DNA of 33,684 bases, from assembly GCF_018274385.1 (NCBI RefSeq), contig NZ_JAAFYZ010000104.1:1-33684 (forward strand), given 5' to 3'. The notes beneath the pieces were generated by a model that was not told the origin of the DNA, did no database searches, and saw only the letters and a list, made by a program, of their open reading frames with translations. Positions 1-33,684 of this stretch are shown piece after piece. The translations under genes and the position numbers were made by a program. The stretch is from Catenulispora pinistramenti. Its GTDB lineage: Bacteria; Actinomycetota; Actinomycetes; Streptomycetales; Catenulisporaceae. Positions within the stretch are counted from its first letter, which is position 1. The number at the start of each line of letters is the position of its first letter.

Positions 1-529
1 GGGTTTCGTCGCACTCGGGGTGCATGCACACCACCAGGCCGGTGGGGATGTTCAGCAGGGCGGCCGGGATGACGGTGCGGGTCGGGATGCCCTGGACCGG
101 GGCGTGGTTGCGGGGGCAGCGCATCCGGACGTACTCCTCGGCGTCGGCCAGCACGCACGCCAGGACCGTGAAATGCCGCCGCATCGCCGACGTGGTGCGC
201 TTGGCTACCGGCTCCGGGTCGCATCCGTCGTCGAGCAGCTGCGCCAGCAGGGCACCGCGCGCCGAGCGGTCAGATACGGGGATGTCCAGACCGGGACCGT
301 CCAGGGTTTCGAGGATCGCCTGGCGGATCGCCAGCTCTTGAATCTGGTCGCGGTCGTGGTCATGGACGGCGGACGTCACATCGATGCGGACGGGCGCCTT
401 GCTGCCGGCTTTACCGCCGCGCCCGTCGCCGCCGTCGTATCGTCTGCCGTTTGTGGCTGCGGCGTGCTGATCGAGTTGGTCGGCTATCTGTGCGGCCTGT
501 CTGATGTAGCGGTGCCCTTGTTCCGCCAT
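1..529 (-). CDS. Hypothetical protein, 3' end beyond the window
   Basis: The minus-strand frame is open from an ATG at 529-527 to the left edge (176 codons) without a stop. A strong ribosome binding site, GGGGAGGGG, lies directly upstream. The N-terminus reads MAEQGHRYIRQAAQIADQL, followed by a Gly/Arg/Lys-rich linker. A folded part follows that contains a Cys/His-bearing stretch (RCPRNH, then CMHPEC near the edge), which could bind a metal. Third codon positions are strongly GC-biased, as in real genes of this DNA. I do not recognise the family. It diverges from the regulator pair at 1240-2184, so it may be the first gene of another operon of the element. Confidence 0.7.
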   Translation of the reverse strand, partial: MAEQGHRYIRQAAQIADQLDQHAAATNGRRYDGGDGRGGKAGSKAPVRIDVTSAVHDHDRDQIQELAIRQAILETLDGPGLDIPVSDRSARGALLAQLLDDGCDPEPVAKRTTSAMRRHFTVLACVLADAEEYVRMRCPRNHAPVQGIPTRTVIPAALLNIPTGLVVCMHPECDET

Positions 530-1239
530 GGCCCCTCCCCGAATCCGGCAACGCTGAAGCCACCGGGTTGTACTGTGAGCATCTGGAACGGTCGGCTCGA
601 CGAGCCGAAAAAGGAAAGCAAACCTCTGACGTGTTGCACACTGCTCAGGTTGCTAGCCCCGTGATCACCGGGCATCCGGGTATCGTAGTCGCAGGTCCGC
701 CGCATGCGGGACCGCTTTTCTCAGGCGCCTGATACACCCCGACGGCTTAGCCGGGCGGCGCCATCCCTGCGACGTCCGCTCTGGCCATCGCGCGCAGTGC
801 GGCACCGGAAGCCAGGATCCTGGAGGCGTCAGTACGCGCTGCCAGCCCGACAGACATGAGGCACATGTCAGCTTCTTTCTAGAACGACCTGGAACACGGT
901 TGATCTGTCGTGCGCTTTCCGTGGCGGGGGCGGTGTGGAATCGGTCCCGAGAGGTAGCGGAGGCTGCGGCGACCTTCTTCACGGCATCGACCTCCGCATG
1001 AAGAGATGATCAAGATGTACTGCCAGAGGATCCCGCTCCATCACCGGTGACCGCCAGAAGCCCGTACTGCCCTGTACACCCGGAACAACAAATTTAGTGC
1101 CCTTCATAGGTCGTCGGACGTCGAAGATAACCAAGTTTGGTGCTTGAGGGCAACATCTTTGGTGCTCGTTGGTGCTGCTTGGTACAGTCGCCCCTCGTCG
1201 GCGCCGAAGCCGCCGGCAACACGGGAAGGAGGCTGCCTC
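530..1239. other. Intergenic region between divergent genes
   Basis: This 710-base gap separates the partial minus-strand gene from the XRE regulator. Frames exist on both strands, but none keeps the GC-biased third position. The minus frame from a GTG at 982 has a usable GGAGG site, but its codon bias decays after about 26 codons, so it may be a remnant. The right end holds TTGGTGC repeats, listed separately. Confidence 0.5.
1130..1185. promoter_or_regulatory. Phased TTGGTGC repeats, likely repressor operator
   Basis: TTGGTGC or its close variant TTGGTAC occurs at 1137, 1159, 1169 and 1179. The last three are exactly 10 bases apart, on one face of the helix. The first copy is also the right half of an inverted repeat, ACCAA-GT-TTGGT (1130-1141). 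A weaker copy, TTTAGTGC, sits at 1093. The cluster lies 55-110 bases upstream of the XRE gene start, where autoregulatory operators of such repressors usually lie. Binding by the XRE protein is inference. Confidence 0.55.
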
Positions 1240-1632
1240 ATGGCCCAGACGCCTGAACTGATGCGTCTCGGTGTCGCTGTCCGCCGGCGGCGGGCAGTAA
1301 AGGAGTGGTTTCAGCGCGACCTTGCGGCCGCTGCGAAGGTCTCTGTCGGGACGGTCCGCAACGTCGAGCAGGGCAAGGGGGCCAGTGATCTGATTCTTGC
1401 TCAACTGGAGCGAGCGCTGGGCTGGGTCACCGGCAGTGCCGCCCGGATCTTGGACGGCGGTGATCCCGAGTTGATCCGGGTCGAGCCCGCCAGCTACGTC
1501 TCTTCACGCGCTCGCACGCCCGTCGACCTGTCCGGGGTCCCTTTGGAGGAGTTGCAGGCTGAGGTGAACCGGCGGGTCGAGGCGGCGGTGCGGCAGGCGG
1601 TGGCAGCCAACCCTGACGCCCTGCGGCCGTAG
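1240..1632 (+). CDS. XRE-family helix-turn-helix regulator
   Basis: This 130-residue cytoplasmic protein has an N-terminal helix-turn-helix of the Cro/C1/XRE type at about residues 24-47. Recognisable parts are RDLAAAAKVSVGTVRNVEQG, followed by a helix that ends in LERALGW. The C-terminal 55 residues are charged and probably mediate dimerisation. The ATG at 1240 is chosen because GGAAGGAGG lies 7 bases upstream and the frame further upstream has no coding character. It is followed on the same strand by the ImmA/IrrE-like peptidase gene, an arrangement known from ICEBs1 and related elements where the repressor is the peptidase's substrate. Operator-like repeats lie just upstream. It is most likely the master repressor of this mobile element. 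Confidence 0.85.
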   Translation: MAQTPELMRLGVAVRRRRAVKEWFQRDLAAAAKVSVGTVRNVEQGKGASDLILAQLERALGWVTGSAARILDGGDPELIRVEPASYVSSRARTPVDLSGVPLEELQAEVNRRVEAAVRQAVAANPDALRP

Positions 1633-1658
1633 TCGCTACTGCGGGTTTCCTCAACGGC

Positions 1659-1692
1659 ATGACCTGTTCGAACTTGCGTTCGAACAGGTCAT
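1659..1692. promoter_or_regulatory. Perfect 15-bp inverted repeat containing a LexA/SOS box
   Basis: The arms ATGACCTGTTCGAAC (1659-1673) and GTTCGAACAGGTCAT (1678-1692) are perfectly complementary around TTGC. The core at 1668-1683, TCGAAC-TTGC-GTTCGA, matches the actinobacterial LexA consensus TCGAAC-N4-GTTCGA without a mismatch. It lies 27 bases after the XRE stop and 57 bases before the peptidase start. A weak promoter (TTGCGT, then TATCAA 18 bases on, 1674-1703) would be covered by LexA. The same hairpin could also terminate XRE transcription. The SOS reading and the terminator reading do not exclude each other. Confidence 0.7.
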
Positions 1693-1749
1693 TGCGCTAT
1701 CAAGGGGTATTGATGCTGGCATGCCGGTTAACGTGCGTGAGGTGAGTCA

Positions 1750-2184
1750 ATGGCTTGGGATCCTGGGGAGGCGCTGCGTCGCCAACCGGACCTCACGTAT
1801 GTCCGGCACAACCTCCCGCCGGGGGAGAAGGGACGCTACTTCCGCTCGTTGCACGCCATCGTGGTGGACTCCGGGCTGGACCAGGCCGGCCGGCGCTGCG
1901 CGCTGACGCACGAGCTGATCCACGCTGAGACCCGCGACGACTGCATTCCCTCGCACTGGTTGACCGACAAGTACGAGCACGACATCGACAGGCAGGCTGC
2001 GGCCCGGCTGATAAGCCTCTCGGCGCTGATCTCGGCGCTGCTGTGGACCCATGACCCGGACGAGCTGGCCGAGGAGCTGCATGTTGACGCGGCCACCCTG
2101 CATGTGCGGCTTGCCCACCTGAGCCGGGCCGAGCGTGCCGCGATCGCCGCTCGGCTCACCGAGGCGTTCAATCAGCTGCCGTGA
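1750..2184 (+). CDS. ImmA/IrrE-like zinc metallopeptidase
   Basis: This 144-residue cytoplasmic protein carries the zinc-binding motif HELIH at residues 54-58, with acidic residues downstream (EHDIDRQAA, about 76-84) that can supply the third ligand. This is the signature of the ImmA/IrrE (DUF955) family. Known members cleave the partner XRE repressor and so induce a mobile element. The ATG at 1750 is preceded by GAGGTGAG. The C-terminal half is helical (an alanine/leucine-rich stretch, then LHVRLAHLSRAERAA). The gene follows the XRE regulator, with an SOS box in the spacer. A strong hairpin follows the stop. Cleavage of the neighbouring XRE protein is inferred from family and context. Confidence 0.85.
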   Translation: MAWDPGEALRRQPDLTYVRHNLPPGEKGRYFRSLHAIVVDSGLDQAGRRCALTHELIHAETRDDCIPSHWLTDKYEHDIDRQAAARLISLSALISALLWTHDPDELAEELHVDAATLHVRLAHLSRAERAAIAARLTEAFNQLP

Positions 2185-2186
2185 CG

Positions 2187-2225
2187 ACGACAGGCCCGGC
2201 TGGGAAACCCGGCCGGGCCTGTCGT
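2187..2225. terminator. Bidirectional hairpin terminator between convergent genes
   Basis: ACGACAGGCCCGGC (2187-2200) pairs perfectly with 2212-2225. The stem extends inward through GGG/CCC around an AAA loop. No T-run is present, as is common in GC-rich actinobacteria. It sits between the ends of the peptidase gene (plus) and the 128-residue protein gene (minus). Confidence 0.75.
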
Positions 2226-2233
2226 GCTCGAAG

Positions 2234-2620
2234 TCAGTTGTTGTGCAGCAGGCGGGCGGCGGCGTCGAACAGGACGTCCTTGGATTCCGCGTTGAGCGTT
2301 CCGGCCTTCACTGCGTTGTTCATCATCGAGGCGTGAACGGCCAGCAGCGCGTCCCAGCCGGCGTTGAAGTTCGGCGTGTCCACGCCGAGCGCGTCGACCA
2401 GATCGAGTATGGCCTGCGCGTGGATACGAGCCTGATCTTCAGGCAGTCGCGCCTCGGCTTGGGTCAGTGCCAGCAGGGCTGCCATCGAGCCGAGGAAACC
2501 GGCCCGGGTCATCGGATCGGTCAGGTCCGCCCCGTGTACGGCGGCGCTGCGTTGGATTTTCTCGGTGACGCCGACCTGGTCCTGGTCTAGCGTCTCACCA
2601 CCAGGGGTGTGCTCGGTCAT
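2234..2620 (-). CDS. Hypothetical protein (128 aa)
   Basis: The ATG at 2620 is preceded by GGGAGA. An upstream extension of the frame has no ribosome site and no coding character. The product begins MTEHTPGGETLDQDQ, with an acidic disordered start, followed by an alpha-helical body (FLGSMAALLALTQAEARLP, HAQAILDLVDALGVD, LFDAAARLLHNN). No signal peptide, membrane segment or known motif is seen. It is convergent with the peptidase gene and separated from the next minus-strand gene by about 290 bases, so it probably has its own promoter. I do not recognise the family. Confidence 0.7.
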   Translation of the reverse strand: MTEHTPGGETLDQDQVGVTEKIQRSAAVHGADLTDPMTRAGFLGSMAALLALTQAEARLPEDQARIHAQAILDLVDALGVDTPNFNAGWDALLAVHASMMNNAVKAGTLNAESKDVLFDAAARLLHNN

Positions 2621-2692
2621 GCCGTCTCCCGTTGGCGATTCACTGGGTGTCGGCGCGGGACCGGTTTGCCGCCCGGTCACACGCAACACATG

Positions 2693-2741
2693 GGCCTACA
2701 AAACGCGGACAGTATGGCCTACGAAACTATGCGCAGGTCAA
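2693..2741 (-). promoter_or_regulatory. Candidate promoter with direct repeats upstream of the 2234-2620 gene
   Basis: Two near-identical 12-mers, GGCCTACAAAAC (2693-2704) and GGCCTACGAAAC (2716-2727), are 23 bases apart. On the minus strand TTGACC (2741-2736) and CATACT (2716-2711) are separated by 19 bases, a loose match to a sigma-70-type promoter. The repeats overlap and flank the -10 element, as an operator would. This is suggestive only. The rest of 2621-2908 holds nothing else convincing except a short palindrome, ACACG-TAG-CGTGT (2859-2871). Confidence 0.3.
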
Positions 2742-2908
2742 AGCCCCGCTCGCGGCGGGCGTTATGGGGGAACAATGGATAGTTCATTTTGCCACGGGCG
2801 ATGGCGGCCAAGGGTGGGCTGAGTAGCGTCCTTGACGCATCCTTGACCAAAGATCACGACACGTAGCGTGTGTGCGAGTCTGGCGTGGTGGGGTGTGGTC
2901 TGTTCGGG

Positions 2909-3679
2909 TCACTTGCGTGGCTTGACCGGCTCGAACCGGGCCGCCGTCTTCTTGCCGATCTTCGGGTTGCGGATGGCCGCCTTCAGCAGCCCGGCCCCGC
3001 GCGTGTCGCCGGCGCGGCCGAGCTGTCCGGCCCACCGGCCCAGCACCGAGGGCAGCCAGGCGCCGCCGGAGCCGATCGCGGCCCGCGCCATCTCTGCGCC
3101 CCTTGCCGCCCCGGCTTCGAAGGCGTCGCCGAGCTGGCCGGCCAGAAACGTCGGCGTCCCGGCCGGCGCCCGGTAGTCTGCGCGCGCCGCCGTGGCGATC
3201 AGCTCGACGATCAGTGCGTCGTTGAACTGCTTGGTCACGGTGTGCCCGCGCAGGAGCCGGTACCGGGTGCCGTCGGCGCCGGTGACGTATACCGTCTCCT
3301 CCTTGTCCTCGCCGGTGACCAGGTCCTTGACCGGCTCGCCGGTGACCGGGTCGAGCACCTTCGCCTTCCCGGAGATTTCGCCGCCGCCCAAGGCAGTCAG
3401 TTCCTCATCCAGCACCTCCCGGGCGGCCCTGGCAGCATCCGAGAGCGCATCGGCTCCGTCGGCCAGCATCTCCGCGGCCTGGATCATCCGGGGCGTGACC
3501 GCCGTCGGATCGGCCTCACGGAGCTGCAATGCGTGCTCATGGACAGCGAACGCCAGAGCGTCCCGGGCGTTGACGTCGGCGTCGGTGGAGGCAGCCAGCA
3601 GCTTGGACAGCAGCGCCTGGACCGCAGCCCGTGGATCGGACAACGCCGGCAGGCGCGCGGGGATCAGGTCATCGACCAT
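2909..3679 (-). CDS. Hypothetical protein (256 aa)
   Basis: The ATG at 3679 has GGAGGG seven bases upstream. The N-terminal half is helical and alanine-rich (VQALLSKLLAAS, MIQAAEMLADGADALSDAA). A short beta-type insert follows, with repeated dipeptide-like phrases (LDPVTGEPVKDLVTGED), then a helical segment rich in Ala/Gly and a strongly basic tail (NPKIGKKTAARFEPVKPRK). The basic tail suggests contact with nucleic acid or an acidic partner, which is inference. It is the last gene of a minus-strand group that includes the Rad52-like gene, 28 bases after the 66-residue gene. I do not recognise the family. Confidence 0.75.
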   Translation of the reverse strand: MVDDLIPARLPALSDPRAAVQALLSKLLAASTDADVNARDALAFAVHEHALQLREADPTAVTPRMIQAAEMLADGADALSDAARAAREVLDEELTALGGGEISGKAKVLDPVTGEPVKDLVTGEDKEETVYVTGADGTRYRLLRGHTVTKQFNDALIVELIATAARADYRAPAGTPTFLAGQLGDAFEAGAARGAEMARAAIGSGGAWLPSVLGRWAGQLGRAGDTRGAGLLKAAIRNPKIGKKTAARFEPVKPRK

Positions 3680-3707
3680 GCGGCCCTCCAGACCGGTGAG
3701 CTCTCTG

Positions 3708-3908
3708 TCACCGGCGTTTGAGATCAGTGACGTATCCGGAGGCGGCCCGGACCCGGTTGGCCTGCATCACGCCGTCCAGCAGCGCCAGGAACCAGGCCGG
3801 CTCCTGTTTGCGGCGCGTGCCCAGGTAGCCGGACCCTTCGCCGGTCTGCGTCGCGGTGCTGCGGTTGGCGTGCTGGGGAACATAAGGGTCTACCGATATC
3901 AGGGTCAT
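3708..3908 (-). CDS. Small hypothetical protein (66 aa)
   Basis: The frame is open from further upstream, but coding character starts at the ATG at 3908 (MTLISVDPYVPQHANRS). The ribosome site is weak (GCGAGAG). The product is small and hydrophilic with a short helix, PAWFLALLDGVMQANRVRAA. It sits between the Rad52-like gene (86 bases upstream) and the 256-residue gene (28 bases downstream), so it is probably co-transcribed with both. No motif is recognised. Confidence 0.55.
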   Translation of the reverse strand: MTLISVDPYVPQHANRSTATQTGEGSGYLGTRRKQEPAWFLALLDGVMQANRVRAASGYVTDLKRR

Positions 3909-3994
3909 GACGCTCTCGCTTCCGCGAACAGGGGAACAACGGAGAGCGCCCCCGGGCCGCGAGGTGCCGGGGGCGTGGAAGGGAAGAGGGGCCG

Positions 3995-5383
3995 TCAGGC
4001 AGCGGAGAGCTGGGCGTCCTGACCGCGGGTGAAGACCGCGCGGTATACCTGCTTGCACTCCTCCATCAGCTCCGCCGCCTCGCCGTCGTCCAGGTTGCCG
4101 GCGGCAGCGTGGTGGCGGATGAGTGCGTGGATCCGCTCGACGTCCTTGTGACTGCGCGTGGACTGCGCGGCGCGGGCCAGTATCGCGGCCAGCGCGGCGG
4201 CGGCCGGGCTCATAGGCGGCCTGGTGCCGCCCAGTTCAGCGCGGCGCGTGGCGGCTGCGATCGCCAGGTCGACGAACAGGGTGGCGTTGATGGCGCCGCC
4301 GTTGAAGCGGTCGGAGAAACGGGCTTCGACACGGTCGGCGCCGTCCAGGTTTTTCGCCTTGTTCAGGGAGGCGAAGAAGTCCTCGCTCTCCCCACGGACC
4401 CGGGGCGGTTCCATCTCGACGTCCGCCAGCGCCGGGATCGCAGTCAGGCCCGAGCCGACCGGTGGGCCCTGGGCCGCAGGATCGGTGCCGTCGGACTGGT
4501 GTCTGCTCGGCGCGGCGGCCGTGCCGGTGCCGGCGGGCTGCGTCATCGCTGGGGTTTCCCAGTGGTCATCCGGCAGCCGGGCGGAGGGGGAGTGCTGCTG
4601 CTCGGAGTCCAGCGTGGCGCGGCGGTCGTTGAAGGCCCGGCGCAGCAGCGCGGCCAGCGCCTCGGAAACCGCCCCGGCCTCGACGGCATGCTTGAGCCGG
4701 GACGCAACCTGGTACAGCTCGCCCATGTCGCAGGCGGCAGTCAGGGAGGTCGCGTAGTCCTCCTCCGGCTCGGTGGGCAGGTTCTTCAGCTGCTCGGCCG
4801 CGTTGGACTTGGACCACAGGTAGGTGGCGATACCGAGGCGCATCCCGGCGTTCCTGATCCCGTCGCCGATGATCTCCTTGATGGCGTTGGGGCCCGTCTT
4901 GCCGGAGGCGTCGCCGAACCCGATGCGGGTGACGGTGCCGATGGTCAGCAGGATCCACATGCCCCCGTCGCTCAACAGCGGCGTGCGGTTCGAGGTGTAG
5001 GCCATCGGACGCCAGTTCCAGCCTGCCGGGGTCAGCACCTCGTTCAGGCGCATCGTGATCCCGGCGTGGCCGACGTAGTCCAGGTGGATGTGGCCGGGGG
5101 TGATGAACTGGGCGCAGACGGCGCAGCGGGCCTTGCGGGGGTGTTCGTCACACGTCTCTGGCCGCTTGTTCTTCTTGTTATCCGTGCATTTCCAGCACGT
5201 GACCTGAGGTCGCTTTTCGATCTGGTCGAGGTCGAACGGCGTGGTGAGCCGCGTCCAGACTTCGGCGGGGATGTCGTCGATTCGTCCGGTCTCGCCGGGC
5301 AGTAGCGGCTCGGCATCCAGCAGCCTGGAATCCAGCCCTGGCGCAGGCTCCAGCCCGGTTGCCGGGATGACGGCGGTGGTCAT
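3995..5383 (-). CDS. Rad52-superfamily-like single-strand annealing protein
   Basis: The start is the ATG at 5383 (MTTAVIPATG); the frame extends upstream only in a non-coding way. The 462-residue protein has a Cys cluster at about 63, 66, 78, 87 and 90 (CWKC, CDEH, CAVC), probably a zinc-binding insert. Then come DYVGHAGIT (102-110), a beta-rich block (MWILLTIGTVTRIGFGD) and the helix GPNAIKEIIGDGIRNAGM ending in ATYLW (164-190). This order resembles the Rad52-like annealing proteins of actinophages, which have a YVGHA...GDA...KE.IGDA.RNAAMRFG pattern. The C-terminal 270 residues are low-complexity plus helical and may bind a partner. Such proteins pair single strands during replication or recombination of mobile DNA. 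Family membership rests on pattern memory alone. Confidence 0.6.
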   Translation of the reverse strand: MTTAVIPATGLEPAPGLDSRLLDAEPLLPGETGRIDDIPAEVWTRLTTPFDLDQIEKRPQVTCWKCTDNKKNKRPETCDEHPRKARCAVCAQFITPGHIHLDYVGHAGITMRLNEVLTPAGWNWRPMAYTSNRTPLLSDGGMWILLTIGTVTRIGFGDASGKTGPNAIKEIIGDGIRNAGMRLGIATYLWSKSNAAEQLKNLPTEPEEDYATSLTAACDMGELYQVASRLKHAVEAGAVSEALAALLRRAFNDRRATLDSEQQHSPSARLPDDHWETPAMTQPAGTGTAAAPSRHQSDGTDPAAQGPPVGSGLTAIPALADVEMEPPRVRGESEDFFASLNKAKNLDGADRVEARFSDRFNGGAINATLFVDLAIAAATRRAELGGTRPPMSPAAAALAAILARAAQSTRSHKDVERIHALIRHHAAAGNLDDGEAAELMEECKQVYRAVFTRGQDAQLSAA

Positions 5384-5486
5384 GGTTACCCACTTTCGGG
5401 AGGCGCGACGCGGCAGCGTGGCCGGTGGCCCTGGCGCCGGAAGCGCATATGGGCGGCGCCGCAGAGAGAACGCGACGGAAACGCGC

Positions 5487-5522
5487 GAGCCCCCAGGGTC
5501 CTGACGGACGCCTCGGGGGCTC
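5487..5522 (-). other. Hairpin in the leader of the Rad52-like gene
   Basis: GAGCCCCC (5487-5494) pairs with GGGGGCTC (5515-5522), and the interior can pair further (GTCC with GGAC). The stem lies about 100 bases upstream of the Rad52-like start and downstream of the DUF2637 stop at 5610. It could end DUF2637 transcription or act in the leader of the next gene. A T-run on the minus strand lies upstream of it, so it is not a classic terminator. Confidence 0.4.
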
Positions 5523-5609
5523 GGCTGGGTTGACGATGAAGGGCGGCGGTTGGCTTTTGGGCACAGCTCTGCCCGCAAAAAAAGAGGCTACGCAAATGCG
5601 TTCGAGTAA

Positions 5610-6983
5610 TCAAGCCCCTGGCCGGGAAAGCTCTGACGAGGACTTGATCGCAGCATCCATATCGCCAGAATCGGGAGAAGTCGGATGCTGGCCCGTGGGG
5701 TCAGAAGCCTGTGCGGCCTCTGGAGTGTCGGCGGTCCGCAGCCGCTCGATCTGCTCACGGAGCCCGGCGGCCAGCCGTGCGGCGAGGTGCCGTCTGGCGA
5801 TCGCGTCGCGGATGCGTGCGCCGCGGCCGGGCCCCACACCGAAGTCCTTCCGCAGCGCGGTCCCGGTGATCTTGCCGTCGGGGTTGTCCGCCATCGCTAG
5901 GGCGATGATCGCTTCATCGGTGAGATCGGCGGCGCCGAGCCGACCGAAGGGAACCGGACGTCCGGATCCGTCCGCCTCTGCTTCCTCCCCAGGGGCACCG
6001 GTGGGCCCGCAAGCGGGCAGGTCTAAGTCATCGGCGTCCGGCTGGCCCACCGGTGGCCCCGAGTCCAACTCTCGCGGTGGGAGCGGTGGCCCTGGCAGTT
6101 CGAGCGGAAGTAGTTCCGTGCCCACCGGTGGCCCGAGCTGGTCCACCGGTGGGGCCACCGGTTCGGGGCTGTCGGGCACCGGGACCACCGGTGGGGGGCC
6201 GTACTGGTCGGCTGGCTCATCGTGGCCCACCGGTGGCCCCGGCAGTTCGAGCGGAAACAGTTCCGTGCCCACCGGTGGCCCGAGCTGCCCCACCGGTGGG
6301 GCCACCGCTTCGGGGGCGTCGGCTACCGGGGCCACCGGTGGGGGCTTGGAGTCGCCGGCGATCTCCGCGGTGGATGTCGCAGTCGGCCGCGTTACCAGGA
6401 CATCGGCAGGTTCGTGTGGGCTGTCGAGCGGCACACGGGGATGCGGCAGCACCACTACGTCGTCCGTAGCCGAAGCCTGGCCGTCGCTCTGCTTTAACTG
6501 GTCCTTTGGGGCTTCTGCGGTCAGTTGGAGGGCTGCGGTACAGGCCAGCATCAGCCCATCCACGGTCAGCGGCAGTGTGTATGCGATGAACGGAATGGTG
6601 CTGTAGTACTCCAGCAGGGAGCACAAGTGTAGGTAGGACGCCACAGCAACCGGCAGCCCCACCATCACCGCCGAGGCGGTGCGGACAGCGGACGACAGCT
6701 TGCCCTCTCGCCACCGTGGCCGGGTGATGACTTCGGTCAGGATGAAAATGGCGGCGGGGCAAAAGACCGCCACCGCCACGTCACCAGGCGGTGGGATGTA
6801 GGCCGTCGGATCCCACAGGCGGGACCGCGGCCACCATGCCGGCTGGATGCGCGGCGGGATGTAGGTGTAGGCGATGTTGGCCGACACCGAGGCGAGCGCG
6901 CCGAGCACCAGGCCGCTGTAGATCCAGAAGTAGACCCAGAAGCTACGTGCGGTGGACGCTGAACTGCCACCGGTGGAAGACAT
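5610..6983 (-). CDS. DUF2637 (Spd-like) membrane protein with C-terminal helical domain
   Basis: The ATG at 6983 is used (GAGGAGG directly upstream); a TTG at 6995 is possible because the spacing to the ATG is short. Four membrane segments lie at about 14-38, 70-88, 102-122 and 129-152, with phrases typical of DUF2637 (FWIYSGLVLGALASVSANIA, ILTEVI, LPLTVDGLML). A long Pro/Val/Gly-rich linker follows (about 200-340, repeats of GPPVG). A C-terminal domain that looks like a helix-turn-helix ends the protein (LTDEAIIALAMADNPDGKIT, ALRKDFGVGPGRGARIRDAI). DUF2637 proteins occur in Streptomyces transfer plasmids and integrative elements, where Spd proteins spread DNA between mycelial compartments. 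The role here is inferred from family. Confidence 0.75.
   Translation of the reverse strand: MSSTGGSSASTARSFWVYFWIYSGLVLGALASVSANIAYTYIPPRIQPAWWPRSRLWDPTAYIPPPGDVAVAVFCPAAIFILTEVITRPRWREGKLSSAVRTASAVMVGLPVAVASYLHLCSLLEYYSTIPFIAYTLPLTVDGLMLACTAALQLTAEAPKDQLKQSDGQASATDDVVVLPHPRVPLDSPHEPADVLVTRPTATSTAEIAGDSKPPPVAPVADAPEAVAPPVGQLGPPVGTELFPLELPGPPVGHDEPADQYGPPPVVPVPDSPEPVAPPVDQLGPPVGTELLPLELPGPPLPPRELDSGPPVGQPDADDLDLPACGPTGAPGEEAEADGSGRPVPFGRLGAADLTDEAIIALAMADNPDGKITGTALRKDFGVGPGRGARIRDAIARRHLAARLAAGLREQIERLRTADTPEAAQASDPTGQHPTSPDSGDMDAAIKSSSELSRPGA
6094..6350. repeat. 147-bp direct repeat with CCACCGGTGG palindromes inside the DUF2637 gene
   Basis: The block starting at 6094 (GGCAGTTCGAGCGGAA) recurs at 6241, a period of 147 bases or 49 codons. 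It stays nearly identical for about 110 bases. The reading frame is preserved. Around and within it the 10-bp palindrome CCACCGGTGG occurs about eight times (near 6048, 6122, 6140, 6185, 6228, 6270, 6291, 6331), encoding PPV/GPPVG units of the linker. Confidence 0.8.
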
Positions 6984-7108
6984 AGACCTCCTCAAGACTC
7001 GGAGGAGCGATGACCGGTAGGCCAGCTGTGGTCAACTGGCGGTCCCTCGAACCGAGGCAACATCACCAGTGGATTGCAGAGGCATGGGGTAGGTGTACGC
7101 CAGCCTGA

Positions 7109-7795
7109 CTACGGGGCTGGAGTACTTGCTTCGCTGACGGTTTGGACCTCAACGTCGAGCACGCGGACCCGATCAGGGTTCGATGCCGCAGTGGGAAGCA
7201 GGATGCTGCGAACGAGAGCGCCTGCGGCCTTAACCCTTGAGTCATCATCGGCAGCAGGAACCGATAGCTTGATACGGGCCACAACCTCAACCTCGCGGCG
7301 AACCAAGGGCGTTGGGCGGTTGGCCTCGCGCCATTTGGCTTCCGCTTCCTCGTTGATTGCAAACCCGCGGATACGCGCGTCATCGACCAGGGTGTCCAAA
7401 TCCCAGACGATCTCAGTGCCAAAGCGGAACGACTCCGGAGCCGTAGCCCCTCGCTTACTTCGCTTACGTAGCGTATCGGGCGAAGTAGTCAGGACTTCGG
7501 CGGCTTCGGTGACTCCCACGGGGATCGTTCCGTCGGGGACGGCTCGTTGATCCCGCAACCGTTTAACGACTGACTCCGAAACCGAGTACTTCGCCCTTAC
7601 CAACGCTGGGATGACCGAGTCGAGGGGCCAGGCTGGGTTGCCGTTGATCAACACCCGAGTCACGGGCAGGATTGCACCTGCGCTGGCATCGTCCGGCTGG
7701 ACAATAAGTTGAGAAATCCGCTGCTTAGATCGATTGGTAAGTGCCGCCAAGTCGGACGCGTTGACGAACACGACAGTGCTGCTGTCGTCCTTCAC
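7109..7795 (-). CDS. Putative DNA-binding protein with two helix-turn-helix segments
   Basis: The GTG at 7795 is chosen because GGGAGG lies six bases upstream; an ATG at 7849 has no comparable site. The 228-residue protein shows two segments that look like helix-turn-helix units: VNASDLAALTNRSKQRISQL (11-30) and VGVTEAAEVLTTSPDTLRKR (93-112). Each is followed by a short strand-like stretch, as in excisionase/MerR-like winged folds. The C-terminal third alternates strands and charged helices (REVEVVARIKLSV). Sequence composition is slightly less GC-biased than in its neighbours. It lies about 100 bases downstream of the 400-residue gene and may be co-transcribed. DNA binding is inference. Confidence 0.65.
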   Translation of the reverse strand: MKDDSSTVVFVNASDLAALTNRSKQRISQLIVQPDDASAGAILPVTRVLINGNPAWPLDSVIPALVRAKYSVSESVVKRLRDQRAVPDGTIPVGVTEAAEVLTTSPDTLRKRSKRGATAPESFRFGTEIVWDLDTLVDDARIRGFAINEEAEAKWREANRPTPLVRREVEVVARIKLSVPAADDDSRVKAAGALVRSILLPTAASNPDRVRVLDVEVQTVSEASTPAP

Positions 7796-7896
7796 GCGTT
7801 GCCTCCCTGGTCCCAGCCGCTGGCGTCTGCCTATCGGTGTGAGATCCATGGTGCCACGTTCTCGCAGACCGGCTATCGCCCGCCGGGCGTGTGTTT

Positions 7897-9099
7897 CTAC
7901 GACGTGCCAGCCCACTGGCCGACGAAAGCCCAACCAGTGTGGTGTTCCCATTCGGCAACGACCTTGCTCCGGTCGTTCGCTGGTACTGCCGTTTGTAGTG
8001 CTTCGGCTGCGGCGAACCAGGCGTTGGCCACCGTGCGTTCGGCCTTCTGCACATGACGGTCGGCTTCGGCGTCGGTGGCGCGTGCCGTCAGTGGTTCGTC
8101 GCGTCGCTCGGCGGTCTCGGCCAGGGTCGACAGCAGTAGTGCGGTCTCGGTGGCTCGGATGACCTCGGCGTGGATCGCATCGATCCACATGCGGGTCTGG
8201 ACGCCGTCGGTGTGTGCCATCTCGGCAGCCCGTTCGAATACGAAATTCTGGACGTAGGCGGAGGAGGTGATGAGCTCGTTGCAAGACTTCCGTCGCTTCC
8301 GGCATGTGATGGTGATCGGGCCTTCGATGTCGACAGCCGGCGGCCTGGCGGGGTCTGCGACCGCATCGATGAGAGCGCGGATGAGATTCCCGGCGGCGTA
8401 TACCGGTAGGTCCAGGCTGGTGGGTAGGTGCTGGGCGGCGATGTCCATCTCGGCTTCTTCAGCCTGTTGCCACAGGACTTCGGTCCGGTCCGGGATGGGG
8501 TCGGTGCCGTAGGCCTGGGCTTTGGACAGCGGGTTGTCGCGTACCGCGGCCAGGACCGAGCCGAGACGCATGCTGTCGCCGGTGGGGTTCTCGTAGCTGT
8601 CCAGGCAGGTGTTCCGGACGGCCTCCAGGACTGTCTCGTCCAGGGTGAGCCCACCAACCGACAGCCGCAGCGGTCCGGGCCGCGACATGCGGGCGCGCAC
8701 GGACAGCAGCCCGGAGCGCACCGTCGAAGTGTCCAGCAGCACGGCCGTGCTCATCAGGCGCCGGACCCGCCCGAGCAGCACGGCGATCTCCTCGGCGCCG
8801 TGCAGGCCAGCGTCGGCGAGTTCGGCGATCGGAACGGGGCCGGCCCGCAGCAGTCGGTGGTCGCGGTCGAACTCGAAGCAGATCCAGGTGGTACGGTCGG
8901 CGCCGGTGAGGTCGGAGACTTCGATGCTGGTCCGGTCGGCCAGGTCGGTGAATGCCCCGGCCAGGGCGGCGTCGTCGATGAGGCGCTCGATCTGCTGGGC
9001 CAGTGTGGGCCCGCCGGTGCGGATAGTTGCTCCGGCCGGGGTCGGTGTGTGCTTGATGGCCAGGCGGGCTGCGATGGCGGGGATGTCGATCGGGGTCAT
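7897..9099 (-). CDS. Hypothetical protein (400 aa)
   Basis: The ATG at 9099 has GGAG eight bases upstream and overlaps the stop of the preceding gene (ATGA, 9096-9099), so translation is probably coupled. The N-terminus (MTPIDIPAIAARLAIKHTP) leads to a beta-containing first half (TWICFEFDRDHRLLRAG) and a long helical C-terminal half (EVIRATETALLLSTLAETA, KAERTVANAWFAAAEAL). A basic patch, CRKRRKSC, lies near 275. No signal peptide, membrane segment or catalytic motif stands out. I do not recognise it. The coupling suggests it works with the 252-residue upstream product. Confidence 0.75.
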   Translation of the reverse strand: MTPIDIPAIAARLAIKHTPTPAGATIRTGGPTLAQQIERLIDDAALAGAFTDLADRTSIEVSDLTGADRTTWICFEFDRDHRLLRAGPVPIAELADAGLHGAEEIAVLLGRVRRLMSTAVLLDTSTVRSGLLSVRARMSRPGPLRLSVGGLTLDETVLEAVRNTCLDSYENPTGDSMRLGSVLAAVRDNPLSKAQAYGTDPIPDRTEVLWQQAEEAEMDIAAQHLPTSLDLPVYAAGNLIRALIDAVADPARPPAVDIEGPITITCRKRRKSCNELITSSAYVQNFVFERAAEMAHTDGVQTRMWIDAIHAEVIRATETALLLSTLAETAERRDEPLTARATDAEADRHVQKAERTVANAWFAAAEALQTAVPANDRSKVVAEWEHHTGWAFVGQWAGTS

Positions 9100-9854
9100 C
9101 GGTGGCTCCGATCGTTCGTGCCGGTGTAGGTGATTCGGCTGTAGTCGTGCGTAGTGTCTGTGATCAGGCCGCGGCCCTTGCCGGTGGAGCCGAAGTACTC
9201 CTCCAACACCGCGGCGGTCACTTGCGTGCCGGGCTGCCAGGCGCCGGCCTCGGCGAGGTCGGCCAGTTCCACGCTTCCGTAGCAGTGGGAGGCCTCGGTG
9301 AAGGAGTACTTCGCCGTGCTGTCTCGGCGTCCGGGTGTGGCCGGGACGGTGGCGCGGTGTTCGTCGCGCTCGTTATCGGTGGCCGGATCGACGGCGGTGA
9401 TATAGGGGTCCTCGGCCGTGGCCGACATCGTGTGGCCGCGGCCGGGGCCGCGCAGGCTGGCCAGCCAGGAGTCCAGCTTGTCGCCGTAGACGTCGCTGTG
9501 GACGGTGCGCAGCAGCTCGACCAAGTTGTGCAGCGGGACGGGTGCGTGGTCGCTGGCGGCTTCCAGCACCTGCCGCACCTCCCCGATGGTGGCCAGGGCA
9601 CGATGCTGCTCCACGATGGGGATCACCCACTCCACAGCGATGACCTGGTCGTCGGGTAGCGGCTCCAGGATGGCGGCGGGTGTGACGCCGGCGAGGGTCT
9701 GGTGGTAGGGCGGCAGGTGGGTGTCCTGCCACAGCTCGGGGTGCCGGTCCAGGTACTCGCTCAGGTCGTCGGTGTCGCCCATGTCCTCGGGGATCTCGAC
9801 GGTGAGTTCTCGGCGGCGTGGTACCAGGTCCTCGACGGTGATCTCGTATTTCAA
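9096..9854 (-). CDS. Hypothetical protein (252 aa)
   Basis: The product starts MKYEITVEDLVPRRRELTVE, a small beta start, followed by an acidic region (IPEDMGDTDDLSEYL) that resembles the N-terminal modules of phage-type proteins acting on small ligands or other proteins. The middle is helical (HNLVELLRTVHSDVYGDKLD). The C-terminus has strand/loop character (YSFTEASHCYGSVELADLAE). The ribosome site is weak (GGAGAGCC). Its stop overlaps the next start by four bases. Family and function are not recognised. Confidence 0.75.
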   Translation of the reverse strand: MKYEITVEDLVPRRRELTVEIPEDMGDTDDLSEYLDRHPELWQDTHLPPYHQTLAGVTPAAILEPLPDDQVIAVEWVIPIVEQHRALATIGEVRQVLEAASDHAPVPLHNLVELLRTVHSDVYGDKLDSWLASLRGPGRGHTMSATAEDPYITAVDPATDNERDEHRATVPATPGRRDSTAKYSFTEASHCYGSVELADLAEAGAWQPGTQVTAAVLEEYFGSTGKGRGLITDTTHDYSRITYTGTNDRSHR

Positions 9855-9893
9855 GCAGGCTCTCCGATGCGGGGTGGGTGCTGATGGTGCGGG

Positions 9894-10187
9894 TCAGGCC
9901 GCAGTGGCAGCCGTCGACTGCCCGTTCTCGTCTGCGTCGGGACTGTGCAGGTCGAAGCCGTCGTATGCCAGCGGGGTAGTGCCGCAGATGGTGGCCTCGG
10001 CGTTCTCGGTGGCGACCGAGTCCAGCACGATCTGGGTCAGGCGGATGGCGGAGCGGGCGGCACGAATGGTGCCGAGTGCTCGAACGCGGTCGGCGGTGGC
10101 GCGGGCGGAGATCTTGATGGCGGTCTGGAGCCGCCAGGTCCACAGCAGTCCGGCAAGCCACGGCGCGCCCAGGGTGTGACGTGCTAG
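9894..10187 (-). pseudogene. Headless reading frame, probable 5'-truncated gene
   Basis: Between a TAG at 10190-10188 and a TGA at 9896-9894 the minus strand is open for 97 codons. Third positions are strongly GC-biased, as in real genes, and the sequence is protein-like (TAIKISARATADRVRALGT, RSAIRLTQIVLDSVATENAE). There is no ATG, GTG or TTG in the first half of the frame, and no ribosome site; the only in-frame GTG lies in the second half. It therefore looks like the 3' part of a gene whose start was lost, perhaps by the rearrangement that placed the plus-strand secreted protein gene beside it. A CTG start cannot be excluded. Confidence 0.5.
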
Positions 10188-10248
10188 CTAACCCTGCCAG
10201 CGGACCGGGATGGTTTTAATGCCTTTTCACCAATTCGGGTGTTCCGGC

Positions 10249-10277
10249 TTGGCGCGTTACGCATGAGATGAGATACA
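10249..10277 (+). promoter_or_regulatory. Candidate promoter of the secreted protein gene
   Basis: TTGGCG (10249-10254) and GATACA (10272-10277) are separated by 17 bases, 61 bases upstream of the start at 10339. The surrounding stretch is less GC-rich than average. This is a plausible but not strong match to a vegetative promoter. Confidence 0.3.
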
Positions 10278-10338
10278 CCTTATTGGGTCATCGGATGCAG
10301 TATGCCCCCAAAGGCCCATTATGTAAGGGACCACGCTC

Positions 10339-10803
10339 ATGATGTACAACTTGATGCGCCGCTTACGGGGCATGGCTCTGGCAGGCGCGCTGCTCGGCTC
10401 CATCGCGGCGCCCGTGGTCGCTGCCGCGCCTGCGCAGGCCGCCGCCCAGACCGCGTACGTTCAGTACTATCTCACCGACGGTCTCGGCAACGTGAAGTAT
10501 CACGTCGTCTTCTACGGCACCGTCTACCCCGAAGGCCCCTACCACTACCGCATCGTCGGAGACTTCAGCTCCTACTGCGGCCCTGGCGCCCTGACCGCCC
10601 AGTCCGTGCGGCTCGACTGGCGCGAGAGCGGCGGCTACTGGTCGGACCGCAGGTTCTGGTGCGACAACTACGGCGAGCACATCGACACGTACGGCTCCCG
10701 TAGCTATGGCAACAACGTCGACCTCACCGTGGGCGCCACCAGCGGCGTCTTCAACACCTACGAGTACAGCAGCGTCCACACCTTCCAGATCGGCGTCGAC
10801 TGA
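10339..10803 (+). CDS. Secreted hypothetical protein with Sec signal peptide
   Basis: The ATG at 10339 follows AAGGGA at suitable spacing. The 154-residue precursor has a classic Sec signal: a basic start (MMYNLMRRLRG), a hydrophobic core (MALAGALLGSIAAPVVAA) and a likely cleavage after AQA (about residue 33). The mature domain of about 120 residues is rich in Tyr, Gly and beta-type alternation (YVQYYLTDGLGNVKYHVVFY). It has two Cys (YCGPG, WCDNY) that may form a disulfide. It stands alone on the plus strand among minus-strand genes. The product is exported; its function is not recognised. Confidence 0.75.
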   Translation: MMYNLMRRLRGMALAGALLGSIAAPVVAAAPAQAAAQTAYVQYYLTDGLGNVKYHVVFYGTVYPEGPYHYRIVGDFSSYCGPGALTAQSVRLDWRESGGYWSDRRFWCDNYGEHIDTYGSRSYGNNVDLTVGATSGVFNTYEYSSVHTFQIGVD

Positions 10804-10875
10804 GCTCAGCCCCGCCGGGCCGTGGCCGCGCACGAACGACGACAAGACACGGCCGTGACGTAGTTGCCTTCATCT

Positions 10876-10947
10876 CGAAAGTGCTCCTCGAACCGGATGA
10901 CGTGACCCTAGACAAGCCACATCATCCCAGTTCAGAGAGCACTTTCG
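10876..10947. repeat. 72-bp near-palindromic element
   Basis: The ends CGAAAGTGCTC (10876-10886) and GAGCACTTTCG (10937-10947) are perfectly complementary. Pairing continues inward with few mismatches (GAAC/GTTC, GGATGA/TCATCC, GTG/CAC), so nearly the whole element can fold into one long hairpin. It lies between the ends of the secreted protein gene and the minus-strand 148-residue gene. It could be a small non-autonomous insertion element, an insertion-sequence relic, or an unusually long bidirectional terminator. Confidence 0.6.
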
Positions 10948-10974
10948 TATATCAGGATCACGATCCGGGCGCTG

Positions 10975-11421
10975 CTACTGAAGTACCGAGGCTAGGGCGT
11001 GGCGGACGTCGACGACGCGGCGTGCCGAGGCGGTGACGCTGGCGTAGTCGTTCCGCTCTGGAATGGGGTCGGCGGCGAGTTCAGTCAGGTGTGCCATGCG
11101 TTCGCCGAGTCGGTAGCGGCTGGCTGCCACGCCGTAGCAGGACAGGGGGTCGGCGCGGATCACGTCGTTGTGGCGGTCACCGGCGCCGGTGGAGTTCCCG
11201 GAGTACATCCGGCAGCGGAAGCTGCCCGGGTCGTCGGGGTCGTCGTCCACGTCCCAGGAGTCTTCCCGGGTCAGCCACACCACGCCGGTGATGTGCGGGC
11301 CGCGCACCACCCAGCGAACCGTGCCGCGTGTCAGGTCGACGTCCTCGGTCACGATCCTCAGGACGCCGCCGAGCTCCAGCGGCAGCGAGGCTACTACCGT
11401 CTCAGGGTGGGGTCGGCTCAT
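10975..11421 (-). CDS. Hypothetical protein (148 aa)
   Basis: The ATG at 11421 overlaps the stop of the upstream gene (ATGA, 11418-11421), with AAGGAAC ahead of it. The product begins MSRPHPETVVASLPLELGGV. A beta-rich half follows (LRIVTEDVDLTRGTVRWVVR, GPHITGVVWLTRED), then a Cys/Gly-containing loop and a helical tail (YRLGERMAHLTELAADPIPE). No membrane segment or catalytic motif is visible. It is the last gene of a translationally coupled trio (12931 to 10975). Function unknown. Confidence 0.75.
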   Translation of the reverse strand: MSRPHPETVVASLPLELGGVLRIVTEDVDLTRGTVRWVVRGPHITGVVWLTREDSWDVDDDPDDPGSFRCRMYSGNSTGAGDRHNDVIRADPLSCYGVAASRYRLGERMAHLTELAADPIPERNDYASVTASARRVVDVRHALASVLQ

Positions 11422-12104
11422 CGGATGTTCCTTGCTCGATTGCGGGTGCGGCGGCGCCGGTGCGTGTGGCGGTGTGCCGTACGCCGACGTCCAGTCGGCG
11501 GTGCAGTGTGCGGGCTGCGGAGTGCGGCGGCGGCCCGGATCAGCGCGAGGACTTCGGCGCGGGACAGGCTGCTGAAGGCCAGGGTGCAGTGGGTGTTGTG
11601 GGGCCACAGGTCCAGGCGGAATTCCAAGGTGATGGCGTCGCCGTGTCCCCATGCGACTGCCTCGCCGCGGCGTCGGTCGCCGTTGTCGCGCCAGTGCAGC
11701 CGGGGGAACAGCGTCTTGGCAGCGGCGAACAGGGCGTCGTCGGCGGCGCGGCCTTCGGCAATCAACGCTGCCTTCGCGTCCAGGAGCCGGTTGTTCTCGG
11801 CGACGATCGGCAGCAGCCGGCGCCGGATCTCTCCTGCCATCCGGGCCGGGGTCTTGGTCGTGCTGAACCCGATCTCGGGCCTCCGATACCCGGTGACGTC
11901 CCAGTGACCGGTACGGCCCAGGTTCTGGGCGTGGATGCCCCGCGCCCCGATCCAGTTCGTGGCGATGCGCAGCTGGATGATGTCGCCGGCCGGGCCGTGG
12001 AGTTCGGCCCATTCGGTGTTGCCGTAGCGGCAGGGCAGCGCCTCCCACCCGTCGAGCTCGTAGGCGATGGCTGCGGCGACTGGCATTGTGCCCAGGCCGG
12101 TCAC
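11418..12104 (-). CDS. Hypothetical protein, divergent paralog of its upstream neighbour
   Basis: The GTG at 12104 overlaps the upstream stop (GTGA, 12101-12104); an ATG 18 bases later (MPVAAAIAYELDGWEA) is the alternative. The body (GHWDVTGYRRPEIGFSTT, EIRRRLLPIVAENNRLLDAK, DAITLEFRLDLWP) follows the same order of elements as the next gene upstream: a strand-rich start, an IGF phrase, an RRRL.P helix, a long Ala-rich helix, then strand pairs. The two are therefore probably tandem paralogs. The last 35 residues are a very basic tail (RRRTAHRHTHRRRRTRNRAR), perhaps for nucleic acid binding or simply low-complexity. Function unknown. Confidence 0.7.
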   Translation of the reverse strand: MTGLGTMPVAAAIAYELDGWEALPCRYGNTEWAELHGPAGDIIQLRIATNWIGARGIHAQNLGRTGHWDVTGYRRPEIGFSTTKTPARMAGEIRRRLLPIVAENNRLLDAKAALIAEGRAADDALFAAAKTLFPRLHWRDNGDRRRGEAVAWGHGDAITLEFRLDLWPHNTHCTLAFSSLSRAEVLALIRAAAALRSPHTAPPTGRRRTAHRHTHRRRRTRNRARNIR

Positions 12105-12931
12105 GGCCGCTCTGCCTTGGGCCGTCGGTGTCGGGAGGTTGCTCGGCGTCGGGCGTGCCGGCGTGGTGCACTGCTCCGGTTGTGTGCCATCGGCTGGGGC
12201 GGTGTGCGTCCGCCGAGCAGGTCGATGACGGCGCAGGCGATCGACACCGGCACCTCGCGCAGATCCAGGCGGACGGTGTTGCCGAGATGGTCGAGGTCGA
12301 CGCGGTTGTAGGACCCACCTCGGCCCTTCCAGTGCGCGTCGAATCGGTGGTCCCGCACACTCAGATCGGGGCGGGCATCGGCGGGCAGACGGGCCTGAAG
12401 GTGCCCGGCCTGCTTGGCGAAGTAGTTGCGGCGGATCAGTTCGGCGGCGATGCTGGCGCGTTCGATGTCCAGTGCGCGGGCGTAGGCGGGGAACAGGCGG
12501 CGCCGCATGTCGGCCACGATCGCCTCCGGGTCCCGGCTGGCGGTGAACCCGATCGTCGCCTGCTCGCTGTCTTTCCACCATCGGCCATCCAGGGTCGGTG
12601 TCAGGCCGGTGGCGGTGGCCTTGTGTCGGCCGGGGGCGACCTCGATGCTGATCCGCCAGTCGTCTTCGGGGCTGACCAACTCGGTGCGGTAGTACATCTG
12701 GTTCGTACGGTCGTGAACCCACGGAGGGCCCAGGGCCTCGGCCAGCTCATCGGCCAGGGCAACAAGCCCTTCCGCAGTGAGGCGGCCGTCGTCGGAGAAA
12801 CGCATCTCGCCTCCGGGAAGCATCGGGTTCGGCGGTCGGTCGCAGTAGCACCAGCCGTTGCAGCGTGCGCAGTGGCAGTCGTGGATGCAGGCCTCGCAGT
12901 CCCGCTCGTCGCAGTGCACTCCGTGGACCAC
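12101..12931 (-). CDS. Hypothetical protein with Cys-rich N-terminus; start uncertain
   Basis: The annotated GTG at 12931 has no good ribosome site. The same frame remains open and protein-like for about 38 codons further upstream, to a TAG near 13048, without a start codon. Either the GTG is used or the 5' end has been lost. The first 35 residues contain nine Cys and five His (HCDERDCEACIHDCHCARC, then CYC), which suggests a zinc-binding module. The rest resembles the downstream gene (IGFTASRDP, DMRRRLFPAYARAL, VDLDHLGNTVRLDLREVPVS). The C-terminal tail is basic. Function unknown. Confidence 0.65.
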   Translation of the reverse strand: MVHGVHCDERDCEACIHDCHCARCNGWCYCDRPPNPMLPGGEMRFSDDGRLTAEGLVALADELAEALGPPWVHDRTNQMYYRTELVSPEDDWRISIEVAPGRHKATATGLTPTLDGRWWKDSEQATIGFTASRDPEAIVADMRRRLFPAYARALDIERASIAAELIRRNYFAKQAGHLQARLPADARPDLSVRDHRFDAHWKGRGGSYNRVDLDHLGNTVRLDLREVPVSIACAVIDLLGGRTPPQPMAHNRSSAPRRHARRRATSRHRRPKAERP

Positions 12932-13055
12932 GTGGGTGCGCCAGCACTCGGGGGCGTGAATCCGGCCGTCGACGGAGATCCGCGAGGACGGTCTGGGATA
13001 CCAGTTCCGTGCCCGGCCGGATAGGTCGGCTCTGGCGCGGACCTGCTAGGCGGCG

Positions 13056-13274
13056 GTGTGCTGGCCGAGCCAGTCCAGAACCCGCATCACCACCGAGAAC
13101 GCTGCGCTGAGGCGAACGGTGCGTGACCCGGAGACCGAGCGGAACAACCTGACCGAGAAGTTGTCGGCGGCTCGGGACAACCTACGGTTCGCGGATAAAC
13201 GCCACGCCGCTCTGGAAGTGGAGATCGTCGAGCCCAGGCTCGTCATTCCCGACGCCGCCAAGGCGCCGAAGTAG
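13056..13274 (+). CDS. Small coiled-coil protein, possibly a gene remnant
   Basis: The frame encodes 72 residues with clear heptad-like helical character (ENAALRRTVRDPETERNNL, EKLSAARDNLRFADKRHAAL). This resembles the C-terminal coiled coils of small actinobacterial proteins that accompany transposases or recombinases. A stop lies just upstream in frame (CTAG at 13047-13050, which is also the stop that closes the minus-strand frame of the Cys-rich gene). No ribosome site is seen. It may be the tail of a longer gene cut at that junction. Confidence 0.4.
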   Translation: MCWPSQSRTRITTENAALRRTVRDPETERNNLTEKLSAARDNLRFADKRHAALEVEIVEPRLVIPDAAKAPK

Positions 13275-13360
13275 CAGACAAACACAGTGATGGCCCGGCC
13301 GCGATGGCCAGGCCATCAGTAGTGTTTCACACGTGCGCTTTATCAGTATCATGCGTTGGC

Positions 13361-13831
13361 ATGGCAGACAGTGAACCGCCGCTCCCGGTCGTGCGGCTCG
13401 GCCTCGCACACGAGACCAGCCGCGCTAGCACCACCAAGAGCGGTTTCACCAAGACCACGACGACGACTACGATCCGGTACCAGGTGCACCCGCTCGGTGG
13501 GGCGCGGCGGCCAACGGCCGGGACAGAGTCCTACGCTGTCTACTGCGGCACCTGCCGCAAGTCGGTACAGGTCATGGTGGACGCCGACCCGGTGGTAATG
13601 GCCAAGCGCCGGCAGCAGCGGGGTTGGGGTTGGGTAGTGGTGCTCGCCGGTGTCGCCGTCATGGCCTTGGGCATCCCCAAGCCCGCGTTCTTTCTGGGCG
13701 GTGTGCTGGTCCTGGTGTTGGGTGCCGTCGTGGTGACCGGGGCACGCAGCCAGCAGGGCGTGCGCGTCTCGAAGGACCAGCCGATCGCGGCACGGCGAGG
13801 GCACACGATCCGCGAGCGGCGTGGAGTCTAG
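13361..13831 (+). CDS. Putative membrane protein (156 aa)
   Basis: The ATG at 13361 gives a product with a soluble N-terminal domain of about 85 residues, Thr-rich in the middle. It contains one CxxC pair (YCGTCRKSVQ, near 63-66). Two adjacent membrane segments follow (WGWVVVLAGVAVMALGI and FFLGGVLVLVLGAVVVTGA) with a short PKP turn. A basic cytoplasmic tail ends it (ARRGHTIRERRGV). This hairpin topology leaves both ends in the cytoplasm. The ribosome site is weak. It stands alone on the plus strand. Function unknown. Confidence 0.65.
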   Translation: MADSEPPLPVVRLGLAHETSRASTTKSGFTKTTTTTTIRYQVHPLGGARRPTAGTESYAVYCGTCRKSVQVMVDADPVVMAKRRQQRGWGWVVVLAGVAVMALGIPKPAFFLGGVLVLVLGAVVVTGARSQQGVRVSKDQPIAARRGHTIRERRGV

Positions 13832-14151
13832 CGGATCGGCCCGCGCCTCGGCCTGTTGCATCACCAACTGCTCTTCCAACACGCGTCCAGCTCGGCACCG
13901 CGAGTGGCGATCAGCTCCAGCATCACAGCATCCGACATTGAACCGAGCGTAGAAGGCACACCGGACACCACAGGCTGGAACCGCAACGAACCACCCTGAC
14001 GGACGATCTACACGACAGATAACGCCCACGACCAGCACGAGCGCCCACGAACCCTGCCACACCAGCACGCTGAGCAGCCGCTTCAGAATGGTGGATCTTC
14101 ACTGTTGCCGGGGCACTAGCCTTGATCGATCGCGAACATGCAAGGTATGTA
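13832..14151. other. Gap without a convincing gene
   Basis: A minus-strand ATG at 13938 opens a frame reading MSDAVMLELIATRGAELDA. It stops after 25 codons; the adjacent frame continues protein-like (VLEEQLVMQQAEARADPLDS) towards the plus-strand membrane gene. It could be a frameshifted remnant. No promoter or terminator is obvious. Confidence 0.35.
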
Positions 14152-14584
14152 TCAGCGCAGGTCAGATGGGGAATCCACCGGAATCTGGTCGGCAAACGTG
14201 ATGAACAGGACGTCGAGTTTGTCTCACGGCACCACGCAGTCGGCTCCGGCGCCGTCCTGAGCGCAGAACGCAGCTGGCACCAACAGCGCACGGATCATCG
14301 CCAACCAAGGCCGAGAGCACTCCAACGTCGCTGCGGCATCGAACGGCATGTCCGGTGCCACACAAATAAGCACTTGTCGCGGCCGTAGCGCTTCACCATC
14401 CGGCACAACCAGGACAGCCAGGCATGATCCCGACGTAATTCCTGCCGAACTTGCCGTTGTCCGCGGCCCAGGTGGCGCCAGCCGGGATCCGGTTGCCCTG
14501 GTTCGGGGTGGTCATGCAGCCGATCAGCCCGGCCGACATCGCCGCGCGGACGGCGCTGCTGGACGGCGTGGACAGGTATTGCAT
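14152..14584 (-). pseudogene. Decayed phage-type queuine transglycosylase-like (DpdA/TGT-like) gene
   Basis: The start is intact: an ATG at 14584 with GGGAGG upstream, then MQYLSTPSSSAVRAAMSAGL and IGCMTTPNQGNR, typical of the short queuine tRNA-ribosyltransferase-like proteins of actinophages. After NGKFGRNY the reading must change frame to continue (HAWLSWLCRMVKRYGRDKC). It changes again to reach VAPDMPFDAAATLECSRPWL and PAAFCAQDGAGADCVVP. There a TGA replaces the expected Trp, followed in frame by DKLDVLFI. Two frameshifts and one nonsense codon are thus visible, and the C-terminal half is missing. Intact relatives modify guanine positions in DNA or tRNA with deazapurines. The family call is from memory of the motif order. 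Confidence 0.65.
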
Positions 14585-14829
14585 TGGCGCCTCCCGCGCG
14601 GGCACATGTCAGTGCGCCCGCAGTGTGGGGGTCGGCGGGGGACGGGCAGTGCGGTAAAGATCGGTCGCTGAGGCGAGGGATTCACTCTGGCTCGCTGACT
14701 CAAAATCACTGCTTGACTACAGGGGGTACATCCGCGTCTGATGACATGGACGGGGGGCAGGTTCCAGGCCGTGTGAACCTGATTCCTGCGTTGCGTCTTG
14801 TTGCAAGCCGAAACGGGAGGAGCTTCATC

Positions 14830-15396
14830 GTGAGCTGGTGTTGGGTCGCAATGTACGGTCCATGGCGTCAGAGCGAGCGCGGTCCGAGCGACGTCTCGCA
14901 GTCTGTCCGTCAGGGCGGCTACTCGAATTTCGAGACGTTTGATTCCGCCGAGACCGCTCGAAACAACCTCCAGAACTGGCTGGAAGGCTACGGGAATGGC
15001 CAAGGTCCCGGTGCAGCGCTGTGTGGGGCGTTGCTGCGGAGCTCTTCGACGACCGGGCCCTTTGCCATCTGGCATATGGAGCCGCCCTGGTGCTACATGG
15101 TCTTCCAAATCCCACCCGGGCTGGACCCTGTCCAGGGAGCCCTCGTGACGTGGAATGACTGGAAGCCGGAAGCGCTTGCCCGGTTCCAATACGTGATGGG
15201 TTCAGCTGCCCTCAAGAGCCAGTCGGCGTCCGACCGCGCCCACAATCAGCCTCATCTATGGTTTCCCTACGGTGGTCCTGCCTCCGGCGGTCCATCTCGC
15301 GGCACGACGCGTGGCAACAGCTCCGCGGCCGGTGGAGGGTGCGCCCTCGCGCTGCTTACTCTAGTTCTCGGTGTAGTCGCAGTGCTGCTGTTCTAG
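14830..15396 (+). CDS. Hypothetical protein with C-terminal membrane anchor
   Basis: The GTG at 14830 is chosen because GGGAGGAGC lies upstream at suitable spacing and the frame before it has no coding character. The 188-residue product has a Trp-rich soluble domain (VSWCWVAMYGPWRQSERG, FAIWHMEPPWCYMVFQIPPG, WNDWKPEALARFQYVMGSAA) and a Gly/Ser-rich linker. It ends in a single hydrophobic segment (GCALALLTLVLGVVAVLLF) at the very C-terminus. This is tail-anchored topology with the domain in the cytoplasm. Its stop overlaps the stop of the convergent gene in a shared CTAG. Function unknown. Confidence 0.65.
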   Translation: MSWCWVAMYGPWRQSERGPSDVSQSVRQGGYSNFETFDSAETARNNLQNWLEGYGNGQGPGAALCGALLRSSSTTGPFAIWHMEPPWCYMVFQIPPGLDPVQGALVTWNDWKPEALARFQYVMGSAALKSQSASDRAHNQPHLWFPYGGPASGGPSRGTTRGNSSAAGGGCALALLTLVLGVVAVLLF

Positions 15397-16589
15397 CCGT
15401 CGCTGGTGCGGATCACGTCGTAGGGCAGATCAGGGTTCGCACTGTGATTGTTGGCGCGGCTGTTCTCAGCATGGATATTGAGTAGTGCTGTGGACACAAC
15501 GTCGGCCAGTGTCTGCGGCACAGCCGAGTGGCGGATCGCCTTACCCAGCAGATGCCAGTCGTGCGGGTCCAGGTGCTGCTCGCCGACGGTATCCACCGCC
15601 GACCAGATCGCCTCGTATAGGGCGGCGTCGCGCTCGGCCCTCTGGCGCGCGGTCGGTCTGGCCTCAGCGGCGGGCGGCGGCTCGGTTTCCTCCAGGCCGT
15701 TCTCGCGGCGGAACTCGCGGTTGGACTCGTCGCCGTGCTCCTCGTCCAGGAACTCGCAGTGCCGGTCGAAATGCTCCTCGACCCACTCCCATAGGGCGTC
15801 CTCGTCTCCGCGATCCAACATCCTGCGCGGCACCTTCAGTGTCCATCGCTCATCGGTCCAGGTGTCGGCCTGGGTGCTGACGATAACGTAGACGCCGTCG
15901 ACGGTGCGCCGCTCGAAGTCCAAGTCCGACGCCTCATTCCCGGACAGGATCGTCGGGCGTTCGGTGATCCGGGTGAACACGCCGTCTGCGACGGCGAAGA
16001 ACTGCTCGCCGACGGCGACGACGTCGCCGATCGACAGTGAGCGGTGGCCGCGGCGCCGGTAGTCCACGGCCCGCGGATCCGGCGGGCCGAACGTCGGGTC
16101 ATCGCCGACGTTCAGCAGCGTCCACACGTCGTCGCAGATGTCGTACGGGTCCACGTCGGCCGCGGTGTCGGTGAACACCTCGTGCAACCGGTGACCCGGG
16201 GCATAGGTGTCGAAGCGAGCATCGAGATTGTGGAAGGCGCGCACGTGCACCGTCTTGTCGTCTTCGGCGCCGAGGGTGCCGGCATGGGTGATGATGTGCA
16301 GGAGCATGTTCGGGTCGTCCGGCAGGCCGTCGCGGTCGGTGGGCTCGGTGGTGATGGTGTCCTCCGGGTTCGGTGCGGTGTCGTTGGTCGTGGGTGGCAG
16401 GGTGCAGGGCCCGGTCAGCGCCGCCAGGTAGACCGGGACCAGCCCGGGTGTAGTGGCGCGGGCGTTGTTCAGGTCCGCGCTGATGGCACGGCCGGTGTTG
16501 GCGTCCACGGCGCAGTGCACGAAGTGGTGGCAGCCGGACTGGGCCGCGTGGTGCTCGGGGGTGTCGAAGCCGTCGAACTCATCGCTCAT
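15393..16589 (-). CDS. Hypothetical protein, phage/plasmid type (398 aa)
   Basis: The ATG at 16589 is used; a TTG at 16598 fits the AAGGAG site better and would add three residues. The N-terminus (MSDEFDGFDTPEHHAAQSGC) precedes a His/Cys-containing region (CHHFVHCAVDANTG). In the middle is a phrase I recognise from Streptomyces mobile-element proteins of unknown function (RSLSIGDVVAVGEQFFAVAD). A strand-rich block (RTVDGVYVIVSTQADTW) is followed by acidic helices (ALWEWVEEHFDRHCEFLDEE) and a helical tail. It follows the methyltransferase gene by 38 bases and is probably co-transcribed with it. It is acidic and cytoplasmic. Function unknown. Confidence 0.75.
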   Translation of the reverse strand: MSDEFDGFDTPEHHAAQSGCHHFVHCAVDANTGRAISADLNNARATTPGLVPVYLAALTGPCTLPPTTNDTAPNPEDTITTEPTDRDGLPDDPNMLLHIITHAGTLGAEDDKTVHVRAFHNLDARFDTYAPGHRLHEVFTDTAADVDPYDICDDVWTLLNVGDDPTFGPPDPRAVDYRRRGHRSLSIGDVVAVGEQFFAVADGVFTRITERPTILSGNEASDLDFERRTVDGVYVIVSTQADTWTDERWTLKVPRRMLDRGDEDALWEWVEEHFDRHCEFLDEEHGDESNREFRRENGLEETEPPPAAEARPTARQRAERDAALYEAIWSAVDTVGEQHLDPHDWHLLGKAIRHSAVPQTLADVVSTALLNIHAENSRANNHSANPDLPYDVIRTSDG

Positions 16590-16627
16590 GGTCAGCAAGG
16601 GGCGCTCCTTGGCGGACCATCGCCGGT

Positions 16628-17741
16628 TCAGGCCGCAGCTGGCAGAACGTCGTCGGCGCGGTCGGGGTGATGGGTGCCGAGGCGGCCAGTGCGGTTCCAC
16701 TGCTCGTCGCTTTGAAGCAGGAGCTTGAACGCCGCGTATGCCTGTGCCGGGACGACGCCGTTGCCGATGCGGGCGAGCTGTTCGTTCACCGGCACGTCGG
16801 GGACTTCGGTGACCCAGCCTTCGGGCAGGCCCATCAGCCATTCGCAGAACCGCGGGGAGAGTTTGATTCCGCCGCGCGGGCCGCGCATCACCGGCACCGG
16901 GGCAGCTTTACGGGTCAGCACTTCCCACCGGCGGACCGCCGCGGCGAACTTGCCCCACCACTGGGGCGGCGAGTGCGGTCCGGCGGGTGCCTGGTCCTCG
17001 GGCTGGACGTGCAGCAGGAAGCACACCTCGTCGGCCAGGGTCGGGCCGTGTCCGCCGGCTTTGCGTTTGTCCGGGTGCTGTGCGGCGCCGTTGCTCCCCA
17101 GGTTCGCCGTGGGCGTCTTGAACAGCGCCTCCGGCTCCGGGAGCATCTCGCTGGTTTCCCGGTACAGCCGGACCACCACCGTCACCAAGTCCTCCCCACC
17201 GGCGTGGCTGGGGGAGTTGAAGGTGGGTCCGCGCTTGCCGTCGGCTGCCCTAGGCGTGGGAAGGAGTGGCGATGGCGAACCACCGCTCACGCTGATGGGC
17301 GGCACCGATATCTGAAGCTCGAAGAGTTGTCCATTTCGTGTCATACCCGTCTTGGTGAAGCGATGTGAGCACCGCGCCTTGTCCCCGATTTCGGATTGCG
17401 CTGACGTTCTCCAGGAACACGTATCGGGGTCGAATGATCCGTACAGCCTGGGCGATGGTGAACCAGAGTCCTGATCTTTCACCGGTGATGCCCTTCCTTG
17501 TTCCGGCATCGGAGATGTCCTGGCAGGGGAACCCGCAGCTGATGATGTCCACCTCGCCGCGCAGCGCCTCCCACTCGATCTTTCGGGCGTCGCCCAGATT
17601 CGGGGCGTCGGGGAAGCGCTCGGCCATGATCTTGCAGGCGGCCGGATGCACTTCCGCGACCACCGTGGTCACGTGGCCGGTGAGCGCTTCCACAGCGAGG
17701 GCCAGGCCGCCGTAGCCGGCGCACAATTCCAGGATGGGCAT
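16628..17741 (-). pseudogene. DNA C5 cytosine methyltransferase, split by a frameshift
   Basis: The 17741-17250 frame (163 aa) holds motif I (LELCAGYGGLALAV), motif IV with the catalytic Cys73 (GFPCQDIS), motif VI (ENVSAI) and motif VIII (QRERWF). It stops right after FAIATPSHA. The adjacent frame continues at once with LLPTPRAADGK and the target-recognition region, ending with motif X (RIGNGVVPAQAYAAF) and stop at 16628. Together they make about 370 residues, normal for the family. One base is off between about 17290 and 17253. The gene may be a pseudogene or carry a sequence error. It may also be a two-subunit enzyme like M.AquI, with the second part starting at GTG 17290 or ATG 17344. All catalytic motifs are intact. 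It would methylate cytosine C5 at an unknown site. Confidence 0.75.
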
Positions 17742-17753
17742 CGGCTCGCTTTC

Positions 17754-18258
17754 TCATCGTGGGTCCGTCACGACGTGTGGGTTCAGTCCTACGAGCGCTC
17801 GGCGCAGCACAGTGAGTACATGCCGTGCCGCCGCTACCGTGCTGGTCTCTCGGCCCTGGCCAGGAATCAGTTCACTGATGTCTACGGCGACTTCACGGCC
17901 GTTGGCGGTCAGGAACACGCTGGCCGACCGCGAGTCCAGGCCGGACCAGTCGGGGCAGCAGCCCGTCCTCGACCGCGACCTTCACGATCAGGTCGATGTG
18001 CTTGGGACCAGCGGTGATCCGGCCCACCGGGTCGAGCCCGGCCGATGCCAGCAGGTGTTCCAGGGCGCCGTCGGACAGGGCGGGCAGCTCGGGGGCGACG
18101 CCTGCGGCGCGGTCGTGCGCGTCCATAGCGGACCGGGCACGGCAGACTCGGTGCAGCAGGTCCTGCTGCTCCGGGCTCAACAGGTGGTCCCAATCGCGTG
18201 GGTCGTGGTTGTCGCCGATCGTGGCCAGGATGCGCACCATGCGCGGCACATCGGACAT
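17754..18258 (-). pseudogene. Hypothetical protein interrupted by a frameshift
   Basis: The ATG at 18258 opens a helical protein (MSDVPRMVRILATIGDNHDP, LLSPEQQDLLHRVCRARSAM, GPKHIDLIVKVAVEDGLLPR) whose frame ends at 17893 after an Arg/Pro-rich, non-native-looking tail. From about 17940 another frame carries the expected continuation (DSRSASVFLTANGREVAVDI, TVAAARHVLTVLRRALVGL) to a TGA at 17754, two bases inside the methyltransferase leader. The local sequence contains CTGG twice, ten bases apart, so a 10-bp insertion could explain the shift. The uninterrupted first part (17893-18258, 121 aa) may still be made. No motif is recognised. Confidence 0.55.
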
Positions 18259-18458
18259 TGTCAGGCCACCCAGGAATCCGGGGGCGTCGTAGTACCTGGA
18301 GTGCGTGATGGGGGCGTTCCTTTCAACGTGTCCCGGTTCCGTCTAGACGGTGCGAGCCGGGGTCGAAAGTCGGTTTCGGGTACGGCCGGACCGGCAGCGC
18401 GACGCGCATGCGCCGGCGGAAGCGGGCGCCGGTGCGGCGTCGGAGGTGAGCTGACGGC

Positions 18459-20288
18459 TCACGCCGACTCAGGATCATCATCGATCCAGCTGCTGCGGCA
18501 GCCCGCCGGGCACAGATCGTCGTCGTAGGTGTCGGTGACGCTCACGAGAGACCATGGACACCAGTCGCCGAGGTCGTTGCGGTGGTCGGCGAATACGCGC
18601 GGCAGTTCCTCCGTGAGCTGGTCCACGGCTGCGTTCACCGCGTCTGACACGGCGGCCACGGCCCTCGCCGGTGCAGTGCGCATGCCCGGGTTCGTGGACT
18701 GTACGGGGGCGGTGCGGGTCGCTCGCTGGTGCCGGGTCAGCAGGTCGATCACGGCGTCGGTGGGCACGGCCCAGCCCAGTACGTGCCCCTCGTCGTATCC
18801 GGCGCTGCTGTAGCGCACAAGTAGCCAGTGCCCAGCGGAGCCGGGCTTCTCCGAGGCGGTGATGCCGAACCAGTGCTTGCGCGGACCGTTCACGGAGACG
18901 ACCATGCAGAACCCGCCGGTCTGCGCCACATCATGCTCGATGCCGGCTGCGGACAGCGCGGCCGTGATCGGGTCAAGCCCCTGAGAGGTGGCAGCGGCAA
19001 GACACGCCTGTCCATAGCTTGGCTCCGCGGAAGGCTCAGAGGCGAAGGATTCGATGATCCAGGAGTCCAGCCCTGCCCCGCTGTTGACCTCCAGCCAGGC
19101 CAGAGTGAACCGGGCGTACTCCACCTGCGCCGGGTCCACCTGCTCCGGAAAAAGAGTGCTGGCCAGAGCCATCGCGGCCGGGAAGGCACGCACCGCGTAC
19201 TCGATCTCGTCCAGCGCCCGCCAGCGCAACGACGCCGGCCACGCGTGCAGATCCACCACCCGGCGGGCAGTCCACTCCAGCGCGGTCGTCGCATCCGAAG
19301 CCTTGCCGTCGAAGGCAGCGCCCAGATCCAGGGTGTACATGCGCGGCTCAGGTCCGTGATGGACGGACTCCGACGGATCGTCGGGGCGCCGGATGTTCAG
19401 CACGTACACCGGCTCCGGCGCGCGCCAGGTGTTCAGGTTCGCCATGGCGGTAGTGATTCGGGAGGCCATGCATTCCAGCACCTCCCGTACCGCGGCGGCG
19501 GTGACGGGCTGCTTGTGCTGGTTGTAGTGGTTGCCGGTGAAGTCGCCGGCCAGGATGGCCATCGTCTGAACGTCCACGCCGGGGATGTCGACCGGCAGGT
19601 TGATCCAGCCGCCTTCGCTGTCCTGGGCGGGGCCGTCGGTGACGAAGTAGACGGCACCGGGCAGCAGGTCGGTCTCGACGGCGGCGTGGAAGAGGTCGGC
19701 CAGGTATCCGCCGTCGTCGGTGCGCAGCTGCGCACCGGGCTCCAGGCCGAGCCGCCGCATCAGGGCTCGGATGTGGTGCTCGGTGTAGACGGGCATCCGG
19801 CCGCTCAGGCACACCGTGCCGGGCAGCTCGGCCGCGACGATGGTCAGTAGCCGCGCCTGCGGTTCGGGTCCGATCGGTGCCCACTCGGCCTCGGGTAGGT
19901 GCTCGGTCTCCCGGTCGCCTTTGAACACCTTCAGCGACTGGTCGGCCAGGTCGAAGACGTAGGCGTATTCCTCTGCGAACACTTCGGACCCGGAGCCGGT
20001 CATGTCGAAGTCTTCTTCGGCATAGGCGACCCCCACGCCGGGGACGTCCAGGCCGTGGCTGAGGCGCGTCGCCCAGTCGGCGGTGAATGCGGTGTCCGTG
20101 GAAAGCAGGGACCAGCCGGCGCGGTGCTTAAGCAGTGTGGTGCGCAGCTGGCCCAGGTCGCGGAAGAAGGTGTTGGTGTAGATGTCGCGCAGCACCGGCA
20201 GCCGCCCCTCGGGGTAGCCGTCGGAATGCACGTAGATGCCGGTGATGGACTCGCCGTCGTCGAACGCGACGACGGAGCGGGTACTCAC
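18459..20288 (-). CDS. Large hypothetical protein, phage/plasmid type (609 aa)
   Basis: The GTG at 20288 has GGGAG six bases upstream. The first 30 residues (STRSVVAFDDGESITGIYVH, then SDGYPEG) resemble the start of a common phage/bacterial family of unknown function that begins MGTRS and has a DGYP motif. The remainder is a mix of alpha/beta domains: VYFVTDGPAQDSEGGWINLP, RMYTLDLGAAFDGKASDATT, and a late HWFGITASEKPGSAGHWLLV block. Its C-terminus holds Cys residues (WCPW, DDLCPAGC). No membrane segment is present. An intrinsic terminator ends the upstream gene just before this start, so this gene probably has its own promoter or depends on read-through. Function unknown. Confidence 0.75.
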   Translation of the reverse strand: MSTRSVVAFDDGESITGIYVHSDGYPEGRLPVLRDIYTNTFFRDLGQLRTTLLKHRAGWSLLSTDTAFTADWATRLSHGLDVPGVGVAYAEEDFDMTGSGSEVFAEEYAYVFDLADQSLKVFKGDRETEHLPEAEWAPIGPEPQARLLTIVAAELPGTVCLSGRMPVYTEHHIRALMRRLGLEPGAQLRTDDGGYLADLFHAAVETDLLPGAVYFVTDGPAQDSEGGWINLPVDIPGVDVQTMAILAGDFTGNHYNQHKQPVTAAAVREVLECMASRITTAMANLNTWRAPEPVYVLNIRRPDDPSESVHHGPEPRMYTLDLGAAFDGKASDATTALEWTARRVVDLHAWPASLRWRALDEIEYAVRAFPAAMALASTLFPEQVDPAQVEYARFTLAWLEVNSGAGLDSWIIESFASEPSAEPSYGQACLAAATSQGLDPITAALSAAGIEHDVAQTGGFCMVVSVNGPRKHWFGITASEKPGSAGHWLLVRYSSAGYDEGHVLGWAVPTDAVIDLLTRHQRATRTAPVQSTNPGMRTAPARAVAAVSDAVNAAVDQLTEELPRVFADHRNDLGDWCPWSLVSVTDTYDDDLCPAGCRSSWIDDDPESA

Positions 20289-20317
20289 AGATAACTCCCG
20301 GAACGGTTGGGGGCATG

Positions 20318-20348
20318 AAAAAAGCCGCCCGTGCGATATGCGGGCGGC
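20318..20348 (-). terminator. Intrinsic terminator (hairpin plus T6)
   Basis: On the minus strand GCCGCCCG (20348-20341) pairs with CGGGCGGC (20331-20324) around a 9-base loop and is followed immediately by TTTTTT (20323-20318). It lies 17 bases after the stop of the 528-residue gene and 30 bases before the next start. It is the cleanest rho-independent terminator in the window. Confidence 0.85.
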
Positions 20349-20364
20349 CGCGGGTGGGGCGGGG

Positions 20365-21951
20365 CTATGCGGCCAGGCTCACGTGGACGTCGGAGTCGTG
20401 GTCGACGATGTTGCGGTCCTCATCGAAGGCGTCCCACGCCGCGTCCATCGCGTCGTCCTCGTCGGTGGCCTCGACGGTGTACTGGTAGTCGCGGCGTCGG
20501 CTGATCTGTACGGTCCACAGTTTCGGCTCGTCGTCCTCAGGGGCCGGAGTCTGCGGTGGCGTGGCGGGCGGGGCGGAGGCCAGACGGCGGCGGTAGCGGC
20601 GGTGGGTGCGGCCCAGCACGGCCCCGAGCGGGAAGCGGGCGGCCAGGGCCAGCATCTCCTCGGCCAGCTGGGCGACCCCGTCGGCATCGGCGCCGTCGGG
20701 CGCGCCGCTCTCGGCCTTAACCAACAGTCGGTGCAGATCCTCGCGGCTGATCGGCACGTCGGCCACCGCGAAGGTGGTGGTGCGCTCCCGGGAGTCCACT
20801 CCCAACAGTGAGTAGGTGCAGCCGCAGGCGCCGAACGGCTGCGGGTGTAAGCAGGGTCCGGGATACACGATCTCCCCGGGTAGGGTGCGGCAGAAGTCGT
20901 AGGCGTCGCGGCCCTGGGTCTGGGCGGTTGCGACCAGCAGCCGCTGTACCGGCGCCTCGGCCGTCTTCGGCTCGGGCTTCAGCTCGGGCTGGCGGGTTTC
21001 GGCGTGGAAGTGGTTGAGCCCGGTGTCCAGCAGCCCGAACGGGTCCATGCGCGCGTCGTGGGCGTAGCGCAGCAGGTCGGCGATCATGTCGGAGATGTGC
21101 TGTCCCCAATCCGGTAGAGACAACTCCTCGATGCGGTCGAGGCCCTGGTAGTGCTCGATGAGGGCTTCGGCGCGGCGGACGGGGACCGGGACGGCGTGCA
21201 GCAGGGGCCAGCCGTCGGCGGCATCCCACTCGATCCGGTTCCGGTAGCTGGTCTTGTCCAGACCGAGCGCGGCGATCAGTTCGCCGCGCAGCCTTTCGAC
21301 AGAGCGGTGGGCGCCTACGGCCGCCACGGTGCCGGTGCCGTGGATCTGGTAGCTGTAGCAGTCAACGGCCTTCAACAGCGTCCAGTGGTTCACGTCCAGG
21401 CGGCGGTGGAGATACGCCGGGGGATCGTCATCGGCGTCGGCGGTGAGGTTGACGGCAGTGTAGTTGGCGTCGGTGAGGATCTGGCCGACCTCGTCCGCCT
21501 CGACGCCGTTGGCTAGGTCGCGGTCGCAGATGGCGGTGGTGAGGGCGCGGATGTGTGAGGTGCCCACGATGAACGGGGACGTGTCCATGGCCTGTGAGGG
21601 CATGCCGGGGGCCAGGGCGCGGCGGGCCAGAGTTTGTGCAGCCTGGCCGGGCTCGACGTGTGAAGTCGGAGGGGCTGCGAGCATCTCGGAGGCCATGCGG
21701 GATTCCGGCAGGAGCCCAGGGTAGATCTTCGTCTGGGACAGGGTGTCCAGGGATGCGGCGGTGACCTTCTCGTCGTCGGCGGCGTACCAGTCGGTGTCGC
21801 TGTCGAACCATTCGGTCAGGTCATCGCGGGCCCACTGAAGAAAGGCGTCGCGGAAGGTGGGGCCGGTCAGGGCGGTGGCGTAGAACGAGCCGTCGTCGAT
21901 GCCGGGCTGGCGGAACAGCATCGTCCACTCGGTGTTCGGGCTGGTGTGCAT
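20365..21951 (-). CDS. Large hypothetical protein (528 aa)
   Basis: The ATG at 21951 (MHTSPNTEWTMLFRQPGIDD) is preceded by CGGAGG seven bases upstream; the frame extends upstream only as a shadow. The product has aromatic-rich N-terminal helices (FLQWARDDLTEWFDSDTDWY), a His-containing middle (HIRALTTAICDRDLANGVEA, ISDMIADLLRYAHDARMDPF) and a Cys cluster near 390 (CLHPQPFGACGC). An acidic tail ends in DYQYTVEATDEDDAMDAAWD. No catalytic motif is identified. Its start lies inside the 3' end of the upstream gene, and an intrinsic terminator follows its stop. Function unknown. Confidence 0.75.
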   Translation of the reverse strand: MHTSPNTEWTMLFRQPGIDDGSFYATALTGPTFRDAFLQWARDDLTEWFDSDTDWYAADDEKVTAASLDTLSQTKIYPGLLPESRMASEMLAAPPTSHVEPGQAAQTLARRALAPGMPSQAMDTSPFIVGTSHIRALTTAICDRDLANGVEADEVGQILTDANYTAVNLTADADDDPPAYLHRRLDVNHWTLLKAVDCYSYQIHGTGTVAAVGAHRSVERLRGELIAALGLDKTSYRNRIEWDAADGWPLLHAVPVPVRRAEALIEHYQGLDRIEELSLPDWGQHISDMIADLLRYAHDARMDPFGLLDTGLNHFHAETRQPELKPEPKTAEAPVQRLLVATAQTQGRDAYDFCRTLPGEIVYPGPCLHPQPFGACGCTYSLLGVDSRERTTTFAVADVPISREDLHRLLVKAESGAPDGADADGVAQLAEEMLALAARFPLGAVLGRTHRRYRRRLASAPPATPPQTPAPEDDEPKLWTVQISRRRDYQYTVEATDEDDAMDAAWDAFDEDRNIVDHDSDVHVSLAA

Positions 21952-22315
21952 GCACAGCCTCCGGTGCGCGAGGGGGCAGGGGGATCTGGACTTCGACCAG
22001 GTCGGCGCGGCGCAGCGGATGAAGTCGGCAGTACAGGGAGCCGGTGGCCACGGTGCGTTCCTCATCGACGTACAGCACCAGCACCCACTCCTCGGTTTCA
22101 GTGCCGAAGAACGTCGCCGCCGTGGGTTTGGGCGCGCCGATATCGAACCCAGCCAGGTCGCCGGCGGTGAACCGCACGCCCGATTCCTCGACGTGATCTG
22201 CCTCGGTGTGGACGGCAACCAGGGAGCGCCACCGGTCCCGGATTCGGATCGTGTCATCGGCGAGCAGGTCTGCGGGCCTTACCAGTCCAGCTGTCCACAG
22301 CGTGCGGGCGGTCAC
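21821..22315 (-). CDS. Hypothetical protein with anomalous C-terminus (164 aa)
   Basis: The GTG at 22315 overlaps the upstream stop (GTGA, 22312-22315), with GGGAGGGG ahead of it. The first 118 residues look native and strand-rich (IRIRDRWRSLVAVHTEADHV, FFGTETEEWVLVLYVDEERT, ADLVEVQIPLPPRAPEA). From about 119 the sequence turns into an Arg/His/Pro-rich shadow of the next gene, which starts at 21951, giving an unusually long overlap of 131 bases. The natural stop was probably near the next start and has been lost by a point change or small indel. Function unknown. Confidence 0.6.
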   Translation of the reverse strand: MTARTLWTAGLVRPADLLADDTIRIRDRWRSLVAVHTEADHVEESGVRFTAGDLAGFDIGAPKPTAATFFGTETEEWVLVLYVDEERTVATGSLYCRLHPLRRADLVEVQIPLPPRAPEAVHAHQPEHRVDDAVPPARHRRRLVLRHRPDRPHLPRRLSSVGPR

Positions 22316-22710
22316 GGCTGTGCCCCTCCCTGTGTGGTCAGGATGTCTTCGATGATGGCCAGAACCTCGGTTGTGCTGGCGGTGGGGTTGAACAGGCGGC
22401 GTGCGGTGGCGGTGTCGATGCCCAGCAGCCGCTGCGCGGTCAGGGATATGCGTGCGCTGTCGGGCAGCGTCTCCGGGCGCACCGCCGAGCTGGTCAGCAC
22501 GTGACGGCGCCGGGCGTGATCCGCCCGGCAGCGGGCACGGCGCCAGTCGAACCGGCCGCCGGAGAGCACGATCGCCCAGCCCCCGGCGCAGTGCGTAGTG
22601 AACGATGCTGTCCCGGTTTTGACCCGGGCTGCCCAGAACCGGTTGTCGTGAAGGTGTGGACGGGTGCGTATCCGGTCGGCGACGTCGAGCAGCAACTGGC
22701 GATTGGGCAT
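22312..22710 (-). CDS. Hypothetical protein, phage-type small protein (132 aa)
   Basis: The ATG at 22710 (MPNRQLLLDVADRI) is chosen because AGGAG lies seven bases upstream; a GTG at 22749 that overlaps the clamp gene's stop is possible but lacks a site. The order of phrases (HDNRFWAARV, then FTTHCAGGWAIVLSGGRFDW, then AQRLLGIDTATARRLFNP) resembles a small actinophage family of unknown function with a CxAGWA core followed by LLGLxxxxAxxLF. It lies in one transcription unit with the beta clamp upstream and the 164-residue gene downstream. Confidence 0.7.
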   Translation of the reverse strand: MPNRQLLLDVADRIRTRPHLHDNRFWAARVKTGTASFTTHCAGGWAIVLSGGRFDWRRARCRADHARRRHVLTSSAVRPETLPDSARISLTAQRLLGIDTATARRLFNPTASTTEVLAIIEDILTTQGGAQP

Positions 22711-22745
22711 GAAGTGCTCCTGTGCGGGTGTAGCGGCCGCTGCGG

Positions 22746-24188
22746 TCACGCGGCAGCCGCGGCGGGTACGTCTGACAGGGCCTGCTCGGGCCCGGATGGC
22801 TTCGACCCCGTCTCTGGTTCCGGTGGTGTGGGATCGGTGGCCTGGCCGGGGACGCGTAGCGGCATCATCAGGTAGCGGTAGCCGTCGAAGTCGTCGCAGA
22901 CAGGGCTGTGGTGTCCGGTCAGCACGGCTGGTTTGGCCGCGATCGTGAAGCCGAAGCGGACGTACCGGGTGTTCAGGGTCTTCAGTCCGTCGATGAGGAA
23001 GCCAGGGTTGAACGAGGCGACCAGTGGCGTCTCGCCGGGCCAGGTGGCGCGCACCGGTTCGCTGGCCTGTGCTTCGTCTCCGGCTCCGGCCTCCAGCAGC
23101 ACGCTGGCGCCGTCGAAGGACAGTCGGATCGGTGAGGTGCGGTCGGCGACCAAGGCAACCCGTTCGACAGCGGCCAGCAGGGCCTTGGTGTCGGCGACGG
23201 CCCCGGTGTTCTGCGTCGGGAACAGGGACCGGTATCTGACGTACTCGCTCTTAAGGCAGCGGCCGGTGGTGTGCTGCTCCCCGAAGGCCAGCCCGGCGAG
23301 CCCGGCCCGGTGCTCGGCCTGGACGCGGGCCTCGGTGCGCCGGTCAGCAACATCGCGTGCCTTCACCACGTCCGGGTGGCCGTGCCACATCCGAGACTCC
23401 AGCTCGGCCAGGGTCTGAAGTGCCTTCGCCTCGGCTGCTGCCTCGGCGCCGGCCTCGTGCTGCCAGGTCAGGCGCAGGTCGCCGACGGCCTTGGCCCAGC
23501 GGGTGGCCACGGTCTTGAGGAACTTCGCGGGCAGCAGCGCCGTCCACGTCTCGGCGTCCAGGTCGTCGGGGATCCACGGGACTTCGGCGGTGGCCAGCCG
23601 GAACCTGTCGGTGCCGGCGAGCATCAGCGTCTTGCCCTCACCGGTGATCTGGATGCCGGTCAGCATCGGGATCGTGTCGTCACGGCCCACCGAGACGAAG
23701 ACCCGCTTGATCGCGGCGACCAGTGCCGGGGCATCGACCGTTCCGCCTGCGGCTGGGATGGCGGGCAGCTGCGGGTAGTCCTCGACCGGAAGGGTCTGGA
23801 GGGTGTAGCGGGTGGGCCCGGCCTGCACGATCAGCTTGGAGCCTTCAGCGACCAGGGTGACGTGTTCGGCGTCCAGCTTCTTCAGCAGGTCGTGTAGCAG
23901 CCTGCCGTGCACCAGCAGCCTGCCCGGCGTGGTCGTGACGGCCGGGATCCGATCCCGTGTGGCGTGGTCGAAGTTCCAGGCGGACAGCGTCAGGTGGCCG
24001 CCGGTGGCTTCCAGCACGATCCCGGCCAGCACGGGGGCGGCCGGTCTGGTCGTCAGACTGGCGGCCACCCCGTTGCCCGCGACCAGCAGGGCCTTGCGAT
24101 CGACGGTGGTGTTGAACTGCGGTGTGGCAGTAGAAGCGCCCGCCGCCTGGTCGGCGGCGGGCGTGGTGAGCTCCAGGGTTGTGGTCAA
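22746..24188 (-). CDS. dnaN: DNA polymerase III beta sliding clamp paralog
   Basis: The TTG at 24188 is the likely start. GGAGG lies 8 bases upstream, and TTGA overlaps the upstream stop; an ATG at 24203 has no ribosome site. The 480-residue protein has the three clamp domains: VDRKALLVAGNGVAASLTTR with VLAGIVLEATGGHLTLSAWN (domain 1), AIKRVFVSVGRDDTIPMLTG with TDRFRLATAEVP (domain 2), and FNPGFLIDGLKTLNTRYVRF with the C-terminal YLMMPLRV (domain 3). Between domains 2 and 3 is an extra Ala/Glu-rich helical insert of about 70 residues (AAAEAKALQTLAELESRMWH onward), and the tail is Pro-rich. Clamps tether polymerases to DNA, so a second copy on a mobile element suggests that the element steers replication or repair. 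It is longer than the usual 370-380 residues. Confidence 0.85.
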   Translation of the reverse strand: MTTTLELTTPAADQAAGASTATPQFNTTVDRKALLVAGNGVAASLTTRPAAPVLAGIVLEATGGHLTLSAWNFDHATRDRIPAVTTTPGRLLVHGRLLHDLLKKLDAEHVTLVAEGSKLIVQAGPTRYTLQTLPVEDYPQLPAIPAAGGTVDAPALVAAIKRVFVSVGRDDTIPMLTGIQITGEGKTLMLAGTDRFRLATAEVPWIPDDLDAETWTALLPAKFLKTVATRWAKAVGDLRLTWQHEAGAEAAAEAKALQTLAELESRMWHGHPDVVKARDVADRRTEARVQAEHRAGLAGLAFGEQHTTGRCLKSEYVRYRSLFPTQNTGAVADTKALLAAVERVALVADRTSPIRLSFDGASVLLEAGAGDEAQASEPVRATWPGETPLVASFNPGFLIDGLKTLNTRYVRFGFTIAAKPAVLTGHHSPVCDDFDGYRYLMMPLRVPGQATDPTPPEPETGSKPSGPEQALSDVPAAAAA

Positions 24189-24475
24189 GCGGGGGTCCTC
24201 CATATTGGATGGTCGGGCACGCGGTGTACAGCCGCTGCTGACGTATCGATCGGCGGAACGGCGCCGGCTTGGGGAAGGGCGCTATCCGCCAGGTATCGAT
24301 CGGCGATCTCGTGCGCCAGCTGCCCCGCCTGGCGCCGGTCTGTGGCATGCAGGCCGGTCGGCGTGCGGACTCGGTCGGTGTAGGTGAACAGCTCGCCGCT
24401 GGCGTGCACCCAGTGCACGGCGGTGACCCCGTCGATGACGTATGCGGTGTAGTCGGGGTTGAGGAACCCGAACAC
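24185..24475 (-). CDS. Small hypothetical protein (96 aa)
   Basis: The GTG at 24475 is preceded by GAGGAGG. The product starts VFGFLNPDYTAYVIDGVTAV, a compact strand-rich domain, then a helix (AGQLAHEIADRYLADSALPQ) and a Pro-rich tail. It ends four bases into the likely start of the beta clamp gene, so the two are translationally coupled. It lies ten bases after the DUF932-type gene. No motif is recognised. Confidence 0.7.
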   Translation of the reverse strand: MFGFLNPDYTAYVIDGVTAVHWVHASGELFTYTDRVRTPTGLHATDRRQAGQLAHEIADRYLADSALPQAGAVPPIDTSAAAVHRVPDHPIWRTPA

Positions 24476-24485
24476 GGCGGCCTCC

Positions 24486-25670
24486 TCAGCGGTTGAATGC
24501 GGCGGCCAGCTCCATCGCCCGGATCCCGGAGTCGCCGAGCTTGTGCGCGGCGTCGGGGTCGTCGATGGTCTGGGCCACGGAGGTGACGGCGTGCAGGATC
24601 CCGCCGGAGGTGGTCACCCCGCCCTTGATGAAGTGGTTCAGCAGCTCGGCCTGCGCCGCCTTCGGCATCTCCAGGGTCTTGACGACGTACTCGATCGTCT
24701 TGGGTGCGTCGGCCACCGGCACCCCGGCGGCGCCGTGCATGGCCTCGATCTTCTTCTGCACGTACTCCGGGGTGAGCCAGTTCGTGACCGCATCGGTAGT
24801 CTGCGAGGTCACCAGCGCCTTGAACGCTGCCACCGTGGCCGCTGACGGATCGATTGTGCCGTCGTCCAGCTTGGCCCCGATGTGCGCCCGGGACACGGTG
24901 TCCATGGTCTGCACCAGGCCGTTGCCGCACACCTCGGCGCGCAGCCACGGGGCGATGGTGTACTTCCCGGCGCCCACCTCGGAGTTGGAGAACCGGAACC
25001 CGGCGCTGATGATCGGCATGTTCTCACCCGTGCGGGACGGGTCGAACGGGGATCGGTACCCGGCCAGCAGGCCGCGGGCGGCCACGGCGATCTGCGGGGC
25101 GACGACGGTGACGTACATCCGGGTCTCGGACAGGTCGCAGGAGGTGACCTCGACGTCGACGCCGGCCGCGCGGATCCCGTCCAGGGCGCACAGCAGCACG
25201 TCCAGGTTGTCGATGATGCCGTAGCGGGAGGACAGTAGCGCCCGCAGCACCCCGCCGCCGCGCTGCGGATCGACCAGGAGCCGCAGCAGGAAGGACTTGC
25301 CGGAGTCCCCTGCATCGGCCAGCCAATGTCCGACGTTCGCCTCCCACAACCCCGGGGCTTCGGTGCGCAGGCGTCGCAGGTACTCCAGCGGGATCTTCAG
25401 CTTGGCGGCGATCTGGGACTCGGCGTGCCGGGTCGGGATGTACAGCCCGTCCAGCATTGTCACGCCGTCATCGTCGATGTGCGGCACGGTCTGCGGGATC
25501 GACAGCCGGGCGGCGTCGGCGCGCAGCTGGGCGGCCGGGACTACCACGTCCACGGCCTTGGCGGCCTGCTCCGTCAGCATGTCGAACAGCGTGTTCAGGT
25601 CGGAGTTGCGCAGCGTCAACCCCGCAGCCGGGGGCGGCGCGGGACGGTCGAGCACAGCGAAATCGGTCAT
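24486..25670 (-). CDS. DUF932-type phage/plasmid protein
   Basis: The ATG at 25670 (MTDFAVLDRPAPPP) gives 394 residues; AAAGGA lies upstream. The order of elements matches DUF932 proteins of phages and plasmids: an early helix with a strand pair (HIDDDGVTMLDGLYIPTRHA), a helical block (LKIPLEYLRRLRTEAPGLW), a core of alternating strands (VEVTSCDLSETRMYVTVVAP) and FRFSNSEVGAGKYTIAPWLR. A conserved CGNGL phrase, a late helical part and an Asn/Arg end follow. The function of DUF932 is unknown. It heads a minus-strand group that includes the beta clamp, consistent with a replication or recombination role. Divergent from the 36-residue gene across a structured gap. Confidence 0.7.
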   Translation of the reverse strand: MTDFAVLDRPAPPPAAGLTLRNSDLNTLFDMLTEQAAKAVDVVVPAAQLRADAARLSIPQTVPHIDDDGVTMLDGLYIPTRHAESQIAAKLKIPLEYLRRLRTEAPGLWEANVGHWLADAGDSGKSFLLRLLVDPQRGGGVLRALLSSRYGIIDNLDVLLCALDGIRAAGVDVEVTSCDLSETRMYVTVVAPQIAVAARGLLAGYRSPFDPSRTGENMPIISAGFRFSNSEVGAGKYTIAPWLRAEVCGNGLVQTMDTVSRAHIGAKLDDGTIDPSAATVAAFKALVTSQTTDAVTNWLTPEYVQKKIEAMHGAAGVPVADAPKTIEYVVKTLEMPKAAQAELLNHFIKGGVTTSGGILHAVTSVAQTIDDPDAAHKLGDSGIRAMELAAAFNR

Positions 25671-25962
25671 CGATAACAGAGTCCTTTGATAGGCGGTGTG
25701 TCTCTGTGCTTCATTGGCCGCAGTGCGACGAGACGTATGTCCTTCTGGCAGGTCGGGGTGTGGTTGACGGCTTGACTTAGCAGACTGTCGACACAGTGCG
25801 TCGCAATGGTCTTCAATGGGTTCGTCAGCCTCTGCGCGCCCCGCGCGCAGCCCTAGTTGCGACTCGCTCCGCATGGGGGTCCGGCGCGACCGGCAAGGCC
25901 GGTGGCGCTGGTAGCAGTCGGCATCCGAGCCGGCGGCGACCCGCAACCGAAGGGAGCGGCTG
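25671..25962. other. Structured intergenic region between divergent genes
   Basis: This 292-base gap must hold the promoters of the DUF932-type gene (minus) and the small gene (plus). It contains a 14-bp palindrome, ACTGT-CGAC-ACAGT (25784-25797), and a strong hairpin, CTGCGCGC-CCC-GCGCGCAG (25832-25850). A third inverted repeat, ACCGGC-AAG-GCCGGT, lies near 25900. TTGACG and TTGACT occur near 25764 and 25772 as possible plus-strand -35 elements. Function could be an origin, a small RNA or divergent regulation. Confidence 0.45.
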
Positions 25963-26073
25963 ATGGCCGATCGAAGTGAAGAGGAGAAGGACCGCCGCTG
26001 GCGCGTTCTCGGCGTGATTGGTTCATTCGTCGATGCAGCTGCGCGGCTGGCTGAGCTTCTGCTCCGCCGCTGA
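25963..26073 (+). CDS. Small protein of 36 residues
   Basis: The ATG at 25963 follows AAGGGAG at ideal spacing. The product is a charged start (MADRSEEEKDRRWRVLG) and one amphipathic to hydrophobic helix (SFVDAAARLAELLLRR). It is followed 8 bases later by a hairpin terminator, so this looks like a complete single-gene unit. The helix could associate with the membrane or with a partner protein. No family is recognised. Confidence 0.6.
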   Translation: MADRSEEEKDRRWRVLGVIGSFVDAAARLAELLLRR

Positions 26074-26081
26074 TTGGTGAA

Positions 26082-26118
26082 GGTCCGTCCGGGTCGACCC
26101 CCTGGCCGCGGACGGACC
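26082..26118. terminator. Hairpin terminator between convergent genes
   Basis: GGTCCGTCCG (26082-26091) pairs perfectly with CGGACGGACC (26109-26118) across a 17-base loop. It follows the 36-residue gene (plus) and lies 30 bases beyond the stop of the minus-strand exported protein gene, so it can serve both. Confidence 0.7.
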
Positions 26119-26147
26119 GCCTTATGTTGGTCACGCCCAGGCTGGTC

Positions 26148-26633
26148 TCAGCGGCCGGGGTAGAACGCGACCGGCCCCTGCACCGTCTGCACCGTCGGGC
26201 CCGCGTCGGTGCGGTAGATGACGGTCACGTTGTAGAACCCGCGGGGCGGGGCCCAGGCGTCCATGGCGTCGCAGAACCGGCCGTCGAAGTACTCCGGCGT
26301 GCGGCCGGTCTCGGTGTTGCTGGCCCCGGGCACCGGGACCGCCCGGCCGTGCACGACCCGGTTGAGCTGCACCGTGCATGAGCGGACCCGGCCCGAGGCG
26401 TGGTTGATCCGCCCGTCGGGGTCGAGCCCGGTGATGCCCTCCCCACCGAACGTCCCGTCCGGCAGCGGCCCGTCGCAGGCGTCGGATTCAGCTCCGCCGT
26501 GCCAGTAGGCCCCGGCGTGCGCCGACCGGCACGAGTACGAATTGGCGGTGTGCGGCCCGCTCGGTGCCTGCGGCACGGTAGCGGTGACTGTGCTGGCCAA
26601 CAGCACAGCGGCGGTGATGCCCAGGATGCTCAC
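26148..26633 (-). CDS. Exported or membrane-anchored hypothetical protein (161 aa)
   Basis: The GTG at 26633 overlaps the upstream stop (GTGA, 26630-26633). The N-terminus is a hydrophobic segment without charged residues before it (VSILGITAAVLLASTVTATV), a signal or anchor. The outer domain has four Cys (SYSCRS, DACDG, RSCTV, RFCDA), enough for two disulfides. It has a strand-rich end (GFYNVTVIYRTDAGPTVQTV). Coupling to the two-helix membrane protein upstream suggests that they work together at the cell envelope. The family is unknown; similar small exported proteins occur in actinomycete transfer regions. Confidence 0.7.
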   Translation of the reverse strand: MSILGITAAVLLASTVTATVPQAPSGPHTANSYSCRSAHAGAYWHGGAESDACDGPLPDGTFGGEGITGLDPDGRINHASGRVRSCTVQLNRVVHGRAVPVPGASNTETGRTPEYFDGRFCDAMDAWAPPRGFYNVTVIYRTDAGPTVQTVQGPVAFYPGR

Positions 26634-26911
26634 CCCAGCCACCCCCGCCGCCACAGTGCCGAGAAGGCCAGGTATCCGGTGGAGACGGCCCCTGCGGTGA
26701 GGACCCGGGCCGGTCCGTGCAGCAGGCACAGCGCCCACCACCCGGTGTAGGCCGTGTACACGGCGGCCACCCCGGTCAGGAACTGCCCCAGCCGGGTGGG
26801 GGGACGACGGCGCCGGGGCCGCGCGACCATCTTCGCGGCGGCGGTTCGGACCTTCACCAGTACTGGCGCGGCCGGTATGGCCTCGGCCGGTTCTGCGGAC
26901 ATGGCAGACAT
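26630..26911 (-). CDS. Small membrane protein (93 aa)
   Basis: The ATG at 26911 follows GGGAG at good spacing. A cytoplasmic N-terminal part with a basic patch (ARPRRRRPPTRLG) leads to two membrane helices (FLTGVAAVYTAYTGWWALCL and VLTAGAVSTGYLAFSALW), ending in RRGWLG. By the positive-inside rule both ends are cytoplasmic. It is translationally coupled to the following exported-protein gene. Function unknown. Confidence 0.7.
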   Translation of the reverse strand: MSAMSAEPAEAIPAAPVLVKVRTAAAKMVARPRRRRPPTRLGQFLTGVAAVYTAYTGWWALCLLHGPARVLTAGAVSTGYLAFSALWRRGWLG

Positions 26912-26964
26912 CAGCAACTCCCATCAGGAAGCGGTGGCAGACGACACGGGGTGGAGACGCGGCA

Positions 26965-27001
26965 CGGCCCGGACCTGCCGGTACGGGGCAGATCCGGGCC
27001 G
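26965..27001 (-). terminator. GC-rich hairpin between membrane protein genes
   Basis: CGGCCCGGA (26965-26973) pairs with TCCGGGCCG (26993-27001). After a one-base mismatch CTGCC pairs with GGCAG, leaving a short loop. It lies between the stop at 27035 and the start at 26911 and could attenuate transcription or protect an RNA end. Confidence 0.55.
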
Positions 27002-27034
27002 CACTGCCTTCCCGCCCGCTTCAGCGGCGGCCGG

Positions 27035-27472
27035 TCAGGTGCTCGGGGCTATCACCACCGCAGGGTTCGGATGCCCCTGCGCTATCACCCGCACGATCTT
27101 GATGATGTTGGGGTACACCGCGAGGTTGTCGTGCCGGGTCCCACGTATCTGGACCTGGTACACCCCGCCGTACATCAGCTGGTCGAACAGCACCCGCGAG
27201 TTCAACTTGTGTGCGGTGACCTCGTCACGGTCGGCGAACACCCCGGCGTCGGTGTATATCCGCCAGGTGCAGGAGGCAGTGCTGGTGGTCGGGGTGGGGC
27301 AGTCGGCCCGCTTGTTCAGGACGGTGATGGTCACCGTGGCCTGGCTCGCGGCCCGGTGGTGCTGGATCGCCTTGTAGACGGCGGCGATGATGACCAGGAC
27401 CACAACCACGGTAGTGATCGCTATCGCGGCTATGGCCCATCGCTGGCGGCGCGTCACTGTCGCGTCGGCCAA
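27035..27472 (-). CDS. Membrane-anchored hypothetical protein (145 aa)
   Basis: The TTG at 27472 has GGGAGG six bases upstream. A short basic start (LADATVTRRQR) precedes one membrane segment (AIAAIAITTVVVVLVIIAAV, about 13-33). The outer domain is strand-rich with two Cys (ADCPTPTTSTASCTW) that may form a disulfide. The C-terminal part (VYQVQIRGTRHDNLAVYPNI) looks folded. Type II topology puts the domain outside. Proteins of this shape are frequent in actinomycete conjugation regions, but I cannot name a family. Confidence 0.7.
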   Translation of the reverse strand: MADATVTRRQRWAIAAIAITTVVVVLVIIAAVYKAIQHHRAASQATVTITVLNKRADCPTPTTSTASCTWRIYTDAGVFADRDEVTAHKLNSRVLFDQLMYGGVYQVQIRGTRHDNLAVYPNIIKIVRVIAQGHPNPAVVIAPST

Positions 27473-27569
27473 GAGGTTCCTCCCAAGGGGCCGGGGGGTC
27501 CGTGCCGGCTGGCACGCGGTACCGCCCCGGCGCGGTGTCGAGGCGGTGCCGCGCCGTCAGCCGAGCGGG

Positions 27570-27881
27570 TCAGGCCAGCTGGACCGGCTCGCCACTGCGC
27601 CAGTCGGTGACCGTGTTGGACCGGCCCAGGTCCCTGTCGAAGTACAGCTCGGCGAACAGCGTGTCTACGAGGCGCACTCCGTGTTTGGCCAGGGCCTGGA
27701 TGAAGGGCTCCAGGGTGTAGAACTCTCCCTGGTCACGGCCCAGCCACACCGGCTCGGTGTCAGATCCGCTGGGCGGGTTAATCATCAGGAAGTAGGTCTT
27801 CATCGGCTGGTCCCACCCGGCCACGGTTTCGGTGCCGGGCTCGGCTCCATCGGGGTTCGGAAGCAGGTGACGGCTCAACAC
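27570..27881 (-). CDS. Hypothetical protein, paralog of the gene at 28284 (103 aa)
   Basis: The GTG at 27881 (or the TTG right after it) follows AAGGAG. The product shares its plan with the protein at 28284-28598: LSRHLLPNPD versus VSRHLIANSI, TVAGWDQPMKTYFLMINPP versus TVVGWDPELRTYFCDFVYP, and TDWRSGEPVQ versus LDWRSGEPLP at the C-terminus. This small acidic cytoplasmic family (SRHLI, GWD, TYF, WRSGEP) occurs in Streptomyces mobile elements, with no known function. One unrelated gene separates the two copies. Confidence 0.7.
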   Translation of the reverse strand: MLSRHLLPNPDGAEPGTETVAGWDQPMKTYFLMINPPSGSDTEPVWLGRDQGEFYTLEPFIQALAKHGVRLVDTLFAELYFDRDLGRSNTVTDWRSGEPVQLA

Positions 27882-27950
27882 GTTCTCCTTCTGTACTTCA
27901 GGGGTTTGGTGCTGCTGTGATCGCTCCGGCGCCGGGGGCGTCGCTCGTGA

Positions 27951-28280
27951 TCAGCGGACGAGTCGCAAGCCGTGGGAGTGGCGTGGTGCGTGGCGGGGCC
28001 GGGTAATTTCGGCGATCAGCATCCGCAGCTCGGCCAGCGTGTTGCCCGGGTTGAACAGCAGCCAGCCCTGGTCCCCGGTCAGGTCCAGGACTTCCACAGC
28101 GGCGTCCCACACCTGCACCGACCGGCTGTCCAGCCGCACCCACCGCGATGGCAGCACGTCGTACCCGGCCAGCTCGACGGCGATGGCGGCGAAGCAGCGC
28201 TGCCAGGAGTCCTGTCTCCACCGTTGCGGGTTGTCCTGGATGTACGCCAGCGTGGCGCGCAGCCCGTGAACATCGGCCAC
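27951..28280 (-). CDS. Hypothetical protein (109 aa)
   Basis: The GTG at 28280 lies three bases after the stop of the upstream paralog gene, with GAGAGG ahead of it. The product has an N-terminal helix (LRATLAYIQDNPQRWRQDSW), a Cys-bearing helix (QRCFAAIAVELAGYDVLPSR) and a strand/helix end (GWLLFNPGNTLAELRMLIAE). It sits between the two SRHLI paralogs, so the three probably form one functional unit. Family not recognised. Confidence 0.7.
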   Translation of the reverse strand: MADVHGLRATLAYIQDNPQRWRQDSWQRCFAAIAVELAGYDVLPSRWVRLDSRSVQVWDAAVEVLDLTGDQGWLLFNPGNTLAELRMLIAEITRPRHAPRHSHGLRLVR

Positions 28281-28283
28281 GGC

Positions 28284-28598
28284 TCAGCCCTCTCGCACCG
28301 GCAGCGGCTCCCCGCTACGCCAGTCCAGGTTCGGCGCGTTCGCCGAGGACACGGTCAGCTTCTCCAGCCGCAGCCGCGCCACCAGCACTACCGGGATGCG
28401 GATCTCGGCGTCGGCCAGGATCGTGGCCAGCCAATCCGCGTGCAGGATCTCCTGCTCGGTGCCCCCGGCGACCGGCCTTGCCACGCCGTCGGGGTACACG
28501 AAGTCACAGAAGTAGGTCCGCAGCTCCGGATCCCACCCGACCACGGTCACGGCGTCGGGGTGTTCGTGGATCGAGTTCGCTATCAGGTGGCGGCTCAC
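28284..28598 (-). CDS. Hypothetical protein, paralog of the gene at 27570 (104 aa)
   Basis: The GTG at 28598 follows AAAGGA. It begins VSRHLIANSIHEHPDAVTVV, continues GWDPELRTYFCDFVYPDG and GGTEQEILHADWLATILADA, and ends LDWRSGEPLPVREG. The positions of SRHL, GWD, TYF and WRSGEP match the 103-residue protein downstream, so they are duplicated genes that have diverged to roughly one third identity. No catalytic residues are evident. Function unknown. Confidence 0.7.
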   Translation of the reverse strand: MSRHLIANSIHEHPDAVTVVGWDPELRTYFCDFVYPDGVARPVAGGTEQEILHADWLATILADAEIRIPVVLVARLRLEKLTVSSANAPNLDWRSGEPLPVREG

Positions 28599-28627
28599 AC
28601 ACCGTCCTTTCTGCACAGGGGGGCAGA

Positions 28628-28670
28628 AACGCCGACGGGCCGCGCGGAATGCGCGACCCGTCGAGGCGTT
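28628..28670 (-). terminator. Long GC-rich hairpin after the 28684 gene
   Basis: Three consecutive arms pair: AACGCC with GGCGTT, GACGGG with CCCGTC, and GCGC with GCGC, around a GGAAT loop. The stem lies 13 bases after the stop at 28684 and 30 bases before the next start on the minus strand. No T-run follows. Confidence 0.6.
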
Positions 28671-28683
28671 GTGGCAGCAGGTG

Positions 28684-29325
28684 TCAGGCGGTGACCTTCA
28701 CGCCCTTCACCGGGAGGTTGTTGATCTTCTTCAGGTCGAACTCGGCGACCGGCTCGGCGGTCTCCGGCTCGTCCGCGACCGGCGTGTCCAGCAGTGCACT
28801 GATGAGACGCTCGGGCAGGTCCAGGTTCGTCAGCGCCGTCTTGGCCTTCTTCGCGTCGCCGCCGGTCGCCGTGTCCAGCGCCGAGGCCAGCAGGTACACC
28901 ACCGACTCCCGCATCTGCTCGGCCCTCTCCACCACGACGTCCAGGCGGGTCAGCGGGTCCACCGCCGCCTTCCCACGCGCCGGCTTCTTCACCTCCCGGC
29001 CGTACCCGGACGCCATCGCCTCGATCAGGTCGTCCAGCTCCTCGGCCAGCGCCGGGCCGGGCTCGGTCTCAGCCAGGATCGCCGCCACCGCCCGCTTGTC
29101 GCCGATCTTCACCAGGGACAGGAGCCGCGACAGCGACGGCACCGCCTCGGCCAGCAGGTCGGTGTCGTCCAGGAAGGCCTGGGTCTGGCGGATGGTCTGG
29201 TAGACGCTGGTCCCGCCGTCGGCGGCCAGGGTGATCTCCAGGTTCTTCACGGACGCGGCCATGTTCTCTCCCTTAATGGTGGTGGTGTGTTTCGACTTGC
29301 GGCGGAACCAGGTACGGAGCCCCAT
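28684..29325 (-). CDS. Hypothetical protein with two possible starts (213 or 192 aa)
   Basis: Both in-frame ATGs have good ribosome sites: 29325 (AAGGGAG; MGLRTWFRRKSKHTT) and 29262 (AAGGGAGAG; MAASVKNLEITLAADGG). The longer form adds a basic, aromatic 21-residue leader that could touch membrane or nucleic acid. The body is helical (TIRQTQAFLDDTDLLAEAVP, AVAAILAETEPGPALAEELD, LDVVVERAEQMRESVVYLLA), ending with a Lys-rich segment (EFDLKKINNLPVKGVKVTA). Function unknown. Confidence 0.7.
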   Translation of the reverse strand: MGLRTWFRRKSKHTTTIKGENMAASVKNLEITLAADGGTSVYQTIRQTQAFLDDTDLLAEAVPSLSRLLSLVKIGDKRAVAAILAETEPGPALAEELDDLIEAMASGYGREVKKPARGKAAVDPLTRLDVVVERAEQMRESVVYLLASALDTATGGDAKKAKTALTNLDLPERLISALLDTPVADEPETAEPVAEFDLKKINNLPVKGVKVTA

Positions 29326-29367
29326 GTCACGGCTCCCTTCGGCAGCAGGCGGATATCGGGGCCGGGC

Positions 29368-29529
29368 TCACAGGTCCTCGACCTCGGACAGGTCCCAGAT
29401 CGCGGCGATCTGCTCACCGGTGGCGGCGTCACGCACCACGAACCCGGACGACCCCGGCGTGATCACGTAGCGGCGGCTGCCGTCGGTGACGGTCCAGAAC
29501 AGACGGGACTCATGGATCTCGATGGACAT
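29368..29529 (-). CDS. Small hypothetical protein (53 aa)
   Basis: The ATG at 29529 follows AAGGGG. The 53-residue product (MSIEIHESRLFWTVTDGSRR, VRDAATGEQIAAIWDLSEVE) reads as a small all-beta unit with a short acidic end. It lies 42 bases upstream of the 213-residue protein gene and is probably co-transcribed. The 170 bases further upstream (29530-29702) contain no convincing gene, although one frame there is Cys-containing. Confidence 0.6.
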   Translation of the reverse strand: MSIEIHESRLFWTVTDGSRRYVITPGSSGFVVRDAATGEQIAAIWDLSEVEDL

Positions 29530-29702
29530 GGCGGAACCCCTTGCGGAGACAGAACTCGGATGTGCGCGGGCCTGGCCGGAGCGGCCTCCCATGTGCGCAG
29601 GACAACGGCGGCCCCGCAGGACACGCCTGGCACCTCGAACCGCTACGACTGCGGACCCAGGTCGGCGGGAGACAACCGGCCCCGCCCGGCCGGACAAACA
29701 GA

Positions 29703-30149
29703 TCAGGACGCCAACGCCCAGCCGGCCTGGCCCACCGGGATCGAGTGCACCCGCACCGAGCACACCCGGGCACGGGACTGCGCCCACGGCTCCGGTGCGC
29801 CCCACCCGCCGTAGCGGATGATGTCGCGCACCGCCCGGACCCGCGCCGTCTCGTTGGCGTCCTCGGCGAACAGGCACGGCAGACACGCCGTCCCCTCACA
29901 CAGCTCACCGTGCACGCACGTCGCGCGCCCCGCAGCGGCGAACCACCGGCGGGAGGCCTCCATCACCTCCAGGTGCGCCACCGTCAGCAGATGCGCGTCC
30001 CACCCGGTCGCGGACCGGGTCAGCCACTGCTGACGCAGGCCACCCAGACGGCCGCCCAACGCACGGACGGCCCGCGTCCGCTCAGCACGCGGACCCGAGG
30101 CGCCCACACCGCCACCGAACCGACGGCGGCGCTTCACACGCTTGGACAC
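29703..30149 (-). CDS. Basic protein with C-terminal Cys cluster (148 aa)
   Basis: The GTG at 30149 follows GGGAG. The N-terminus is very basic (VSKRVKRRRRFGGGVGASGP), followed by a helical region (LTVAHLEVMEASRRWFAAAG). Four Cys are spaced C-x5-C-x4-C-x2-C at about 78, 84, 89 and 92 (CVHGELCEGTACLPC). The pattern suggests a small zinc knuckle, and with the basic start, nucleic acid binding. That is inference; the family is unknown. A GC-rich spacer of about 125 bases separates it from the upstream 53-residue membrane protein gene. Confidence 0.65.
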   Translation of the reverse strand: MSKRVKRRRRFGGGVGASGPRAERTRAVRALGGRLGGLRQQWLTRSATGWDAHLLTVAHLEVMEASRRWFAAAGRATCVHGELCEGTACLPCLFAEDANETARVRAVRDIIRYGGWGAPEPWAQSRARVCSVRVHSIPVGQAGWALAS

Positions 30150-30274
30150 GACAAACTCCCAACTCACACAGGACGGGGGTCCCGGCATGCTCGGCGCGCC
30201 GCAGCACGCGACGGGTCGAGGAACGATGCAGGGATGACGGTGTTGTCACGCCACGAGGCGTGTCACCAGAACGG

Positions 30275-30436
30275 TCACGGGGTCGGGCTGTCCGTGGTGG
30301 CCTGGCTCGTCGGCGGTGCCGGTGGGACGAGTCCGTGCCCGGACAGCAAGTACGCCAGGCTGGCCAGGCCAGCGGCAATGAACAGGGCGGCGGACACGCG
30401 GAAGATGATGTCTTCGTTGCCGTCGGGGCCGTTCAC
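30275..30436 (-). CDS. Single-span small membrane protein (53 aa)
   Basis: The GTG at 30436 follows CGGAG and overlaps the stop of a preceding 19-codon frame (GTGA, 30433-30436). The product has an acidic start (VNGPDGNEDIIF), one membrane helix (VSAALFIAAGLASLAYLLSG) and a Pro/Thr-rich end. The orientation is not clear from charge alone. Function unknown. Confidence 0.6.
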   Translation of the reverse strand: MNGPDGNEDIIFRVSAALFIAAGLASLAYLLSGHGLVPPAPPTSQATTDSPTP

Positions 30437-30492
30437 CGGTGTGTCTCCGGGCGCCACACGGCGGCGTCACACAGATCGGTGGCCGTCTTCAC
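30433..30492 (-). CDS. Candidate 19-residue micropeptide linking two genes
   Basis: A GTG at 30492 overlaps the stop of the 126-residue gene (GTGA, 30489-30492). The frame, VKTATDLCDAAVWRPETHR, ends in a TGA that overlaps the GTG of the next gene (30433-30436). It thus chains two genes by two 4-base overlaps. It may be a translated micropeptide or only a coupling device. There is no separate ribosome site. Confidence 0.4.
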   Translation of the reverse strand: MKTATDLCDAAVWRPETHR

Positions 30493-30869
30493 ACCGTCAC
30501 AGCCAGCACAGCCGTGGGCGGGGTCCACGCGGCTGCCTTGCGCAGCAGCCGCGCGACTTCGGCGGTGGTGCGGCCTTCCTCGTCGTTCCAGGAGATGAAG
30601 GTGGTGGCGTAGAACGCCATCATGTAGGCGATCAGGTGCGCCAGGGCGGCGCTGATGCGCGGGTTGGTGAGGAAGTCGTCCGGGATCGGGTGGCCGGTGA
30701 TACCGGTGTTGAGGCCGCCGACGCCGCAGACGCAGGCCTTGCCCGGGGGGATGTCCTCGGCCTGGACCTGGTCGTAGTTGTAGAAGGCGCGCTGGTGCAG
30801 GCCGTTGGCCAACACGATGCGGGCGCCGTTGCGCAGGTCTATTCGGACCTGCGCGAGGGGATCGGTCAT
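30489..30869 (-). CDS. Hypothetical protein (126 aa)
   Basis: The ATG at 30869 follows GGGAG. The product starts MTDPLAQVRIDLRNGARIVL. It has a Cys-Gly loop (CVCGVGGLNTGI) and a helical part with aromatic residues (ALAHLIAYMMAFYATTFISW, then NDEEGRTTAEVARLLRKAAA). The hydrophobic helix is too short and too mixed for a clear membrane segment. It is followed by the micropeptide frame and the small membrane protein in a coupled series. Function unknown. Confidence 0.7.
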   Translation of the reverse strand: MTDPLAQVRIDLRNGARIVLANGLHQRAFYNYDQVQAEDIPPGKACVCGVGGLNTGITGHPIPDDFLTNPRISAALAHLIAYMMAFYATTFISWNDEEGRTTAEVARLLRKAAAWTPPTAVLAVTV

Positions 30870-30912
30870 GGGTGCTCCCGTAGCCGGGGTGCGACCGGGG
30901 ATCGGTGCGCAT

Positions 30913-30950
30913 CCCGCACCGTCGGGACAGCGGGGTCCGGGCGGTGCGGG
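30913..30950 (-). terminator. GC-rich hairpin after the 30962 gene
   Basis: CCCGCACCG (30913-30921) pairs perfectly with CGGTGCGGG (30942-30950), and inner bases can pair (GGGAC with GTCC). It lies 11 bases after the stop at 30962 and 43 bases before the next minus-strand start. Confidence 0.55.
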
Positions 30951-30961
30951 GCGCGCGCCGC

Positions 30962-31381
30962 TCACTTGCCGATGCGCACGGCGTAGGACTCGGCGGCGGA
31001 GACGATCCGCTTGGCCAGCACCGACGGGTACTGCGACGTCGGGACCTTGTTCACGCGGGGGTGCAGGGCGCCGTACACGTCGAAGTCGCGGCCATCCAAC
31101 CTCGCGGTGGGTTCGACGCCGCGTCCCCCGGCGGACAGGACCAGGCGGTGGTTGCGGTACTTGCCGGTGCGGTGCCGCATCTTGAACAGCAGGTCCAGGC
31201 ACCACATGCCGGTGGTGTCGTCGAAGGTGAAGCGGGCGCTGCCGATGGTGGCGGTGCGCTCACCCGGCAGCGGGTGCGGGTTGTGGGTCATGGCGCGCGC
31301 GGTGCGCTGCGCGAATCCGGCGGCGCGGGGCGCGTCGTCCGGGAGTTTGGCCAACAGGTCGAAGGTGCGTATGGCGGACAC
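30962..31381 (-). CDS. Hypothetical protein (139 aa)
   Basis: The GTG at 31381 follows GGAGG; the long frame upstream has no coding character. The protein begins VSAIRTFDLLAKLPDDAPRA. It has a strand-rich core (ATIGSARFTFDDTTGMWCLD, HRLVLSAGGRGVEPTARLDG) and a helical end (SVLAKRIVSAAESYAVRIGK). It is small and basic at the end. It is the first gene of the coupled minus-strand series 31381-30275. Family not recognised. Confidence 0.7.
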   Translation of the reverse strand: MSAIRTFDLLAKLPDDAPRAAGFAQRTARAMTHNPHPLPGERTATIGSARFTFDDTTGMWCLDLLFKMRHRTGKYRNHRLVLSAGGRGVEPTARLDGRDFDVYGALHPRVNKVPTSQYPSVLAKRIVSAAESYAVRIGK

Positions 31382-32039
31382 GGGTCCTCCGTGATGTTCG
31401 GGGGTTGGGGAAGCGTGCGGGCCCGCCGCATCGTTGGCGGCGGGCCCGAAGCATGTGGTTTGCGGCTGTCCGTCACAGGCCGCGTCGCGCGCCGGTTTGT
31501 GTCGGGCGCGCTGCACGTTGGTTTGTTTTCGTACCGCTCTCGCGGCGCAGGGGGTGAGTCCGTTGATCCGGAACCGTCCTAGAGACAGGGGTTTCACGCG
31601 GTAGTCCGCGTCCCTTTAAGCGACGGTTCGGGCACGTGGTGGCGCTCCGCATTGCTACGGCGCGGCGCATGATGCGCGGCGGCGGTGAATTCCTTCACCG
31701 GCGCGCCCGGTCCCGTTCCCTGTCATGTCCCGATGACCTCGACCCGAAGCTATATTTCTCCGGGGACCAGAGCCGTCCCGCAACGTATGCGCAGGTCAGA
31801 TGCTTCACGGCGTACCCTGGCCGTCCCCTGGTGGTGCGTCCGTTTCTGGCAGTCGGCGCGCAGGTCACCGGGGGGTGACGTGTTTTCCCCCGCCCTGACT
31901 CGCGGGGTAGATGTGGTGCAGGTAGTGCGAGGTGCCTAACGAGGTGCCCTACGAGGTGCTGTGTTCGGCGGGCCGCAGTTCCGGCCGCCGACCGGTGGCG
32001 GGCGGGATGTCCCGCGCGCCCCGGTCCGGCGTCCGGCGT
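31382..32039. other. Sparse region with one strong hairpin and iteron-like repeats
   Basis: No frame in these 658 bases keeps real coding character. A perfect 12-bp stem, CGGGCCCGCCGC (31418-31429) with GCGGCGGGCCCG (31437-31448), lies in the leader of the minus-strand 139-residue gene. Three 12-bp repeats lie at 31928-31959. The region could hold a replication or transfer origin, or the promoter of the minus-strand gene series. Confidence 0.5.
31928..31963. repeat. Three tandem 12-bp iteron-like repeats
   Basis: CGAGGTGC begins at 31928, 31940 and 31952, each followed by four variable bases (CTAA, CCTA, TGTG). Exact 12-base spacing of an 8-base core is typical of iterons or of a regulator's operator array. 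Which protein binds is unknown. Confidence 0.65.
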
Positions 32040-32759
32040 CTACTGCGCGCCTGCCCCCATGTCCCGCCGTGCTGCCTGGTCGCCTGCGACCGCGATCCCC
32101 GCACCACGCTGACGGTTCCGCTCCGCCACACGGAAGGCGCGTTCGTCCGCGTCCAGCTGGCGCCGCTGCTCCGGGGTGAGGCTGCGCCGGAACGCCTTCT
32201 CCGCGTCAGCCGTACGCCCGGATGCCGGACGCGCCGCACGGGTGGTGCGTACTGCCGGGGCGGGGGTGAGGTCCGTCCGGTCCGGCGTCACGTCGGACTG
32301 GACCCGGACCGTCTCCGCGCCCTGACACAGCGCGGTTCCGTCCCAGTGGTGCCACTGCCGGACAGGACGGGTGTGCGCCCAACCGATGCGCCCGCCGTTG
32401 TCCCGCTGAGTCTCGGTCCCGCCGGTCGCAGTCTTCGCCACCCGCGCACCGCACCCGGAGCACGCCAGGTATGCGGTCACCGTCTCCACCTTGCGGCGGG
32501 CCGTGGCGATCTGCTTCGACACCTGCGTTACCGGACGGGTGGCCCGGACGTTCCGGCCGTGGTTGTCCGGCTCCAGATCCCGCCGCCCGTCCGACCCCGT
32601 GAGGTCCCGCGACCGCTGGCCGCGCGCCTTGTCGTCTGTGACATTGCGCTGCGCCCGCACTCGCTTCTCACGGGTGCCGCTACCGGTGACCTGGGGTGCG
32701 CGTTGCTGTTCGCGTTCGTTCACGACCCGCACCGCCTGTTCCCACGTAAGCGCCTTCAT
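32040..32759 (-). CDS. Basic hypothetical protein with CxxC (239 aa)
   Basis: The ATG at 32759 follows GGGAGG eight bases upstream; a GTG six bases earlier is less well placed. The product starts MKALTWEQAVRVVNEREQQR and is rich in Arg, Thr and Asp with low predicted structure. It has a single CxxC (YLACSGCGARVAKT, near 100) and a helical Arg-rich end (AFRRSLTPEQRRQLDADERA). The high charge and CxxC fit nucleic acid binding, but this is inference. No family is recognised. It lies isolated between two sparse regions. Confidence 0.6.
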   Translation of the reverse strand: MKALTWEQAVRVVNEREQQRAPQVTGSGTREKRVRAQRNVTDDKARGQRSRDLTGSDGRRDLEPDNHGRNVRATRPVTQVSKQIATARRKVETVTAYLACSGCGARVAKTATGGTETQRDNGGRIGWAHTRPVRQWHHWDGTALCQGAETVRVQSDVTPDRTDLTPAPAVRTTRAARPASGRTADAEKAFRRSLTPEQRRQLDADERAFRVAERNRQRGAGIAVAGDQAARRDMGAGAQ

Positions 32760-33345
32760 GATCACCGCCTCCCCTCTCGCTTGCCGTTCCCCGCCGGTCC
32801 GTTCCGGCGACGTCCCAAAGAGTCCATTAGATGTCCCAGGTAGTCAAGTCTTCCAGGTCAGAACCCTTACCGCGCGCCATCGCGAGCCCACGTCCGCCCC
32901 GCCCGCGCGCCGCGTGCCGTGTGCCGTCCGCGACCCCGATGCAAGATCAAAGAGTGCGTAAGGCAGGGGACTGATATAGCCTGCGGCCAGCGCGAATCAA
33001 GATCACCGCGCCTCATTCGATCTTGTTCTTGTTATTAGGGGGTTTATGGATGGTGCGGGCTCCCGGGATTTTTGACCCCCTGGAGATCAATTTATAAGGA
33101 CCTTGATTTAACAGCGTCTTGTCTGACCTGCGGAGAATCGTTTGTGCTCGTTCTCGGCACTCCGTACCCTCTTGATCGGCGGCCATCGGTGTGCCCAGAT
33201 GCGCACGACCGCCCCATCTATCCCCGGACCTACTGACCGCCGTGACTCCCATGTGAGCGGCGGCCGGCAGCGGTCTGTCTCCCCTGGTTCACCTCGCCCC
33301 GTGCTGCGGGGCGGTGCTTTGCGCTGTCCGGAAGGGATCCAAGCG
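32760..33345. other. AT-richer intergenic region before the WhiB-like gene
   Basis: This 586-base gap has no convincing gene. From about 32940 to 33130 it is clearly less GC-rich than the rest of the window. It repeats the word AAGATC or its complement GATCTT (32943, 32999, 33018), and also contains GAGATCAATTTATAAGG (33083 on) and CTTGATTTAAC. It must contain the promoter of the WhiB-like gene. It may also be an origin or attachment region. Confidence 0.45.
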
Positions 33346-33672
33346 ATGACGACGATGACGGCGCAGCCGCGGCTTGCGGCACTGATCGGCGAGCTGCCGC
33401 CCTGGATGTCCTACGGGGCGTGCCGGGATGAGGACCCGGATCTGTTCTTCGGCGCCGACCCCGGGTTCGGCTGCTACGGCGAACGCAAAGCAGCCCGTGT
33501 CGCCCGGGAGAAGGCGGCGAAGGCCGTGTGCGCTGCCTGCCCGGTTCGCGAGTCCTGCCTGGAGTTCGCGATGACGACCCCCGAGCACGACGGCGTCTGG
33601 GGCGGGCTGACGGACAAGGAGCGCCGACGGATGCGCCGGGCCACGCTGCGGAAGCCCACCCCCTCTACCTGA
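33346..33672 (+). CDS. WhiB-like (Wbl) iron-sulfur transcription factor
   Basis: The ATG at 33346 (MTTMTAQPRLAALIG) follows GAAGGGA. The 108-residue protein has the four Wbl cysteines at 26, 62, 65 and 71 (GACRDEDPDLFF, then VCAACPVRESCLEF), which hold a [4Fe-4S] cluster. It also has the GVWGGLTDKERRR turn and basic end (83 on) that contact DNA or the sigma factor. An extra Cys43 lies in a Gly/Phe-rich loop (GFGCYG). Wbl proteins are confined to actinobacteria and their phages and plasmids, where they bind the principal sigma factor. Here it probably regulates the element or its host. An AT-rich region lies upstream. Confidence 0.9.
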   Translation: MTTMTAQPRLAALIGELPPWMSYGACRDEDPDLFFGADPGFGCYGERKAARVAREKAAKAVCAACPVRESCLEFAMTTPEHDGVWGGLTDKERRRMRRATLRKPTPST

Positions 33673-33684
33673 CCAAGCCCCTCC

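Follow-up and report, generated by a model that had tools for sequence, protein, structure and literature searches.

A LexA-type box between XRE-type repressor and ImmA-type protease genes suggests SOS-gated induction of a Catenulispora prophage

How does DNA damage reach an immunity switch that is formed by an XRE-type repressor and an ImmA-type protease? For ICEBs1, activation of ImmA is attributed to RecA, and damage is described as driving ImmA-type proteases through RecA (PMC11841131, available part of the text). In S. mutans the link from damage to the ImmA-type protease is called not well known (PMC10233336, available excerpt), and in Listeria the MpaR-driven excision seen with mitomycin C depends on the SOS response, the term "SOS box" being absent from the accessible portion of that text (PMC6872733). 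A second way of coupling damage to phage induction is represented by Tum of phage 186, AntC of N15 and GfoA/GftA of Gifsy, which are encoded by LexA-repressed phage genes and whose products disable the phage repressor (PMC3121763, available part). In S. venezuelae, according to the accessible part of the source, LexA recognizes the motif tCGAAC-N4-GNNCGa and prophage genes are among the most induced LexA targets (PMC9380542). The window analyzed here, that is, the whole stretch of 33,684 nucleotides that constitutes contig C7 of the 11.46-Mb genome of Catenulispora pinistramenti, carries a repressor-protease gene pair with a LexA-type box between the two genes, and raises the question of whether the host repressor LexA could directly control the synthesis of such a protease.

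The gene for the XRE-type repressor (130 aa) occupies positions 1240–1632 of the forward strand, and the gene for an ImmA/IrrE-type zinc protease of 144 aa, with the motif HELIH, occupies positions 1750–2184 of the same strand; a ribosome-binding-site-like GAGGTGA can be read ahead of its ATG (1739–1745, forward strand). The repressor matched phrog_6288 (E 6e-14) and the protease the metallo-protease family phrog_87 (E 1.5e-17). It is by these PHROG matches that the ImmR-ImmA-type arrangement, an XRE repressor adjoining an HExxH protease of the M78/IrrE kind, was recognized; the Pfam scores were just under the cut-off, by one bit for HTH_3 in the repressor (22 bits, cut-off 23) and by half a bit for Peptidase_M78 in the protease (21.5 bits, cut-off 22). 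Against the sequences of solved structures the sole match of the protease up to E 1 was IrrE (3dte, E 0.043), aligned across the HExxH stretch, and an AlphaFold2 model built from a three-row alignment had a mean pLDDT of 41 and gave no usable structure. The tblastn searches returned no match of the protease against plasmids and no match of the repressor against phages at 1e-3. Upstream of the repressor gene there are TTTGGTGCT-type direct repeats (1136–1186, forward strand), two of them spaced 10 bases apart and kept in the three prophages described below, that may be operators of the XRE protein. Directly 3' of the protease gene, a G+C-rich hairpin (2187–2225; 18-nt arms, 94% complementary) is a terminator candidate.

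Between the two genes lies a perfect inverted repeat (1659–1692) that begins 26 nt past the repressor gene and ends 57 nt ahead of the ATG of the protease. Its arms (1659–1673 and 1678–1692) are of 15 nt each, 100% complementary and separated by a spacer of 4 nt. This is the longest perfect inverted repeat of the window (loops of 0–12), and perfect arms never exceeded 11 when the window was simulated 20 times with a first-order Markov model. Centred in it is the LexA core TCGAAC-TTGC-GTTCGA (1668–1683, TCGAACTTGCGTTCGA), which agrees with 12 of 12 core letters and fits the S. venezuelae motif as given in the available part of PMC9380542. A sequence-only reading of this DNA had claimed a perfect actinobacterial LexA core inside a 15-bp perfect inverted repeat, located between the genes of an XRE repressor and an ImmA-type protease, and both claims were confirmed. 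The pattern CGAACNNNNGTTCG occurs once in the window with 0 mismatches; allowing up to two mismatches raises the number to 19, which shuffled sequences reach as well (mean 21.55), and therefore the exact match alone stands out. A longer pattern, TCGAACN4GTTCGAWS, was matched at the core only (shuffle mean 0.00).

In the whole genome (11,463,658 bases), TCGAACNNNNGTTCGA was found at three places and its backwards control at one. Two of the three exact 16-mers, in the window and on contig C2, precede a protease of this kind. The third (L003:1501-1516, equivalent to G000:C511:49478-49493) is located approximately 30 bases ahead of a 56-aa ORF; a tyrosine integrase gene comes after this ORF and an HTH gene lies upstream, and this locus is perhaps another LexA-controlled mobile element. 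The genome also has about 37 sites with one mismatch. Given that 15 of the 20 inspected (out of 40 places) fall inside roughly called genes, we do not regard these sites as a regulon; near the called start of a radical-SAM gene, and likewise of a UvrD-type helicase gene, there is such a site, which is suggestive only. So many near matches, along with the perfect match in the backwards control, are what can be said for the view that the LexA match in the window arose by chance. This view is nonetheless very improbable, since it has to account for a box placed between repressor and protease, kept in three prophages, and found again ahead of two distantly related phage proteases.

The box in the window is of the type present at the host's own lexA gene, given that a sequence of the form TCGAACA[AG][CT]CGTTCG[TC] lies upstream of lexA at all nine full-length loci of Catenulispora. 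The LexA protein retains the cleavage site and the catalytic pair of self-cleavage. The arrangement GTTCGAAC-N4-GTTCGAAC, as in the window, is present in 43 of 394 genomes of Actinomycetes, with varied spacers, and its backwards control gave 0 among the matches listed. At four of these loci from other Actinomycetes (L317, L338, L326 and L334), it is close to SAV_6107-like HEPN genes and genes with an aminoacyl-tRNA editing domain. SOS genes do not all fit the LexA box, because Catenulispora recA has none with up to three mismatches within 500 bases upstream in any of nine loci (L153–L161). The nine recA loci carry instead TTGTCAGTG-N8-TAnnnT, 85–91 bases ahead of the matched part of recA, a motif that corresponds to the LexA-independent P1 type, i.e. 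a PafBC-type promoter (PMC5656591, available part), and in three of four recA loci of sister genera TCGAACTAT[AC]GTTCTA was observed. In the window, the PafBC-type motif with up to two mismatches is not in excess (6 occurrences, shuffle mean 6.35).

Two further copies of the repressor-protease pair were identified, one on contig C2 of the same genome and the other on a 95,750-base contig of Catenulispora pinisilvae NH11. With respect to the window copy, the protease is 96% identical in C2 and 81% in C. pinisilvae, and the XRE protein 85% and 71%, respectively; across 391 genomes of the order, matches were present in five other genomes, every one remote. The C. pinisilvae contig has matches to terminase, portal, major head, tape measure, minor tail, integrase and Ant-type proteins. 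When 14 proteins of this contig were compared with the searched 60 kb of C2, nine had a match with 60–95% identity; the other five, which include the integrase and the minor tail protein, all come from the left part of the contig. Virion structural genes are hence present in C. pinisilvae and, by similarity, in C2. In the window there are genes for an annealing protein, a DNA methyltransferase and a sliding clamp, and long stretches of its sequence also occur in C2 and the C. pinisilvae contig; in that portion of its ORFs that was scanned, neither virion genes nor conjugation families were found. On account of the virion genes of the related elements and the long stretches shared with them, the carrier is read as a prophage, and its assignment as an ICE was rejected. 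The clamp is a DNA polymerase III beta clamp (22746–24203), and a gene for a WhiB-type transcription factor (33142–33672) is located at the right end of the contig.

The LexA core and its 4-nt spacer are identical in the three prophages, and the dyad around them comprises 15 perfect pairs in the window copy and 19 in C2; in C. pinisilvae it reaches 20, with one internal G-T. One outer pair is changed on both sides in C2 with respect to the other two copies. These three sequences suggest, without being decisive, that the dyad is maintained. Counted past the 20-mer, the arms of the window copy run for 7 pairs, those of C2 for 11 and those of C. pinisilvae for 12 (one G-T lying further inward), as compared with at most 4 pairs in 57 other LexA boxes (27 viral sites and 30 genomic loci, a subset of the places listed). 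The long dyad exceeds the needs of LexA, and one way to account for it is that the repeat acts in RNA, as a terminator, attenuator or processing site between the two genes, the LexA match being incidental. The RNA of 1650–1710 has indeed a predicted fold of −28.1 kcal/mol (z −6.24), and a pair changed on both sides together with a G-T is what an RNA stem permits. No T-run follows the stem-loop at 1659–1692, and it was rejected as an intrinsic terminator; the G+C-rich hairpin past the protease gene is a separate structure. Moreover, the inner arm and the 4-nt spacer fit LexA exactly, a perfect repeat (arms of at least 10, loop of 3–8) was found upstream in 0 of 50 other protease loci, and one viral box described below keeps the core without the outer arms. 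We thus consider a hairpin that works in RNA improbable.

Another possibility is that a second protein, from the phage or from the host, binds the long dyad with LexA or instead of it, so that the switch would receive two inputs. The extra pairs speak for this idea, and there is a precedent in gp7 of GIL01, a phage protein that strengthens LexA binding (PMC11841131, available part of the text). Nevertheless, no candidate protein was found, and the candidate operators of the XRE protein are unlike the dyad; for this same reason, the dyad was rejected as the operator of the XRE protein itself. A second binder therefore seems unlikely to us, although less so than the other explanations weighed here. 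A recombination or telomere site was also rejected, from the sequence only, considering that no integrase adjoins the repeat and that its centre, TTGC, is not symmetric.

Viral contigs were scanned for boxes, and the 405 loci that resulted from the matches listed (3.62 Mb) were searched with a profile of 55 proteases; a scan of the viral contigs for CTGTTCGAACNNNNGTTCGAACAG gave 0 matches. Among the matches listed there were five protease ORFs below E 1e-5, and in two of them, L474 and L261, a box is located just upstream. In L474, part of a contig of 30.9 kb, the repressor gene is followed by the box (at 2601), by the protease gene (starting at 2631), by a small gene and then by a serine-recombinase-type integrase (phrog_95). 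The repressor of L474 matches phrog_12831 and phrog_6288, the latter being also the family of the XRE protein of the window. This locus was found with a pattern that demands an ATG 25 nt past the box, a demand that biases the search towards gene starts. No arms extend past TTCGAAC/GTTCGAA in the L474 box, and therefore it is the core, rather than the outer arms, that recurs; the sequence-only reading would have been contradicted by homologous elements that kept the hairpin and lost the core, and what was found is the opposite. In L261, from a 37.2-kb contig, a repressor (phrog_12831) and two genes are followed by the palindrome CATAGTTCGAACATATGTTCGAACTATG, which overlaps the start codon of the protease, and then by a tyrosine integrase. 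Identity to the window protease is 32% over 94 residues for the phrog_87 protease of L474 and 35% over 89 residues for that of L261, and in a quick tree the common ancestor with the window protease spans 32 and 20 of 60 leaves, respectively. Given these low identities and wide spans, it is likely, though not proven, that the box arose separately in the window-type, L474 and L261 lineages, and because it was found in two only distantly related viruses, a LexA box before the protease may be a means that viruses have repeatedly used to leave dormancy upon host damage. The other three proteases do not support this arrangement, and they count against the LexA wiring: in two related viral contigs the LexA-like box is within the protease gene (L251:11669-11686 and L245:1595-1612), and in L442 it is 1.9 kb away. 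L237, with a poor protease match (E 7e-4) and a box 49 nt ahead of the ATG, is not supporting either. In another viral contig, a one-mismatch LexA box lies within the matched protease stretch (L019:5212-5227).

Matches to phrog_87 were obtained in 155 of the 394 genomes of the class Actinomycetes. From the matches listed, 50 stand-alone proteases with an open frame of up to 268 aa were compared, leaving out the two of the same genome, one near a contig end (G027:C1:525-707) and long fusions. For four of the 50 (L069, L075, L130 and L134) a contig end left less upstream DNA, below 600 bases in L069, L130 and L134. In the 600 bases upstream, or fewer in those three, no LexA box with up to one mismatch was found (0/50), and boxes with two mismatches were found in 2 of 50, as compared with 1 of 50 in the backwards control. 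Likewise, none of 13 Gordonia phage loci had a LexA box (up to two mismatches) in the 500 bases upstream. From these two results it follows that the wiring is not general, and a LexA box ahead of a phrog_87 protease is uncommon.

Considering this evidence together, we propose, with a probability of about 0.7, that the locus serves as immunity module in a temperate phage and that LexA, the SOS repressor of the host, gates phage induction through the ImmA-type protease. LexA bound at 1668–1683 would hold down transcription of the protease gene, whether by occluding its promoter or by stopping read-through that comes from the XRE gene. Upon damage, RecA on single-stranded DNA would bring about the self-cleavage of LexA, and once LexA is gone the protease would be made and would cut the XRE protein, a step proposed by analogy; the lytic genes would then be freed and the prophage induced. 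LexA binding, induction by damage and the role of XRE as master repressor are inferred. The direct control of protease synthesis by LexA is well supported by the sequence data, because the box is of the host lexA type, core and spacer are invariant, and there are two distant viral cases. Several observations count against it, namely the rarity of the box among other proteases, a dyad longer than in other LexA boxes, a spacer that is invariant in three copies, beyond what LexA alone would require, the location of most of the inspected one-mismatch sites of the genome within genes, and a weak promoter. On this last point the sequence-only reading, which had placed the box over a possible promoter of the protease gene, was not borne out: a sigma-70-type consensus scan gave no match of at least 9/12, and the weak candidate formed by TTGCGT (1674–1679), 18 nt and TATCAA (1698–1703) on the forward strand is invariant in the three copies and fits the consensus poorly. 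As for its proposal of a LexA-wired switch of the ICEBs1 type, the direct LexA control has good support from the sequence, whereas the carrier turned out to be a prophage rather than an ICE.

The module resembles ImmR-ImmA of ICEBs1 and its relatives (IrrE-DdrO and Listeria MpaR) in that an XRE repressor adjoins an HExxH protease of the IrrE/ImmA kind and in its damage-linked induction, which here is predicted (PMC11841131, PMC10233336 and PMC6872733, available parts). In the ICEBs1 type, RecA is described as acting through the protease, ImmR controls its own promoter, and the accessible portions of these sources describe no LexA box on the protease gene; here, in contrast, a LexA box precedes the protease gene and the carrier is a prophage. 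With Tum, AntC and GfoA/GftA it shares, by sequence, a LexA operator, placed here ahead of a gene whose product may disable the phage repressor; Tum and GfoA/GftA, however, act by binding the repressor and preventing its contact with the operator (PMC3121763, available part), whereas the product here is a predicted protease. The box is also of the type found at the LexA-regulated prophage genes of S. venezuelae, where hypothetical proteins and a tail fibre protein make up the prophage targets listed in the accessible part of the source (PMC9380542), in place of a predicted repressor-cutting protease. In the parts of the literature available to us, no report was found of a LexA box controlling an ImmA-type protease gene; the novelty of the locus is thus that it combines two established kinds, ImmR/ImmA and the antirepressors under LexA control (Tum, AntC, GfoA/GftA), and connects their two literatures. 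If true, LexA gating would divide sensing, by host LexA, from execution, by the phage protease, and would make the damage-to-protease question directly testable. We give even odds to a broader proposal: that this is a recurrent phage switch in which damage would be sensed only by the host LexA, and the ImmA-type protease would need no RecA input because its amount alone decides. Such a switch would have arisen several times (in the Catenulispora prophages, L474 and L261) through a LexA box between the repressor and protease genes, and the Catenulispora phage would respond to the LexA branch rather than to the one driving recA. A box between a repressor and a phrog_87 protease provides a sequence rule for finding more cases. 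Within the genome studied here, the prophages of C2 and C7 are related and carry the same immunity module, and therefore a common trigger and cross-control between them are possible.
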